Source: Hydrogenophaga sp. (GTDB lineage: Bacteria > Pseudomonadota > Gammaproteobacteria > Burkholderiales > Burkholderiaceae_C). Taken from it: 64,000 nt of DNA. Shown in pieces: positions 1 through 64,000 of the stretch. The stretch lies in assembly GCA_011391495.1 (NCBI GenBank), contig JAABQK010000009.1, forward strand, positions 1 to 64,000, read 5' to 3'. The notes beneath the pieces are model-generated. The model did no database searches. It was not told the DNA's origin and saw nothing but the letters and a program-made list of their open reading frames with translations. The position numbers and the translations under genes were made by a program. Every line of letters begins with the position of its first letter. Positions within the stretch are counted from its first letter, which is position 1.

Positions 1-327
1 CGCAAGGCGGATGTGATGACCCAGTTTCACCAGGACTACACAACCCTGAAGACCCGCTGGGGCGGCTATGCGGGCTTTGATGCCTGGGTGGTGCGCGCCA
101 ACAACGCCAGCTTCGGCGCGCAGGCGGCCTACGACGATCTGGTGCCAGGCTTTGTGGCCTTGTTTGAGCGCGAAGGTCGGGACTTCAACCGGTTTTATGA
201 TGCGGTGCGCGCGCTCTCGGAGCAGCCTCGCGCGGAACGACAGGCCACCTTGCGCCAGCTGGCACCCACAGCCGATACGGCCCTCGCGGGCCGTCCTTCG
301 GCAGCGGCGCCGCTCACGCGCCCTTGA
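1..327 (+). CDS. Putative zinc aminopeptidase (COG4324-like), C-terminal part
   Basis: The reading frame is open at the left edge, so this is only the last 108 codons of a gene that begins outside the window. The segment NNASFGAQAAYDDLVPGF followed by a Phe/Tyr-rich helix resembles the C-terminal end of the predicted aminopeptidases of COG4324, a family of periplasmic or membrane-anchored putative metalloproteases. The zinc-binding HExxH region would lie upstream and cannot be checked. The gene is followed by the PHA-system gene 32 bases downstream on the same strand. The family call rests on the C-terminal motif alone. Confidence 0.6.
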   Translation, partial: RKADVMTQFHQDYTTLKTRWGGYAGFDAWVVRANNASFGAQAAYDDLVPGFVALFEREGRDFNRFYDAVRALSEQPRAERQATLRQLAPTADTALAGRPSAAAPLTRP

Positions 328-358
328 TGGCCCCATCCAACGGAACACCGCAACGCCC

Positions 359-676
359 ATGGCCAACATCCACATCCGACGCAACCACCATCTGGGCCTC
401 AGCGGCGCACGCAAGATCGCCTGGAAATGGGCCGAACAGGCCGAATCCGAATTCGGCATGAGCTGCACCTACGAAGAGGGCGGCGACTGCGATGAAGTCG
501 GCTTCACACGATCGGGCGTCGACGGCAAGCTGACCGTATCTGAGGATCACTTCGAACTCGACGCGAAGCTGGGCTTTCTGCTCGGGGCATTCAAAGACCG
601 CATCGAGGACGAGATCGTGAAAAATCTCGACGAACTGCTGGCGTCGGCCAAGCCTGCCGCGCGCAGGAAGAAATAG
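359..676 (+). CDS. Polyhydroxyalkanoic acid system family protein
   Basis: This 105-residue protein matches the small PHA-system family (PHA_gran_rgn type), whose members are encoded in PHA-producing proteobacteria and are thought to act at storage granules. Visible family features are the N-terminal IHIRRNHHLGLSGAR block, the KWAEQAESEFGM helix, the CTYEEG strand, and FELDAKLGFLLGAFK near residues 60-75, followed by an IEDEIVKNLDELL helix and a basic tail. I chose the ATG at 359 because the homologous N terminus begins there; the longer open frame upstream overlaps the preceding gene. Its 3' end converges with that of the acyl-CoA-binding protein gene. The exact biochemical role is unknown. 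Confidence 0.82.
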   Translation: MANIHIRRNHHLGLSGARKIAWKWAEQAESEFGMSCTYEEGGDCDEVGFTRSGVDGKLTVSEDHFELDAKLGFLLGAFKDRIEDEIVKNLDELLASAKPAARRKK

Positions 677-718
677 GCAGAAGACCCGCAGCACCAGAGC
701 GCGGGCCAAGCAGCGGCA

Positions 719-973
719 TCAGCTCAGGGACTCGATCAGGTCCACGTATTGCTGCATCGCCGCTTCCGACGCGGTGCCTTTCAGGCTGTTCCACGCGTCC
801 CATTTGGCGCGCCCCACCATGTCGCTGAAGCCCGGTTTTTTATCGGCGTTGTCGCCTGCGGTGGCCTGCTTGTACAGTGCATACAGTTTCAGCAGGGTGG
901 CGTTGTCCGGCCGCTCGCTGAGGTTCTTCGAGTTGGCCACAGCGGCTTCGAAACGGCTTTTGAGATCGGACAT
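719..973 (-). CDS. Acyl-CoA-binding protein (ACBP)
   Basis: This 84-residue protein has the compact four-helix ACBP fold signature: LKSRFEAAVANSKNLSERPDN, then LLKLYALYKQATAGDN, and KWDAWNSLKGTASEAAMQQYVDLI at the C terminus. The YALYKQA and KWDAW motifs carry the residues that bind the CoA moiety in the family. ACBPs buffer and deliver long-chain acyl-CoA esters in the cytosol. The start at 973 fits the family N terminus MSDLKSRF. The gene diverges from the wax ester synthase/DGAT gene, whose substrate is acyl-CoA, so a shared role in neutral-lipid metabolism is plausible (inference). Confidence 0.93.
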   Translation of the reverse strand: MSDLKSRFEAAVANSKNLSERPDNATLLKLYALYKQATAGDNADKKPGFSDMVGRAKWDAWNSLKGTASEAAMQQYVDLIESLS

Positions 974-1032
974 GCAGGGACTCCTGTCGTTGGTCAAGGG
1001 ACCCTGGCGCACGCGAAAATCCGCTACGGCTA

Positions 1033-1067
1033 TCAGGGCAGCCCCGGTATCTTACGGGCTGCCCTGA
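1033..1067. promoter_or_regulatory. 12-bp perfect inverted repeat between divergent ACBP and WS/DGAT genes
   Basis: Arms TCAGGGCAGCCC (1033-1044) and GGGCTGCCCTGA (1056-1067) are perfect inverted repeats separated by 11 bases. The element lies 60 bases before the ACBP start and 89 bases before the WS/DGAT start. It could be an operator or a transcribed hairpin. There is no T-run, so it does not look like an intrinsic terminator. Confidence 0.5.
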
Positions 1068-1155
1068 CGGCAAAATAGACCGGAATACCCACAACAAGCC
1101 ACGCCCCTGCCTGCCGCCCGGTGGAGCAACAAGGTCACCGGCCACAGGAGATGAC

Positions 1156-2733
1156 ATGGTCACGCGCATTGCCCCAGCCCCCCCCCGCGCATCAGCGGCC
1201 CGCTCGCCCGCGGGGCAGGCACGGCCCCGAAAGAGACCGGCCGCACGCGCCACACCGAGCCCCACACCATCACTCACCCGTGCGCTGGGTCTCGACGGCG
1301 AGCGCATGAGCAAGGTCGATACCGCCTGGCTGCGGATGGACTCGGAGTCCAATCTGATGATGATCGTGGGCGTGTGGATCTTGCGGCCCGGCATCACCCA
1401 TGCGGCGCTGCGCGAGCGGGTGCGCGAACGCATGCTGCCCTACCGCCGCTTTGTCCAGAGCGCGCGCCAGGATGCCACCGGGGCACACTGGCTCGACGAT
1501 CCCGATTTCCGCCTGGAGCGCCACGTGGTCCCCCACACCCTGGAGCGACGGCGCGGGCAAAGTGAGCGCGCCGCACTGCAGGAGCGTGTCGCCGATCTCG
1601 CCATGCAGCCACTGGACCCAGAACATCCCCTGTGGAGATTCGAGCTGGTCGAACGGTACGACGGCGGCTCGGCCATGATCGCGCGCATCCACCACTGCAT
1701 CGCCGACGGCATCGCCCTCATCAGCGTCATGATGAGCCTGGTGGACGGCGGTGCGCCGCCACCCCGCCGCACACCGCCCAAGGCGGAGAAGAACGGCATG
1801 GACGCGGCAGAGGACTGGGTGGCCGATACGCTGATCCGGCCACTGGGCGATCTCACGGCGCGCGCGCTGGAAGTGGCTGGCGGCAGCGCAGCCAGGTCTT
1901 TCGCCCTGCTGGCAGCGCCCCAACAGGGCCTGAGCGACACGTTGGGGCAGGCGGCGGACATCGCTCGCATGGGTGGCCAGCTCGCCAGCGACCTGGCGGC
2001 ACTGGCGCTCATGCCCGACGACTCGCCCACCCGCCTCAAGGGCCAGCCGGGGAAAACCAAGCGGGTCGCCTGGTGCGAGCCGATTCCGCTGGATGAGGTC
2101 AAGGCCATTGGCAAGGCACTGAACTGCTCGGTCAACGATGTGCTGCTCAGCTGCGTGGCGGGCGCCATCGGCGCCTACCTGAGACATCTCGGTGACGAGC
2201 CCACAGGCCAGGAAATCCGTGCCATGGTGCCGATCAACCTGCGATCGAGGGAAGACGCCTGGAAGCTGGGCAACCGCTTTGGGCTGGTACCGCTGGTGCT
2301 GCCCATCGGAACGGACAACCCCATTGAGCGCGTGTTCGCCGTGCGGGCACGCATGAACAGCCTCAAGGGCAGCCTGCAGCCATTGCTGACCTATGGCCTG
2401 CTCTCGGTGGCCGGGCTGCTGGTGAAGCCGGCGCAGGATGCGCTGCTCGGCCTGTTTGGCCGCAAGACCACGGCGGTGATGACCAACCTGCCCGGTCCGG
2501 CCCAGAAACTGCAGCTGTGTGGCGCCACGCTGGAGCAGTCCATGTTCTGGGTGCCGCAGACCGGCACGGTGGGGCTGGGCGTGTCGATCCTCAGCTACGG
2601 TGGCGGCGTGCAGTTCGGGGTGATCTCCGACACCACGCTGTGCCCGGATCCGCAACAGATCATCGACCAGTTCGAACCGGAGTTCAAGAAGCTGCTGACC
2701 CTCACCTTGATGCTGCCTTGGGGTGAGCGGTAG
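1156..2733 (+). CDS. Wax ester synthase/acyl-CoA:diacylglycerol acyltransferase (WS/DGAT)
   Basis: The 525-residue protein carries the WS/DGAT active-site motif HHxxxDG as HHCIADG at residues 179-185, in which the second His is the catalytic base for acyl transfer from acyl-CoA to fatty alcohol or diacylglycerol. The family opening SKVDTAWLRMDSESNLM lies at residues 52-68. Other family blocks are NDVLLSCVAGAIGAYL and MVPINLRS (middle) and TAVMTNLPGP (C-terminal domain). The ATG at 1156 has a good AGGAG ribosome site and gives a Pro/Arg/Ala-rich 50-residue extension absent from most homologues. An alternative start at 1306 gives the usual N terminus. The product makes wax esters or triacylglycerol; the neighbouring ACBP and PHA protein support a storage-lipid context. 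Confidence 0.9.
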   Translation: MVTRIAPAPPRASAARSPAGQARPRKRPAARATPSPTPSLTRALGLDGERMSKVDTAWLRMDSESNLMMIVGVWILRPGITHAALRERVRERMLPYRRFVQSARQDATGAHWLDDPDFRLERHVVPHTLERRRGQSERAALQERVADLAMQPLDPEHPLWRFELVERYDGGSAMIARIHHCIADGIALISVMMSLVDGGAPPPRRTPPKAEKNGMDAAEDWVADTLIRPLGDLTARALEVAGGSAARSFALLAAPQQGLSDTLGQAADIARMGGQLASDLAALALMPDDSPTRLKGQPGKTKRVAWCEPIPLDEVKAIGKALNCSVNDVLLSCVAGAIGAYLRHLGDEPTGQEIRAMVPINLRSREDAWKLGNRFGLVPLVLPIGTDNPIERVFAVRARMNSLKGSLQPLLTYGLLSVAGLLVKPAQDALLGLFGRKTTAVMTNLPGPAQKLQLCGATLEQSMFWVPQTGTVGLGVSILSYGGGVQFGVISDTTLCPDPQQIIDQFEPEFKKLLTLTLMLPWGER

Positions 2734-2793
2734 AGCACCCCGGCTCTGCCACCAGACGCCCCGACCGGCTCCTGCTGCAGGGCCGGTACGGCA

Positions 2794-3564
2794 TCAGGCC
2801 GGGATCAGGCGGCGCTCGGCGATTTCCAGCAGGCCATCAAAGATCAGGCTGTCCACCAGTTCAACCTGGGTGGACATGCTGGGCGCCATCTTCCAGCCCG
2901 CACCACCGGTCATGAAAACCGCCGGCGCTTCGCCACAGTGACGCTGCAGGTTGTCCACCATGCGCTGCACCGCACCGGCGATGGCGAAGGTGCCACCGCT
3001 GGTGAGCGCGTCGCTGGTGTTGGTGGGAAAGTCGCGCACCTCGCCGGTGGGCACATGCAGGCCGGCCGTGCCCGACTCCAGCGCGCGCAACATGATGCCG
3101 TGCCCGGGCAAGATGATGCCCCCCAGAAAGCGGCCCTCCGCATCAATGGCCTCCACCGTCACCGCCGTTCCCACCATCACCACCACACAGGGTTTCGCCG
3201 GACCCTGTGTCAGCAGCCGCTGGCGCGCGCCGATCATGGCAACCCAGCGGTCCGAGCCCAAGCGGGCCGGATGGTCGTAGCCATTGGTCACACCGGCTTC
3301 GAAACTGCTGGAGACCACCCACTGCGGGCTCACGTCCCAAAGTTCCAGCTGCTCCTGCACCCGCCGCTTGACCGCATCGCCAGCCACCACACACCCCAGC
3401 ACCCAGCGCGGAGCGGGCAACTGGCTCCAGTCGCCCTCGGCCAGTTTCTCGATGTTTTCCAGGAACTGCGCGCCCTGCGCCAGCAGGCGCGCACCGGCGC
3501 ACGGTGTGTCATAAAGAGCCCATTTCAGGCGGGTGTTGCCAACGTCCAGGGCCAGAAAAGTCAT
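2794..3564 (-). CDS. coaX: Type III pantothenate kinase
   Basis: CoaX phosphorylates pantothenate, the first step of coenzyme A synthesis, and belongs to the ASKHA fold. The 256-residue product starts with [17 protein letters not shown]; the D7-V-G-N-T phosphate loop is diagnostic. GSDRW (residues 103-107) and [11 protein letters not shown] (131-141) are the pantothenate and second nucleotide motifs, and GGIILPG follows at about 149. Length is typical. The gene is on the strand opposite to WS/DGAT and appears to stand alone; birA, its common partner in Burkholderiales, is not in the window. Confidence 0.95.
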
Positions 3565-3642
3565 GCGCGCATTATGACCAAGGCTGCCAGCGGGTCCTGC
3601 GGCAGCGCAGCACCACCCTCCCGCTGCCAGCGAGCAATGGGG

Positions 3643-4311
3643 TCAGATCAGGCCGATCCAGCAAGCGCGCTGCACGGCCGCCAGCTTGTTGTCGGTCTGC
3701 AGCTTGGTCATGGCATTCGCCAGGTGGTAATTCACCGTGCGCTCGGAACAGTCCATGCGCGCGGCGGTTTCTCGTGCCGTCAGGCCTTCAAACGCCAAGT
3801 TCAGGCTTTCCTGCTCGCGCGGGCTCAGGCTGATGCGCTGCTCCGCGATCGCACGCCGCAGCATGGGCCAGATATTGAAGGCCGACCAGGCCAGCGCCGC
3901 GGCTTCCGCGCGATCGGCAAAAACACGCGGGCTGAACATGAAACACTCAAAGGCCCGACCGGCGGGCAGACTGAAGGCCACACGCACCAGGGTCTGATGA
4001 CCGTGGGCCAACCACAGGCGCCGCCAGCGACTGGCGTGTTCAAGAGATGACCTGGAGATGTCCTGCCAGGCAACCAGGGGGGCGTCGCTGTCACGCCAGC
4101 TAGCGCCGAAGTCCTGGCTTTCAGCGAGCGCCTGCGCGGCACCGAGCAGACGCGGGGGGTGGACCGCGAGCACTTCACGGTCATCCCGCCCGCCAAAAGG
4201 ATTCGGACCGAGCACCAGCACGGACTCCACGCCCTGCTCGCGCAGCGCACAGATCCAGTCGGCCAGCAGGGCATCAACACCTATATTGTCAAAGTTGACA
4301 GGCAAGGTCAT
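3643..4311 (-). CDS. LuxR-type regulator with N-terminal signal-binding-like domain
   Basis: The 222-residue protein has the two-domain layout of quorum-sensing LuxR regulators: about 155 N-terminal residues of alpha/beta type, then a GerE helix-turn-helix (LSPREQESLNLAF, GLTARETAARM, SERTVNYHLANAM) at about residues 162-212. There is no receiver aspartate, so it is not a NarL-type response regulator. The acyl-homoserine-lactone pocket pattern of the family (Trp/Tyr pair and Asp-Pro) is not evident; DSDAPLVAW may be a remnant. The ligand is therefore uncertain. No luxI is present in the window. I chose the ATG at 4311; an in-frame TTG at 4338 lacks a ribosome site. The gene diverges from the CqsS-like kinase gene and is the best candidate to bind the lux box before cqsA. 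Confidence 0.8.
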   Translation of the reverse strand: MTLPVNFDNIGVDALLADWICALREQGVESVLVLGPNPFGGRDDREVLAVHPPRLLGAAQALAESQDFGASWRDSDAPLVAWQDISRSSLEHASRWRRLWLAHGHQTLVRVAFSLPAGRAFECFMFSPRVFADRAEAAALAWSAFNIWPMLRRAIAEQRISLSPREQESLNLAFEGLTARETAARMDCSERTVNYHLANAMTKLQTDNKLAAVQRACWIGLI

Positions 4312-4321
4312 GGTCGTCGCG

Positions 4322-4373
4322 CCCTGATGCAGGGACAATTGGCGACTGCGGACCTACAACCCCTGCAAGTTGT
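4322..4373. promoter_or_regulatory. Two palindromes in the luxR/cqsS divergent promoter region
   Basis: CCCTGATGCAGGG (4322-4334) is a 13-bp palindrome lying 11 bases before the luxR start. ACAAC-N8-GTTGT (4356-4373) is an 18-bp dyad lying 28 bases before the kinase start. Neither has lux-box spacing. They are plausible operator sites for autoregulation, but this is inferred from position and symmetry only. Confidence 0.4.
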
Positions 4374-4400
4374 GCGCGTCGTTGCTGAAAGGAGTACATA

Positions 4401-5705
4401 TTGCCCTGGGACCGTTTGTGGCTTCACACCTCCAAAGCATTGCTTCGGCGATGGTTGCTGGAGGAGGTGATCCACGCTCCCCTGGAGCCTATTTTGCACC
4501 CATCGGCGACGAGACTGCGGTGGGCCGGGCTGTCGATCGTCGCTGGGAACCTGCTGTTCTACGCCATCTGGTCACAGCTGTTGCTTCAACCCTACGAAAG
4601 CCTGCCCATTCGGCTGTTGATGGCGGGACTGGGTCTGCTCTTCTTTGCCCCGTTCATGACCAGGGACTGCGGCTCGCAGCAAAACGGCTGGATCTTTTCG
4701 GCCGTGTGCTGGCTGACCATGCCCATGTTCTTCTTCTGGATGTACTGGATGAACGAGGGCAACCCCGTCTGGCTGGCCAGTGTGAGCGCGATGCTCCTGA
4801 TCTACTACCACCTGACGGACTGGCGACTGGCAACCCTCGGCGCCAGTGCCGCGATCCTGGTGAGCTGGCCTCTGGCCCACAGTGGCCTGGGGCCCGCCGT
4901 GACCTCGTCATCCATCCCGATGGAGAACAGCGTCGTGATCGGATTTGCCTGGGCTGCCGGATTTTTGCTGGGGTTCTCCAGCGCCAATCTGCGGCGTACC
5001 CGCCTGTTCAACACGCTGAGCACCATGGCCGTGATGGCGCACGAACTGCGAACCCCCCTGTCCACCGTCAATCTGATGGGGGATGTGCTGCGCACGCTGT
5101 CCAAGAACGACCTGCCGGAAGCCAAGCGCAAAAAATTCGAGGAGCTGGCCACCCGGCTGCAAAATCTGGTGCGCAGCATGAACCGCCAGATCGACACCCA
5201 GATATCCAACGCCCAGCTGCTGCGCCTGCCACGCGAACAATTGCCGGTCATGGCAGCCGAGCTGGTGCAGGACGTCGTGAGCAACTACCCCTACCGATCC
5301 ACTCGGGAACGGGGCTGCGTGCGGGTCCACATCCAGCAGGATTTCTGTTTCCTGGGGTCCCGTCTGCTGTTCGGGCAGGTACTGACCAATCTGCTCAAAA
5401 ATGCCCTGCATTCGCTGGCCTCCGCCAGCAACGCACCCACCCCTGGCGATCTGCGTGTCGATGTCGGGGTGCACCGAGGAAAGGGGCGCATCGCGGTGTC
5501 GGACGACGGCATCGGCATCCCTCACGGGCAGCAGCACCGGATCTTTGAACCCTTTTTTTCCACCCAGGCCGGCGCGGGCCATGGTCTGGGCCTGACCTTC
5601 TGCAAAAACGTGGTGGAAGCAGCCCATGGAACGATCAGCGTGCACTCGGAACCCGGACTGGGCGCCGTCTTCATGATCGACCTCCCCCTCAACAAGAGCT
5701 CCTGA
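4401..5705 (+). CDS. cqsS: CqsS/LqsS-like membrane sensor histidine kinase
   Basis: This 434-residue kinase senses a signal through a six-helix membrane domain (residues ~38-195). It carries CqsS-like signatures there: LQPYESLPIRLL (62-73) and MPMFFFWMYWMNEGN (107-121). The cytoplasmic part has the H box MAHELRTPLS with phospho-accepting H214, the N box TNLLKNAL with N334, and G boxes SDDGIGIP (367-374) and GHGLGL (393-398). Vibrio CqsS has a C-terminal receiver; here it is absent and a separate response regulator follows 27 bases downstream, as in Lqs systems. The start is TTG at 4401, supported by AAAGGAG at 4388-4394 with a six-base gap. The likely ligand is an alpha-hydroxyketone made by the cqsA-type gene 3' of the regulator (inference). 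Confidence 0.86.
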   Translation: MPWDRLWLHTSKALLRRWLLEEVIHAPLEPILHPSATRLRWAGLSIVAGNLLFYAIWSQLLLQPYESLPIRLLMAGLGLLFFAPFMTRDCGSQQNGWIFSAVCWLTMPMFFFWMYWMNEGNPVWLASVSAMLLIYYHLTDWRLATLGASAAILVSWPLAHSGLGPAVTSSSIPMENSVVIGFAWAAGFLLGFSSANLRRTRLFNTLSTMAVMAHELRTPLSTVNLMGDVLRTLSKNDLPEAKRKKFEELATRLQNLVRSMNRQIDTQISNAQLLRLPREQLPVMAAELVQDVVSNYPYRSTRERGCVRVHIQQDFCFLGSRLLFGQVLTNLLKNALHSLASASNAPTPGDLRVDVGVHRGKGRIAVSDDGIGIPHGQQHRIFEPFFSTQAGAGHGLGLTFCKNVVEAAHGTISVHSEPGLGAVFMIDLPLNKSS

Positions 5706-5731
5706 GGCTGTCGCACCCGACCGATTCCCTG

Positions 5732-6718
5732 ATGGCACTGACGATTTCACTGTTCCAGCGACCTGGTAGCATCCTGTTTCTCGACGACGATCCTGAATAC
5801 TTGGACATGCTGGGCATGGTCATCCCCGCGCATTGGCAAGTGGAGCTCTACTCCCGCCCGTCCGGTTTTTCCGAGCGCATGCACCAGGAGCCCGCCCACT
5901 GGGAAGCCGACGCTGCACTGCAGCTGCAGATGATCGATCGCTGGCGCCATGGGCAGCCCCTGATACCGCAGGTCCTGCGGTACTGGGCGACGCAGCCCTC
6001 TCGTTACCAGCTGGCCAAGACCTGTGTGGTGGACTACGCCATGCCCGGTACCAACGGCCTGCAGGTGCTCGACACCTTGCTGGACTGGCCCGGCTCACGG
6101 GTGCTGCTGACCGGTCAGGCCGATGAACAGATTGCGGTACAGGCGTTCAACAACGGTCTGATTGACCAGTTCGTACCGAAACAGGCTTCCGACATCACCC
6201 GCCTGCTGCTGGGCGTGTTGCGAAAGCTGGCGCTCGCCGCGCACCCCCGGCTCAACACGCTGTGGCGTGCGGTGCTGCGTCCGGCGCAGCAGTCCATGCT
6301 GCAGATACCCTCGGTGGCCCAGGCCCTGCAGGCTTACACCGAAAAGCACTGGGTGGAATACGTGGTGCTGGGCGAGCCCTTTGGCCTGCTGGGGCTCGAC
6401 GCCGAAGGCCGGTGCCACTGGCTGCAACTCGAGCCCACCGCCCAGCTCGGTGACCTGGCGGAGCTGGCCGCTTCGGCCGGGCTGGGCCTTGATGTGGTGC
6501 GCGCCATCGAATCGGGCCGGCGGCTCCCGGCGGTGGAACTGCACCAGCAGCTGGGGCTGCGTGGCCCAGTGCGTACGTCGCCCACACTGTCGATGGGTGA
6601 CGACGGCACGCTGCGTGCCGCCGTCTTCACCCTCGAAACCGCCGAGCTTCCGGCTCCGATCTACGCCTACCGGCACTTCCTGGAAGCCAAGGGCGGGCGC
6701 GCCATTCACGACGAATGA
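5732..6718 (+). CDS. Response regulator with insertion in the receiver and unknown output region
   Basis: The 328-residue protein begins with ILFLDDD (acidic residues 18-20) and carries the phospho-acceptor D101 in VVDYAMPGTNG, the switch threonine T127 in LLTGQAD and K150 in FVPKQ, a full receiver active site. About 50 extra residues (roughly 45-95, containing several Trp and His) separate the first acidic cluster from D101, whereas normal receivers have only about 35 residues there in total. The C-terminal 170 residues contain no helix-turn-helix, GGDEF or other output domain I can name. Its place directly after the kinase gene, and the LqsR/JqsR precedent, make it the partner of that kinase. 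Its 3' end overlaps that of the convergent cqsA gene by 13 bp. Confidence 0.83.
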   Translation: MALTISLFQRPGSILFLDDDPEYLDMLGMVIPAHWQVELYSRPSGFSERMHQEPAHWEADAALQLQMIDRWRHGQPLIPQVLRYWATQPSRYQLAKTCVVDYAMPGTNGLQVLDTLLDWPGSRVLLTGQADEQIAVQAFNNGLIDQFVPKQASDITRLLLGVLRKLALAAHPRLNTLWRAVLRPAQQSMLQIPSVAQALQAYTEKHWVEYVVLGEPFGLLGLDAEGRCHWLQLEPTAQLGDLAELAASAGLGLDVVRAIESGRRLPAVELHQQLGLRGPVRTSPTLSMGDDGTLRAAVFTLETAELPAPIYAYRHFLEAKGGRAIHDE

Positions 6719-7953
6719 GGCACTGCGGCCCGGGCACGCCGGGCAATCGGCCAGTCCCACGGCTTCACGATCGGGGCAATTTCGCGCGCCACGCACGCCA
6801 CATGGTCCATTTCGGCATCGGTGAGCGCAGCGTGCAGGGTCAATCGAACCAGGGTGCGGTTGCGCGTCGTGGCCGGTGCGCAAAAGACGGCGCCGAACAC
6901 GTCGCGCTCCTCCAGCCGGTCGCGCAACACCAGGGTGTCGGGCTCGGTTCCCGCTTCCAGCGCGATGATCTGCTCGGTACCCTGGTGCACGGGAAAACCC
7001 AGGTCCATGAACGACTCCCGCATGCGCCGGCTCAACCCATGCAGGCGCTGGCGCTCGGCCTCACACCCCTGGATCACATCCAGTGTCGCGCTCAGCGCTG
7101 CCACCTCGTGAGGCAGCAGGCAAGAACTGAAGATGTTGTGGTAGCTGGTGCTCAGAATGTAGTTTCGCAGGCCCGTGGGGATGTTGAAGTAGCCTGCACG
7201 CCCGGCAAAGGCCTTGGCCAGGCTGGCGGTGATGAAGTGCACGCGGCTGCTCAGGCCCAGCGCCATGCACAGGCCGGCCCCGCCCGGGCCATGGGTGCCG
7301 AGCGAATGGGATTCGTCCACCAGGATCATGCAGCGGCCCGCCTCGGCCACATCCACCACATCCACCAGCGGCGAAATGGCCCCCGTGGTGCTGTAGACCG
7401 AATCGACCACGACCAGCCCCGGGCCGTGTTTGGCGATCAGCCGCTGCAGGTGATCGATGTCGTTGTGGCGAAAGGCATGGGCCGGTGCCCCCGCGCGCCG
7501 GGCACCCTCCCACAGCGACGTGTGGGCCAGCAGGTCGATGTAGACCGGCGTCTGCGGATCGGCAATGCACTGCAGCAGGCCCACGTTGGCCGCGTACCCC
7601 GACTGGCACAAGACCCCGTCGTCCTTGCCGATCCAGCCCGCCAGCTTCTTCTCGAAAGCACGCACCGGGTGTGTTTCGAGCAAGAACGACCCCGACTGGA
7701 CGACGAATTCAGCATCGTGCCGGATCGCGGCGGTCTGCGCCTCGATGATCCGGGGGTGGCCGGTGACGGACAGGTAGTCGTTGCCGTTCAGGCGCACCGC
7801 GTCGGCGCCGGGGTCACGGCCATGGACCAGTGAGCGTCCGCCCCACAGATCGTTCCACCGGCTGATGAAATCCCGCTCGATCCGGTCGCACAGGTGGGGC
7901 GAAAAAGCAGGGTTGACCGGTGTGTTCTCGCGCGTCAGTTCAAGCATTTCCAT
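6706..7953 (-). CDS. cqsA: CqsA/LqsA-type alpha-hydroxyketone autoinducer synthase
   Basis: The 415-residue protein is a fold-type I PLP enzyme of the alpha-oxoamine synthase family. It shows NDYLSVTGHPRII (58-70), QSGSFLLETHPVRAFEKKLA (86-105), DSVYSTTGAISPL (184-196), VDESHSLGTHGPGGAGL (212-228) and the PLP lysine K247 in ASLAKAFAGRAGY. The HSLGTHGP context and the lack of 5-aminolevulinate synthase or KBL hallmarks favour the CqsA/LqsA/JqsA branch, which condenses an acyl-CoA with an amino-acid-derived substrate to make CAI-1/LAI-1-type signals. The start at 7953 has AAAGGAG seven bases upstream. It converges on the kinase/regulator pair and its promoter region carries a lux box. Confidence 0.9.
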   Translation of the reverse strand: MEMLELTRENTPVNPAFSPHLCDRIERDFISRWNDLWGGRSLVHGRDPGADAVRLNGNDYLSVTGHPRIIEAQTAAIRHDAEFVVQSGSFLLETHPVRAFEKKLAGWIGKDDGVLCQSGYAANVGLLQCIADPQTPVYIDLLAHTSLWEGARRAGAPAHAFRHNDIDHLQRLIAKHGPGLVVVDSVYSTTGAISPLVDVVDVAEAGRCMILVDESHSLGTHGPGGAGLCMALGLSSRVHFITASLAKAFAGRAGYFNIPTGLRNYILSTSYHNIFSSCLLPHEVAALSATLDVIQGCEAERQRLHGLSRRMRESFMDLGFPVHQGTEQIIALEAGTEPDTLVLRDRLEERDVFGAVFCAPATTRNRTLVRLTLHAALTDAEMDHVACVAREIAPIVKPWDWPIARRARAAVPHSS

Positions 7954-7998
7954 GGAGTTCTCCTTTAGGAAGTGAAAACCCCATTGAAAAAAGAAATC

Positions 7999-8014
7999 TG
8001 TGACCAAACGCACA
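7999..8014. promoter_or_regulatory. CRP-like dyad upstream of cqsA
   Basis: TGTGACCAAACGCACA matches the 16-bp CRP core TGTGA-N6-TCACA at nine of ten defined positions. It lies between the lux box and the cqsA start codon, centred about 54 bases before the ATG. A Crp/Vfr-type regulator could bind here; whether as activator or repressor is not clear from position. Confidence 0.45.
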
Positions 8015-8016
8015 GA

Positions 8017-8036
8017 CCCTGTCAGCCTTGACAGGG
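8017..8036. promoter_or_regulatory. Perfect 20-bp lux box upstream of cqsA
   Basis: CCCTGTCAGCCTTGACAGGG has perfect 8-bp arms with a four-base centre and fits the lux-box pattern NN-CTG-N10-CAG-NN exactly. Its centre is about 73 bases before the cqsA ATG (minus strand). If the box sits at -42.5, transcription would start near 7984, 31 bases before the ATG, which is plausible. Confidence 0.65.
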
Positions 8037-8115
8037 GTTGTTACGCTTTCTTCTCAAGTTTGGCGCTGTTGTGCCGACGAACGGCGCAAAAAAACCACTG
8101 CCCCGGGACCGACGC

Positions 8116-9228
8116 TCAGTTCTGGCGCCAGGGCAGGCCCTGGTGGCGCCAGCCACCCTTGTGTCCCCGCTGGGCATGGGCGTCCGGGTCGCCTTCGAAG
8201 CCTTCCAGAATATTGAAAGCTTCCAGCCCGAGCTCGGTGGCACGCTTGGCGGCGGCAATCGAACGCACACCGCTGCGACACAGCAGCACCAGTTTTTTGC
8301 CACCCGACGCCTGCCGGATCGCTTCATCAAACTGCGGATTCATGACCATGCCAGGCCATTGTTTCCAGGCCACCGGCACGGCGTCCGGCACAAAACCGAC
8401 CCACTCCCGCTCGGCATCGGTGCGCACGTCCACCAGCACCGCCTCGCCCGCCTGCACCCATTGCCAAGCCAGCTGGGGCGAGACATCGCCGGCATAACCC
8501 GCCTGCACAGGCCGCGGTTGCATCAGCAGCGCACCGTCGACGTCGTGCCGGATGCCCGACGTGAGATTGGCCGGCACGGCCTCGTCGATCCGGCGCGGTT
8601 TGGGCAAGTTCAACCCGTCCATGATGGCCACGAATTCGGCCTCGCTCTTGCCTGCCACCCGGGCGTTCCCGGCCTTTTCCGCGCCGACGGTGGAGTGGCG
8701 GCGCCCCTGGTAGTCGTGGCCAGGCCAGACGGTGGTGTCATCGGGCAAGGCAAACAGCACCTCGGTCAGGCTGTGGTACAGCTCCCGGGCGCTGCCCGAC
8801 TGGAAGTCCGTTCGGCCACAGCCGTTGATGAGCAGGGTGTCCCCCGTGAAGACGTGCTGGCGCCAGACGAAGCTCATGCTGCCGGCGGTGTGGCCTGGCG
8901 TGTGCAAGGCCCTGAGCGTCTCGCCGCCAAACTGCAGGGTGTCACCATGCTGGAGCTGGACCCCTGCGGTGCCGATCCCGCAGCCCGCCGGCGCCGCTGT
9001 CCTGGCTCCGGCCAGCTCGGCCAATTTGCCCGCGCTGGTGATGTGGTCGGCATGGGCGTGCGTCTCCACCGCCCAGACGAGCTTCAGGCCATATTCGCGC
9101 AGACTCGCCAGATCGCGCTCCAGCTGCTCGTCCACCGGGTCGATGATCAGCGCCTCACGGCTGACCTGATCGAACAGCACATAGGTGTAGGTGCTGGAGG
9201 CGGGATCGAAGAGCTGGATCGGGTTCAT
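8116..9228 (-). CDS. Persulfide dioxygenase-like MBL-fold hydrolase fused to rhodanese
   Basis: Residues 1-240 form a metallo-beta-lactamase domain of the ETHE1/persulfide dioxygenase type: THAHADH at 56-62, HTPGHTAGS and FTGDTLLINGCGRTDF further on, and WPGHDY. Residues about 265-365 are a rhodanese domain with active-site Cys317 in LLCRSGVRS. Such fusions oxidise glutathione persulfide to sulfite and transfer sulfane sulfur, detoxifying sulfide in the cytosol. The start at 9228 has GGAG six bases upstream. The gene lies 28 bases downstream of a CsoR-family repressor gene on the same strand, so the two form an operon. Total length of 370 residues fits the fusion class. Confidence 0.88.
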   Translation of the reverse strand: MNPIQLFDPASSTYTYVLFDQVSREALIIDPVDEQLERDLASLREYGLKLVWAVETHAHADHITSAGKLAELAGARTAAPAGCGIGTAGVQLQHGDTLQFGGETLRALHTPGHTAGSMSFVWRQHVFTGDTLLINGCGRTDFQSGSARELYHSLTEVLFALPDDTTVWPGHDYQGRRHSTVGAEKAGNARVAGKSEAEFVAIMDGLNLPKPRRIDEAVPANLTSGIRHDVDGALLMQPRPVQAGYAGDVSPQLAWQWVQAGEAVLVDVRTDAEREWVGFVPDAVPVAWKQWPGMVMNPQFDEAIRQASGGKKLVLLCRSGVRSIAAAKRATELGLEAFNILEGFEGDPDAHAQRGHKGGWRHQGLPWRQN

Positions 9229-9256
9229 GGCCACTCCGTGGGTCGGGGTCCGGTGT

Positions 9257-9502
9257 TCAGGAAAAGCGCGACAGCATGTCGGCCACCTCATCGGGCGGCA
9301 CGTCGCCCTGGGCGATCACGCAGCTGACCATGGTGAAAAACGTCTTGTCCAGCGCCTTGCGCGCCGCAGCCAGCTGCTGCGCCACCTTTTCGCAATCGGC
9401 ATCGGTCTCCAGCAGCTTCTGGATGCCGCGCAATTGCCCTTCAACGCGCTTGAGGCGCAACACCAGGGCGCGCTTTCGTTCGGGGTCGTGGACGGTGGTC
9501 AT
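9257..9502 (-). CDS. CsoR/FrmR-family repressor, probable thiol or persulfide sensor
   Basis: The 81-residue protein has the all-helical DUF156 core RLKRVEGQLRGIQKLLETDADC, with C37 at the end of helix 1, and ARKALDKTFFTMVSCVIAQ with C61. CsoR copper sensors bind metal through Cys-His-Cys; the His position is Val here and the second Cys is displaced by about four residues, so copper binding is unlikely. Two cysteines without the His, together with the downstream persulfide dioxygenase gene, suggest sensing of persulfide or another thiol reagent (inference). The start at 9502 has an AGGAA ribosome site. It probably represses its own operon. Confidence 0.78.
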   Translation of the reverse strand: MTTVHDPERKRALVLRLKRVEGQLRGIQKLLETDADCEKVAQQLAAARKALDKTFFTMVSCVIAQGDVPPDEVADMLSRFS

Positions 9503-9871
9503 GTCGGTTTCCTGTGATGAGCGCAATGGAGTCCTGCCACGCAACCATTTCGCCAGCAGATACCTGGGAGAGCATTCTAGATCGGCCGTTGTTTTCGCCC
9601 GGAGCCGGGCGTTTCAGCGCTTCTGTCAGGGCAAGCGCCCGCCCCCGGACCGGACAGAGCCAGCAGACCGGCCCGGCACCAGCGAAACGTCGTGAAGAAA
9701 AATTCAAGCACGGGCTGAAAATTATTCATGCTGCAACAACCCTGCAAAGTCGTTCAGAAACAAGCACTTGCCGTCACCGACAGGACAACCTGCTGGTGAA
9801 AACCCTGCCCGGCGCTTGCCGATATCTGGCGCATCATCGCCTGCCCGTTAACACCTCTCTGGAGACAACAG
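9503..9871. other. Intergenic region between the CsoR-like repressor and the TRAP operon
   Basis: These 369 bases hold no convincing gene. They should contain the divergent promoters of the repressor/dioxygenase operon and the TRAP operon. A locally AT-rich stretch around 9696-9745 is the best promoter candidate for the TRAP side. I could not identify a clear -35/-10 pair or a CsoR-type operator by eye. Confidence 0.5.
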
Positions 9872-10990
9872 ATGTCAGACAAAAAGACCGCCACTTCTCG
9901 CCGCAACATGATCAAAGGTGCGGCCGTCGCGGCCGGCGCCATGTCGGTCCCGATGATCGCCACGGCACAGACCACCACGCTGCGCTTCCAGAGCACCTGG
10001 CCGTCCAAGGACATCTTCCACGAATACGCCAGCGACTTCGCGAAGAAGGTCAACGACATGGCCGGCGGCAAGCTGAAGATCGAGGTGCTGCCCGCCGGCG
10101 CGGTGGTACCCGCGTTCCAGCTGCTGGAAGCGGTGGCCAAAGGCACGCTCGATGGCGGTCACGGCGTGGTGGCCTACCACTACGGCAAGAACTCGGCCCT
10201 GGCCCTGTGGGGATCGGGCCCCTCCTTCGGCATGGACCCCAACATGCTGCTGGCCTGGCACAACTATGGCGGCGGCAAGGACCTGCTGGCAGAGATCTAC
10301 AAGAGCCTGAACCTGGATGTGACGTCCTTCCTGTACGGCCCCATGCCGACCCAGCCCTTCGGCTGGTTCAAGAAGCCGATCGCCAAGGCCAGCGACCTGA
10401 ACGGCGTGAAGTTCCGCACCGTGGGCCTGGCGGTGGACATGTACACCGACATGGGCGCGGCCGTGAATCCGCTGCCCGGTGGTGAAATCGTGCCCGCACT
10501 CGACCGCGGCCTGATTGACGGCGCCGAGTTCAACAACGCCTCCTCCGACCGGCTGCTGGGCTTCCCCGATGTGGCCAAGAACTGCATGCTGCAGAGCTTC
10601 CACCAGAGCGGCGAGCAGTTTGAGATCCTGTTCAACTCAGGCAAGCTCAAGGCTCTGCCCACCGAGTTGAAATCCATCATCGACTACGCGGTGCAGGCGG
10701 CCAGTGCCGACATGAGCTGGAAAGCCATCCAGCGCAACTCGCAGGACTACATCGAGCTGAAGAAACAGGGCGTGAAGTTCTACAAGACACCCGATGCGAT
10801 CCTGAAAGGCCAGCTGGCTTCCTGGGACAAGATCATGGCCAAGAAGGGCGCTGAGAACGCCATGTTCAAGAAGGTGCTCGACAGCCAGCGTGAGTTCGCC
10901 CAGCGCGCAGGCCAATGGCACAACGACTACACCGTCGATTTCAAGATGGCCTACAACCACTACTTCGGCAAGGGCGCCAAGAAGGGCTGA
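9872..10990 (+). CDS. TRAP transporter substrate-binding protein (DctP/TakP type)
   Basis: The 372-residue periplasmic protein begins with a twin-arginine-like signal, SRRNMIKGAAVAAGAMSV, ending near the TAQT site around residue 33. It continues with LRFQSTWPSKDIFHEYASDF and KVNDMAGGKLKIEVLPAGAVVP, the opening of DctP-family solute receptors, and GVKFRTVGLAVDMYTDMGAAVNPLPGGEIVPAL, which contains the conserved Arg that binds a ligand carboxylate. The close sequence type is that of TakP-like receptors for 2-oxo acids or related organic acids, but the ligand cannot be assigned. It is the first gene of a three-gene operon, separated from the permeases by an attenuator-like hairpin. Confidence 0.9.
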   Translation: MSDKKTATSRRNMIKGAAVAAGAMSVPMIATAQTTTLRFQSTWPSKDIFHEYASDFAKKVNDMAGGKLKIEVLPAGAVVPAFQLLEAVAKGTLDGGHGVVAYHYGKNSALALWGSGPSFGMDPNMLLAWHNYGGGKDLLAEIYKSLNLDVTSFLYGPMPTQPFGWFKKPIAKASDLNGVKFRTVGLAVDMYTDMGAAVNPLPGGEIVPALDRGLIDGAEFNNASSDRLLGFPDVAKNCMLQSFHQSGEQFEILFNSGKLKALPTELKSIIDYAVQAASADMSWKAIQRNSQDYIELKKQGVKFYKTPDAILKGQLASWDKIMAKKGAENAMFKKVLDSQREFAQRAGQWHNDYTVDFKMAYNHYFGKGAKKG

Positions 10991-11007
10991 TCCGCCTCTT
11001 GGTCCGA

Positions 11008-11032
11008 GGGGCGCCGCGGGCGCCCCTTTTTT
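11008..11032 (+). terminator. Intra-operon terminator/attenuator after the TRAP receptor gene
   Basis: Stem GGGGCGC (11008-11014) pairs with GCGCCCC (11020-11026) and is followed by six T. It stands between the receptor gene and the small permease gene, where partial termination would give more receptor than permease. The hairpin and T-run are clear; the attenuation role is inferred. Confidence 0.75.
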
Positions 11033-11046
11033 ATTGGGAAAAAGCC

Positions 11047-11667
11047 ATGCAAAAACTCTTGATGACCGTGGACCGCCTGTCCACCTGGCTGGGCAAGGCC
11101 TGTGCCTGGTCGGTCGTGGGATTGACCCTGCTGATCAGCTGGGAGGTGTTCTCCCGCTATGTGCTGAACAAGCCCCACGCCTGGGTGCTGGATGCCCAGA
11201 TCATGCTGTACGGCCTGCTCTTCATGTCGGCAGGCGCCTACACCCTGGCCAAGAATGGCCATGTGCGTGGCGACGTGCTGTACGGCTTTTTCCGGCCGCG
11301 CACGCAGGCAGGCATCGACCTCACGCTCTACATCGTGTTCTTCCTGCCCGGCATCGTCGCGCTGACCTGGGCCGGCTGGACGTTTGCCAACGACTCGCTG
11401 GCGATCCGCGAGCAGACCTTCAACGCCGACCCCTTGCCGGTCTACCCGTTCAAATTCGTGGTCCCCCTGGCTGGCGGCATGCTGTTGCTGCAGGGCCTGG
11501 TGGAAATCATCCGCTGCGTGATCTGCCTGAAAACAGGCGCGTGGCCCACCCGCGAGGAAGACGTGGAAGAGGTCGATGTCGACAAACTCAAGGAAATGGT
11601 GCACGTGAAAGACGCCGATATTGAAGCCCTGGACCGCTTCGTTGTGCCGAAGGGTGGACAGTCATGA
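11047..11667 (+). CDS. TRAP transporter small permease (DctQ)
   Basis: The 206-residue membrane protein has four predicted helices at about residues 17-35, 52-71, 95-117 and 138-158. The family pattern is visible in WEVFSRYVLNKPHAWVLDAQIMLYG, where a conserved Trp and Asp/Glu precede helix 2. The C-terminal 40 residues are strongly acidic (EEDVEEVDVDKLKEMV), longer than in many DctQ proteins. The start at 11047 follows a purine-rich GGGAAAAAG site. The end overlaps the large permease start by four bases (ATGA), indicating translational coupling. Confidence 0.9.
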   Translation: MQKLLMTVDRLSTWLGKACAWSVVGLTLLISWEVFSRYVLNKPHAWVLDAQIMLYGLLFMSAGAYTLAKNGHVRGDVLYGFFRPRTQAGIDLTLYIVFFLPGIVALTWAGWTFANDSLAIREQTFNADPLPVYPFKFVVPLAGGMLLLQGLVEIIRCVICLKTGAWPTREEDVEEVDVDKLKEMVHVKDADIEALDRFVVPKGGQS

Positions 11668-13721
11668 AAATCCGCAAAGAACTGTGGTTCGGCTTCGGCC
11701 TGATGGGCCTGATCCTGGTCGCGGTGCTGGGCATGGTCCTGAGCACGGAAACCATGACCAACGGCCACTATGGCCTGCTGATGCTCTCGCTGGTGGTGGT
11801 GGCCATCATGCTCGGCTTTCCCACGGCGTTCACGCTGATGGGCATGGGCATGCTGTTTGCGTTCTTCGCGTACCACTCTGGTGGCCAGACCTCGGCGGGC
11901 GCCATCAACCAGACGCTGGACCTGATGGTGCAGCGCGCATTCTCGGTGATGAGCAACGACGTGCTGATCTCGATCCCGCTGTTCGTGTTCATGGGCTACC
12001 TGGTCGAACGTGCGAACCTGATCGAGAAGCTGTTCCACAGCCTGCACCTGGCGCTGTCCCGGGTACCGGGCTCGCTGGCCGTGGCCACCCTGGTGACCTG
12101 CGCCGTGTTCGCCACCGCCACCGGCATCGTCGGTGCGGTGGTCACGCTCATGGGGCTGCTCGCCATGCCGCAGATGCTGCGCGCGGGTTACGATGTGCGT
12201 CTGACCGCGGGCTCCATCACCGCCGGCGGCTGTCTGGGCATCCTGATCCCGCCCTCGGTGCTGCTGATCGTGTACGGCGCCACCGCCGGTGTCTCGGTGG
12301 TCAAGCTCTACGCCGGCGCCTTCTTCCCCGGCATCATGCTCGCGGGCCTCTACATCCTGTATGTGATCATCGTCGCCAAGGTTCGACCCGACATGGCGCC
12401 ACCGCTGAGTGCCGAGCAGCGCCGGGTACCGATCCCGGCCCTGCTGCAGAAGATCGGCGCCACGGGTGACGGCTGGGCCCTGGGCGGTCTGCTCAAGGCC
12501 CTCAAGGGCCAGCGCAACCACGGCGTGCCCACCGGCTACATGCTGCGCCAGCTGACCGTGGTCATGCTGCCGGCCCTGCTGTTCGCCGCCGTGTCGCTGG
12601 CCAGCTACCAGAGCGTGACCCGCGTGGAACAGGTCGAGACCTTCGAGGGCCTCTCCTCGCTCAACAGCGACAGCACCGGCGATGTCGAAGACAGCCCCAC
12701 CGAAGGCGGGCTGGCCGAGCCCCCTGGGGAAGACACGGGTGGGCTGGCGGAGCCGCCCGCCGGGAACGGTGACGCCTTGCAGGCGCCTGCAGGCAGCGAT
12801 GCGGTTGCCGAACCGCCCGGCGCGGACACCGTGGCAGAGCCCCCCGGCAGCGAGACGGTGGCCGAACCCGCAGCGGCGCAAGCCCCGGCCGGGGAAGCCA
12901 CGGGCGACCTGAGCCTGCCACCCGGCTCTGCCCCCGCCACGTCAGCCCCGGCGGGTGCCACCAGCCAGCCGGCACCCACCGGCTACTGGATCGGGTTCGG
13001 CGTGGGCGCTGCAGCCCTGGCCCTGTTCTACGGCATCCTCAGCTACGCCCGGCTGGAGGTGTTCAAGATGCTGCTCTCCAGCTTCTTCCCGCTGATGGTG
13101 CTGATCCTGTTCGTGCTGGGCTCGATCGTGTTCGGCCTGGCGACCCCAACCGAGGCCGCGGCCGTGGGCGCGCTAGGCGGCTTCCTGCTCGCCATCGCCT
13201 ACAAGCAGCTCACGCTGTCGGTCGTGACCGAGAGCGTCTTCCTGACCGCCAAGACCAGTGCCATGGTGTGCTGGCTCTTCGTGGGATCGGCCATCTTCTC
13301 GGCAGCATTCGCCCTGCTCGGCGGGCAGGCGCTGGTGGAGGAATGGGTGCTGGGCATGAACCTGACCAAAACCGAGTTCCTGATCCTGAGCCAGGTGATC
13401 ATCTTCATCCTCGGCTGGCCACTGGAATGGACCGAGATCATCGTGATCTTCATGCCCATCTTCATCCCGCTGCTGGACAACTTCGGGGTGGATCCGCTGT
13501 TCTTCGGCCTGCTGGTGGCGCTGAACCTGCAGACCGCCTTCCTCAGCCCACCGGTGGCGATGAGCGCGTTCTACCTCAAGGGCGTGGCGCCCAGGCACGT
13601 GACGCTGAACCAGATCTTTGCCGGCATGCTGCCTTTCATGGGCATCCAGGTGATCGCCATCGTGCTGCTGTACCTGTTCCCGCAGATCGGCATGTGGCTG
13701 CCCGAGGTGCTGTACAAGTAG
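11664..13721 (+). CDS. TRAP transporter large permease (DctM) with low-complexity insertion
   Basis: The 685-residue protein is the ion-coupled channel subunit of the TRAP system. Family blocks include FPTAFTLMGMGMLFAF, the region around SIPLFVFMGYLVERA, ATATGIVGAVVTLMGLLAMPQML, TAGSITAGGCLGILIPPSVLLIVYG and, near the C terminus, LFFGLLVALNLQTAFLSPPVAMSAFYLKGVAP (given here in overlapping pieces: LFFGLLVALNLQ and TAFLSPPVAMSAFYLKG). Residues ~318-438 are an inserted Pro/Glu/Ala/Gly-rich segment with repeated AEPPG units and no membrane helices. It has no stop or frameshift and the transport blocks continue after it. DctM proteins usually have about 430-610 residues, so the insert accounts for the extra length. 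A terminator follows the gene. Confidence 0.88.
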   Translation: MKIRKELWFGFGLMGLILVAVLGMVLSTETMTNGHYGLLMLSLVVVAIMLGFPTAFTLMGMGMLFAFFAYHSGGQTSAGAINQTLDLMVQRAFSVMSNDVLISIPLFVFMGYLVERANLIEKLFHSLHLALSRVPGSLAVATLVTCAVFATATGIVGAVVTLMGLLAMPQMLRAGYDVRLTAGSITAGGCLGILIPPSVLLIVYGATAGVSVVKLYAGAFFPGIMLAGLYILYVIIVAKVRPDMAPPLSAEQRRVPIPALLQKIGATGDGWALGGLLKALKGQRNHGVPTGYMLRQLTVVMLPALLFAAVSLASYQSVTRVEQVETFEGLSSLNSDSTGDVEDSPTEGGLAEPPGEDTGGLAEPPAGNGDALQAPAGSDAVAEPPGADTVAEPPGSETVAEPAAAQAPAGEATGDLSLPPGSAPATSAPAGATSQPAPTGYWIGFGVGAAALALFYGILSYARLEVFKMLLSSFFPLMVLILFVLGSIVFGLATPTEAAAVGALGGFLLAIAYKQLTLSVVTESVFLTAKTSAMVCWLFVGSAIFSAAFALLGGQALVEEWVLGMNLTKTEFLILSQVIIFILGWPLEWTEIIVIFMPIFIPLLDNFGVDPLFFGLLVALNLQTAFLSPPVAMSAFYLKGVAPRHVTLNQIFAGMLPFMGIQVIAIVLLYLFPQIGMWLPEVLYK
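12661..12975 (+). repeat. Segment coding for degenerate AEPPG repeats inside the TRAP large permease gene
   Basis: The DNA codes for at least five copies of a [L/V]AEP[P/A]-type unit (LAEPPG, LAEPPA, VAEPPG, VAEPPG, VAEPAA) in a Pro/Ala/Thr-rich stretch. The repeats are degenerate at the DNA level but keep the reading frame. The segment would form a flexible loop between two membrane segments. Confidence 0.7.
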
Positions 13722-13759
13722 AACCTGCCGCCCGCAGCGGGCGGGATTCATCCTCTGCA

Positions 13760-13787
13760 TGGGGCGCTTCGGCGCCCCATTTTTTTG
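13760..13787 (+). terminator. Rho-independent terminator of the TRAP operon
   Basis: Stem GGGGCGC (13761-13767), loop TTCG, stem GCGCCCC (13772-13778), then A and seven T. The 7-bp GC stem with a UUCG-type tetraloop and the T-run make this a strong intrinsic terminator 40 bases after the permease stop codon. Confidence 0.9.
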
Positions 13788-13806
13788 ATGAAACGGGTTA
13801 ACATTC

Positions 13807-13824
13807 CGTTTACGTAAACGTCAA
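13807..13824. promoter_or_regulatory. Palindromic operator candidate before ppk2-icmF
   Basis: CGTTTACGTAAACG (13807-13820) is a perfect 14-bp palindrome. It overlaps TTTACGTAAACGTCAA (13809-13824), which has the dyad form TTnACG-TnnA-CGTnAA. The latter resembles the MerR-family LiuR-type boxes described before branched-chain amino acid degradation genes. The position fits repression of the ppk2-icmF operon. The regulator is not encoded nearby. Confidence 0.5.
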
Positions 13825-13865
13825 CTCAAACCGGTTGACGTGGGGTGCCCGGTGTTGCACCCTAC

Positions 13866-14783
13866 ATGCCCACCGACCTGAGACCCCACCCCATGGCCAG
13901 CCCAAGCGACGACTCACTGCCCTTCCCCGCCGCGGCGATCCGGGCACCCCAAGACACCCCCTGGCAGGCGTGGCAGGTGGAGCCGAAGACCAACGGGAAG
14001 AACGGCAAAAACCTCTCGATCAAGTCGTTCGATCCGCAAGCCAAACCCTTTTCGGCCGGCAACAAAAGCGCCGACCTGGCGGCCGTGCAGGCCCTGGCGC
14101 TGGAGATCGACGCCTTGCAGAACCTGTTCTTCGCCGACGGCCGCTACAAGCTGCTGGTGGTTCTGCAGGGCACCGACACCGCGGGAAAAGATGGCACGGT
14201 GCGCGGGGTCTTCAGCCAGACCAGCCCGCTGGGCGTGCACACCGTGGCCTGGAAAGCACCCACCGAAGCCGAGCGTGACCACGACTATCTCTGGCGCATT
14301 CACGAGAAGGTGCCTGCAGCGGGCGACATCGCGGTCTTCAACCGCAGCCATTACGAAGACGTGCTGGTTCCGGTGGTCAAGGGCTGGATCACACCCGAGC
14401 AGACGCGCCAGCGCTACGCCCACATCAACGACTTCGAACGGCTGCTGGCCGAGACCGGCACCGTGGTGCTCAAGTTCATGCTGCACATCAGTTTTGAAGA
14501 GCAGCGCCAGCGCCTGCAGGAACGTGTGGATGACGAGACCAAACACTGGAAGTTCAGTCTGGGCGACCTGGAGGTGCGCAAGCAGTGGGACGACTACCAG
14601 CGCGCCTACGAAAACCTGCTCGAAGCCACCAGCACACCCTGGGCACCCTGGAACGTGGTGCCTGCCGACTCCAAGACCCAGCGCAACCTGATGATCGCCA
14701 CCATCGTGCGCGACACGCTCAAGAACCTGGCGTTGCGTTTCCCACCCGCAGACCCGGCGCTGGCCGGCCTGCGCATCGAATGA
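13866..14783 (+). CDS. ppk2: Polyphosphate kinase 2 family protein
   Basis: PPK2 enzymes transfer phosphate between polyphosphate and nucleotides. The product shows the Walker A-like loop GTDTAGKDG (residues 102-110 from this start), the [14 protein letters not shown] block and [24 protein letters not shown]-type sequence (seen as [17 protein letters not shown] then ETKHWKF), followed by [22 protein letters not shown], all characteristic. Single-domain length suggests a class I or III enzyme. The N terminus is uncertain: ATG codons at 13866 and 13893 and a GTG at 13845 are in frame and none has a convincing ribosome site. icmF follows 38 bases downstream on the same strand. Confidence 0.9.
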
Positions 14784-14821
14784 GCCCCTCCCGTCAGACC
14801 CCAGAAAACAAGAGACAAGCC

Positions 14822-17800
14822 ATGACCCAACTCAACGCCGATTACCAGGCCCTGGCCAACTACCGCCCCACGAACAAGGTGCGCTTCGTCACCGCAGCCA
14901 GCCTGTTCGATGGACACGACGCGGCCATCAACATCATGCGCCGCATCCTGCAGGGCATGGGCGCGGAGGTGATCCACCTTGGCCACAACCGCTCGGTCGA
15001 CGAAGTGGTGACCGCGGCGCTGCAGGAAGATGCGCAGGGCATCGCCATCAGCTCGTACCAGGGCGGACACGTGGAGTACTTCAAGTACATGGTGGACCTG
15101 CTGCGCCAGCGCGGCGGTGCACACATCCAGGTGTTCGGCGGCGGCGGCGGGGTGATCGTGCCGGCCGAGATCCGTGAGCTGCAGGACTACGGCGTGGCGC
15201 GCATCTACAGCCCCGAAGACGGCCAGCGCATGGGCCTGGCCGGCATGATCGGCGAGATGGTCATGCGTTGCGACCAGGACATCAGCGGTTTTGCGCCGAC
15301 CGACATCGCCGCTATTCGGGGCCAGGGCGAGACGCACTGGCGGGCACTCGCCCAGCTCATCACCGCGCTGGAGAACGGCCGCGCCGATGCGTCCCTGGTG
15401 GCAACCATCCGCAACGAGGCCGCGGGCAAGAAGGTACCCGTGCTCGGCATCACCGGCACCGGTGGTGCCGGCAAATCCTCACTCACCGACGAGCTGATCC
15501 GCCGCCTGCGGCTGGACCAGGGCGATGCCTTGCGCGTGGCGGTGATCTCCATCGACCCGTCACGCCGCAAGAGCGGTGGCGCCCTGCTCGGCGACCGCAT
15601 CCGCATGAACGCGATTGCCCCCTGGCAGCAGGGCCAGCGGGTCTTCATGCGCTCGCTCGCCACCCGCGATTTCGGTTCCGAGATCAGCGCGGCGCTGCCC
15701 GATGTGGTGGCGGCTTGCAAGGCCTCGGGCTTCGACCTGATCGTGGTCGAGACCTCGGGCATCGGCCAGGGCGACGCGGCCATCGTGCCGCATGTGGACG
15801 TACCCATGTACGTGATGACGCCCGAGTTCGGTGCCGCCAGCCAGCTGGAGAAGATCGACATGCTCGACTTCGCCGAGTTCGTCGCCATCAACAAATTCGA
15901 CCGCAAGGGCGCGCCCGACGCGCTGCGCGACGTGGCCAAGCAGGTGCAACGCAACCGCGAGGCGTGGACCACGCCGGCCGAGCAGATGCCGGTGTTCGGC
16001 ACCATGGCTGCACGCTTCAACGACGATGGCGTGACCGCGCTCTACCAGGCGCTCAAGCCGCGCCTGCACGCGCTGGGCCTGCCCTTGCAGGAGGGCCGGC
16101 TGCCGCTGGTGGCGGTGCGGCACAGCACCCACCAGACCACCATCGTGCCCGGTGCACGCACCCGCTACCTGGCCGAAATTGCCGACACCGTTCGCAGCTA
16201 CAAGAGACGGGCGAGGGAGCAGGCGAAACTGGCCCGCGAGATCCAGCAACTGCGTGAAGCCGCCCGCATGCTGAGCCGGGACAAGCCCAACCGGCCCAAG
16301 GCGTCCGAGGCGGCGATCGACCTCGCGCAGCAGCGTGAGTTCGACCAGGACCCGGCCGCGCGCAAGCTGCTGGCCCAGTGGCCCGACATGCAAAAGGCCT
16401 ACGCGGGCGACGAGTATGTGGTGAAGATCCGCGACAAGGAGATCCGCACCGCACTCACCACGAAGTCGCTCTCGGGCACCACCATCCGCAAGGTGGCGCT
16501 GCCGCAGTTCGAGGACCACGGGGAAATCCTGAAGTGGCTGATGCTCGACAACGTGCCCGGCAGCTTCCCCTACACCGCCGGCACCTTTGCCTTCAAGCGC
16601 GAGAACGAAGACCCGACCCGCATGTTCGCCGGCGAAGGCGATGCCTTCCGCACCAACCGCCGCTTCAAGTTGCTGAGCGAGGGCACGCCGGCGAAGCGCC
16701 TGTCCACCGCCTTCGACTCGGTCACGCTCTACGGCAACGACCCCGACCCGCGCCCGGACATCTACGGCAAGGTCGGCAACTCGGGCGTTTCCATTGCCAC
16801 GCTGGACGACATGAAGGTGCTCTACGGTGGCTTCGACCTGTGCCACCCGGCCACCTCCGTCTCCATGACCATCAACGGCCCGGCACCCAGCATCCTGGCG
16901 ATGTTCATGAACACGGCCATTGACCAGAACATCGAGAAGTTCAAGGCGGACAACGGCCGCGAGCCGACCGACACCGAGGCGCAGAAAATCCGCGAATGGG
17001 TGCTGGCCAACGTGCGCGGCACGGTGCAGGCCGACATCCTGAAGGAAGACCAGGGCCAGAACACCTGCATCTTCAGCACCGAGTTCAGCCTGAAGGTGAT
17101 GGGCGACATCGCCGAGTACTTCGTGCACCACGACGTGCGCAACTTCTACTCGGTGAGCATCTCCGGCTACCACATCGCAGAAGCCGGCGCGAACCCGATC
17201 AGCCAGCTGGCCTTCACGCTGTCCAACGGCTTCACCTTCGTCGAAGCGTACCTGGCGCGCGGCATGCACATCGACGACTTCGCGCCCAACCTCTCCTTCT
17301 TCTTCAGCAACGGCATGGACCCGGAGTACACCGTGCTCGGGCGCGTGGCGCGCCGCATCTGGGCGGTGGCCATGCGCGACCGCTACGGAGCGAACGAGCG
17401 CAGCCAGAAGCTGAAATACCACGTGCAGACCAGCGGCCGCAGCCTGCACGCGCAGGAGATCCAGTTCAACGACATCCGCACCACGCTGCAGGCGCTGATC
17501 GCGATCTACGACAACTGCAACTCGCTGCACACCAACGCCTTCGATGAAGCGATCACCACGCCGACCGAAGACTCGGTGCGCCGCGCCATGGCGATCCAGC
17601 TCATCATCAACCGCGAGTGGGGTCTGGCGAAAAATGAAAACCCCAACCAGGGCGCCTTCATCATCGACGACCTGACCGAACTGGTCGAGGAAGCGGTGCT
17701 GGCCGAGTTCGAGCGGATCGCCGAGCGCGGTGGCGTGCTGGGCGCCATGGAGACCGGCTACCAGCGCGGCAAGATCCAGGACGAGAGCATGCACTACGAG

Positions 17801-18115
17801 ATGCTCAAGCACACCGGCGAGTACCCCATCGTCGGCGTCAACACCTTCCGCAACCCGCACGGCGACGCGGTGATGGACAAGCTCGAACTGGCGCGCTCGA
17901 CCGAAGAGGAAAAGCAGTCGCAGTTGCAGCGCCTGCAGGACTTCCACAACCGCCATGCCGCCGAAGCGCCCGCCATGCTGCAGCGCCTGCAGCAGGCGGT
18001 GATCGAGAACCGCAACGTGTTCGAGGTGCTGATGGATGCGGTGCGCGTGTGCTCGCTCGGCCAGATCACCCACGCGCTGTTTGCGGTTGGCGGGCAGTAC
18101 CGGCGCAACATGTGA
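14822..18115 (+). CDS. icmF: Fused isobutyryl-CoA mutase IcmF
   Basis: The 1097-residue protein has the three-part IcmF layout. An N-terminal B12 domain (residues ~18-150) carries DGHDAAI with the Co-ligating H32. A MeaB-like G-protein chaperone domain follows (Walker A GTGGAGKS at 212-219, [17 protein letters not shown] after it). The C-terminal acyl-CoA mutase domain (~540-1097) includes [15 protein letters not shown] and [22 protein letters not shown]. Length agrees with Cupriavidus IcmF (about 1090). It interconverts isobutyryl-CoA and n-butyryl-CoA, and in relatives pivalyl-CoA and isovaleryl-CoA, using adenosylcobalamin, with GTP-driven cofactor loading. The start at 14822 fits the homologous N terminus. 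It is probably transcribed with ppk2. Confidence 0.95.
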
Positions 18116-18178
18116 TGAGCCGGGGGTCAGCGTTTCGGTCCTGCTAGACTGAATCTCACCCCCGCGCGACATCACGCC

Positions 18179-21100
18179 ATGCAGCCACCCTCCGGCCAGT
18201 TCGACACCCCGCCCCTGACCGGCCCCACGGTGCCGGCCGGGGAGGCCCATGCAGCCTCTCTATGGTCGCAGCGGGCCCTGCTGCGCTGGCTGACGGCGCT
18301 GGCCATTGCCCTGCTGCTGGGCGCCACAGCGGCCTTCCTGTGGACAGGGCGACAACGCGCGCTGGACGACGCGAGCGCCCAGGCGGTGCGGCGTGTCGCC
18401 GGGCTGGCCCAGGACCTGGAGCAGTCGCTGGCCCTGGCCCGCCTGTCCATCGAGCAGGCCGAAGCCCGCCTGGCGTCGTTGCCACCTGGGGCACCCTTGA
18501 GCACCCTGCAGACGGAAGCCGCGGCGGACCGGTCCGCCCTGCTGTCAGCCCTTCCTTTGCCGTTCGAACTGCATGTGCTGGATCGCCAGGGGCATGTGCT
18601 CGATGTGGCGGCCCCGGCCCGCCGTGCCGGCTCACCGGAGCGGGCACCGCATCAGTTCATGTCGGGCAATCTGTCACCTGGGCGGTGGCATGTGGGCGTT
18701 CCCGAAGGCCCGCCGAACGCACGGGTCATTCCCCTGGTCTGGGCCGCAGCCCCCAACCCCCATGGCGTCACCGGCTACAACGCAGACCTCTCCTTCTCCG
18801 CCCTGCTGGCCCGGCTGGAGAGAGACCGGGTACCCGACAGCGGTGGCTCCGCCCTGGTCAGGATCGAGGCCGACGGCTCGGCCACCGTGCTCGCACGCGC
18901 CCCCTTTGCCGAGCAGGCACTGGGGCAGCCGCTGCGGACACCCTGGGTCCGGGCGATGGCCACGTCGCCACAAGGCGTCGTGGAAACCCTGAGCCCGCTC
19001 GATGGCATCCGCCGGCAGACCGCCTACCAGCGCCTGGGCGCAGAAGCAGGCTCGATGGCCATCGCCTACGGCGTCTCCATCGACGCCACGCTGGCTGCCT
19101 GGAACGCCCAGCTGCCTTTCGTCGTGCTCACCGCCCTGCTGCTGGCCGGCGGCATGGGCTACGGTGGCTGGCGGCTGGACCGTTCGCTGGGTGCGCTCGC
19201 CGAGAGCGAAAAGCGCTTTCGCCTGGCAGCCGCCTCGGGACATGTCTGGGACTGGGATCTGGAAACCGGCGTGGTCCGTTTCCCGTCGGCCGCGTGGCGC
19301 ACCATGGGTTATGCGGCACCGCTTCAGGGCGAAACGGCTCGTCTGTTCGCGTCGCACCTGCACACGAAGGACGTGAGCACGTTGCGGGCGAATCTGGTGC
19401 GCCACCTGCGCGACCGCGAGCCGTTTTCGGCCACCTTCCGCATGCTGGACGCCCAGGGCCAGCTGCACTGGTTCGAAACCCAGGGTCAGGCCACCTGGAA
19501 CGCGGGAGGGCGTGCCACCTACATGGCCGGGACGGCCTTCGAGATCACCGAGCGCCAGGCGCTGGAGGAATCGCAGCGCCAGATCCAGCACCGGCTCGAT
19601 ACGGTGGCCAACGCAGCGTCGGCCCTGTTCTGGACCAGCGACCTGTCCATGCGGACCGACTGGGTGAACCGGCGCTGGCTCGAATTCACCGGTCGCAGCC
19701 AGGCCGAGGAACTGGGCATGAACTGGACTTCCAGCATGCATCCCGACGACCGCGAACGCTGCGGGGCCGCCTACGCGGCGGCTTTCGAAGCCCGAGAGCC
19801 TTTCGCCCTGGAATACCGGCGGCGCCACCACGACGGTGGCTACCGCTGGGTGCTCGACCAGGGCCGGCCGCGCCACGATGCCGACGGCAGGTTCATCGGT
19901 TTCATCGGCTCCTGCGTCGAGCTCACCGGACTCAAGGCCGCCGAACAGGCGGCGGCCCATCAGCAGCAGTTGCTGGACCGCGTCTTCGACGTGCTGCCCG
20001 ACCTGTTCTTCCTGATCGACCCGGATGGCACCATCCGCGAGTACAAGGCCAGTTCCCTGGGCGACCTCCACGTGCCGCCCGGGCAGTTCCTGGGGCGGCG
20101 CATGCAGGACGTGCTGCCGCCGGACCCCGCTGCGCAGTTCGAGCAGAAGCTGGACCTGGCACGCCAGGGCGAACTGGTCACCTACCGCTACAGCCTGCAG
20201 GTACCGCAAGGCCTGAAAACCTATGAAGCCCGGCTGGCGCGGCTGCCCGATGCCGCCCAGCTGATGGCCATCGTGCGCGACGTCACCGACCAGAGCATGC
20301 TGGAACAGGAACGCGAGCGCCTGAGCCAGTTTGTGGTGCTGCTGTTCCGGCTCGCGAGCAGCTTCATCAACCTGCCGCTGCCGCACATCGACCGGGAGAT
20401 CAACCGCGCGCTGGGTGAAATGGGGCGCTTCGTGGGCGCCGACCGCGCCTACCTGTTCAAGTACGATTTCGAGGCCCACACCAGCTCCAACACCCACGAG
20501 TGGTGTGCCGAGGGCATCCCGCCCCAGATCCAGAACCAGCAGGACCTGAGCCTGGACGCATCGCCAGCGCTGGTGGACATCCACCGGCGCGGCGAGCTCT
20601 TCCACGTGTCCAACGTGGCGGACCTGCCCGAGGGTTGGCTCAAGGACTTCCTTCTGCACCAGGGCATCCGCAGCGTGATCCTGCTGCCGCTGATGGGCAG
20701 CAGCGACTGCCTGGGCTTCGTCGGCTTCGACTCGGTGCGCGAGCAGCACGACCACGACCAGGAAGAGCAAGGGCTGCTACGCCTTTTCGCCAGCATGCTG
20801 GTCAACGTGTACGAGCGCCAGCGCGCCGACACCCAGGTCAGGCAATTGACCGCCGACCTGGAGCGACGGGTGCGGGAACGCACGCAGCAACTGGATGCCA
20901 GCGTGCAGCGCCTCAGCCAGATCAATGCCGAACTGGAAACCTTCACCTACTCGGTGTCACACGACCTGAAATCCCCGCTGCGCAGCCTGGAGGGGTTTTG
21001 CACCCTCCTGCTGGAGGAACACGCACAGCAACTCGACGCCGAGGCTCGGGACTACCTCGGGCGCATCCAGAGGGCCGCCCGCCACATGGCCCTGCTGATC

Positions 21101-21598
21101 AACGACCTGCTCGCCTACGCCCGGCTTGAACCCCAGCAGGATCTGAGCAGCGTGTCACTGGTCGCTCTCACCGCCAGCGTGCTCGACGGACTGCGCAACG
21201 AACTGGATGCCTGCGGCACCCGACTCCAGCTGTCGATCCCGGAGGGCCTGAGCGTACAGGCGTCCCCGCAGGGGCTGGCCATGGTGCTGCGCAACCTGAT
21301 CGACAACGCGCTGAAGTTCAGCCAGCCGGGCCTGCCACCGGTCATCCGCATCTCCGCCTGCGTGCAGGGTCCCTGGGTCCGGCTGACCGTGGCGGACAAC
21401 GGGCAGGGTTTCGACATGCAGTACCACGACCGCATCTTCGCCCTGTTCCAGCGCCTGCACCGTGCGGACCAGGTGCCGGGCACCGGCATCGGCCTGGCGA
21501 TGGTGCACAAGGCGGTGCAGCGCATGGGCGGGCGGATCCGGGCCGAGAGCACGCCCGGCCAGGGCGCCTCGTTCCACATCGAGTTGCTGCAAGCCTGA
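18179..21598 (+). CDS. Membrane multi-PAS/GAF sensor histidine kinase
   Basis: The 1139-residue kinase has a first membrane helix at about 36-58, an extracytoplasmic sensor of about 250 residues (CHASE/Cache-like in position, not assignable by eye), and a second helix at ~311-332. These are followed by three PAS-type units (~340-460, with WDWDLETGVVRF; ~470-590; ~600-705, with RVFDVLPDLFFLID) and a GAF domain (~715-880). A phytochrome-type kinase core follows: H928 in FTYSVSHDLKSPLRSLEG, N box LRNLIDNALKF and G box ADNGQGFD with GTGIGLAMV. There is no receiver and no adjacent response regulator gene. The start at 18179 lacks a strong ribosome site. The signal is unknown. Confidence 0.87.
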   Translation: MQPPSGQFDTPPLTGPTVPAGEAHAASLWSQRALLRWLTALAIALLLGATAAFLWTGRQRALDDASAQAVRRVAGLAQDLEQSLALARLSIEQAEARLASLPPGAPLSTLQTEAAADRSALLSALPLPFELHVLDRQGHVLDVAAPARRAGSPERAPHQFMSGNLSPGRWHVGVPEGPPNARVIPLVWAAAPNPHGVTGYNADLSFSALLARLERDRVPDSGGSALVRIEADGSATVLARAPFAEQALGQPLRTPWVRAMATSPQGVVETLSPLDGIRRQTAYQRLGAEAGSMAIAYGVSIDATLAAWNAQLPFVVLTALLLAGGMGYGGWRLDRSLGALAESEKRFRLAAASGHVWDWDLETGVVRFPSAAWRTMGYAAPLQGETARLFASHLHTKDVSTLRANLVRHLRDREPFSATFRMLDAQGQLHWFETQGQATWNAGGRATYMAGTAFEITERQALEESQRQIQHRLDTVANAASALFWTSDLSMRTDWVNRRWLEFTGRSQAEELGMNWTSSMHPDDRERCGAAYAAAFEAREPFALEYRRRHHDGGYRWVLDQGRPRHDADGRFIGFIGSCVELTGLKAAEQAAAHQQQLLDRVFDVLPDLFFLIDPDGTIREYKASSLGDLHVPPGQFLGRRMQDVLPPDPAAQFEQKLDLARQGELVTYRYSLQVPQGLKTYEARLARLPDAAQLMAIVRDVTDQSMLEQERERLSQFVVLLFRLASSFINLPLPHIDREINRALGEMGRFVGADRAYLFKYDFEAHTSSNTHEWCAEGIPPQIQNQQDLSLDASPALVDIHRRGELFHVSNVADLPEGWLKDFLLHQGIRSVILLPLMGSSDCLGFVGFDSVREQHDHDQEEQGLLRLFASMLVNVYERQRADTQVRQLTADLERRVRERTQQLDASVQRLSQINAELETFTYSVSHDLKSPLRSLEGFCTLLLEEHAQQLDAEARDYLGRIQRAARHMALLINDLLAYARLEPQQDLSSVSLVALTASVLDGLRNELDACGTRLQLSIPEGLSVQASPQGLAMVLRNLIDNALKFSQPGLPPVIRISACVQGPWVRLTVADNGQGFDMQYHDRIFALFQRLHRADQVPGTGIGLAMVHKAVQRMGGRIRAESTPGQGASFHIELLQA

Positions 21599-21661
21599 GG
21601 CCAGGGACGCAGTCTCCGTGCGAGGTCCATCGGGCGGGATCGGCCACCCGCGGCCGGCGGC

Positions 21662-22744
21662 TCAACCGGCCCTGGCCAGCGGCAGGTTGAGCAGCAGGTT
21701 CTGCGGCTTGAGCTTGAGCAGCCCGTCGGCGGTCATGGCCAGGCCCAGGTAGACCGGCCTGCCCTGCATGTCGGCCTGCATGTGCTGCGGCTCGACAAAA
21801 CGAAGCCGGAACAGGCTGATCAGCCGCTGCTGGCGCTCGGGCGGCACGTCCTGCCCCCGATACAGGTCGTTGAGCAGCTGGCTGGATTCGGCATCCAGCC
21901 CCAGGTGCCAACGCCAGGACGGGTCTTCGATGCGCGCCTCGGGCTGGATGCTCACCTCCACGGCCAGGAAATGGCGGACCCATCGCTCCAGCACGGACGA
22001 CAAGGCCTTCAGCCCCGATTGCGCGCGGCTCATGGTGAGCGTCAGCCCGTGCGGCAGCTCGCGCTGGATCTCGTGCGTGAGGTCGAGCAGAAAGTTGAAC
22101 CGGCCCGGGCCTTCGCGACTCTGCAGGTAGCGACCGGCGTTGTCCGGCCCCAGCACGTCCATCTGCACCGCCGGCAGCGCCGCGCCGCCCTGCATCAGCA
22201 GCCGACCCACCGCGCCCAGGCCGCCGGTCTCGTTCAGCCCATCGAGCACCTCGCTGTCGCCGGCCAGCACCCGTCCGTCTTGCACACCGACGCGCTGGCG
22301 CCGGAACAGCAGTTCGGCCGCGCGCCATGACCATGGATCGGTTTCGTCGCGCAGCAGGCTGCGGACGATGGCCTGCACCATCAGGTCCAGGAACAGCGGC
22401 GGGACCTGGATCGACCCGGCCTGGAAGAACCCGGCGTAGGCGGCTTCCAGCGAGCCCGCAGCGATCACCGCGTCGCGAAAGTCGAGGAACAGCCGGTGGT
22501 TGGCGCGCGCATCAGGGTCCAGGAGAGCATCCAGCTCGCGTGGCGCCACTGGCCGAGTAGGCGTCTGCACCAGGTCAGCATGCAGGGCACGTTCGGCCGC
22601 GCAGGACTCCTCCACCAGCGCGAGTTCGGGGCGCTGCAGCCACAGGCGCCAGTAAGCGTCGGTCGGTGTGAGCCAGCCTCGGGCGTTGCGATCCAGGCGG
22701 TCGTAGCCGCAGGTGGACCAGATGGGACTTGAGGATTCGGGCAT
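21662..22744 (-). CDS. Conserved protein of unknown function (DUF6352-like)
   Basis: The 360-residue protein has no signal peptide or membrane helix. It opens with IWSTCGYDRLDRNARGWLTPTDAYWRLWLQRPELALVEESC (seen as CGYDRLDRNARGWLTPTDAY and LQRPELALVEESC), which I recognise as a conserved family of Burkholderiales that I believe is DUF6352. Further blocks are LFLDLMVQAIVRSLLRD and RFNFLLDLTHEIQRELPHGL. No catalytic motif stands out. The start at 22744 was chosen over longer in-frame ATGs because the conserved sequence begins there. The gene stands between a kinase gene and a beta-helix remnant, and context does not suggest a role. Confidence 0.68.
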   Translation of the reverse strand: MPESSSPIWSTCGYDRLDRNARGWLTPTDAYWRLWLQRPELALVEESCAAERALHADLVQTPTRPVAPRELDALLDPDARANHRLFLDFRDAVIAAGSLEAAYAGFFQAGSIQVPPLFLDLMVQAIVRSLLRDETDPWSWRAAELLFRRQRVGVQDGRVLAGDSEVLDGLNETGGLGAVGRLLMQGGAALPAVQMDVLGPDNAGRYLQSREGPGRFNFLLDLTHEIQRELPHGLTLTMSRAQSGLKALSSVLERWVRHFLAVEVSIQPEARIEDPSWRWHLGLDAESSQLLNDLYRGQDVPPERQQRLISLFRLRFVEPQHMQADMQGRPVYLGLAMTADGLLKLKPQNLLLNLPLARAG

Positions 22745-22861
22745 GGAGGCAACCCGCGACGCGCCGGGAAGCGCATCGCGGGTCGGGTGAAGCGGCAGGT
22801 GAGCAGATTGTCCTTCACCCCGGGGACCCGCCGGCGAGGCCGGTCCCCATGTCCCCATGAC

Positions 22862-23270
22862 TCAGGGCGCCGACTGCAGGGCGCCGGCCTTGCGGGCGCT
22901 GCCGGTGAGCGGCCGCAACGTGTAGGGCGCGGGTGCGTCGCGGGTGTAGCCCGCGTCGGGCACGCCCGTGAGACCGATCAGGGCCTGCAGTGTGGCGTTG
23001 GGCCAGAAGTTCGGGCTGGCGATGCTGCCGATGTACAGGTTGTGCGCGGGTGCGGCCGAGGTACCCGCGTAGCTGCGCGCAAAATCACACCCATCGATGT
23101 GGATACTCACCGGACCGGCGTCCGACAGCAGACCGTTTCCGATGTCGTAGAAACCGCTGTTGAGGATGAGAAAACCGCCCGTCTTGTGCTCCGCCCGGAT
23201 CCCCGCACCGTTGCGGTCGGGCACCTTCACGTTGTAAAAATCGATGCTGTCGCTGGTGAAGTCGGCAACG
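22862..23270 (-). pseudogene. C-terminal remnant of a right-handed beta-helix protein
   Basis: The minus-strand frame codes for about 135 residues with beta-helix character: DSIDFYNVKVPDRNGAGIR, GGFLILNSGFYDIGNGLLSD, GPVSIHIDGCDFARSYAG and HNLYIGSIASPNFW. This is about four coils of a parallel beta-helix plus a C-terminal cap. It then runs to LTGSARKAGALQSAP. Upstream of about 23270 the same frame stays open but loses repeat character, and no start with a ribosome site or signal peptide is present. Full-length proteins of this kind usually have more than 350 residues, so the gene looks truncated at its 5' end and perhaps deleted internally. A short intact gene is the alternative. Confidence 0.45.
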
Positions 23271-23588
23271 GCAACAACCCAAACAACCTTGCCGCTTGCG
23301 CTGCGCCCGTCGGCAGACAGAGGCGATGAAGACAAGAGGGCGATTCGTTTGGTGACGGTCCTGAGGGGCGATTCGGCGAGCCATCCCTCCGGCGGCACCA
23401 CACACAAGCCAAAGCGGCTTGCAGTCGCAACCGATTGCGCCCACGCACCAGCCCAATGACGAGAGACATGGCGCAGCACAACGGCCACCGCGCCGCGCAC
23501 CCAGCCGAAAACAAGTCGTTAACATCCTTCATCATCCGGCACCTGCAAGGCCCCAGCGCTGCGCCGCCCCATCCAACACACCACAGCC
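23271..23588. other. Intergenic region before arginase
   Basis: About 320 bases without a supported gene. They probably include eroded 5' sequence of the beta-helix remnant and the arginase promoter. A 6-bp hairpin (CAAGCC 23405-23410 with GGCTTG 23416-23421) is the only structure I noticed. Confidence 0.4.
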
Positions 23589-24506
23589 ATGACATCACAC
23601 ATCAGCCTCATTGGCGTGCCCACCGACATCGGTGCCGGCGCGCGCGGCGCCTCCATGGGACCGGAAGCCCTGCGCGTGGCCGGCCTGGCGGCGGTGCTGG
23701 AAAGCCACGGCCTGCAGGTGGCCGACCGCGGCAACCTGAGCGGCCCGTCGAACCCCTGGCTGCCGCCCGCCGAGGGCTACCGGCACCTGCCCGAGGTGGT
23801 GGCCTGGAACAACGCCTTGCACGCGGCGGTTCACGACGAACTGGCGCTGGGCCGCCTGCCCATCGTGCTGGGGGGAGACCATTGCCTGGGTATCGGCTCC
23901 ATCAGTGCCGTGGCGCGACACTGCCGTGAAAGCGGCAAGCGACTTCGCGTGCTCTGGCTCGACGCGCACGCCGACTTCAACACCGCGACCCTCACGCCCA
24001 GTGGCAACATCCACGGCATGCCGGTGGCGGTGCTGTGCGGACACGGCCCGGCGGCGCTCACCGGTATCGGTGGCCAGACACCCGCGATCGCTCCCGAGGT
24101 GGTGCGCCAGATCGGCATCCGAAGCGTGGACGCCGGAGAAAAGCGCTTCGTGCACCAGGCCGGGCTGGAGGTGTTCGACATGCGCTACATCGACGAGATG
24201 GGCATGCGCCACACCATGGAAACGGCGCTGACCGGTCTGGACGACGACACCCACCTGCACGTGAGCTTCGACGTGGACTTCCTCGACCCCGAGATCGCGC
24301 CCGGCGTGGGCACCACCGTGCCCGGCGGCCCCACCTACCGCGAGGCCCAGCTGTGCATGGAAATGATCGCCGACACCGGACGCCTGGCCTCGCTGGACGT
24401 GATGGAACTCAACCCGGCGCTCGACGTGCGCAACCGCACGGCCGAACTGGCGGTGGACCTGATCGAGAGCCTGTTTGGCAAGTCCACGCTGATGCGGAAG
24501 AAATGA
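23589..24506 (+). CDS. rocF: Arginase
   Basis: Arginase hydrolyses arginine to ornithine and urea using a dinuclear manganese centre. The 305-residue protein has all ureohydrolase motifs: GGDHCLGIGS (95-104), LDAHADFNT (124-132) and SFDVDFLDPEIAPGVGT near residue 228, which supply the metal-binding His and Asp residues. The opening SLIGVPTDIGAGARGASMGP is the arginase (not agmatinase) type. Ornithine aminotransferase and urease genes are not in the window. The gene converges with the ABM protein gene; an intergenic repeat lies between them. Confidence 0.95.
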   Translation: MTSHISLIGVPTDIGAGARGASMGPEALRVAGLAAVLESHGLQVADRGNLSGPSNPWLPPAEGYRHLPEVVAWNNALHAAVHDELALGRLPIVLGGDHCLGIGSISAVARHCRESGKRLRVLWLDAHADFNTATLTPSGNIHGMPVAVLCGHGPAALTGIGGQTPAIAPEVVRQIGIRSVDAGEKRFVHQAGLEVFDMRYIDEMGMRHTMETALTGLDDDTHLHVSFDVDFLDPEIAPGVGTTVPGGPTYREAQLCMEMIADTGRLASLDVMELNPALDVRNRTAELAVDLIESLFGKSTLMRKK

Positions 24507-24590
24507 CTCCCCCCGCGCCGCCTGCGGCGTCACCCCCCAGGGGGCAATGCGAGTGGCCCGGCAGAGCCGGCTCCACCGCATCCTGGAGCA
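24507..24590 (+). repeat. Dispersed intergenic repeat, copy A
   Basis: A GC-rich element of about 80 bp, beginning CCCCCCGCGCCGCCTGCGG and containing GTGGCCCGGCAGAGCCGGCT. It holds two short hairpins (GCCGCctGCGGC and CCGGCagaGCCGG). Related copies occur at 48436-48527 and, inverted, at 49684-49762. It lies between convergent genes. Confidence 0.6.
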
Positions 24591-24620
24591 CAGACACGCG
24601 CTCCGGCTGCTGACGGGCTG

Positions 24621-24920
24621 TCAGCTCTTGCCGACCAGTTCGAAGTGCTCCACCACCGGCGGCTGCAGGAAGAACGGGCCGACGATGGCTCGCCATTGCG
24701 TGAACGCATCGGACTGGCGGAAACCCACCGTGTGGTCTTCCAGGGTGTCCCAGTAGATCATCAGGATGTAACGGCCCGCGCTCTCCTGGCTGCGGTTGAC
24801 CTTGAAGCCCTTGAAGCCTTTGGCGGTGGCGATGACGGTGCTGGCGCCGCGCAGGATGGCTTCTTCAAACGCCACGGCGTTGGTGGGGTCGATGCGGATA
24901 TCGGCGTGCTCAAGAATCAT
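24621..24920 (-). CDS. Antibiotic biosynthesis monooxygenase (ABM) domain protein
   Basis: The 99-residue protein is one dimeric ferredoxin-like alpha/beta barrel of the ABM type: ILEHADIRIDPTNAVAFEEA, GFKGFKVNRSQESAGRYILM, YWDTLEDHTVGFRQSDAF, then WRAIVGPFF. Such proteins include small monooxygenases, haem-degrading enzymes and proteins of unknown role; no haem-ligand motif can be assigned. The gene begins 20 bases after the GMC oxidoreductase stop on the same strand, so the two are probably co-transcribed. Confidence 0.8.
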   Translation of the reverse strand: MILEHADIRIDPTNAVAFEEAILRGASTVIATAKGFKGFKVNRSQESAGRYILMIYWDTLEDHTVGFRQSDAFTQWRAIVGPFFLQPPVVEHFELVGKS

Positions 24921-24940
24921 GACGGTCTTTCAGATGGGCC

Positions 24941-26572
24941 TCAGGCCACGGCAGCCCGACGATCGTCGCGAATCATATCGGTGGCCTTTTCGGCCATCAT
25001 GATCACCGGTGCGTTGGTGTTGCCACCCACGACGCTGGGCATGACCGACGCGTCCACCACGCGCAGACCGGACACGCCGTGCACACGCAGGCGCGCATCC
25101 ACCACCGCGCCCGCATCGGCGCCCATCCGGCAGGTGCCCACCGGGTGGTAGATGGTGTCGGCGTGGTTGCGGATGAACTGCTCGATCTGTGCGTCGCTCT
25201 GCGCATGCCGTGAAGCTGCCGTTTCCTGGCCTCCATGGCGCGCCAGCGCGGGCTGCTGCAGCAGGCGGCGTACCAGCTTGAAGCCACGCAGCAGCCGCGC
25301 CATGTCGTCCGGGTCTTTCAGGAAGGCCGGGTCGATCAGCGGCGCCACCTGCGGGTCGGCGCTGGCCAGGCGCAGCGTGCCGCGGCTCCTCGGCCTGAGC
25401 AGGCACACGTGGCAGGAATAGCCGTGACCGAACACGGTCTTGCGGCCGTGGTCCACCAGCTTGCCCACCACGAAATGCAGCTGCAGGTCGGGAATCGCCT
25501 CGTCCGGCGCGCTCTTGATGAAGCCTCCGGCCTCGGCGAAGTTGGTGGTCAGCGGTCCGCTGCGGCGGCTGCGCCATTCGAAGATGCCCTTGAGCATGTT
25601 GACCGCGCCCGTGACCGACAGTCCGAACAGATCGGTCACCTTGGGTGCATCGACCACCATCACCACGTCGGGGTGATCGTGCAGGTTCTCGCCCACGCCG
25701 GGCAGGTCGTGCACCAGGCCGATGCCGTGTTCGCGCAGATGGTCCGCCGGGCCGATGCCCGAGAGCATCAGCAGCTGCGGTGAGCCGAAGGCGCCGGCGC
25801 TCAGCAGCACCTCTCCGTCCGGTTTCAGGCGCAGGGTCTGCAGAGCGCCACGCCCCTTCTCGGGCCGGTAGTCGACACCCACGGCGTGCGGTCGTCCGTT
25901 CAAGGTTTCGGTCAGCACGCGGGTGGTCAGCGCGTTCGTGATCACCTGCAGGTTGGGCCGGCCTAGGTGCGGCGTGAGATAGGCCTTGGCGGCACTGAAG
26001 CGCTCGCCATTCCTGTGCGTGACCTGGTAGATGCCCACGCCTTCCTGCTCGGGACCGTTGAAGTCCGGATTCAGCCGGTAGCCCGCCTGGCGCCCCGCCT
26101 CGACGAACGACGGCAGAAAGGGGTTGGGGCAGCGCAGATCCATCACGTTCAGCGGCCCACCCTGGCCGTGCAGCGCGTCGGCGCCGCGCTCGTTGTGTTC
26201 GGAGCGCTTGAAATAGGGGAGAACGTCGGCAAACGACCAGCCCGGGTTGTCCTGCGCGGCCCAGCTGTCGTAGTCCTGCGCATGGCCGCGTGCGTAGATC
26301 ATGGCGTTGATGGAGCTCGATCCACCGAGCACCTTGCCGCGCGGCTGGTAGCCGCGGCGTCCGTTCAGGCCCGGTTGCGGCACGGTGCTGTAACCCCAGC
26401 CATGGAGCTCGTACTTCGCCATCACGGCCAGGCCCGCCGGGCAATGGATCAGCACGCTACTGTCTGCCGGACCGACTTCCAGCAGCGCCACCCGCACGGC
26501 CGGGTCTTCGCTCAGGCGGCCGGCGAGCACGCAGCCGGCCGAGCCGCCACCCACGATGATGTAGTCGAACAT
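24941..26572 (-). CDS. GMC-family FAD-dependent alcohol/choline dehydrogenase
   Basis: The 543-residue flavoprotein begins with the FAD-binding Rossmann motif YIIVGGGSAGCVLAGRLSED (residues 4-23). It shows the GMC signature blocks GRGYQPRGKVLGGSSSINAM-like sequence (RGKVLGGSSSINAMIYARGH) and GAFGSPQLLMLSGIGP, and near the C terminus HPVGTCRMG with the catalytic His, plus GLRVVDASVMPSVVGGNTNA with the partner Asn. Members oxidise primary alcohols or choline; the substrate is not predictable here. The start at 26572 has a GGAG ribosome site; longer in-frame starts lack homology. Confidence 0.92.
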   Translation of the reverse strand: MFDYIIVGGGSAGCVLAGRLSEDPAVRVALLEVGPADSSVLIHCPAGLAVMAKYELHGWGYSTVPQPGLNGRRGYQPRGKVLGGSSSINAMIYARGHAQDYDSWAAQDNPGWSFADVLPYFKRSEHNERGADALHGQGGPLNVMDLRCPNPFLPSFVEAGRQAGYRLNPDFNGPEQEGVGIYQVTHRNGERFSAAKAYLTPHLGRPNLQVITNALTTRVLTETLNGRPHAVGVDYRPEKGRGALQTLRLKPDGEVLLSAGAFGSPQLLMLSGIGPADHLREHGIGLVHDLPGVGENLHDHPDVVMVVDAPKVTDLFGLSVTGAVNMLKGIFEWRSRRSGPLTTNFAEAGGFIKSAPDEAIPDLQLHFVVGKLVDHGRKTVFGHGYSCHVCLLRPRSRGTLRLASADPQVAPLIDPAFLKDPDDMARLLRGFKLVRRLLQQPALARHGGQETAASRHAQSDAQIEQFIRNHADTIYHPVGTCRMGADAGAVVDARLRVHGVSGLRVVDASVMPSVVGGNTNAPVIMMAEKATDMIRDDRRAAVA

Positions 26573-26811
26573 GCAGTCTCCAAAGTCTGGCTCGGGAATG
26601 CCTGGCATCCGCCGAAGGTCGGGCCGCGCAGGTGCTGTCATGAAACAGCAAGACCGTGCGCGACAATCTGCAGGCAAGTTAGCACAGGGCATCCACCGAG
26701 GGTAGGCGGGCCAGCCTAGGAAAGACGCCTGCGCGACGACCTGGCCCTGGCGCCTGTCGCCCGGCTTCAACCATGCCTCTTCCGCATTCAGCTTTACAGG
26801 AGTGAACACCC

Positions 26812-27663
26812 ATGAACAGCATTCAAATCGTCGGCATCATCGGCTCGGGCACGATGGGCAACGGCATCGCGCAGGCCTGCGCCACCAGCGGCATCCGCGT
26901 GGTGATGGTCGACATCGCGCAGACCGCGGTCGACAAGGGTCTGGCCACCGTGGCCGGCAGCCTGGACCGCCTGATCAAGAAAGAAAAGCTGACCGCCGAG
27001 GGCAAGGCCCAGGCGCTGTCGCTGATCCAGGGGTCGACGAACTACGACGACCTCAATGGCGCGCAGCTGGTCATCGAGGCCGCAACCGAGAGCGAGGGCC
27101 TGAAGGTCAAGATCCTGCAGCAGCTCGACAGCCTGCTCGCGCCCGATGTGATCGTCGCCACCAACACCAGTTCGATCAGCATCACCAAGCTGGCTGCCGC
27201 CACCCAGCGCCCCGACCGTTTCATCGGCATGCACTTCTTCAACCCGGTGCCGATGATGGCGCTGGTGGAAATCATCCGGGGCCTGCAGACCAGCGACGCC
27301 ACGCACGCCGCCGTGAAGGCGCTGGCCGAAGCGCTGGGCAAGACACCGATCACGGTGAAGAACGCGCCCGGTTTCGTGGTCAACCGCATCCTGGTGCCGA
27401 TGATCAACGAGGCTTTTTTCGTGCTGGCCGAAGGCCTGGCCACCGCGGAAGACATCGACGCCGGCATGAAGCTCGGCACCAACCAGCCCATCGGCCCGCT
27501 GGCGCTGGCCGACATGGTCGGCCTGGATGTCTGCCTGGCGGTGATGAACGTCTACATGGCCGAGTACAACGACAGCAAATACCGCCCGGCCCCGCTGCTG
27601 AAGGAAATGGTGGCCGCCGGCTGGCTAGGCCGCAAGACCGGGCGCGGCGTGTACAGGTACTGA
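26812..27663 (+). CDS. hbd: 3-hydroxybutyryl-CoA dehydrogenase
   Basis: The 283-residue protein has the NAD-binding loop GIIGSGTMGNGIAQACA (8-24), the catalytic block RFIGMHFFNPVPMMALVEII with the active-site His, and the helical C-terminal domain GFVVNRILVPMINEAF and LGTNQPIGPLALADMVGLD. Length and sequence fit single-domain (S)-3-hydroxybutyryl-CoA dehydrogenases (Hbd/PaaH), which act in beta-oxidation, butyrate or PHB-linked metabolism. It has an AGGAG site before the ATG and is followed by a hairpin terminator. It diverges from the GMC gene across 239 bases. Confidence 0.93.
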   Translation: MNSIQIVGIIGSGTMGNGIAQACATSGIRVVMVDIAQTAVDKGLATVAGSLDRLIKKEKLTAEGKAQALSLIQGSTNYDDLNGAQLVIEAATESEGLKVKILQQLDSLLAPDVIVATNTSSISITKLAAATQRPDRFIGMHFFNPVPMMALVEIIRGLQTSDATHAAVKALAEALGKTPITVKNAPGFVVNRILVPMINEAFFVLAEGLATAEDIDAGMKLGTNQPIGPLALADMVGLDVCLAVMNVYMAEYNDSKYRPAPLLKEMVAAGWLGRKTGRGVYRY

Positions 27664-27683
27664 CCCCCGCGTTGCAACCCATC

Positions 27684-27712
27684 GGAAGCCCGCCCCGGCG
27701 GGCTTCCTGTTT
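27684..27712 (+). terminator. Terminator hairpin after hbd
   Basis: GGAAGCCCGCC (27684-27694) pairs with GGCGGGCTTCC (27697-27707), an 11-bp stem, followed by a weak T-tract (TGTTT). It is 20 bases after the stop codon. Confidence 0.7.
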
Positions 27713-27778
27713 GAGCCAGATCAATTTGTCGCAGCGCAGCATCCCGAGAATGGACCCATCGTTGATCAGGAGTCCGCC

Positions 27779-28318
27779 ATGAACGCTTTGCCTGTCGCCC
27801 CTGCCGTGTTCGAGTTTCTCGACAGCACCCACCGGGAGATCCAGCAGCAGCTGCAGCAGCTGCACACGCTGGTGGATGTCATCGAGCGCAACGGCCTGAA
27901 CATGGCCACCCGTGATCAGGTTCGTAATGTGCTGGCGTATTTCAATGGCGAGGCGCGCCAGCACCACCTGGACGAAGAAAAACACATCTTCCCCGCCTTG
28001 CTGAACAGCCAGAACGCCGAGATCGTGCTCGCCACCGAACACCTGGTGCAGGACCACGGCTGGCTGGAAGAGAACTGGCTGCAGATTGCCCCCAGCCTGG
28101 AGGCAGCCAGCAGCGGCAACCTGTGGTTCGATCCGGCGGAATTGCGCCATGCACTGGAGGTGTTTGAAACGCTCTACCTCGACCACATCCTGCTCGAGGA
28201 ATCGATCGCCTACCCCGAAGCCAAAAAACGCCTGGCGGCCTACGACATGGCCGGCATGGGCCGCGAAATGGCCAAGCGGCGTGCCCTCAAACGCAAAGAG
28301 GTCACGGCCAAGGCCTGA
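27779..28318 (+). CDS. Hemerythrin-like domain protein
   Basis: The 179-residue helical protein has a hemerythrin di-iron ligand pattern spread over four helices: H in FLDSTHREIQQQL, the pair in RQHHLDEEKHIFPAL, H in ATEHLVQDHGWLEEN and the YLDHILLEESIAYPEA helix. Bacterial members bind oxygen or nitric oxide or sense iron and redox state. The basic tail KRRALKRKEV is unusual but short. The gene has its own 5' region after a terminator and a GGAG-type site, so it is probably a single unit. Confidence 0.88.
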   Translation: MNALPVAPAVFEFLDSTHREIQQQLQQLHTLVDVIERNGLNMATRDQVRNVLAYFNGEARQHHLDEEKHIFPALLNSQNAEIVLATEHLVQDHGWLEENWLQIAPSLEAASSGNLWFDPAELRHALEVFETLYLDHILLEESIAYPEAKKRLAAYDMAGMGREMAKRRALKRKEVTAKA

Positions 28319-28332
28319 ATCCCGGCGACGCG

Positions 28333-29079
28333 TCACCAGGGAACAGGCTGGCCCAGGTGATCGAAAAAGCCCCCCGAGGCGGCGGGGTCCAGTCCGTCCA
28401 GAACGGCCAGCAGTTCGCGTGCCGCCACCTCAGGTGGCCGCACCTGCAGACCGGTCTTCGCGAAGGGTCGGGACAGCGCGGTGTCCACCGTGCCCGGGTG
28501 CAGGGCCACGCACAGCGCTTCCCGGTTGCGCCGCGCCAGTTCGATGGCCGCGGTGTGCACCAGCTGGTTGAGTGCCGCCTTGGAGGCCCGGTAGGCGTAC
28601 CAGCCGCCGAGGGCGTTGTCGCCGATGCTGCCCACGCGCGCCGAGAGGAACGCCGCCACGCACCGGCCCTGCCGCGGCAACAGCGGCAGGAAGTGCTTCA
28701 TCACCAGCGCTGGCCCAATGGCGTTGACCGCAAAGCTGTGGGCCAGGGCATCGGCGTTCAGGTGCTGCCACGAGCGTTCGGGTTCGGTACGCTGGCCGCT
28801 GCCGGTGTCACCGTGCAGAAAGCCGGTGGCCACGATCAGTCGAGCCAGCGGCTGGCCGTTCTGCGCTAGGCGATCGGCCACCTGCTGCGCACAGGCTTCG
28901 ATGGAGCCCGCATCGAGGTAATCCAGCGCGGGCCGGGTGCGCCGCCCGATGTCGAGCACCTCCACCCCCTGGCCGCGCAAGCGCACCACCAGCGCTGCAC
29001 CCAGGCCGCCGGAGCCCCCTAGCACCACCGTCAGCCCGGGGGCAGGCGCATCCGTGGAGGTGGGGTGGGTGGTGGGCAT
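28333..29079 (-). CDS. Short-chain dehydrogenase/reductase (CsgA/C-factor-like)
   Basis: The 248-residue protein has the cofactor loop GGSGGLGAALV (22-32), a remote NNAG equivalent, AFLSARVGSIGDN with the catalytic Ser region, and the active-site YRASK (Tyr/Lys). LHPGTVDTALSRPF is a conserved SDR segment. The overall sequence resembles C-factor-type SDRs (YciK/CsgA-like). Substrate unknown. The first 15 residues are Thr/Pro-rich and may not be part of the fold. It diverges from glutathione reductase. Confidence 0.88.
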   Translation of the reverse strand: MPTTHPTSTDAPAPGLTVVLGGSGGLGAALVVRLRGQGVEVLDIGRRTRPALDYLDAGSIEACAQQVADRLAQNGQPLARLIVATGFLHGDTGSGQRTEPERSWQHLNADALAHSFAVNAIGPALVMKHFLPLLPRQGRCVAAFLSARVGSIGDNALGGWYAYRASKAALNQLVHTAAIELARRNREALCVALHPGTVDTALSRPFAKTGLQVRPPEVAARELLAVLDGLDPAASGGFFDHLGQPVPW

Positions 29080-29246
29080 GACCGATTATGGTCAGCGAAC
29101 GACCGCGGGAACCAGCGGGAATCGCAAGGCCCCTGTGGACCCCAGGCCATGCCGCGCACCAGCCGCGGGGCCTGTGCTGCCGCGTAACATCTCACCCCTG
29201 TGACTGGCGCGGAATGTCCGGCGGCCAGTACCTGCAAGGACCTGAA

Positions 29247-30650
29247 ATGAGCTCGTTTGACTTTGACCTGTTTGTGATTGGCGGCGGCAGCGGCGGCGTT
29301 CGCGCTGCCCGGATGGCCGCGCAGCGCGGTGCGCGCGTAGCGCTGGCCGAGACGCTGGGGCAGGATGGCCTGGGCGGCACCTGCGTGAACGTGGGCTGCA
29401 TCCCGAAGAAACTCTACAGCTACGCCGCGCACTACGCAGACGGTTTCCATGAGTCCGCGGGCTACGGCTGGGAAGGGACGGCGCCCGTTCTCAACTGGGC
29501 CACCCTGAAAGCCAACCGCGCAAGAGAAATCAGCCGCCTCAACGGCGTCTACGGCAACCTGCTGCGCGGGGCGGGCGTGACCGTGCTGAACGGGTTTGCG
29601 CGCATCGATGGCGAGCACGCCATCACCGTGGCCACCCTGAACACCGACGGCAGCCCCGGCCACCAGAATTTCAGCGCGAAGCACATCCTGATCGCCACCG
29701 GGGGCACACCGCACGTGCCGCACTTCGTCGGCCGCGAACACGTCATCACCTCGAACGAGGTGTTCGACCTGGAACCCTTCCCGCAGCGCCTGCTGGTGGT
29801 GGGCGGCGGCTACATCGCCTGCGAATTCGCCTCCATCTTCAATGGACTGGGTTCGACCGTGACCCAGCTCTACCGCGGCGAGCAGGTGCTGCGCGGTTTC
29901 GACGACGAAATCCGCCACTTCGTGGCGGCCGAGATGCTCAAGTCGGGCGTCGACCTGCGGCTGAACGCCGGCGTGGTGGACATCCGCAAAACCGCCGAGG
30001 GTCTGCGCGTGGAACTGGAGGACGGCGGCGTGGTGACGGCCGACGCCGTGCTCTACGCCACCGGGCGGGTGCCCAATGTGGCGGGCCTCGGACTCGATGC
30101 GGTGGGCGTGGCCCAGGGCGCCCAGGGCGAGGTGATCGTGAACGCGCACTACCAGACCAACGTGCCCAGCATCTACGCCGTGGGCGACGTGACCAACCGC
30201 GTGCAGCTCACCCCCGTGGCGCTGGGGGAGGCCATGGTGGTGGTGGATCGGCTCTTCGGTCCCGCCGCCGGCAAAGCGCCGCGCGACATGAGCTACGAGT
30301 TCATCCCCACCGCCGTCTTCACCCACCCCAACATCGGCACGGTGGGCTACAGCGAAACGCAGGCGCGCGAGCAGTTCGGCCAGGTCACGATCTTCCGCAG
30401 CGAATTCAAGGCCCTGAAGCACACGCTCTCGGGCAGCAGCGAGCGCACACTCATGAAGCTGGTGGTGGATGCCGCGAGCGACCGTGTGGTGGGCCTGCAC
30501 ATGGTGGGCGCGGAAGCCGGCGAGATCGTGCAGGGCTTTGCCGTGGCGATGAAGGCCGGCGCGACCAAGGCGGTGTTCGACAGCACCATCGGCATCCACC
30601 CGACCGCAGCCGAAGAATTCGTGACCATGCGCGAGCCGGTGTCCCGCTGA
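29247..30650 (+). CDS. gor: Glutathione-disulfide reductase
   Basis: The 467-residue flavoenzyme reduces glutathione disulfide with NADPH. FAD loop [17 protein letters not shown] starts at residue 9, and the redox pair is C46/C51 in [17 protein letters not shown]. The NADPH site is [19 protein letters not shown], the second FAD site is [17 protein letters not shown], and the C-terminal catalytic His is in [10 protein letters not shown]. The KKLYSYAA context after the Cys pair is typical of glutathione (rather than lipoamide or mercuric) reductase. The start at 29247 fits the family N terminus, with AAGGA upstream. Confidence 0.95.
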
Positions 30651-30711
30651 CCGGCAGGTCCGGCGCGAGCGGCACGCCGCGCCAGCCGGTGCGGCGCCTG
30701 GATCCCGCCCC

Positions 30712-32013
30712 TCAGGCCAGCCAGACCAGCAGGCCGATGCCCAGGCCGGTGTGCGCCCACAGCCCTGGCGCCAGCCAGCCCAGGTAGGCCCGCCCCCCGA
30801 CCAGACCGGCGGTCACGCTCTTGCTGCCGGCGTGCACCGCCAGCGCCAGCATCACCGGCAGCGCCGCCGCCGCATCCACGGGGCCACCTGACGAGGCGAA
30901 CAGCGCCGCCAGTGTCGAGTGCAGGTCGGCCAGCGCACCCAGCAGGGTGCCCACGAGCAGGCCGGCCTGCCCCAGCCACAGGTTGAGCCCATGCACCAGC
31001 ACCTGGATGCCGCTCAGCAAGGCGGCCACGGCGGCCGCACCCCACAGGCTGAACATGCGGTCGCCTCCCGCACCCGGCAGGCCCTCGATGCGCGGGCTGG
31101 ACACCGCCGCATCCGCGAGCTCGGCGGGGGCGCCCTGCACCAGCCACCAGCCCCAGGCGGCGGCCAGCAACGCGGCCGCCAGCGCCGGCACCCACAACAC
31201 CGGCAACCACGCCGGCTGCACCGCGGCGGCCACCAGCAACAGCTGCAATTGAGTGGACACACAGGACAGCAGGCCGCCGCCGGCCATCATCCGCGCACCC
31301 GAGCGGCCTTCGCGCGCCGCCAGCCCCAGCGTGGCGATCGTGGCGGTGCTCGACACAAAACCCGAGGCCAGTGCCGAAAACGCCACCGCATGGCGCGCCT
31401 GCAGCAGCCGCCGGCACAGATGCGCGAGCGACTGCACCGCCAGCAACAGGGCGAGCAGCTGCACGATCACATACGGGTTGAGCACAGGGCCCCAGAGCGG
31501 CCGGTTGGGCACCATGGGCAGCGCCATCAGCACCAGTGCCGCCAGGATGATGCCGTCGCGCACCTCGCCCTCGCTGAGCCACTGGCTGGCAAAGTGGTGC
31601 AGCCGCTGCCGGCCCGCGAGCAAGCCGGTCAGGCCCACGGCCGTGGCTGCCGCCAGCGGCAGGCTCCAGACGCAGAGCACCCCGATCAGGTAGGTCAGCA
31701 GCAGCGCCATTTCGGTGGTGGCGCCCGGGTCGTCGGAGCGGTCGCGCCAGTAGGCCACCGCCGTCAGCGCGGTCACCAGCACCGCGCCGGTGACCACCAG
31801 CCCCGGCAACTGGGTCAGTGCCGCCGCCGCACCCACGACGCAGGTCAGCGCAAAGGTGCGCAGGCCGGCAAAAGCCCGGTTCGGGCCGCTGCCCTTGCGC
31901 CGTTCGCGCTCGATACCGATCAGCAGGCCGCAGCCCAGCGCGACGGCCAGCACGGCCGCCGCGCCGGTCAGGTCGGTATGCGCCTGCATCGCAGCGATTT
32001 CAAGTTCGGGCAT
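30712..32013 (-). CDS. MgtC/SapB family membrane protein with DUF4010 region
   Basis: The 433-residue protein is almost wholly membrane-embedded, with about 12 predicted helices. The MgtC hallmark GCGLLIGIERERRKG is at residues 28-42, and AFAGLRTFALTCVVGAAAAL follows. The C-terminal half (from about residue 190) is DUF4010-like, with ASGFVSSTATIATLGLAAREG and AGGGLLSCVSTQLQL. MgtC proteins are linked to growth at low magnesium and F1Fo control; the function of this longer type is unknown. It diverges from amn across 50 bases. Confidence 0.85.
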   Translation of the reverse strand: MPELEIAAMQAHTDLTGAAAVLAVALGCGLLIGIERERRKGSGPNRAFAGLRTFALTCVVGAAAALTQLPGLVVTGAVLVTALTAVAYWRDRSDDPGATTEMALLLTYLIGVLCVWSLPLAAATAVGLTGLLAGRQRLHHFASQWLSEGEVRDGIILAALVLMALPMVPNRPLWGPVLNPYVIVQLLALLLAVQSLAHLCRRLLQARHAVAFSALASGFVSSTATIATLGLAAREGRSGARMMAGGGLLSCVSTQLQLLLVAAAVQPAWLPVLWVPALAAALLAAAWGWWLVQGAPAELADAAVSSPRIEGLPGAGGDRMFSLWGAAAVAALLSGIQVLVHGLNLWLGQAGLLVGTLLGALADLHSTLAALFASSGGPVDAAAALPVMLALAVHAGSKSVTAGLVGGRAYLGWLAPGLWAHTGLGIGLLVWLA

Positions 32014-32063
32014 GGGGTGTCCGGGAGCAACTTCCTGTCATCTGGCAGCGCCACAATAGCGCC

Positions 32064-33551
32064 ATGCACAAGACACCCGACTTTACCGCCCCGGTTTTCT
32101 ACCGCGACCCGGCCGCTGCGCTGGCTCAGGTACAGCGCATCTACCAGAGCGGTGTGGACTTCCTGCGCGCCGCCATGCGCGACTTCGTGGCCGGTGCCGA
32201 CTTCACACACACCCGCGTGCGCGCCTGCTACCCCTTCGTGCGGCTGCACACCCACAGCGTGACGCACCAGGGCAGCGGCCGCCTGAGCTACGGCTTCGTG
32301 GCCGGTCCGGGCCGCTACGAAACCACCCTCACCCGTCCCGATCTGTACGACAACTACCTGCTTGAGCAGTTCAGCTTGCTGCTGGCCAACCACGGTGGCG
32401 AGCTGGAGGTGGGCATCAGCGCGCACCCGATACCGATCCATTTCTCGTTCGCCGAACACGAGCACGTCGAAGGCAGCCTGAGCGCCGAACGCCGCGCCCT
32501 CATGCGGGACGTGTTCGACCTGCCGGACCTCACCGCCATGGACGACGGCATCGCCAACGGCACGCACGAGCCGCGTCCCGGCGAGGCGCTGCCGCTGTCG
32601 CTGTTCACCGCGCCGCGGGTGGACTACTCGCTGCAGCGCCTGCGCCACTACACCGGCACCGCGCCCGAGTGGTTCCAGAACTTCGTGCTGTTCACCAACT
32701 ACCAGTTCTACATCGACGAGTTCATCCGGCTGGGCCACGCCGAAATGGCCGACCCGGACAGCGGGTACACCGCCTTCGTCGAACCCGGCAACGTGGTCAC
32801 GCGACGCGTCGGCCTGAGCACCCAGCCGGGCGACGAACTCGGTGCCTCACCACCCAGGTTGCCGCAGATGCCGGCCTACCACCTGATGCGCGCCGACCGC
32901 AGCGGCATCACCATGGTCAACATCGGCGTCGGCCCGGCCAACGCCAAGACCATCACCGACCACATCGCCGTGCTGCGCCCGCACGCCTGGCTCATGATCG
33001 GCCACTGTGCCGGCCTGCGCAGCACCCAGCAACTCGGCGACTACGTGCTCGCCCACGCCTACGTGCGCGAAGACCATGTGCTCGACGAAGACCTGCCACT
33101 GTGGGTGCCGATTCCCGCGCTCGCCGAAATCCAGCTCGCGCTCGAAGCCGCCGTGGCCGACGTGACCGGCGTGCCGCCGCAGGAGCTCAAGCGCATCATG
33201 CGCACCGGCACCGTGGCCAGCACCGACAACCGCAACTGGGAGCTGCTGCCCGACAACAAGCCGCAGCGCCGCTTCTCGCAATCGCGCGCGGTGGCGCTCG
33301 ACATGGAAAGCGCGACGATTGCCGCCAACGGCTTCCGCTTCCGGGTGCCCTACGGCACCCTGCTCTGCGTGAGCGACAAGCCGCTGCACGGCGAGATCAA
33401 GCTGCCCGGCATGGCCAACCACTTCTACCGCGAGCGGGTCGACCAGCACCTGCGCATCGGCATCCGCGCGGTGGAGCGCCTGCGCGAAGGCGGCGTGGGC
33501 CAGCTGCACAGCCGCAAACTGCGCAGCTTTGCCGAGGTGGCATTCCAGTGA
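32064..33551 (+). CDS. amn: AMP nucleosidase
   Basis: AMP nucleosidase cleaves AMP to adenine and ribose 5-phosphate. The 495-residue protein has the Amn-specific N-terminal domain (RVRACYPFVRLHTHSVTHQG) and a C-terminal nucleoside phosphorylase-like domain (MVNIGVGPANAKTITDHIA, RPHAWLMIGHCAGLR and VALDMESATIAANGFRFR, whose Glu is catalytic). Length matches E. coli Amn (484). The ATG at 32064 begins at the homologous N terminus. Gene context (a membrane protein and efflux genes) gives no further clue. Confidence 0.95.
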   Translation: MHKTPDFTAPVFYRDPAAALAQVQRIYQSGVDFLRAAMRDFVAGADFTHTRVRACYPFVRLHTHSVTHQGSGRLSYGFVAGPGRYETTLTRPDLYDNYLLEQFSLLLANHGGELEVGISAHPIPIHFSFAEHEHVEGSLSAERRALMRDVFDLPDLTAMDDGIANGTHEPRPGEALPLSLFTAPRVDYSLQRLRHYTGTAPEWFQNFVLFTNYQFYIDEFIRLGHAEMADPDSGYTAFVEPGNVVTRRVGLSTQPGDELGASPPRLPQMPAYHLMRADRSGITMVNIGVGPANAKTITDHIAVLRPHAWLMIGHCAGLRSTQQLGDYVLAHAYVREDHVLDEDLPLWVPIPALAEIQLALEAAVADVTGVPPQELKRIMRTGTVASTDNRNWELLPDNKPQRRFSQSRAVALDMESATIAANGFRFRVPYGTLLCVSDKPLHGEIKLPGMANHFYRERVDQHLRIGIRAVERLREGGVGQLHSRKLRSFAEVAFQ

Positions 33552-33645
33552 ACGAGCGCTGACAAATTTCTTTACCGGAACTTCACCCGCGGGTGCGGGC
33601 TCCGCTCTGTTGGTTTCCGCACAATGGAACGAGGGCATACGCAGT

Positions 33646-35112
33646 ATGCTGAATGACACCATGAACCTGTTGCCTATCTCCCCTGTCGGAGCGCTCCGCC
33701 GACCTGCCACTTTCCTCGCGCTGGCCAGCGCGTTCCTGCTGTCTGCCTGCGCCAGCCTGGCGCCGACGTCCGTCGAGCTGCCCGTCACCCCGGTACCCGC
33801 AGCCTGGTCCCAGGGTGCCGGTACCAGCGGTGCGCCCGCCCTGGCCGACTGGTGGCAGCGCTTCAACGACCCGACCCTGAGCACGCTGGTCACGCAGTCG
33901 CTGCAGGCCAACACCAGCGTGAAGACGGCCCAGGCCGCGCTGCAACAGGCGCGTGCGCAGCGCGACGTGCAACAGGCCGGCATGGGTCCCACCCTCAGTG
34001 CATCGACTTCGGCGCAGCGCAGCCAGTCGGGCAGCAACGACGCCAGCAACCGCTTCCAGGCCGGCTTTGACGCCAGCTGGGAGCCCGATGTGTTCGGCGG
34101 CAACCGCAGTGCGCTCAACGCCAGCGAGGCCGAGGCGCTGGCGGCCGAAACCAGCCTGGCCGACGTGCAGGTGTCGCTCGCCGCCGAGGTGGCGGTGACC
34201 TACATCGAGCTGCGCAGCCTGCAAAGCCGCCTGACCATTGCGCGCAGCAACCTTGCCGCGCAGACCGAAACCCTGCAGATCACCCGCTGGCGCGGGCAGG
34301 CGGGCCTGGTGTCGTCGCTCGACGTCGAGCAGGCCACCGCGGCCAGCGAACAGACCGCCGCACAGATACCGGCCCTGCAGACCAGCGTGGCGCAGGCCCT
34401 GAGCAGCCTGGCCGTGCTGACCGGGCAGGCACCGGGCACGCTGCAGGCCGGGCTCCAGGATGCCCTGAACACACCCGCGGCCATCCCGCTAGGCCCGGTC
34501 GATCTGGCCCTGGCCTTCCCGGCCGAGACGCTGCGCCAGCGGCCCGACGTGCGCACCGCCGAGCGCCGCATCAGCGCCGCGCTGGCACGCGTGGCGGCAG
34601 CCGATGCCGCACGCTACCCGAGCTTTCGCCTCAGTGGCTCGCTGGGCCTTTCCGCCCTCACGCTGGGCACGCTGACCAGCGGCGCGTCGGTCGCGCGCTC
34701 GCTGCTCGCCAGCGTATCGGCGCCCTTGTTCGACGGCGGCGCAGCACGTGCCCAGGTGCGCTCGCAGGAGGCGGCACTGGAGCAGGCGCGCGTCGCCTAC
34801 CAGGACCGCGTGATCACCGCCGTGAAGGAGGTGGAAGACGCGCTGGTCACGCTGCAGGGCGACCGCGAACGCCTGGTCCGCCTGCAGGCGGCCAGCACCG
34901 CTGCGGCGAACGCCGAGCTGCTGGCACGCCAGCGCTACGAAAGCGGCCTGATCGACTTCCGCACCGTGCTCGACACGCAGCGCACCCTGCTGTCGGCACA
35001 GGACAGCGTGGCCAGCACCCAGGCCAGCATCAGTGTCGACCTGGTGCGCCTGTACAAGGCCCTCGGCGGCGGGTGGACGCCCGGCGCCAGCGTCGAAGCC
35101 ACCGCCCGCTGA
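33646..35112 (+). CDS. NodT/TolC-family outer membrane efflux lipoprotein
   Basis: The protein carries a lipoprotein signal ending in LLSAC (Cys at residue 35 from this start) and then two outer-membrane efflux repeats of the NodT type: LADWWQRFNDPTLSTLV, ANTSVKTAQAALQQARAQRD, FDASWEPDVFGGNRSALNAS, then ALARVAAADAARYPSFRLSG and RQRYESGLIDFRTVLDTQRT. It forms the trimeric outer-membrane channel of a tripartite exporter. Start codons at 33646 and 33661 are both in frame; 33646 is preferred for its upstream GAGGG. The adaptor gene follows after 24 bases. Confidence 0.9.
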   Translation: MLNDTMNLLPISPVGALRRPATFLALASAFLLSACASLAPTSVELPVTPVPAAWSQGAGTSGAPALADWWQRFNDPTLSTLVTQSLQANTSVKTAQAALQQARAQRDVQQAGMGPTLSASTSAQRSQSGSNDASNRFQAGFDASWEPDVFGGNRSALNASEAEALAAETSLADVQVSLAAEVAVTYIELRSLQSRLTIARSNLAAQTETLQITRWRGQAGLVSSLDVEQATAASEQTAAQIPALQTSVAQALSSLAVLTGQAPGTLQAGLQDALNTPAAIPLGPVDLALAFPAETLRQRPDVRTAERRISAALARVAAADAARYPSFRLSGSLGLSALTLGTLTSGASVARSLLASVSAPLFDGGAARAQVRSQEAALEQARVAYQDRVITAVKEVEDALVTLQGDRERLVRLQAASTAAANAELLARQRYESGLIDFRTVLDTQRTLLSAQDSVASTQASISVDLVRLYKALGGGWTPGASVEATAR

Positions 35113-35136
35113 ACCCCGATACAGAAAACGAACCCC

Positions 35137-36434
35137 ATGAGCTCCAAAAAAGACGCCACCCCCGCCGACCTGCAAGCCCTGCTGGGCAGCGACCACCCGC
35201 GCCGCTGGTGGCAGCGCTCCTCGCTGTGGATCGGCATCGCCGCCGTCGTGCTGGTGGCCGGCGGCTGGACCTACTGGCAGGCCCAGCAGAAAGCCAAGGC
35301 CGCGCCGGTCTACGTGACCGAGCCGCTCAAGAAGGGCGACATCACACTCACCGTGGCCGCCAACGGCACGCTGCAGCCCACCCGCTCGGTCAACATCGGC
35401 AGCGAACTCTCGGGCACGGTCAAGCGCGTGCACGTCGACGTGAACGACCGCATCCAGGCCGGGCAGGTGCTGGTGGAACTGGACACCGCCAAGCTGCTGG
35501 ACCAGGTGACGCAGTCGCGCGCCGGTCTGGCCTCGGCCCAGGCGCAGCTGGCCCAGGCGAGTGCCACGCTGAAGGAAGCGCGCGCTACGCTGGCGCGCTT
35601 CGAGGAAGTGGCCCGCCTCTCGGGCGGCAAGGTGCCCTCGGCCACCGAGCTCGACAGTGCCAAGGCGGCCGTGGAGCGTGCCGTGGCCAGCGAGGCCGCT
35701 GCCCGCGCCTCCGTCACCGAATCGCGTGCCGGCCTCGCCACCACCGAAACCAACCTCTCCAAGGCCTCGATCCGCTCGCCCATCAACGGCGTGGTGCTCA
35801 GCCGCTCGGTGGACCCGGGCAACGCCGTGGCCGCCTCGCTGCAGGCCGTGACGCTGTTTTCCGTGGCCGAAGACCTGACCCAGCTCAAGCTGGACGTCGC
35901 GGTGGACGAGGCCGACGTGGGCGCCGTGAAGGTGGACCAGAAGGCCACCTTCACCGTGAGCGCCTTCCCGACGCGCCGTTACCCGGCCACCATCAACCGC
36001 GTCGCCTTCGGCTCCACCAAGACCGACAACGTGGTCACCTACACCACCACGCTGAACGTGGACAACAGCGACCTGAGCCTGCGCCCGGGCATGACGGCCG
36101 CCGCCACCATCGTGGCCAAGGAAGCGCAGGGCGTGCTGCTGGTGCCGAACACCGCCTTGCGTTTCTCGCCCACCAGCAGCAACGGCGCCGCAGCCGCCAA
36201 CACCAGCATCCTCTCCAAGCTGATGCCGCGCCCGCCGCGCACAGCGACCAAGACCGCCGGCACCGACCGCCGCGGCGGCGGTCCGCGCCAGATCTGGGTG
36301 CTGCAGGACGGCCAGCCCGTGGCCATGTCGGTCAAGACCGGCATCAGCGATGGCCGCAACACCGAAGTCAGCGGCGAAGGCCTCTCCGAAGGCCTGGCCG
36401 TGATCACCGAACAGCGAGCGGCAGGAACCGGGTC

Positions 36435-36438
<4 letters not shown>
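35137..36438 (+). CDS. MacA-like periplasmic adaptor protein
   Basis: This 433-residue membrane-fusion protein has one N-terminal inner-membrane helix (~residues 28-47). A lipoyl/biotinyl half (LQPTRSVNIGSELSGTVKRV) comes next, followed by a long alpha-helical coiled coil (about 110-205, rich in Ala/Glu/Arg) and the second lipoyl half (IRSPINGVVLSRSVDPGNAV). A beta-barrel domain completes the fold, with RYPATINRVAFGS and LRPGMTAAATIV. It connects the inner-membrane MacB-type transporter to the outer-membrane channel. Residues ~350-385 form a Ser/Ala/Arg-rich loop not usual in MacA. Its stop overlaps the ATPase start (ATGA). Confidence 0.9.
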
Positions 36439-37215
<777 letters not shown>

Positions 37216-37226
<11 letters not shown>

Positions 37227-38424
37227 CACCCTGCTGCTCGCACTGCGTTCGATCCGCCGCAACCTGCTGCGCTCCTTCCTCACCATCCTGGGCATCGTCA
37301 TCGGCGTGAGCGCGGTGATCACCATGGTCACCGTGGGCAATGGCGCCACGCTCGCGGTGCAGAACCAGATCTCAGGCCTGGGGACCAATCTGCTGCAGGT
37401 GCGCCCCGGCCAGCGCATGGGCCCGGGCGGCAGCGGTGCCAGCGCGCCGGCCTTCAAGGAGAGCGACGGCGACGCGATCGCCGCGCAGATCGGCGGCATC
37501 GCCGCGGTGGCGCCCGAGGCGCGCAGTGGCGCGGTTCTCGTGGCCAGTGGCCGCAACTGGAGCTCCAGCGTGATCGGCAGCACCAACGAGTGGCTGACCA
37601 CCGGCAACTGGAAACTGGCCGACGGCCGCGAGTTCAGCAACGACGAGCTGCGGGCGGGCGGCGCGGTCTGCCTGATCGGCCAGACCGTGCAGCGCGAACT
37701 CTACGGCAGCACCAGCGCCGTGGGCGCGCAGTTGCGCGTGAGAGCCATGAGCTGCGAGGTCGTCGGCACCTTGCAGTCCAAGGGCCAGGGCGCCTTCGGC
37801 AACGACCAGGACGACATGGTGCTCATGCCCATCAAGACGCTGCAGCGCCGCATCACCGGGAACACCCGCGTCAACACCCTGCTGGTCTCGATGAACGACG
37901 GTGCCGACGCGACCCGCGTGACCGCCAGCCTGACCCAGCTGCTGCGCGAACGGCGCAAGCTGGCCGAAACCGACGAAGACAACTTCAACATCCTCGACAC
38001 CAAGCAGCTGGCCGAAACGCTGTCGGGCACCACCAAGATCATGACCATGCTGCTCGGCGCGGTGGCCGCGGTGAGCCTGCTGGTGGGCGGCATCGGCATC
38101 ATGAACATCATGCTGGTGAGCGTGACCGAGCGCACGCGAGAGATCGGCCTGCGCCTGGCCATCGGCGCGCTGGAGCGCGAGGTGCTGCTGCAGTTCCTGA
38201 TCGAGGCCGTGGTGCTCGCCGCACTCGGCGGGCTGATCGGCATCGTGCTGGCCACCGGCGCCTCGCTCGGCCTGTCGGCGCTGATGAGCGTGCCCTACCA
38301 GTTCAACCTGGGCGTCAACCTGCTGAGCTTCCTGTTCTCGGCCGCCATCGGCGTGCTGTTCGGCTACTTCCCGGCGCGGCGCGCGGCCCGTTTAAACCCG
38401 ATTGACGCCCTCAGGCACGAGTGA
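37216..38424 (+). CDS. MacB-type ABC transporter permease
   Basis: The 402-residue permease has one N-terminal helix (LRSFLTILGIVIGVSAVITM, ~19-38), a large periplasmic MacB_PCD domain (about 45-265) and three C-terminal FtsX-type helices. These start at VSLLVGGIGIMNIMLVSVTE and end before PARRAARLNPIDALRHE. That layout is the MacB/FtsX mechanotransmission class. Last gene of the efflux operon; only two bases separate it from the convergent purT gene, and a hairpin inside the purT 3' end may terminate it. Confidence 0.92.
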
Positions 38425-38425
38425 G

Positions 38426-38450
38426 GTCAGGCCTTGCGGGGCCTGACTTT
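38426..38450 (+). terminator. Hairpin at the end of the efflux operon, inside the purT 3' coding end
   Basis: GTCAGGCC (38426-38433) pairs perfectly with GGCCTGAC (38440-38447), with a six-base loop and three T. It begins two bases after the permease stop codon and lies within the last codons of convergent purT, so one DNA segment may serve as coding sequence and terminator. Confidence 0.5.
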
Positions 38451-39653
38451 GGACGCCGCCAGTTTCGCCTGCGTGCGCGCCACGTCCACATCGGCGTCGT
38501 GCACCAGTGCCACGCCCATGCGGCGCTTGGTGAAACTCTCGGGTTTGCCGAACAGGCGGATCTCGCTGTTGGGCACGCGCAGGGCCTCGTCCACGCCGTC
38601 GAACACGATGCCTTTGGCCTCCACGCCGCCGTAGATCACGGCGCTGGCGCCCGGGCTCTTGAGCGCAGTGTCCACCGGCAGACCAAGGATGGCGCGGGCG
38701 TGCAGCTCGAATTCGTTCTGCCACTGGGTGATCATGGTCACCATGCCGGTGTCGTGCGGGCGCGGGCTCACTTCGCTGAACCAGACCTGGTCGCCCTTCA
38801 CGAACAGTTCCACGCCGAACAGCCCCAGGCCCGAGGGCTGGCCGTCGTGGCCCATCCCGAGGTTGTCCGTCACCGCCTGGGCGATGCGGCGCGACTCGGC
38901 CAGCGCGGTCACCGTCATCGGATGCGGCTGCCAGCTCTCCACATAGTCGCCGCTCACCTGCACGTGGCCGATCGGGTCGCAGAAATGGGTCTGAATCTGG
39001 CCATCGGCCCCGAGCGCGCGCACGGTCAACTGCGTGATCTCGTAATCAAAATCGATGAAGCCTTCGACGATGATGCGGCCCGGGCCGACCCGGCCGCCCG
39101 ACATGGCGTAGTCCCAGGCCTTCTTCACATCGGCCGGTCCGTCGATCTTGCTCTGCCCCTTGCCGGACGAGCTCATCACCGGCTTGACGATGCAGGGATA
39201 GCCGATGCCGGCGTCGATCGCAGCCTGCAGTGCGTCCAGCGAGTCGCAGAACTTGTAGGGACTGGTCGGCAGGCCCAGCGTCTCGGCCGCCAGGCGGCGG
39301 ATACCCTCGCGGTCCATGGTCAGGCGCGCGGCTCGCGCCGTCGGGATCACCCGCACCACGCCAGCGGCTTCCAGCTCCTGCAGCATGGGCGTGGCAATCG
39401 CCTCGATCTCGGGCACCACCAGGTGCGGGCGCTCGGCTTCGATCAGCGCCTTGAGCTGCGCCGGATCGCTCATGGTGATGGTGCGCGCGTGGTGCGCCAC
39501 CTGCTGACCCGGCGCGTGCTCATAGCGGTCCACCGCGATGGTCTCCACGCCCAGGCGCTGCAGCGCGATCAGCACCTCCTTGCCGAGTTCGCCAGAGCCG
39601 AGCAGCATCACCTTGGTGGCAGCGGGAGAAAGGGGCGTTCCGATGGTGGTCAT
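38427..39653 (-). CDS. purT: Formate-dependent phosphoribosylglycinamide formyltransferase
   Basis: PurT makes formyl-GAR from GAR, formate and ATP in purine synthesis, without folate. The 408-residue ATP-grasp protein begins with [20 protein letters not shown] and shows [14 protein letters not shown], the ATP-binding loop MSSSGKGQS and the metal-binding block [18 protein letters not shown]. The start at 39653 has GGAA upstream. It follows psd by 26 bases on the same strand. Confidence 0.95.
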
Positions 39654-39679
39654 AAGGTTTCCGCAATCCATGAAAAAAA

Positions 39680-40543
39680 TCAAACGGCCTGGCCCATGGC
39701 ATCACCCATGCGCACGCCCTGCCCAGGCGTCCACTGCGGGTTGAAGGCGATGGTGTCTTGGGGCCAGAGCATGACGACGGTGGAGCCGAGCAGGAAGCTG
39801 CCCATTTCCTCGCCACGGCGCAAGACGAAGGCCGGGTCGTCATAGGTCCATTCACGCACCTGGCCCGGGCGCGGCGGATTCACCACGCCGTGCCACACGG
39901 TGGACATGCTGCCGACGATGGTGGCCCCCACAAGCACCTGCACGAAGGGGCGCGTCTGGCCGCTCGTGCCGTGCGGCATGTCGAACACACAGACCACCCG
40001 CTCGTTGCGCGCAAACAGCCCGGGCACGCCTTTCGCCGTCGCCGGGTTGACCGAGAACAGGTCACCCGGCACATGGATCATGCGGCGCAGACGTGCTTCG
40101 GCCGGCATGTGGATGCGGTGGTAATCCCTGGGACTGAGGTACAGCGTGGCAAACGCGCCGTCTTCGAACAGCGCGGCCAGCGCTGCATCACCGCCCACCA
40201 GCGCCTGGGTGCTGTAGCGGTGACCCTTGGCCTGGAAGATCTGGTCGCGCTCGATCGCACCGTACTGGCTGATGGCACCGTCCACCGGGCAGACGTAGTC
40301 GGCCCGGGCCAGCGGACGCACCCCGGGCTTGAGGGAACGGGTGAAAAATTCGTTGAAGCTGGCGTAGCTGCGCACATCCGGGTTGGCCGCTTCGTCCATG
40401 TCGACACCGTAACGGCGCACGAACCAGCGGATCAGCGCGTGCGTGAACCGCCCCGCACGCAGGCCGGCGATGTAACCGGCGAACACGGTGAGGGCCCGCT
40501 TGGGCAGCAGGTATTGCAGGAGAACGGCAGGGGACAGAGGCAC
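39680..40543 (-). CDS. psd: Phosphatidylserine decarboxylase
   Basis: Psd converts phosphatidylserine to phosphatidylethanolamine at the inner membrane. It is a proenzyme that self-cleaves at LGST to make a pyruvoyl group; [10 protein letters not shown] is present close to the C terminus. Other family blocks are [39 protein letters not shown] and PGDLFSVN. The start is GTG at 40543, chosen because homologues start at [14 protein letters not shown]; the upstream frame has no homology. The product is 287 residues, typical. It diverges from the exporter ATPase gene. Confidence 0.93.
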
Positions 40544-40666
40544 GTCAGGGGATCGCCAATGGCGGCAAGAAAAACAACCGATCGGAAGCCAGCCATTGTA
40601 TGTAGGGCCGCCATCGGCCATTTCCACCCCCCAACCCAGGTGCCCGGGCAGGCACAATCCGATCGC

Positions 40667-41602
<936 letters not shown>

Positions 41603-41603
41603 C

Positions 41604-42434
41604 ATGAAAACAACCGCCGTGGCCACAACCCCTTCACACTGGGCTGCACCCAGGCTCTCGGGCCGATGGTGGCCGGTGTTCCTGCGCAACCTGCTGGTCT
41701 GGAAAAAGCTCGCCATTCCCAGCCTGGTGGGCAACATCGCCGAGCCGCTGATGTGGCTGGTGGCCTTTGGCTACGGCATGGGCGCGCTGGTGGGGCAGAT
41801 CACCCTGAGCACGCCACAGGGCGAGGTGGCGGTGCCCTACATCCTGTTTCTGGCCAGCGGCAGCATCTGCATGAGCGCCATGAACGCCGCCAGCTTCGAA
41901 GCGCTGTATTCGGCTTTCTCGCGCATGCACGTGCAGAAGACCTGGGATAGCATCATGAACGCGCCGGTGAGCCTGGACGATGTGGTGCTGGCCGAGATGC
42001 TGTGGGCCGGCTTCAAGGCGCTGTTTTCCGTCACGGCCATCATGGGCGTGATGCTCGCGCTGGGCATCAGCCATTCACCCAAGCTCTTGCTGGCCTGGCC
42101 GGTGCTGCTCGGTGTGGGCATCACGTTCTCGTGCATCGCCCTGGTGTTCAACGCCCTGGCCCAGGGCTATGACTTCTTCACCTACTACTTCACGCTGTTC
42201 CTGACCCCGATGATGTTCCTCTCCGGGGTGTTCTTCCCGCGGGAACAGCTGCCCGGGGTGGTGCGCGCCATTTCAGACTGGCTGCCGCTCACCAACGCGG
42301 TGGAGCTGGTCAGACCGCTGTTCATGGACCAATGGCCCGAACACATCTGGCTGCATGCCGCGGTGCTGCTGGTCTACGCGCTGGCCGCCTTCTGGCTGGC
42401 ACTGGCGCTGACCCGCAAGCGGTTCGCTCGCTGA
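41604..42434 (+). CDS. NodJ-like ABC-2 type permease
   Basis: The 276-residue integral membrane protein has six predicted helices and the NodJ pattern VWKKLAIPSLVGNIAEPLMW near the N terminus. YILFLASGSICMSAMNAASFEA and the C-terminal GVFFPREQLPGVVRAISDWLPLTNAVELVRP-type segment (GVFFPREQLPG and WLPLTNAVELVRP) follow. It supplies the membrane channel for the NodI-like ATPase. Both genes are tightly linked and probably co-translated. Confidence 0.92.
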   Translation: MKTTAVATTPSHWAAPRLSGRWWPVFLRNLLVWKKLAIPSLVGNIAEPLMWLVAFGYGMGALVGQITLSTPQGEVAVPYILFLASGSICMSAMNAASFEALYSAFSRMHVQKTWDSIMNAPVSLDDVVLAEMLWAGFKALFSVTAIMGVMLALGISHSPKLLLAWPVLLGVGITFSCIALVFNALAQGYDFFTYYFTLFLTPMMFLSGVFFPREQLPGVVRAISDWLPLTNAVELVRPLFMDQWPEHIWLHAAVLLVYALAAFWLALALTRKRFAR

Positions 42435-42701
42435 TCAGTGCACGGCGTGGATGGCGGGTTGCGCATCGGCGTAGTACTCCACGCCCGAGTCCATGAACTC
42501 TTCGGCGTCGATCACGGCGTCGTAATCGCGCAAGGCGATGCGGTCGATGCCGTGGGTCTTAGGGATCAGTGGCTTGTCCAGCGGGCGGCAGATGCGCTGG
42601 CGCAGGCCACGCAGGTTCGTGCTGCCTTCCATGGCACTGATCACGGCTTCCGGATCGAGCATCAGAACGAAGGGGTTGAGGCGGCTGTGGATGGAGTTCA
42701 T
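42435..42701 (-). CDS. Small conserved hypothetical protein
   Basis: The 88-residue protein opens with MNSIHSRLNPFVLMLDPEAV and contains LRQRICRPLDKPLIPK followed by an acidic C terminus (DAEEFMDSGVEYY). I recognise this as a short family common in Comamonadaceae but know no function for it. No membrane helix, signal or metal motif is visible. The ATG at 42701 has an AAGGA site. It follows an AT-rich region (42702-42883) that probably holds its promoter, and converges with the NodJ-like gene with no spacer. Confidence 0.75.
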   Translation of the reverse strand: MNSIHSRLNPFVLMLDPEAVISAMEGSTNLRGLRQRICRPLDKPLIPKTHGIDRIALRDYDAVIDAEEFMDSGVEYYADAQPAIHAVH

Positions 42702-42883
42702 GGCGGTGTCCTTGGGAGAAAGCAGTTGAAAACAATGTGTGTGTCGATGTGTCAAACTGTATTCAAGCTGTTTCAAGACGTTAAGTCGGCGCACCACCAT
42801 TCACGCTGTAGGAAGTTGCCTGACAAGCGGTCAGATGGCCGGGAAACACCCCGCTTTTCCCGGTCGTGCAGCCCGTCTCCCTC

Positions 42884-44011
42884 TCAGACCGGCCCGCTGC
42901 GCAGCGCCTGCACGCTGGCGGCCACCACGCCCTGCACGCTGCCACTCTGGGCAAACTGTTTGCGCAGGTAGGTGGCGTGGTTGCCGTCGCGCGCGGCGGC
43001 GCGCTCGATCTCGTCAAGCGCCGCCTGTGACTGCAGCGCATCGGCGTGCGGCCCGAGGTGACGCAGCGTGGCCAGGATGTCCTCGCGGATGCTGATCTGC
43101 TCGCGGGTCTTGGGATTGACCATCATGCCGTCGAGTCCGAAGCGGCAGGCCTGGAAGCGGTTGTAGGTGTAGACGAGGTAGTCGTCTTCCTCGGGTGGCG
43201 GCTCTCGGCGCTCCAGCAGGTGCCGGCAGAGCGCCTGCAGGTAGCAGGCGAGGCCCGCGGCACGCTCCACCGTCAGCGGCGTGTCGCACACGCGCAGTTC
43301 GATGGTGCCGTACTCGGGCTTGGGCCGGATGTCCCAGTAGAAGTCCTTCATGGACTTGACCACGCCGGTCGACTCCATCTTGGTGAAGTACACGTTGGCG
43401 AACTCGTCCCAGCTCAGCGTGAACGGCGCGCGGCCGCTGAGTGGAAACGCAAACACCGAATTCAGCCGCGCCGAGTCGAACAGCGTGTCCACCCCCTGGA
43501 AAAAGGGCGACGAGGCCGACAGCGCGATGAAGTGCGGAACATAACGGTTCAGCGAGTGCAGCAGGAACAGCGCCTCGTCGGGCGATGCGCAGCCGATGTG
43601 CACGTGCTGGCCGAACACGGTGAACTGCTTGGCCAGGTAGCCGTACAGACCCGACAGCTGCTCGAAGCGGGGCTTGGAAAAGATGCGCTGCTCGAACCAG
43701 CGCTGGAACGGGTGGGTGCCGCCTCCGGCGATTTCGATGTTGAGCCGGTCGCATGCGCTCACCAGCGTGTCGCGGATCTCGCGCAGCTGGGCCAGCAGGG
43801 AGCCATGCCCGGTCTGGATGTCGGTGGCAATCTCGATCATGCTCTGCGTCATCTCGGGCGTGACCACCCCCGGAAAGGGCTTGCGCCGCAGCAGCTCCAG
43901 CAGGTCGTTGGCGCTGCTGGAGAGGTCCATGTCGTAGGTGTTCACGAGCTGCAACTCCAGCTCCACGCCCATGGTCAGGGATTTTGATGACTTGAAGGTT
44001 TCCAGCGGCAT
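42884..44011 (-). CDS. YbdK-type carboxylate-amine ligase (glutamate-cysteine ligase 2 family)
   Basis: The 375-residue protein has the GCS2 opening [20 protein letters not shown] (13-32), [30 protein letters not shown] and the block [19 protein letters not shown] with the metal/substrate His residues. YbdK enzymes have weak glutamate-cysteine ligase activity; the physiological reaction is unclear. It lies three bases downstream of the antiporter gene stop on the same strand, so the two are likely co-transcribed, which recalls the link of glutathione to Kef-type efflux (inference). Confidence 0.9.
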
Positions 44012-44014
44012 CGT

Positions 44015-45205
44015 TCAGTTCTCTTTCGTGACGTGGGTTTCGTGCGCCGCCATCAGGCTGCGCTGGGTGACCAGCGGGCCCAGCAGTTCCTGCACCAGCA
44101 TCATGCCGGCCATGACCGCCAGCGCCTGGGACGCCGGCTCGAAGCCGGTCTCGCGGGTCTGCTCCAGCAACAGGATGGCAAAGGCCGACATCGGGGTGAG
44201 CGCCAGACCGGTGAGCAGGCCTTTGCGCTCGGTGCTGCCGGACAGGCGCGCCGCCGCCACGCTGCAGCCCACCTTGGACGCGGTGCGCACCCCGATCAGC
44301 GCCAGTCCCAGCAGCAGGCCGCCCCACACGGCGTTCCAGTCAAGCAGCGAGGCAATGTAGACGAACAGGAAGAGGTTGAGCAGGTCGCCCGCGGTTCCGA
44401 AGCCGCGTTGCGCGTTGGTGAGGTGCACGCGGCGCTCGCGCGCCACGATGCCAAAGCTGAGCGCGGCCAGCAGCGGCGAGAGCTTGAACCCGTAGGCCAT
44501 GGTGGTCAGCAAGACCACGGCCAGCGCGAACACCACGGTCACGTCGCGCTCCTGCACGCGCTGCGACCGCAGCAGCCACGGAGCGGCCACACCCAGCAAG
44601 GCGCCACCCGCCACCGAGGTGAGCAACACGTGGATGCTGCCAAAAGACGCCAGAACCAGATCGCCCGAGGTGCTCAGGTGCCAGTAGCCAACCACCAGCT
44701 TGAGCGCGAGCACCGACACCAGGCAGTTGATGGCGCACAGGTGCATGACACGCTCGGTCACCTGGCCGGCACTGCGCAGTTCGTTGGCCACCCGCACAAT
44801 GCCCGCTGGCGAAGCGGACACCGACAGCGCTGCGATGACGAGCCGAACATCGGTCGCAAGCTCCCACCAGCCACTGGCCCAGTACACCGCCACAAAGGTC
44901 ACCACTGACTCCAGCAACCCGAGCAGCAGGACCCAGGGGTTGTGCCGGAACCAGCGCAGGTTGATCCGGTAGCCGAGTTCGAACAGCACCAGCGAGAGCG
45001 CCACATTGGCCAGGAACGGCAGGCCGGGCACATCGGTCGTCAGACCCGGCAGGTTCCCCAGGCTGGCGAACAGGCCCACGGCCACGTAGCTGCTGACCCG
45101 CGGAATCTGCCACGCCTCGTGCAGACGCTCGCCCAGAAACCAGGCCAGCAGCAGGACCAACGGCCAGGCCATGGACTGGAGCAGGAAAGAAAAATCAAAG
45201 ACCAT
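44015..45205 (-). CDS. Cation:proton antiporter (KefB/CPA2-like)
   Basis: The 396-residue protein has about 11-12 membrane helices and the CPA2 antiporter pattern: WFLGERLHEAWQIPRVSSYV, LFASLGNLPGLTTD and SVSASPAGIVRVANELRSAG around the crossover helices. VHLTNAQRGFGTAGDLLNLF and LTPMSAFAILLLEQT complete it. It lacks the C-terminal RCK/TrkA-N domain of KefB/KefC. The start at 45205 has AGGAG nine bases upstream. The YbdK-type ligase gene follows at once. Confidence 0.87.
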   Translation of the reverse strand: MVFDFSFLLQSMAWPLVLLLAWFLGERLHEAWQIPRVSSYVAVGLFASLGNLPGLTTDVPGLPFLANVALSLVLFELGYRINLRWFRHNPWVLLLGLLESVVTFVAVYWASGWWELATDVRLVIAALSVSASPAGIVRVANELRSAGQVTERVMHLCAINCLVSVLALKLVVGYWHLSTSGDLVLASFGSIHVLLTSVAGGALLGVAAPWLLRSQRVQERDVTVVFALAVVLLTTMAYGFKLSPLLAALSFGIVARERRVHLTNAQRGFGTAGDLLNLFLFVYIASLLDWNAVWGGLLLGLALIGVRTASKVGCSVAAARLSGSTERKGLLTGLALTPMSAFAILLLEQTRETGFEPASQALAVMAGMMLVQELLGPLVTQRSLMAAHETHVTKEN

Positions 45206-45303
45206 CGGCAAACACTCCTGGGGGGTCAAAAAAGTCCGGGGGGGTGTGTTTAACACCCCATCCGCCACAGGGCAAGCCAAAAACCCGCAACGCCGAGCGA
45301 TTA

Positions 45304-45336
45304 CATGTGCACATGCGGTACACATGCGGTACACAT
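45304..45336 (+). repeat. Palindrome and 11-bp tandem repeats before the DUF2059 gene
   Basis: CATGTGCACATG (45304-45315) is a 12-bp palindrome that runs into ACATGCGGTAC repeated twice in tandem (45311-45321 and 45322-45332) plus a partial third copy. It ends about 30 bases before the DUF2059 start and may hold operator half-sites on one face of the helix. Confidence 0.55.
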
Positions 45337-45366
45337 TTCAGAAACAGCTTGTGGTTAACATGGCCC

Positions 45367-45945
45367 ATGACCATTCAGACCCTCAAACTTCCATCGCTGG
45401 CCCTGGCCCTGCTTCTGGCTGCGGGCAGCGCCTTCACGCAGACCGCGGCTCCCGCCCCCTCCAGCCCCGCCAAAAAGGAACTGGTGGCACGCATCATCAA
45501 ACTGCAGCAGCCCAGCATCGAATCCCTGGCACGGCAACTGGCCGAACAGCCCGCGGCCCAGTTGCTGAGCCGCGCCGGCGCTGCCCTGCCGTCGCGCGTG
45601 GCCGCTGACAAGCGGGAGGCTGTGGCCAAGGAGATCCAGGCCGATGCTAAAAAGTACGCCGACGAAGCGGTGCCGCTGGTGCGTGCCCGCGCCCTCAAGC
45701 TGGCACCCACCACGGTAGGTTCCGTGCTGGAAACCAAGCTGTCGGAAGAGGAGCTCACGCAGGTCGTGGCGCTGCTGGAATCACCGGCCTATAAGAAATA
45801 CATGGAGCTCACCGACGACATGCAGAATGCGCTGCTGGAAAAGCTGGTGGCCGACACGCGCGGCACCATCGAACCCAAGGTCAAGGCCCTGGAAGCCAGC
45901 ATCGGCAAGCGGCTGGGCTTGCCCGCCACCCCGCCCGCCAAATAA
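45367..45945 (+). CDS. Secreted DUF2059 domain protein
   Basis: The 192-residue protein has a signal peptide (hydrophobic LPSLALALLLAAGSAFTQT, cleavage near residue 25). A helical DUF2059 domain follows with KKELVARIIKLQQPSIE, VAKEIQADAKKYADEAVPLV and LSEEELTQVVALLESPAYKKY. It is probably periplasmic. Function is unknown in the family. The ATG at 45367 was chosen for the signal peptide; the open frame extends upstream without homology. It diverges from the antiporter gene, and direct repeats lie in between. Confidence 0.85.
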   Translation: MTIQTLKLPSLALALLLAAGSAFTQTAAPAPSSPAKKELVARIIKLQQPSIESLARQLAEQPAAQLLSRAGAALPSRVAADKREAVAKEIQADAKKYADEAVPLVRARALKLAPTTVGSVLETKLSEEELTQVVALLESPAYKKYMELTDDMQNALLEKLVADTRGTIEPKVKALEASIGKRLGLPATPPAK

Positions 45946-45996
45946 GCCAGCCCACCCCGCAAGGGGGGCAGCCCGCGGCCTGGACCCACACCGGGC

Positions 45997-46887
45997 TCAG
46001 GGCGCGGGATCGGCGCTGAAGCGCTGGGACAGTTCCTGCAGATTCAGCTCATCCAGCACCTGTTGCAACCGTTCGCGCGCATGGGTCTGCTGGCTGGCAC
46101 GGATCGGCCCGGTGCGGCTGGCCAGGATCAGCTCGTTCTTCATCGAGTGCTCCCAGCCCACCAGCTCGGTCACCGTCACGCTGTAACCGTGCGCCTCGAG
46201 TTGCAGGCAGCGCAGCACGTTGGTGATCTGGCTGCCAAATTCGCGCGTGTGCAGCGGATGACGCCACAGCTCGGCCAGCGGCGTGCGCGACAGGGAAAGC
46301 GCCTTGTTCCGGCGCATCACGCCCGCCACTTCGGCCTGGCAGCACGGCACCAGCACCATGTGGCGCGCCTGCTTGGCCAGGCCAAAGGCGATCGCGTCGT
46401 CGGTCGCGGTGTCGCAGGCGTGCAGCGCGGTCACCACGTCGATCTTGGGCGGCAGCGCCGGGTGCGTGAGCGCCTGCTGCACCGTGGTGGCGAGGAAACG
46501 CATGCGCTGAAAGCCCAGCCGCCGCGCGAGCGCCTCCGACTTCTCCACCAGTTCGGCGCGCGCTTCCACGCCATAGACCCAGCCCACCGGTTTCGACTTG
46601 AAGAACAGGTCGTACAGGATGAAACCCAGGTAGGACTTGCCTGCGCCGTGGTCGGCCAGCGTCACGTCGCCGCGCTCCTTCAGCACCTCGGCCAGCAGCG
46701 GCTCGATGAACTGCACCAGGTGGTAGACCTGCTTGAGCTTGCGCCGGGTGTCTTGGTTGAGCTTGCCCTCACGGGTGAGGATGTGCAACTCCTGCAGCAA
46801 CTCGACCGACTGGCCTTCGCGCAGCTCGGGCAGCTGTTCCTGCAGCGTCTTCTGGGGCGCTTTCTGGGGTGTCTTGGCGGATTTCAC
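45997..46887 (-). CDS. SAM-dependent methyltransferase (Methyltransf_32/GSTCD-like)
   Basis: The 296-residue protein has a Lys/Gln-rich N terminus, then LADHGAGKSYLGFILYDLFF as SAM motif I (~98-117), VYGVEARAELVEKSEALARR as motif II, DVVTALHACDTATDDAI as motif IV and VLVPCCQAEVAGVM. The HACDTA and PCC elements are characteristic of the Methyltransf_32 family found in GSTCD and METTL25-like proteins. Substrate unknown; RNA is possible. Its start overlaps the K+ channel stop by four bases. Confidence 0.87.
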   Translation of the reverse strand: MKSAKTPQKAPQKTLQEQLPELREGQSVELLQELHILTREGKLNQDTRRKLKQVYHLVQFIEPLLAEVLKERGDVTLADHGAGKSYLGFILYDLFFKSKPVGWVYGVEARAELVEKSEALARRLGFQRMRFLATTVQQALTHPALPPKIDVVTALHACDTATDDAIAFGLAKQARHMVLVPCCQAEVAGVMRRNKALSLSRTPLAELWRHPLHTREFGSQITNVLRCLQLEAHGYSVTVTELVGWEHSMKNELILASRTGPIRASQQTHARERLQQVLDELNLQELSQRFSADPAP

Positions 46888-47336
46888 GGGCGGGCCTGCT
46901 CTGGGGGCTGTGCGGCCGCAGCCGGGTGCTGGTTCAGCCGTGCATCCAGGGCACTCACCTGAGCGCGCAGCGCCCGGATTTCCCTCATCAGCTCGTGTTC
47001 GATCTGCTTTTCACCGGCGACCACCTCGTCCTCCACCTCCTGCTCCACAAAGATCGCAGCCAGCGACGCCGTCACCAGCGAGAGCACCGACAGCCCGAGC
47101 AGCACCATCAGCACGGCAAACACGCGTCCGGCGTGGGTGTGCGGCACCATGTCGCCGTAACCCACGGTGGCCGCGGTGGTGAAGGCCAGCCAGAGGCCGT
47201 CCTGCAGCGTGATCACCCGCGGCTCCAGCAGCCAGAAACCGGCACCGCCAAACAGCATGATCACCAGGCACAGCGCGAGCGAGTACCAGAGGCCGCGGCG
47301 CATGATGTGCAGGCGGCGTTGTCTTGAACGTTTCAT
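46884..47336 (-). CDS. Two-helix potassium channel family protein
   Basis: The 150-residue protein has helices at about residues 17-37 and 70-92 flanking a pore loop with the K+ selectivity filter TVGYGD (57-62). The C-terminal 50 residues form a charged coiled coil (EKQIEHELMREIRALRAQVS) ending in a Pro/Ala tail. This is a minimal ion-channel architecture without an RCK domain. Start at 47336. It diverges from srkA across 39 bases and overlaps the methyltransferase gene, so they form an operon. Confidence 0.9.
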   Translation of the reverse strand: MKRSRQRRLHIMRRGLWYSLALCLVIMLFGGAGFWLLEPRVITLQDGLWLAFTTAATVGYGDMVPHTHAGRVFAVLMVLLGLSVLSLVTASLAAIFVEQEVEDEVVAGEKQIEHELMREIRALRAQVSALDARLNQHPAAAAQPPEQARP

Positions 47337-47375
47337 GATTCGATTCTGGCACGAGCCGCGGGCGACAATCCACGC

Positions 47376-48431
47376 ATGACCCCACCCGACAACCGCGCCG
47401 GCGAACCGACCACGCACCCTTACACCGCCCTCACACCCGACGTGGTGCAGGACGCCCTGGCCAGCATCGGCATCTGGGGCGACGGGCGCATGGCCGCGCT
47501 CAACAGCTTCGAGAACCGGGTCTACCAGATCCACCTGGAAGCGCCTTATGACGGCTGTGAACAGGTGGTGGCCAAGTTCTACCGCCCCGATCGCTGGAGC
47601 GACGCGCAGATCCAGGAGGAGCACGACTTTGCGGCCGAACTGGTGGCGGCCGAGATTCCTGCCGTGCCACCGCTGGCGGTGAACGGCCGCACCCTGCACC
47701 ACTTCGGCGGCTTTGCCTTCGCGCTGAGTCCGCGGCGCGGTGGCCGGAGGCCCGAGCTGGACGACTTCGAGGTGCTGGAGTGGATCGGCCGTTTCCTGGC
47801 GCGCATCCACAGCGTCGGCGCAGTCCGGCCCTTCCTCACCCGACCGGCGCTGGACGTGGCGAGCTTCGGCCACGAGCCGCGCGACTGGTTGCTGCAGCAC
47901 CGCATGGTCGCGCCCGAGGTGCAGACCGCGTGGGAACGGGCGCTGGCCGAAGCGCTGGCGCTGATCGAAGCCCACCCGGTGCTGCGGGCGAATGCGCTGG
48001 ACGATGAAGACGGCATCGCCCGTATCCGCCTGCACGGCGACTGCCACCCCGGCAACATCCTCTGGACCCCGGCCGACCTGCCGGGCGCAGGGCCGCACTT
48101 CGTGGACCTGGATGACGCGCGCACCGGTCCCGCGGTGCAGGACCTCTGGATGCTCTTGAGCGGTGACCGGCGGCAGCAAAACCAGCAACTCGGTGCGCTT
48201 ATCGATGGCTACGAACAGTTCCGCCCGTTCGACCGGCGCGAGCTCGCGCTCATCGAACCGCTGCGCACCTTGCGCCTGATCCACTACAGCGCCTGGCTGG
48301 CGCGCCGCTGGGACGACCCGGCCTTCCCGATCAACTTCCCCTGGTTCGGCAGCCGCGACTACTGGCAGGGCCAGGTGGACATGCTGATCGAGCAGATCGA
48401 AGAGATGCAACAGGCGCCGCTGGTCGCCTGA
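47376..48431 (+). CDS. srkA: Stress response serine/threonine kinase SrkA (YihE)
   Basis: SrkA protects E. coli against stress-induced cell death. The 351-residue protein has the family start LTPDVVQDALASIGIWGDGR, the substrate-loop NSFENRVYQIHLE, AKFYRPDRWSDAQIQEEHDF with the conserved Lys, HGDCHPGNILW with the catalytic Asp (~220) and the metal-binding HFVDLDDARTGP. Length is slightly above E. coli YihE (328) because of a longer N terminus. It stands alone, followed by a dispersed repeat. Confidence 0.93.
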   Translation: MTPPDNRAGEPTTHPYTALTPDVVQDALASIGIWGDGRMAALNSFENRVYQIHLEAPYDGCEQVVAKFYRPDRWSDAQIQEEHDFAAELVAAEIPAVPPLAVNGRTLHHFGGFAFALSPRRGGRRPELDDFEVLEWIGRFLARIHSVGAVRPFLTRPALDVASFGHEPRDWLLQHRMVAPEVQTAWERALAEALALIEAHPVLRANALDDEDGIARIRLHGDCHPGNILWTPADLPGAGPHFVDLDDARTGPAVQDLWMLLSGDRRQQNQQLGALIDGYEQFRPFDRRELALIEPLRTLRLIHYSAWLARRWDDPAFPINFPWFGSRDYWQGQVDMLIEQIEEMQQAPLVA

Positions 48432-48435
48432 ACAA

Positions 48436-48527
48436 GCCCACCCCCGCGCCCGGCTGCGCCGGTCACCTCCTCAAGGGGGCGCCAGCAGCGGCCCGGCAAA
48501 ACCGGTTCCGTGCTGGCCCCGCCTGGA
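48436..48527 (+). repeat. Dispersed intergenic repeat, copy B
   Basis: GC-rich element related to copy A at 24507: it shares the CCCCCGCGCC start, a central run ending AAGGGGGC, and GCGGCCCGGCAAAACCGGTT. It contains short hairpins and lies between srkA and the OhrR operator. Confidence 0.6.
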
Positions 48528-48589
48528 CCACTTCGTGCGTCGCGCATCGCGCTCCGTGTTGACCATTTCCTCAACAAGGTTTTCCGCAT

Positions 48590-48609
48590 TTAAATTGCAC
48601 GCAATTTAA
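48590..48609. promoter_or_regulatory. OhrR operator candidate
   Basis: TTAAATTGCACGCAATTTAA is a 20-bp palindrome with 9-bp arms and a two-base centre, 22 bases before the ohrR start. It is AT-rich against a GC-rich background and contains AATTGC half-sites like those bound by OhrR of related proteobacteria. The position fits autorepression of an ohrR-ohr transcript. Confidence 0.75.
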
Positions 48610-48630
48610 TTGACAGCTACATTTCATTCC

Positions 48631-49092
48631 ATGGTCACACGCAACACCCCCCGGAACGCCCTGTCTGAACAGGCCCTGCTGCTGGACAACCAGCTCTGCT
48701 TTGCGCTGTATTCGGCCTCGCTGGCCATGACCAAGCTGTACAAGCCGCTGCTTGACGAGCTGGGCCTGACCTACCCGCAGTACCTCGCCCTGCTGGTGCT
48801 GTGGGAGCAGGACGGCCTGACCGTGTCCGAGCTCGGCGAACGGCTCTACCTCGACTCCGGCACGCTCACCCCGCTGCTCAAGCGGCTGGAAGCGGCGGGT
48901 CTCGTGTCGCGTCTGCGCGATGCCGCGGACGAGCGCCGGGTGCTGATCCGCCTGACCGCCGACGGCCGCCAGCTCAAGGTCCGAGCCCGGCGCGTCCCCG
49001 GCTGCGTGCTGCAGGCCTCGCAGTGCGACGTGGGCGAGGCCATGGCGCTCACCCGTCAGGTCCAGGCCTTGCGCAACCGCCTCACCGCCTGA
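48631..49092 (+). CDS. ohrR: Organic hydroperoxide repressor OhrR (MarR family)
   Basis: OhrR is a thiol-based MarR-type repressor inactivated by organic peroxides. The 153-residue protein has the reactive Cys23 in [20 protein letters not shown], the winged helix [20 protein letters not shown] and wing [15 protein letters not shown]125 and C132 lie in the C-terminal helices; a second Cys near residue 127 is the mark of the two-Cys Xanthomonas type, in which oxidation forms an intersubunit disulfide. The ATG at 48631 is preferred over a TTG at 48610, which overlaps the operator. Confidence 0.93.
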
Positions 49093-49145
49093 TCCCCTTT
49101 TTTTCACCCCGCTTCGCTGAAGCCACCACCCTCCAAGGAACCCCC

Positions 49146-49562
49146 ATGGCCTCCCTCGACAAAGTCCTCTACACCGCCCGCACCCACACCACCGGGGGCC
49201 GCGACGGCGCCTCCAGGTCCGACGACGGCCGCCTGGTCGTGACGCACACGCCGCCCGGCGCGCCCGGCAACGGCACCAACCCCGAACAACTGCTCGCCGC
49301 AGGGTATTCGGCCTGCTTCATCGGCGCCATTAAGGCCGTGGCCGGCAAGATGAAGCTGGCCGTGCCGGCTGACGTGGCGGTGGACGCCGAGGTGGACCTC
49401 GGCCCCGTGGGCCAGGCCTATGGCATCGCCGCCCGCCTGACGGTTCACCTGCCCGGCATGGACCGCGCACAGGCCCAGGCGCTGGTGGACACCGCGCACC
49501 TGGTGTGCCCCTACTCCAACGCCACACGCGGCAACATCGACGTCACCCTCACGCTGGCCTGA
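49146..49562 (+). CDS. ohr: Organic hydroperoxide resistance protein Ohr
   Basis: Ohr is a thiol peroxidase that reduces organic hydroperoxides with lipoyl thiols. The 138-residue protein has the catalytic C57 in GYSACFIGAI, the resolving C120 in HLVCPYSNATRGN, and R19 and E47 that complete the active site. It follows ohrR by 53 bases with an AAGGA site, and a strong terminator follows it. Confidence 0.96.
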   Translation: MASLDKVLYTARTHTTGGRDGASRSDDGRLVVTHTPPGAPGNGTNPEQLLAAGYSACFIGAIKAVAGKMKLAVPADVAVDAEVDLGPVGQAYGIAARLTVHLPGMDRAQAQALVDTAHLVCPYSNATRGNIDVTLTLA

Positions 49563-49578
49563 TCGCCCGCGCCCATGA

Positions 49579-49612
49579 AAAAGCCCCGCCGGCGTGCAGC
49601 CGGCGGGGCTTT
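49579..49612. terminator. Terminator after ohr
   Basis: AAGCCCCGCCGGC (49581-49593) pairs with GCCGGCGGGGCTT (49599-49611) around a five-base loop; the 13-bp stem is flanked by A and T runs, so it could work in both directions. Confidence 0.85.
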
Positions 49613-49683
49613 GTATTGGCCTGCGGTATCGGTCTTCTACGGCGCCGGAGCACGCCCCCCTTCACGTGAAACGGTGCCACCAA

Positions 49684-49762
49684 GGGCACCGCCGGGCCGG
49701 CTCTGCCGGACGGCCAGTGCCGCCCCGTGCAGGGGGTCGCGCGAAGCGCGGCGGGGGTGTTT
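49684..49762 (-). repeat. Dispersed intergenic repeat, copy C (inverted)
   Basis: Read on the minus strand this element begins CCCCCGCCGCGCTTCGCG and contains GTCCGGCAGAGCCGGC, matching copies A (24507-24590) and B (48436-48527). It lies immediately downstream of the phcQ-like gene. Confidence 0.55.
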
Positions 49763-50718
49763 CACTGGCGCCCCAGGCGCTCCATCGCGTCGGCCAGCCA
49801 GTCCCCGCGCAGCATGACGGCGCTCGCCAGCTTCACGCGCCAGCCGTCCTCGGCCAACTCCAGCTGGGCGTGCCCGCCCTGCCAGAGCAGCCAGGCCAGC
49901 CAGGCGCACTGGGCGGCCGTGACAGCGCCCCCGGCGGGTGCCGTCAGCAGCGCGGTGAAGGGCGCCGCATCACGCACCCGCACCGATTCGCCCTGCAGCT
50001 CGCCGCCCACCGGCTGTGCCAGCACCGAGAGGGCCAGCAGGCCCTCCACCGGGGGGCCAAAGCTCTGCAGCCAATGCCGCAGGTGGGCCGCAATCGCCGC
50101 GCCCCGCTGCGCCTCGGCCTGCAGCAGGTCGGCATGCTCCCAGCGGTGCCAGTCCACCTCGGGCTCGGCAGGACGGCACAGCAGGGCGGCCTGGGCAAAC
50201 TGGTAGAGCGCCGGCTCATGGGTCTGCCCATCGGTCCGCACCGCGGCGCCCAGCATCAGCAGCGCACCCAGGCGGTTGGCCAGCAGCTGGCTTTGCTGCG
50301 CGAGCAGCTTGTCGCGCACCAGCTCGTCGCGCTCGTTGCGCAGCTCGGCCAGTTCCAGCGCGTGCTTCAGGTCGGCGCGCAGGCTCTCCAGGTCCCAGGG
50401 TTTGTTGATGTAGCGGTAGATCTCGCCGCTGTTGATGGCCTCGATGGCCTCACCCAGCTCCGAGTAGGCTGTGGTCAGCATGCGCACGATGTGCGGGTGG
50501 TGCTCGCGCGCATGGCGCAGCAGCTCGTTGCCGCGCTCGCCGGGCATGCGCTGGTCGCTCACCAGCACCGCGATCTCGGCCCCGCGCTCGCGCAGCACCG
50601 CCTTGCCCTCTTCCACCGAGCCGGCCGTGATCACCGGCGCCAGCGGGCTGACCAGACGCTCGAAGTACTTCAGCGCCATGGCCTCGTCGTCCACGAAAAG
50701 TATCTTGTCGGGTTTCAT
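49762..50718 (-). CDS. phcQ: PhcQ-like response regulator
   Basis: The 318-residue protein has a complete receiver: DDE at 10-12, phospho-acceptor D55 in VLVSDQRMPGERG, Thr in MLTTAYSE and K106 in YINKPWD. The KPWDL ending is of the RpfG/PhcQ-type receiver branch. The C-terminal 200 residues have no DNA-binding or enzyme motif that I can name, though a helical stretch (ALELAELRNERDELVRDKLL) may be a coiled coil. It is the last gene of the four-gene operon and matches PhcQ of Ralstonia, which transmits the PhcR/PhcS signal toward PhcA. Start 50718 lies 16 bases after the phcR-like stop. Confidence 0.82.
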   Translation of the reverse strand: MKPDKILFVDDEAMALKYFERLVSPLAPVITAGSVEEGKAVLRERGAEIAVLVSDQRMPGERGNELLRHAREHHPHIVRMLTTAYSELGEAIEAINSGEIYRYINKPWDLESLRADLKHALELAELRNERDELVRDKLLAQQSQLLANRLGALLMLGAAVRTDGQTHEPALYQFAQAALLCRPAEPEVDWHRWEHADLLQAEAQRGAAIAAHLRHWLQSFGPPVEGLLALSVLAQPVGGELQGESVRVRDAAPFTALLTAPAGGAVTAAQCAWLAWLLWQGGHAQLELAEDGWRVKLASAVMLRGDWLADAMERLGRQ

Positions 50719-50734
50719 GGTCGTTCCTTGTCGG

Positions 50735-51919
50735 TTACTGGACTTCCAGTGGGAAAAACAGGCGCACGGTGACACCCTGCCCAGGGGTGGAGCGCAGCTC
50801 GACCGATCCGCCGAGCGAGCGCATCACCCGCTGGCAGAACAGCAGGCCCATGCCGCTGCCGCCCGATTCGGCGCGCGTGGTGAGCGGCTCGCGCGTCAGG
50901 CGCGGCAGCAGATCGGGCGGTATGCCCGGGCCGTTGTCGCTCACCTCCATGGCGGGTTGCGCGGGCAGGCCCGGCGCCGGCACCGCCCGGGTAAGGGCAA
51001 TGCCCAGAACCGGTGGGTCCGGCAGGCTGGACCGCAGCGCCAGCAGCGCGTTCTTGACCAGGGTACACAACACCAGGTAGAGCAGGTCGCGACGGCCCGG
51101 CAGGCTGAAATCGGCCGCCATGTCGCACACCAGCCACCGCGCCTCGTCACCGTCAAACGGGTATTCGTCGCGAACCGCGCGCACCAGATCGCTGGCGCGC
51201 AGGCTGACCACCACGTCGGCGCGGTAGGCGTCGCGCGCGGTCTGCACGAAGGTCGCCACGAGCGACTGCGCGTAATCGGCCCGGCGCTGGGCCGCATCGA
51301 TCATGTGCAGCACCTCGCCGGGACGGCGCTGGACCAGGTGGGCCATGCCGTCGTCGTCGGACGGCGCGGCCTGGTGGCGGTCACGCATGGCCGTGAGGTA
51401 GCCGCGCACCGTGGCCAGCGGCGTGGAGACTTCATGGGCCAGGAAGCCGAGGGTCTCGCGCAGGGCGGTGGCGCGGCGTTCGACCAGTTCCCGCTCGCAC
51501 GCCGCGCGCACGCTGCCCGCCAGCGCTTCGCGCAACGCCCGGCGGGTGAGCGCCTGGTCCAGCGGCTTCTCCAGAATCTGCTGCACATGGCCCTGGTTGA
51601 CCGCGGCCATCGCCACGTCCTTGTCGGCATAGGCCGAGACCAGCAACCGGGCCACATGGCCATACCGGTGCCGCACCTCCGAGAGCAGCGCCACGCCATC
51701 GCGCCCGGGCATGCGGTAGTCGGTGACCAGAACGGCCACCTCGTGCCCGCGCGCCGCCAGCAGCGCCAGCGCGTCGTCCACACCGCCGGCGGTGAACACG
51801 ACGAACTCGTCGCCGTAGAGTCGCGCGAACCACTTGCAGGCCTGCGGCTCGTCGTCCACCAGCAGCACCGCGTGGGCGACACGGGTATCAGGCACCGGGC
51901 CCGGCTCTTGGGGTGTCAT
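50735..51919 (-). CDS. phcR: PhcR-like response regulator with C-terminal histidine kinase domain
   Basis: The 394-residue protein joins an N-terminal receiver (VDDEPQ at 21-26, D67 in LVTDYRMPGRDG, K118 in ILEKPLD) to a kinase core. The core has H162 in FLAHEVSTPLATVRGYL, an N box LCTLVKNALLAL, and G boxes VSDNGPGIPPD and GSGMGLLFCQRV. The receiver-then-kinase order is unusual and is the hallmark of PhcR in Ralstonia. Its start overlaps the phcS-like stop by four bases. It should exchange phosphate with the PhcS-like kinase. All active-site residues are present. Confidence 0.86.
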   Translation of the reverse strand: MTPQEPGPVPDTRVAHAVLLVDDEPQACKWFARLYGDEFVVFTAGGVDDALALLAARGHEVAVLVTDYRMPGRDGVALLSEVRHRYGHVARLLVSAYADKDVAMAAVNQGHVQQILEKPLDQALTRRALREALAGSVRAACERELVERRATALRETLGFLAHEVSTPLATVRGYLTAMRDRHQAAPSDDDGMAHLVQRRPGEVLHMIDAAQRRADYAQSLVATFVQTARDAYRADVVVSLRASDLVRAVRDEYPFDGDEARWLVCDMAADFSLPGRRDLLYLVLCTLVKNALLALRSSLPDPPVLGIALTRAVPAPGLPAQPAMEVSDNGPGIPPDLLPRLTREPLTTRAESGGSGMGLLFCQRVMRSLGGSVELRSTPGQGVTVRLFFPLEVQ

Positions 51920-53256
51920 GCGGGCCTCGGCAGGTCGAAGGTGAATTCGGTCCAGGCGCCGGGCTCGCTCTCCACCGCGAGCAGGCCGCCGTGGCGTTGC
52001 ACGATGCCGTAGCTCACGCTCAGGCCAAGCCCCAGTCCGGCCCCCACGTCGCGCGTGGTGAAGAAGGGTTCGAACACGCGACCGATGTTCTCGGGCTGGA
52101 TGCCCTGCCCGTTGTCGCGCACCGTCACGCACAGGCGCTGCGCCACGGTCTCCACCTTCACGTCGATGCGCGGCGCTTCGCGTTTCGCTTTTTGCAGCGC
52201 GTGGGCCGCGTTGCTGAAGAGGTTGATCAGCACGCCGATGATGGCCGGCTCGTCGCCCAGCACATGGGTGTCCTGCGGCACCTCCACCGTGACCGCCACA
52301 CCCTTGAGTTCGTGGCCGGCCAGGCGCAGCGCCGAGCGGATCGCCTGCTCCAGCAGAAAAGGTCGCTGGCTGTTGTCGCCGGGCTTCTGGTAGGCAAAGG
52401 TCTTGAGGTCGGTGACGATGTTCTGGATGCGCTCCATGCCCTCCTTGGCGTCCGTCAGGCTTTCCTTGAGCATCTCGTCGGACCGGGCGGCTGGCAGCGT
52501 CTGCGCCATGTTGATGGCCATCAGGCTGTAGTTCACCGGGTTGTTCAACTCGTGCAGCAGGCCGGCGGAGAGCGTGCCGATCGCGGCCATTTTTTCGCGC
52601 TGCAGCAGCTGGCCCTTGATCTCGGCCAGCGCCCGGTTCTGCTCCAGCAGCTCGTCCTTTTGCGCCTGCACTTCCGTCTGCAGGGCGTAGGTCTGTCGCC
52701 GCAGACGGTCGCCGTAAACCGAAACCGTCACCGCGATCAGGGAGTAAAACACGATGAAGATCAGCTGACCAGCCAGGGTCGGCCAGTGCTGCACACCGCC
52801 AGCGCGCAGCACGCAGGCCAGCACGTACACCAGCATGGTGAAGGCACTGAAGCCCAACGCCTCGCGCACCGTCAGCGGCAGAAAAATGCTGATGCCCGAC
52901 ACGGCCAGGGTCAAGCCCACGAAGTAGATCGAGGCCTCGCCATCGGTGGAATAAATCATCCAGGCGATCATCAGCTGCGGCAGCGCGATCCAGAAATAGG
53001 TGAGCGCTCGCACGTGGCCAAGCCCCCAGGCCCTGCTGTAGCTCCAGAGCGCAGCACCGATCAGTGCGACCACCAGCAGGCGCACCAAGCCAAACTGCAA
53101 CAAGTTCTCGGGGTAAAAAGCCGCATCCAGGCCCACGCCGCTCACGATGAGGATCATTGCCAGCACGCAGGTGACCTTGCTGTAGAAAACCAGGTGCTGG
53201 TGCAGCGCCTCCTCGTAGGAAGCCGGCAGTTGGTTGGTGCTCAATCCGGGCGACAC
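51916..53256 (-). CDS. phcS: PhcS-like membrane sensor histidine kinase
   Basis: The 446-residue kinase has an N-terminal membrane domain of about six helices (residues ~23-182 from the GTG start). A coiled coil follows (LQTEVQAQKDELLEQNRALA), then the H box SAGLLHELNNPVNYSLM with H235, the N box LINLFSNAAHALQ, and G boxes VRDNGQGIQPE and GAGLGLGLSVSYG. The HELNNP-type box and six-helix sensor are as in PhcS and distantly as in CqsS/LqsS. I chose GTG at 53256: AAGGG lies six bases before it, overlapping the phcB-like stop. An in-frame TTG at 53292 has no ribosome site. Confidence 0.87.
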   Translation of the reverse strand: MSPGLSTNQLPASYEEALHQHLVFYSKVTCVLAMILIVSGVGLDAAFYPENLLQFGLVRLLVVALIGAALWSYSRAWGLGHVRALTYFWIALPQLMIAWMIYSTDGEASIYFVGLTLAVSGISIFLPLTVREALGFSAFTMLVYVLACVLRAGGVQHWPTLAGQLIFIVFYSLIAVTVSVYGDRLRRQTYALQTEVQAQKDELLEQNRALAEIKGQLLQREKMAAIGTLSAGLLHELNNPVNYSLMAINMAQTLPAARSDEMLKESLTDAKEGMERIQNIVTDLKTFAYQKPGDNSQRPFLLEQAIRSALRLAGHELKGVAVTVEVPQDTHVLGDEPAIIGVLINLFSNAAHALQKAKREAPRIDVKVETVAQRLCVTVRDNGQGIQPENIGRVFEPFFTTRDVGAGLGLGLSVSYGIVQRHGGLLAVESEPGAWTEFTFDLPRPA

Positions 53257-53266
53257 GCTGTGCCCT

Positions 53267-54748
53267 TCACAGCGGTTTGACCGCTTCGGCAAACAGGTTC
53301 ACACCGGTTGCGTCGGTATAGGTCTTGACCTGGGGCAGCGTGGACGGGAACAGGCGCACGAGGCCCGCCTCGTCGCGGTAGATCAGGTACCACTCCATGA
53401 AGTGCTCCATCCAGAAGCGCTCGGGATTGTTCGTGTGCACGTTGGTCACCAGCAGCGTGCCGCCGGGCCGCAGGTGCCTGTCGAAGTAGGCGATCAGGCG
53501 GGCGCAGGCCTTGTCGGCCAGGTAGTCGAACAGGCCGGCGCAGTAGATGTAGTCGTACTGCTCGTCCAGCGCGATGCCCTGGTCGCGCGACGAGCGCTTG
53601 AGCAGCTGGTGCACCGACTCGTGGCGCAGCGTCACCTGCAGCGGCTCGCGCCCGGCGGCCTGTGCCGTCTCGATCAGCCGCTGGCTGGTGTAGAGCAGGG
53701 TTTCGTCGCTGAAGTCCATCAGCGTCACATCCAGGTGGTCCAGCGGCTGGTCGGTGGCGACGAGGCGCTGCAGTTCGCCCGCCGGCCCGCAGCCCACGTT
53801 CAGGATGCGCAGCGGCCGGCCCTGCTCGCGCGCCTGGGCCGCCAGCGTCTGCAGCCGCTCCAGCAGGATGTCCACCCGGTTGCGGTGCGCCTGCGCCACG
53901 CTCGACTGCAGGAAGATGAAATTCACCAGCTCGAAATAGGTGCTCGGCCCTTCGCGCGGGTCGCCCAGGATCTGGTTGACCATCTGGTAGTCGCCCGCGT
54001 AACCCAGGGGCTTGGCAAAGGTGCGGTAGACAAAGGGCGCGCGCAGCACGAGCGGGTGGATGGCCGCCTGAGCAAAGGCACGGTGGGCCGGCTCCAGCTC
54101 GGGAGGCACCTTGGCGGCCTCGGTTTCGAAACGCACCAGGTATTCATGGACTGTGGCCATGAGGGGGCGTGCAATCTCGAAGAACACGTCGTCCCGCACC
54201 CGGCCATGCACGTCGCGCGGCAGACCGGCGGTGATGTCGGCCTGGTCCAGCCAGCGCGTCACCTCGGAAAAATAGGCGCGCAGATCGTTCACCACCACCT
54301 GGTAGTTCTGACCCACGCGCGAGCGCGACTCCCACTCCTCCACGAAACGACTCACCGCATCGGACACGCTGCGCGCGCTGTGGTCGATGCCACCGAGGTC
54401 GTTCCACTCGTCGATCAGGGTGAGCGACACCACCGCCATCAGCCCGGTGTTCAACAGGCTGACCACCACCGCCTTGCCCTTGTAGATGCTCCGGTCGCCG
54501 GAGCGGATGTTCAGGTCGTTGAGCACCTCGCTGACCTGCACGATGGAATACGGGTTGTAGACCTCCATCACGAGGGAGCGGCGCTGCAGGCTGGTGATGG
54601 TTCCGCGCGCGGCTTCACCCTGGCTGTTGCGGAAGGTGACGACGGGATCGAATGGACGCTGTAAATGCACGGTATGGCCGTTATCAACAATGGGGGGCCC
54701 ACCGATGCGCAGCCCCGAATAAAAGTCCCTGCCTGCGAGTGTAGTCAT
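53267..54748 (-). CDS. phcB: PhcB-like SAM-dependent methyltransferase with extra N-terminal domain
   Basis: The 493-residue protein has a C-terminal methyltransferase domain (~residues 300-490): motif I ILNVGCGPAGELQRL (~317), LDVTLMDFSDETLLYTSQRL, and DYIYCAGLFDYLADK. The tail FWMEHFMEWYLIYRDEAGLV is typical of PhcB-like enzymes. PhcB makes the quorum signal methyl 3-hydroxypalmitate (or 3-hydroxymyristate) in Ralstonia. The N-terminal 120 residues (PVVTFRNSQGEAARGTITSL, LVMEVYNPYSIVQVSEVL) look like a PilZ-type beta-barrel, inferred by eye. The start at 54748 is preferred because the upstream ATG at 54820 lies in a terminator hairpin. First gene of the operon. Confidence 0.82.
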   Translation of the reverse strand: MTTLAGRDFYSGLRIGGPPIVDNGHTVHLQRPFDPVVTFRNSQGEAARGTITSLQRRSLVMEVYNPYSIVQVSEVLNDLNIRSGDRSIYKGKAVVVSLLNTGLMAVVSLTLIDEWNDLGGIDHSARSVSDAVSRFVEEWESRSRVGQNYQVVVNDLRAYFSEVTRWLDQADITAGLPRDVHGRVRDDVFFEIARPLMATVHEYLVRFETEAAKVPPELEPAHRAFAQAAIHPLVLRAPFVYRTFAKPLGYAGDYQMVNQILGDPREGPSTYFELVNFIFLQSSVAQAHRNRVDILLERLQTLAAQAREQGRPLRILNVGCGPAGELQRLVATDQPLDHLDVTLMDFSDETLLYTSQRLIETAQAAGREPLQVTLRHESVHQLLKRSSRDQGIALDEQYDYIYCAGLFDYLADKACARLIAYFDRHLRPGGTLLVTNVHTNNPERFWMEHFMEWYLIYRDEAGLVRLFPSTLPQVKTYTDATGVNLFAEAVKPL

Positions 54749-54753
54749 CTGGC

Positions 54754-54776
54754 CATGCCAGGCATGTGACCGGTCA
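54754..54776. promoter_or_regulatory. Adjacent palindromes before phcB-like gene
   Basis: CATGCCAGGCATG (54754-54766) and TGACCGGTCA (54767-54776) are perfect palindromes lying directly next to each other, 6 to 28 bases before the phcB-like start. They may form operator sites that block translation or transcription start. No known regulator can be named. Confidence 0.4.
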
Positions 54777-54810
54777 TGCAACCGTTGCCGCAGGTCCGGC
54801 CAGGCAGCAG

Positions 54811-54842
54811 AAAGGCCCACCCGGATCGCCCCGGGTGGGCCC
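54811..54842 (-). terminator. Terminator after the Gly/Val-repeat lipoprotein gene
   Basis: GGCCCACCCGG (54814-54824) and CCGGGTGGGCC (54831-54841) form an 11-bp stem with a six-base loop; on the minus strand it is followed by TTTCTG. It separates the lipoprotein gene from the phc-like operon. Confidence 0.7.
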
Positions 54843-54870
54843 TGTACGTCTCGGCAAACCGTGAACCGGC

Positions 54871-55215
54871 TTATCGGTGCAGGTCCGGATCGTAGATGGT
54901 GGTGCTGGTGCCCACGCCCACCCCCACGCGCACGTTGCTGTCGCCGATCCCGGTGCTCACGCCAACGCCGGCCCCCGCGCTGACGCGGCCGTTCTGGTTC
55001 ACCCCCACACCAACACCCACCGGGCCCACGCTGGTCCCCACACCCAGGTTCACCCCGCCCGAGCCCACACCGACCCCGATGGAAAAGGGCCCGACCGGGA
55101 TGCCCACGCCCACCCCCACCGAGGAGCAGGCGGTCAGCCAGGTGCTGGCGGTGAGCAGCAGCAACGCCGTCCAGCGGCGGGCGCGGCTTGAAGGGTGCGG
55201 GTGGGCGATCGTCAT
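54871..55215 (-). CDS. Small Gly/Val-repeat lipoprotein
   Basis: The 114-residue precursor has a basic N terminus, a hydrophobic LLLLTAST stretch and the lipobox LTAC (C30). The mature part is made of alternating Gly/Val runs (VGVGVGIPVGPFSIGVGVG, LGVGTSVGPVGVGVGVNQNG, VRVGVGVGTST) with spacers, and ends TTIYDPDLHR. The pattern suggests a repetitive beta structure on the inner face of the outer membrane, but no function is known to me. It lies between htpG and the phc-like operon, with a terminator behind it. Confidence 0.75.
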   Translation of the reverse strand: MTIAHPHPSSRARRWTALLLLTASTWLTACSSVGVGVGIPVGPFSIGVGVGSGGVNLGVGTSVGPVGVGVGVNQNGRVSAGAGVGVSTGIGDSNVRVGVGVGTSTTIYDPDLHR

Positions 55216-55318
55216 GGGGCGGTCTTTCGAGTCAAGGGGCCGAGGATTCCATTGTGATCCCGGCAGCGCCCGAAAGTGCCCCGACGCGACAAGCCCATGT
55301 GGGCGCGCATCCCGCCGG

Positions 55319-57268
55319 TCACGCCAGCAGGGCGTTGACGCGCTTGACGTAAGCCGCCGGGTCCTCCGGCAGACCCCCTTCGGCCAGCAGCGCCTGGTCA
55401 AACAGGATGTGGGCCAGGTCGTCGAAGTGCGCGCTGCCATCGAGCTTCTTGACCAGCGGGTGTTCGGCGTTCACTTCCAGGATCGGCTTGCTGGTGGGCG
55501 CCTGCTGCCCCGCGGCCTTGAGCATGCGGGCGAGCTGGTTGGAGAGGTCGCCCTCGCCCACCACCAGGCAGGCTGCGGAGTCGACCAGGCGCGTGGTCAC
55601 GCGCACGTCCTGCGCCTTGTCCTTCAGCGCTTCCTTCAGGTTGTCCAGCACCGGCTTGAAGCTCTCGGCCGCGGCTTCGGCGGCTTTTTTCTCTTCTTCG
55701 TCCTGCAGCGAACCCAGATCGACCGCACCCTTGGCCACGCTCTGCAGCGGCGTGCCGTCGAAGTCGTGCAGGTGCGACAGCGCCCACTCGTCCACGCGGT
55801 CGGCCATCAGCAGCACCTCGATGCCCTTCTTCTTGAACACTTCGAGCTGCGGGCTGTTCCTGGCGGCAGCGATGCTGTCGGCGGTGATGTAGTAGATCGC
55901 CGCCTGGCCTTCCTTCATGCGCGCCTTGTAGTCCGCCAGGCTCACGCTCACCGCGTCGCTGCTGGTGCTCGCAAAGCGCAGCAGCCTGGCGATCTTGTCG
56001 CGGTTGGCGAAGTCTTCGCCCAGGCCTTCTTTCAGCACCGCGCCGAACTCGGCATAGAAAGCCGAGTACTTGCCGGCGTCCTTCTCGGCGGCGGCCTTGT
56101 CTTCTTCGCTCGGCACGTCCGTCACGCCATCGGCACTGGCGGCGGCTTCCGGCCGCTTGTCCTTCTTGGCCAGGTCTTCCAGCATGGCCAGCACGCGGCG
56201 CGTGTTGCCTTCGCGGATCGCCTTCACATCGCGGCTTTCCTGCAGCAGCTCGCGGCTCACGTTCAGCGGCAGGTCGGCCGAGTCCACCACGCCCTTGACC
56301 CAGCGCAGGTAGGAAGGCATCAGCGCCTCGGCCTCGTCCATGATGAAGACGCGCTTCACGTACAGCTTGATGCCGGCCTTGCGGTCACGGTTCCACAGGT
56401 CCATCGGCGCCTTGGCCGGGATGTAGAGCAGCTGCGTATATTCGGTGGCGCCTTCCACCCGGTTGTGGCTCCAGGCCAGCGGGGCCTCCTGGTCGTAGCT
56501 GATGTTCTTGTAGAACTCGGCGTACTGTTCGTCGGAAATGTCCTTCTTGCTGCGAGCCCAGAGCGCGTTGGCCGAGTTCACGGCATCCCACTCGTCCTTC
56601 TGCACGTACTCGCTCTTCTCGGCGTCCCACTCTTCCTTCTGCATCAGGATCGGCAGGCTGATGTGGTCGGAGTACTTGGTGATCAGCGACTTGAGTTTCC
56701 AGTGGCTCAGGTACTCGCCCTTGTCCTCACGCAGGTGCAGGGTGATGCTCGTGCCGCGCGCGGCGCGTTCGATCGTTTCCACCTCAAAGTCTCCGGTGCC
56801 GCCGCTGGTCCAGCGCACGCCCTCGGCCGCCGGCAGGCCGGCGCGGCGCGACTCGACCACGATCCTGTCGGCCACGATGAAGCCCGAATAGAAACCCACG
56901 CCGAACTGGCCGATCAGCTGCGCGTCCTTCTTCTGGTCGCCACTCAGGTGGCTCATGAAGTCCTTCGTACCGCTCTTGGCGATGGTGCCCAGGTGCTCCA
57001 CCGCTTCGGCCTGGCTCATGCCGATGCCGTTGTCGGTGATGGTGATGGTCCTGGCGTCCTTGTCGAAGGCCACGCGCACGTCCAAGTTTGGCGCGTCTTC
57101 GAACAGCTCGGCGTTGTTCAGGCCCTCGAAGCGCAGCTTGTCGCAGGCGTCCGATGCGTTGGACACCAGTTCGCGCAGGAAGATCTCGGGGTTGGAATAC
57201 AGCGAATGGGTGACGAGGTGCAGCAGCTGCGCCACCTCGGCCTGGAAAGACAGGGTTTGTTTGCTCAT
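55319..57268 (-). CDS. htpG: Molecular chaperone HtpG (Hsp90)
   Basis: The 649-residue chaperone has the GHKL ATPase N domain: [16 protein letters not shown] with the catalytic Glu, [20 protein letters not shown], and [16 protein letters not shown]. The middle domain has [18 protein letters not shown] with the conserved Arg, and the C-terminal dimerisation domain ends at ALLA. Length fits bacterial HtpG. The start at 57268 matches the family N terminus. A sigma-32-type promoter lies 60-90 bases upstream, so heat induction is expected. Confidence 0.97.
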
Positions 57269-57328
57269 GGGACTCTGGGAGTTGATAAACACAGACGCGC
57301 CCCGGCGGGGCACTCACGCAAGGCGTGA

Positions 57329-57355
57329 ATTATGGGCGGCACGGGGTTTTTCAAG
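57329..57355 (-). promoter_or_regulatory. htpG: Sigma-32 (heat-shock) promoter of htpG
   Basis: On the minus strand CTTGAAA (57355-57349) is followed after 12 bases by CCCATAAT (57336-57329), matching the RpoH -35 and -10 consensus (CTTGAAA and CCCATnT). The -35 box overlaps the TGA stop codon of the upstream esterase gene. Confidence 0.75.
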
Positions 57356-58631
57356 CCCCGGCGGCGGCGGTCGGTCGCAGCCAGGCCAGCAGCTGCGCCG
57401 CCACCGGGGGGCTGGAGAGCAGATCCAGGTGCCCGGTGCGGTAGGCGATGAACTGGTTGCCGCGCGCAAACACCAGCCGGCGCTCCGCTTGCTCGTGTTG
57501 TCCGAGCGCGCTGTTGAGCGACACCAGGCCGTCACCCATCAGGCGGTCGGCCAGCAGGCCGCGCTGGCCGACCAGCGTGCCAGCCACGGCGTAGCAGGCC
57601 ACGCCCTCGGGCAGCGGCAGCGGCACGCGGTGGTCGTCGGGCGATTCGAACCGGTCGCGCCCCTGCCAGTCCGCGTCCAGCACATGGCCGTGCCGCAGGT
57701 CGGTGATGCCGGCGCTGCGGATCTTGCCCAGCCGGGCGAACGGCGCCGTGTGAGGCGACGAAGCCAGCAGCAGATCCACCCCGTGGCCCGCGCGCTCCAG
57801 CGGCGCCCCGTGGTGCGGCGTGCCGAGGAACACCAGCTCGCGCAGCAGTCCTGGCCAGCGCTGGCCCGCATCGCGCGCCACCTGCACCGCAGACCGCGCC
57901 AGCAGCCCGCCCATGCTGTGGCCCACGATCGTGATGCGCTCCAGCGGCACCGGCCACGCCGCCACCAGCCGATCCAGCAGCAAGGCCAGTTCACGGCCAT
58001 TGATGGACGTGTGCAAGCCGCTGTTGTAGCGCAGGTAGACCGGCGTGCAGCCCAGCGCCTGCGCGAGGTATTCGCCATGGTCGTGCCCGCTGCGGCGCCA
58101 CTGTGTGTCGTTCATGCACAGGCCGTGCGCCAGCAACAGCAGGTGCGGACCCGTCGCCGCGCCCAGCCGAGTGGCCAGCGCATCCGGCCCGCCCAGCGTC
58201 AAGCGGGCGCCGCCGAAACGCAGCTCCATGCCCTGCGCCAGCGGGTTGCCCATGGCCACCAGCTTGTCGCCCAGCACACCGTTGAGCGCAGCCAGCACCG
58301 CTTCGCGCGCGGGCGAGTCCTCGGGGTGGGTGGCGGGGTCGTCCAGCAGCGGCAGCAGCAAACCCAGCACCGCGTCCGTGCCGTGGCCCACCAGCCGGGT
58401 CACGCCGCGCACCGCCTGGTAGATCTGTCCCGTCAGGCCGCTGGCCTGTTCCTCCGAAGCCCCGTTCGAAAAACCCAGCCGACGCCGCACCGACTGGTGC
58501 ACCCCCTCGGCGATGTTGATCACACCGTGCGTCGCCTGCATGGCCAGCTGCGCTGCGGCCTTCAGGTCCGACGGGCGCACATGGCGCAGCACGGCGCGCT
58601 TGGGGTAGGTGGAGGGGGAGGAAGAAACCAT
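57351..58631 (-). CDS. Alpha/beta-hydrolase (esterase/lipase-like)
   Basis: The 426-residue protein has an N-terminal helical region of about 160 residues (SDLKAAAQLAMQATHGVINI, IYQAVRGVTRLVGHG). An alpha/beta-hydrolase domain follows: LLLLAHGLCMNDTQWRR with the oxyanion HG, VGHSMGGLLARSAVQ with the nucleophile Ser, LVFLGTPHHGAPLERAGHGV, and a C-terminal His near TGHLDLL. The PHHGAPLER block resembles PGAP1-like and bacterial triacylglycerol lipases. No signal peptide is seen, so it is probably cytosolic. Its stop codon overlaps the htpG promoter. Confidence 0.85.
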   Translation of the reverse strand: MVSSSPSTYPKRAVLRHVRPSDLKAAAQLAMQATHGVINIAEGVHQSVRRRLGFSNGASEEQASGLTGQIYQAVRGVTRLVGHGTDAVLGLLLPLLDDPATHPEDSPAREAVLAALNGVLGDKLVAMGNPLAQGMELRFGGARLTLGGPDALATRLGAATGPHLLLLAHGLCMNDTQWRRSGHDHGEYLAQALGCTPVYLRYNSGLHTSINGRELALLLDRLVAAWPVPLERITIVGHSMGGLLARSAVQVARDAGQRWPGLLRELVFLGTPHHGAPLERAGHGVDLLLASSPHTAPFARLGKIRSAGITDLRHGHVLDADWQGRDRFESPDDHRVPLPLPEGVACYAVAGTLVGQRGLLADRLMGDGLVSLNSALGQHEQAERRLVFARGNQFIAYRTGHLDLLSSPPVAAQLLAWLRPTAAAGA

Positions 58632-58810
58632 GATTCATTGTGGCCGGGGTAGCTCGGTGACAGTGGGTGCAAAACTCTACGTCCAGCGTGTATCGAAAGT
58701 CCCAGGCGCCCTTTGGATCAAATCGCTTTGTGCTTTGTGAAACGCGAAGGGACACAAAACCGACCACCACTTGCCTTGCAGCTCACCACGACCGACCGCG
58801 CGACCCACTT
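58632..58810. other. Intergenic spacer before the esterase gene
   Basis: A 179-base spacer between two minus-strand genes with lower GC than its neighbours and a weak CTTTGTG/CACAAAA inverted repeat. It should contain the esterase promoter; I could not pick out clear boxes. Confidence 0.35.
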
Positions 58811-60070
58811 TCAAAAACTCTCCTCTGCCCCCAGGTACCGCCACTGCCCCACCGGCAGATTGCCCAGCACCACGTTGCCGATGCGGATGCGCTTGAGGCC
58901 CACCACGTGCAGGCCGACCTGTTCGCACATGCGGCGGATCTGGCGCTTTTTGCCTTCCTTGAGGATGAAACGCAGCTGCTCGGGGTTCATCCAGTCCACC
59001 TGCGCGGGCTTCAAAGGCTGGTCGTCCAGGCTCAGGCCATGGCGCAGCAGGGCCAGCTTGTCCGCGGGGAAGACGGCCTGCACGTCCTGCGTGACCACGC
59101 CCGCGCCGTGCGGGCCGTTGGGCGCGTAGTGCACGCGCACCAGGTATTCCTTTTCGATGCCGCTGTTCTCGCCGATGAGCTGGCGCGCGATGCGGCCGTC
59201 CTGCGTGAGCACGAGCAGGCCCACGGAGTCGATGTCGAGCCGGCCGCAGGGCGCGAGGCCGCGGGTGTGTTCGGGGGCGAAGCGGCGGTTGTCCGCCGGG
59301 TGGCGGGCGTCGCCGCGCCACTGGCTGGGCGCGCCGATCAGCGTGGCGGCGGCTTCGTGGCCGTCTTCGGGCTGGCCGCTCACGTAGCCCATGGGCTTGT
59401 GCAGCAGGATGGTGACCTGCCCCGCCTGCTGGTGGCGCGCCTGGGGCAGCACCTCCACCTTCGCGTCGGGCGCGACGGGCATGCCCATGACAGCGGGCTC
59501 GCCGTTGACCAGCACCCAGCCGCGCGCGATCCATTCGTCGGCCTCGCGGCGCGAGCACAGGCCGAGGTCGGCCATGCGTTTGTTGAGCCGGATTTCACCG
59601 CGCACGTTGCCGACACGGGCGAGGTCGGGCCGGTGCGGCTGCACCGGGCGCGGTGCAGGGGACGGGCCGCGCTGCGGGCGGTCGGCCGCGCCGTGGGGCG
59701 CGTCGCGCGGATCGGCGCGGCGCGAGACCGGGCGCTCGCTCCAGCCGCGGTCTTCGCCGCGCGGGCCGGCTGCGGGGCCGGAGCGTGGGCGGTCCCCGGC
59801 GGGGCGCGGTCCCGCGGGCCGGTCGCTGCCCGGGCGGTCAGCCCCGTAGCGCGACCGCTCGGCGCGCTCGCCTTCGGGGCCGGATCGCTGGGCGCCGAAG
59901 CCCGGCGCGCGCTCGCGTGGCGGCTTGGGTGCCGAGGCTGAAACGCTCTTGGCGCGGGCGGGTCCGGGCGGGCGCACCGGGGCGCGGCGCGGCGCAAACG
60001 GGTCGGCCGGGGCCTTCTTCGCGGCGCCCGGGTTGAGCTTGAGCGTGCTGGATTTTTTGTCGGTGGTCAT
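58811..60070 (-). CDS. RluF-like 23S rRNA pseudouridine synthase with disordered N terminus
   Basis: The 419-residue protein has an S4 RNA-binding domain ([31 protein letters not shown]), then the RsuA/RluB/RluF catalytic domain with the active-site Asp in [17 protein letters not shown] and the C-terminal [20 protein letters not shown]. The RNKPxGxVS motif appears as [11 protein letters not shown]. The RRMCEQVGL form favours the RluF branch (pseudouridine 2604). Residues 20-145 are a low-complexity Arg/Pro/Gly/Ala-rich tail, as in several Burkholderiales homologues. It lies 22 bases after the Crp-type regulator gene. Confidence 0.9.
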
Positions 60071-60092
60071 GGGGGGATCATCCCAGAAGGGT

Positions 60093-60833
60093 TCAGGTGC
60101 CTGGGCCACCCAGATGGCCGTAGCGCAGGGCTTGCAGGTCCAGCACGCGCAGGCCGCCGTATTCCACCCGTATCCAGCCCCTGGCCGACAGGGTGGACAG
60201 CGCTTCGTTCACCCGCTGGCGCGACAGACCGACCAGGTAGGCGAGCTCCTGCTGGGTGATGCGCAGGATGCCGCCCACGTTGGGCGAGAGCAGCGGGTGG
60301 AACAGCGCGGCGAGGTTGCGCGCGACGCGCAGGTCGGGGTTGTTGATGCGGTCGATCTCGCGGGCGGCGATGAACTGGCCCAGGCGCTCGTTGAGCTGGT
60401 GCATGACGAAGCGGTTGAAGCCGAGCGAGTGGTCGATCAGCCAGTCGAAGGTCTCCACCGGCAGGCCGGCCACGTGGCTCTTGCGCAGGGCCTGGATGTT
60501 GTAACGGTAGTGCTCGTGCTTGAGCACCGTGCCTTCGCCGAACCAGCCACCGGGCGCCACGCCGGTGAAGGTGATCACCGGGCCTTGCGATTCGTCGTTG
60601 CTCATCTTGAGCAGGCCGTCCACCAGACCAAACCAGAAAGTGACGGGCCGCCCGATGCGGCAGATGGTTTCGCCGACCTGCACCTCGCTCACCACCAGCG
60701 CGTCCACCGCGCGCTCGCGCTCACGCTCGCTCAGGCGCTGCAGCCACGGAATCTGCGCCAGCTCCTCGGGAGTGGGCGGGCGGGCACGCTCGCGCAGCAG
60801 GGAGCCGGTGCGGGAGGGGGTGGTGGGGCTCAT
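60093..60833 (-). CDS. Crp/Fnr-family transcriptional regulator
   Basis: The 246-residue protein has a cyclic nucleotide-binding-like beta-roll (~50-140, [21 protein letters not shown] and [20 protein letters not shown]), a long dimer helix, and a Crp winged helix ([20 protein letters not shown], ~190-210). The cAMP-binding RxS/T pair of true CRP is not evident and there is no FNR Cys cluster, so the effector is unknown. It diverges from the acyl-CoA ligase/Liv operon and probably regulates it from dyads in the spacer. Confidence 0.9.
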
Positions 60834-60847
60834 GTGGGGTCCGGCGA

Positions 60848-60898
60848 CTAGGGAAAGTCCTAGGAGGGCAGACCCTTCGATTGTCGTCGCACTGACAA
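60848..60898. promoter_or_regulatory. Two dyads between the Crp-type regulator and acyl-CoA ligase genes
   Basis: CTAGG-N6-CCTAG (60848-60863) and TTGTC-N8-GACAA (60881-60898) are inverted repeats with Crp/Fnr-like half-site spacing in the 167-base divergent spacer. The second overlaps a TGAC-N8-GTCA dyad (60893-60908). They are operator candidates for the adjacent regulator. Confidence 0.45.
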
Positions 60899-61000
60899 CA
60901 TAACGTCAAACATCGGCCTACCATCCGCCACAGAATGACATCGAACAGGGGTGGCTGGCGCGCACCGAGCGCCCCGCCCCGAGGACCCGCATCTGGAGAC

Positions 61001-62953
61001 ATGGCCATGCAAAACACGTTCCCCCGGCTGCTGCTGGAGCACGCGAAGAACCGCCCCGACGCGGCCGCGATGCGCGAGAAGGAATACGGCATCTGGCAGA
61101 CCACGACCTGGGCCGCCATGGCGCAGCTGGTGGAAGCCATCGCCTGCGGCCTGCACCAGGCCGGCCTGCAGCGCGGCGAGCACATGGTGGTGATCGGCGC
61201 GAACCGGCCCCGCCTGTACGCCACCATGCTCGCCGCGCAGTCGCTGGGTGCGATTCCGGTGCCGCTGTACCAGGACGCGGTGGGCGCCGAATGCGTGTTC
61301 CCGATCAACAACGCCGAGGTGCGCTTCGCGGTGGTGGAAGACCAGGAGCAGGTCGACAAGATGCTCGAAATCCGCGACCGCTGCCCCCAGCTGAGCCACA
61401 TCTATTTCGACGACCCGCGTGGCCTGCGCAACTACGACCAGCCCGGCCTGGGCGCCCTGGAGGAACTGGTGGCCGCGGGCAAGGCCTTTGCCCAGATCCA
61501 TCCCGAGGTGTTTCGCGAGCAGGTGGCGCTGGGCCAGCCCGACGACGTGGCCGCGATGTTCTTCACCTCGGGCACCACCGGCAACCCCAAGGGCGTGGTG
61601 CACACCCACAACACGCTGATCGACCGCGCCGCCGTGGGTGCGCGCTTCGACAAGCTGACCGAGCAGGACGAGGTGCTGGCCTACCTGCCGCCTGCCTGGA
61701 TCGGGCAGAACATCTTTTCCTACGCCCAGTGGCTGGTGGCCGGCTACGTGGTGAACTGCCCGGAGTCGGGCGCCACCGTCACCATCGACCTGAAGGAAGT
61801 GGGCCCCACCTACTACTTCGCGCCGCCGCGCGTGTTCGAAGGCCTGCTCACCACGGTGATGATCCGCATGGAAGACGCGGGCACGATCAAGCGCAAGATG
61901 TTCCACGCCTTCATGGACGTGGCGCGCCGCGTCGGCCCGACCCGGATGGACGGCAAGTCCATCGGCTTGGTGGACGGCATCAAGTACGCGCTGGGCAACA
62001 TCCTGGTGTACGGCCCGCTGCGCAACAGCCTGGGTCTCAGCCGGGTGCGCGTGGCCTACACGGCCGGTGAAGCGATTGGCCCCGACCTCTTCAGCTTCTA
62101 CCGCTCGATCGGCATCAACCTGAAGCAGCTCTATGGCTCGACCGAGACGGCCGTGTTCGTCTGCCTGCAGCCCGACCACGAAGCGCGCGCCGACACGGTG
62201 GGCGTGCCCTGCGAAGGTGTGGAAATCAAGCTCAGTGAAACGGGCGAGATCCTGGTGAAATCGCCCGGCCTGCTCAAGGGCTACTACAAGAACCCCGAGG
62301 CCACGGCCGAGGTGCTCACCGCCGACGGCTGGTACCACACCAGCGACGCCGGCTTCATCGACGCGTCGGGCCACCTGAAGATCATCGACCGCGTGAAAGA
62401 CGTGGGCCGCATCAAGGGCGGCGCCAACGACGGCGCCATGTTCGCGCCCAAGTACGTGGAGAACAAGCTCAAGTTCTTCTCGCAGATCAAGGAGGTGGTG
62501 GCCTACGGCGACCAGCGCGACCAGGTCTGCGTGATGGTGAACATCGACTTCGAGGCTGTGGGCAACTGGGCCGAGCGCCGCAACCTGCCCTACGCCGGCT
62601 ACACCGACCTGGCGCAGAAGCCCGAGGTGTACGAACTGATCCGCGAATGCGTGGAGAAGGTCAACGCCGACCTGAGCCGCGACGAACTGCTGGCCGGCAG
62701 CCAGATCAGCCGCTTCCTGGTGCTGCACAAGGAACTGGACGCCGACGACGGCGAACTCACCCGCACCAACAAGGTCCGCCGCGGTTTCATTGCCGACAAA
62801 TACCAGGTGCTGGTCGATGCCCTCTACAGCGGCAAGACCGAGCAGTTCATCGAAACCCAGGTGAAGTTCGAAGACGGCCGCACCGGCAGCGTGAGCGCCA
62901 CGCTCAGGATCGGTGACGCCAAGACGTTCGCACCGGTGAAGGCCGCGGCCTGA
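61001..62953 (+). CDS. Long-chain acyl-CoA synthetase (AMP-binding)
   Basis: The 650-residue enzyme has the AMP-binding motif TSGTTGNPKG (189-198), the A5 block QLYGSTETAVFVCLQ and A7/A8 region DGWYHTSDAGFID, then IIDRVKDVGRIKGGANDGAMF. It activates a fatty or other carboxylic acid to its CoA ester through an acyl-adenylate. It resembles the FadD-like ligases encoded at the head of branched-chain-type ABC operons in Burkholderiales. ATG codons at 61001 and 61007 are both in frame; GGAG at 60995-60998 is better spaced for 61007. livG follows after 22 bases, suggesting uptake and activation of one substrate. Confidence 0.9.
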   Translation: MAMQNTFPRLLLEHAKNRPDAAAMREKEYGIWQTTTWAAMAQLVEAIACGLHQAGLQRGEHMVVIGANRPRLYATMLAAQSLGAIPVPLYQDAVGAECVFPINNAEVRFAVVEDQEQVDKMLEIRDRCPQLSHIYFDDPRGLRNYDQPGLGALEELVAAGKAFAQIHPEVFREQVALGQPDDVAAMFFTSGTTGNPKGVVHTHNTLIDRAAVGARFDKLTEQDEVLAYLPPAWIGQNIFSYAQWLVAGYVVNCPESGATVTIDLKEVGPTYYFAPPRVFEGLLTTVMIRMEDAGTIKRKMFHAFMDVARRVGPTRMDGKSIGLVDGIKYALGNILVYGPLRNSLGLSRVRVAYTAGEAIGPDLFSFYRSIGINLKQLYGSTETAVFVCLQPDHEARADTVGVPCEGVEIKLSETGEILVKSPGLLKGYYKNPEATAEVLTADGWYHTSDAGFIDASGHLKIIDRVKDVGRIKGGANDGAMFAPKYVENKLKFFSQIKEVVAYGDQRDQVCVMVNIDFEAVGNWAERRNLPYAGYTDLAQKPEVYELIRECVEKVNADLSRDELLAGSQISRFLVLHKELDADDGELTRTNKVRRGFIADKYQVLVDALYSGKTEQFIETQVKFEDGRTGSVSATLRIGDAKTFAPVKAAA

Positions 62954-62975
62954 ACACCCCCCACGGAACGCCCCC

Positions 62976-63758
62976 ATGACCAAGAAAATCGGCGACGTCA
63001 TCCTCGACGTGCAAAACATCAGCCTGCGCTTCGGCGGCGTGAAGGCGCTGACCGACATTTCCTTCAACGTGAAGGAACACGAAGTGCGCGCCATCATCGG
63101 CCCCAACGGCGCCGGCAAGAGCTCGATGCTCAACTGCATCAACGGCGTGTACCAGCCGCAGGAAGGCAGCATCAGCTTCCGCGGCCAGACCTTCAAGCAC
63201 ATGAACAGCCGGCAGGTGGCCGAGATGGGCATCGCCCGCACCTTCCAGAACCTGGCGCTGTTCAAGGGCATGAGCGTGATCGACAACATCATGACCGGCC
63301 GCAACCTGCGCATCAAGAGCAACCTGTTCCTGCAGGCGCTGCGCATCGGGCCGGCGCAGCGGGAAGAAGAGCAGCACCGCGAGTTCGTCGAACACATCAT
63401 CGATTTCCTGGAAATCCAGGCCTTCCGCAAGACGCCGGTGGGCCAGCTGCCCTACGGCCTGCAAAAGCGCGTGGACCTGGGCCGCGCCCTGGCGATGGAG
63501 CCGCAGGTGCTGCTGCTCGACGAGCCCATGGCCGGCATGAACCTGGAAGAGAAGCAGGACATGAGCCGCTTCATCCTGGACGTGAACGACGAGTTCGGCA
63601 CCACCATCGTGCTGATCGAACACGACATGGGCGTGGTGATGGACATCAGCGACCGCGTGGTGGTGCTCGACTACGGCAAGAAGATCGGCGACGGCACCCC
63701 GGAAGAGGTGCGCAACAACGAAGAAGTGATCAGTGCCTATCTGGGCACCTCACACTGA
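62976..63758 (+). CDS. livG: Branched-chain-type ABC transporter ATPase LivG
   Basis: The 260-residue ATPase has Walker A GPNGAGKSS (42-50), the LivG-type insertion HMNSRQVAEMGIARTFQNLALF, a signature given as LPYGLQKRVDLGRALAMEP (in place of LSGGQ), Walker B LLLDEPMAGMN and the H-loop EHDM. The LPYGLQKR signature is the LivG pattern. It forms the importer with LivH/LivM. The operon start with an acyl-CoA ligase suggests that the cargo is a carboxylic acid rather than an amino acid (inference). Confidence 0.93.
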   Translation: MTKKIGDVILDVQNISLRFGGVKALTDISFNVKEHEVRAIIGPNGAGKSSMLNCINGVYQPQEGSISFRGQTFKHMNSRQVAEMGIARTFQNLALFKGMSVIDNIMTGRNLRIKSNLFLQALRIGPAQREEEQHREFVEHIIDFLEIQAFRKTPVGQLPYGLQKRVDLGRALAMEPQVLLLDEPMAGMNLEEKQDMSRFILDVNDEFGTTIVLIEHDMGVVMDISDRVVVLDYGKKIGDGTPEEVRNNEEVISAYLGTSH

Positions 63759-63773
63759 ACGCGGAGACACACC

Positions 63774-64000
63774 ATGGGATTTTTTCTGGAAACATTGCTC
63801 GGCGGCCTGATGGCCGGCATGCTGTATTCGCTGGTGGCGCTCGGCTTCGTGCTGATCTTCAAAGCCTCGGGCGTCTTCAACTTCGCGCAGGGTGCGATGG
63901 TGTTGTTCGCTGCGCTGGCCATGGCCCGCTTCTCGGAGTGGATTCCAGCGTGGCTGGGTCTGGAGAACAAGTTCCTCGGCAACCTGATCGCCTTCGCACT
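63774..64000 (+). CDS. livH: Branched-chain-type ABC permease LivH, N-terminal part
   Basis: The frame runs off the right edge after 75 codons. The start MGFFLETLLGGLMAGMLYSL and the block ALGFVLIFKASGVFNFAQGA are the LivH signature (N-terminal helices and NFAQGA motif). GGAG lies seven bases before the ATG. It continues the operon with livG. Confidence 0.93.
   Translation, partial: MGFFLETLLGGLMAGMLYSLVALGFVLIFKASGVFNFAQGAMVLFAALAMARFSEWIPAWLGLENKFLGNLIAFA

Follow-up and report, generated by a model that had tools for sequence, protein, structure and literature searches.

A lux-box-like dyad (minus strand, 8017-8036) was found before cqsA (minus strand, 6706-7953), and comparison with related genomes strongly supports control of this alpha-hydroxyketone-type synthase gene by a LuxR solo encoded nearby (minus strand, 3643-4311). 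The reading preferred here, to which we assign a probability of roughly 0.78, is that the dyad is the lux box of this regulator, which activates cqsA and limits its own synthesis, and that a leader hairpin gates translation. A LuxR dimer would bind the box at about -42.5 and would most likely activate cqsA from a promoter without a consensus sigma-70 pair. LuxR would probably limit its own synthesis via a second box in the start of luxR, and the cqsA mRNA would begin with a hairpin pairing the start codon, whose opening translation should need. The locus joins two signal families, and the synthase gene seems wired to a LuxR-type regulator in Hydrogenophaga, Polaromonas and Ramlibacter. LuxR control of cqsA is deduced from the conservation of the dyad, its nearly fixed spacing to a TTCAATG motif, the adjacent luxR gene, the shared absence of dyad and luxR, and the box within luxR. 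The first-pass annotation had proposed both LuxR control of signal synthesis and a link to carbon status; the former is supported by these features (with joint absence in five of six dyad-less loci), whereas the latter is not.

The product of cqsA matched the CqsA/LqsA model of NCBIfam (NF005526) at 554.2 bits, above the cut-off of 428, and is predicted to be an autoinducer synthase of the alpha-hydroxyketone type. On the plus strand lie a histidine kinase gene (4401-5705, domain match) and a gene for a response regulator in which no DNA-binding domain was detected (5732-6718, receiver match below the Pfam cut-off). The closest relatives belong to Hydrogenophaga. A CqsA/LqsA-type synthase with a linked kinase and response regulator is also found in the Jqs system of Janthinobacterium (PMC3566124); neither "LuxR" nor "promoter" appears as a word in the main text of that paper. 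Alpha-hydroxyketone signalling in Vibrio and Legionella proceeds via membrane kinases, and lqs-type clusters have been noted in Polaromonas (PMC3376566). Janthinobacterium luxR solos have been mentioned (PMC5080296), and the genera looked for are absent from the main text of a LuxR-solo survey (PMC10134790). No description of a lux box at cqsA was found in the open-licence papers searched, among which a single one, a review (PMC4187201), contains both terms. Just upstream of cqsA, the minus-strand region 8116-9544 holds an MBL-fold/rhodanese gene, which is Blh-like at a score below the NCBIfam cut-off, and, upstream of that gene, a CsoR-family repressor gene.

The dyad has the form CCCTGTCA-AGGC-TGACAGGG (core 8018-8035) and reads CCCTGTCAAGGCTGACAGGG on the minus strand from 8036 to 8017. 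It had been described as a 20-bp perfect dyad, which holds for its arms of 8 bases each, these being fully complementary, but not for the central AGGC, which is non-palindromic. The CTG-N10-CAG pattern of a lux box of about 20 bp is present, and its position 64-83 bases before the cqsA ATG (7953) was likewise confirmed from the sequence. Of 27 CTG-N10-CAG sites in the window (the whole 64-kb stretch of DNA analysed), the cqsA dyad is the only one with fully complementary 8-base arms. The genome to which the window belongs (3.23 Mb, 86% complete) has CCCTGTCA-N4-TGACAGGG once with up to one mismatch, the next-best place having two; this single occurrence counts against the LuxR reading. Judged by these comparisons and those that follow, the dyad is a real feature, beyond a chance match. 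A CTG-N10-CAG box also lies upstream of the signal synthase gene cepI in Burkholderia cenocepacia (the cep box; PMC1766932, Table 2), although there the synthase makes an AHL and forms a pair with its LuxR, and the box is less symmetric (PMC1766932).

Eighty cqsA loci were collected, of which 73 were evaluable after exclusion of L094 (truncated) and L109-L114 (27-31% identity). The core CCTGTCA-N4-TGACAGG was present within 500 nt upstream of cqsA without mismatch in 59 of the 73, with one mismatch in four and with two in four, giving 67 loci within two mismatches; the other six had at least four. Conservation, whose absence the first-pass annotation had named as refuting its reading, extends from close to more distant relatives. 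A control set of 2563 random 560-nt windows drawn from these loci contained no exact core; 65 had it within one mismatch, at least some of them presumably through the luxR copy of the box. Among other Burkholderiales, 17 cqsA genomes from outside the family were considered (L257 by a partial match), with identities of 45-51% in 15 and 33% in one of the 16 that had usable upstream regions; the dyad was found within one mismatch in none of these 16, and L244 has a two-mismatch dyad upstream. The dyad as an ancient feature of cqsA was rejected on this basis.

Downstream of the core, TTCAATG or a close variant follows after 30-32 nt in the 67 dyad loci and in the window, within a search range of 26-40 nt past the core; the variants of TCAATG in relatives are CCAATG, TTAATG, TGATGG and TCAAT. 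The motif belongs to TTCAATGG (minus strand, 7981-7988). In a profile built from 67 sequences no other stretch beyond the dyad varies so little, the dyad columns of this profile being blurred by spacing variation. From spacing and profile, the transcript is predicted to start at the A at 7984. With the second A of TTCAATG as +1, spacings of 30, 31 and 32 nt put the box centre at -42.5, -43.5 and -44.5, respectively, and across loci it mostly falls at -42.5 or -43.5. The box would thus be centred near -42.5, provided that transcription starts at TTCAATG. No sigma-70-type promoter was found between 7800 and 8300.

This geometry bears on the sign of regulation. In V. fischeri, lux boxes and a CRP site lie upstream of ainS, which LuxR represses (PMC5601948), and by this precedent the dyad could be a lux box from which LuxR represses cqsA. 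The likeness to ainS is that the synthase gene of another circuit is preceded by a lux box together with a CRP site (PMC5601948). The two cases differ in that both the product of AinS and the signal to which LuxR responds are AHLs in V. fischeri (PMC5601948), whereas the synthase here is of the alpha-hydroxyketone type, and in that LuxR here has no LuxI partner and is encoded in the synthase locus. Repression is considered unlikely, since the predicted position at -42.5 is better suited to an activator-dependent promoter and no sigma-70 promoter is recognisable, although both points are indirect. Activation of cqsA by LuxR is the likely outcome on the predicted geometry.

The dyad can also form an 8-base-pair stem and lies downstream of the MBL-fold/rhodanese gene (8116-9291) on the same strand with a weak terminator-like match at 8019-7994, so that it might serve as the transcription terminator of that gene. 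This is extremely improbable, as the 12 nt that follow contain at most five T in 57 of the 67 cqsA dyads (six to eight in the other 10), the spacing to TTCAATG is fixed, and copies of the dyad precede unrelated genes. An intrinsic terminator, which needs a T run after its stem, was accordingly rejected for the dyad, T tails being rare.

The dyad and luxR tend to be present and absent together. luxR was present in 63 of the 80 cqsA loci and in 61 of the 67 with a dyad (the fragment at L089 being counted), and in the remaining six the contig ends before or at the expected place of luxR. Five of the six dyad-less loci also lack luxR (L070, L090, L103, L104 and L107), and the association gives a Fisher p of 6e-7, uncorrected for kinship. 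L070 is a Polaromonas locus which has lost neither the response regulator and kinase genes nor coaX, while L103, L104 and L107 are Alcanivorax-type loci. Among 299 genomes of the family, cqsA was detected in 31, luxR (E below 1e-50) in 34 and both in 28. LuxI (PF00765 above cut-off) was detected in 32 of the 299 and in none of the 34 luxR genomes.

These counts also bear on the possibility that some other regulator uses the dyad and that luxR is only a neighbour. The pairing is broken at L044 (G019), which has a 50%-identical luxR yet no dyad, and at L089, and both count against the LuxR reading. Five of the 28 genomes with cqsA and luxR have no dyad at up to one mismatch, which counts against the LuxR reading. 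Genomes without luxR, luxI or cqsA still average 0.36 dyads at this threshold. We nevertheless regard another regulator as very unlikely in view of the co-occurrence and shared absence of dyad and luxR, the copy of the box inside luxR, and the enrichment of dyads in luxR-only and luxI genomes described below. At L089, the luxR next to cqsA and an intact dyad is a mere fragment interrupted by an internal stop, and neither a kinase nor a response regulator was matched there.

With up to one mismatch allowed, the 28 genomes that have both cqsA and luxR average 2.71 dyads each, the copies at these two genes being counted; the corresponding figures are 2.17 with luxR alone (n=6), 0.33 with cqsA but no luxR (n=3), 1.67 with strong LuxI (n=21) and 0.36 with none of the three (n=231), 10 genomes with weaker LuxI matches having been set aside. 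A reversed-pattern control gave 0.21, 0.00, 0.33, 0.14 and 0.16 per genome, respectively. Of 35 further sites in luxR genomes, a selection from the listed places, 34 lie outside called ORFs, and for 21 a gene reading away from the site begins no more than 200 nt off, according to a home-made ORF caller whose nearby coverage was 91%. Their neighbours vary by genus and include genes for ShlB/FhaC-type secretion, an NDH2-type dehydrogenase, a cellulase and a phosphonate-binding protein, among others. Four luxR genomes (L210, L211, L217 and L234) carry the dyad upstream of genes for ShlB/FhaC-type outer-membrane secretion; three of these genes were scanned (G047, G042 and G105), and the gene of G164 is 92% identical to that of G047. 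In L228 (G272), a genome with luxR but without a cqsA match, an exact dyad at 4293-4310 lies close to luxR in the gap between two convergent called genes.

Comparison with luxI loci is supportive of the lux-box reading but thin. In two of 10 luxI loci, both from one genus, a dyad with one mismatch precedes the luxI match by about 135 nt; upstream sites have three mismatches in L198 (at -128), two in L200 (at -415) and at least four in the rest. The eight loci with no upstream dyad within one mismatch count against the LuxR reading, and the downstream control windows of the 10 loci contained one one-mismatch and one two-mismatch site.

A second lux-box-like site was identified within luxR itself (minus strand, 4285-4302), covering codons 4-9; the copy in the window departs from the core at two positions. 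In most relatives these codons read CCTGT(C/T)AACTTTGACAG(T/C). The motif proline is encoded by CCT in 76 of 77 distinct luxR sequences, compared with 8% elsewhere in these genes, and the phenylalanine by TTT in 74 of 76, compared with 30% elsewhere in luxR genes; L089, L169 and L171, which have no motif, were dropped from this count, which is uncorrected for kinship. Such codon bias inside the box looks like selection on the DNA, and the position of the box at the start of luxR suggests self-repression.

The LuxR-type regulator is the proposed binder of the dyad. Its only Pfam match is the LuxR-type HTH domain (GerE, PF00196; 54.8 bits), and E166, L170 and G176, the three DNA-binding-domain residues examined, are invariant in 39 LuxR orthologues. 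These residues presumably correspond to TraR E178, L182 and G188. At a threshold of E 1, the autoinducer-binding domain PF03472 was detected neither in the LuxR of the window nor in that of L044, compared with 133 and 129 bits for two LuxI-linked LuxRs of the family; this counts against the LuxR reading. The AlphaFold2 model (mean pLDDT 87.4) has a fold like that of AHL receptors, whose chains make up its first 33 PDB matches at E-values of 4e-9 to 3e-5. The TM-scores by query length are only 0.30-0.52, perhaps through a different arrangement of the two domains. The WYDPWG motif is incomplete, with the places of P71, W85 and G113 kept (alignment A4) and those of W57, Y61 and D70 occupied by E64, F68 and A77 in an uncertainly aligned stretch (A4).

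No LuxI was found in the genome of the window (86% complete), which makes the regulator a LuxR solo. A standard AHL ligand is doubtful because of the departure from the WYDPWG motif and the unmatched PF03472. The non-AHL solos PluR and PauR are similar in being LuxR-type receptors without LuxI and with an altered WYDPWG motif (PMC4414361); they sense photopyrones and dialkylresorcinols, whereas the LuxR here is a putative receptor unmatched by PF03472. The hydroxyketone made by CqsA is a concrete candidate ligand, and it is possible, though we hold it only tentatively, that the LuxR solo is its intracellular receptor. If so, an autoinduction loop of the LuxI/LuxR style would have been rebuilt with an alpha-hydroxyketone, beside the membrane-kinase branch.

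The CRP consensus is TGTGA-N6-TCACA. A dyad matching it at 9 of 10 positions, TGTGCGTTTGGTCACA, lies at 7999-8014 on the minus strand, between the lux box and the gene, as the first-pass annotation had reported. In the register of the window, a score of at least 7/10 is reached by 19 of the 25 loci grouped by eye as Hydrogenophaga-like (window included), compared with two of 43 others; L049, Hydrogenophaga by title, falls outside the group. The chance of a best score of at least 7 in 36 nt is about 3% in loci at large. At about -22.5 from the predicted start, the site more likely fits repression than class I or class II activation. With its restriction to one clade and its repression-type position, it lends no support to the proposed tie between signal synthesis and carbon status. 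The site as part of the weak terminator-like stem (8019-7994) was also considered and dropped, the site being unconserved outside the Hydrogenophaga-like loci.

The cqsA leader provides a strong new lead, namely a putative RNA gate on translation. Folding and covariation identify a hairpin (minus strand, 7949-7987) which begins at the predicted transcript start and in which one arm, TCAATGG, is paired with the start codon of cqsA and with the stretch just ahead of it. The leader of the window folds at -16.1 kcal/mol (z -3.0), the eight leaders that were folded range in z from -2.4 to -6.3, and for 85 nt counted from the predicted start z is -2.05. Covariation was assessed in 63 distinct leaders with the stem taken from the fold of the window and with shuffles that retain kinship. 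Paired cells made up 79.8%, against 72.3 +/- 0.8% in shuffles and at most 60.4% when the stem was slid; cells changed on both sides numbered 79, against 31.5 +/- 4.6; and the covariation score was 0.304, against 0.182 +/- 0.012. The number of pairs with such two-sided changes, nine of 13, is ordinary by itself, being reached in 118 of 500 shuffles; the other four measures are unusual. A separate count found 458 of 567 paired, against 398.5 +/- 7.2 in shuffles.

With its location at the predicted start, the inverted repeat could instead work as a DNA operator at that point rather than as RNA. This is quite improbable, given that the arms drift while pairing is kept (the 79 two-sided changes above), that the start codon lies within one arm, and that loop length varies. 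As an RNA hairpin over the start codon, it would be a second, post-transcriptional gate and would make signal synthesis a case of RNA control. No known RNA family was matched in Rfam at E up to 1 between 7800 and 8200.

Start-codon openness in the 63 dyad leaders averaged 0.42, compared with 0.57 in shuffles. In 20 dyad-less loci (15 from outside the family plus L070, L090, L103, L104 and L107), whose start codons were picked by script and are in some cases doubtful, it averaged 0.67 compared with 0.69 and showed no trend. The hairpin as an ancient cqsA feature was rejected, these 20 loci having no start-codon closure relative to shuffles. A similar hairpin is kept at L070, where both luxR and the dyad are missing.
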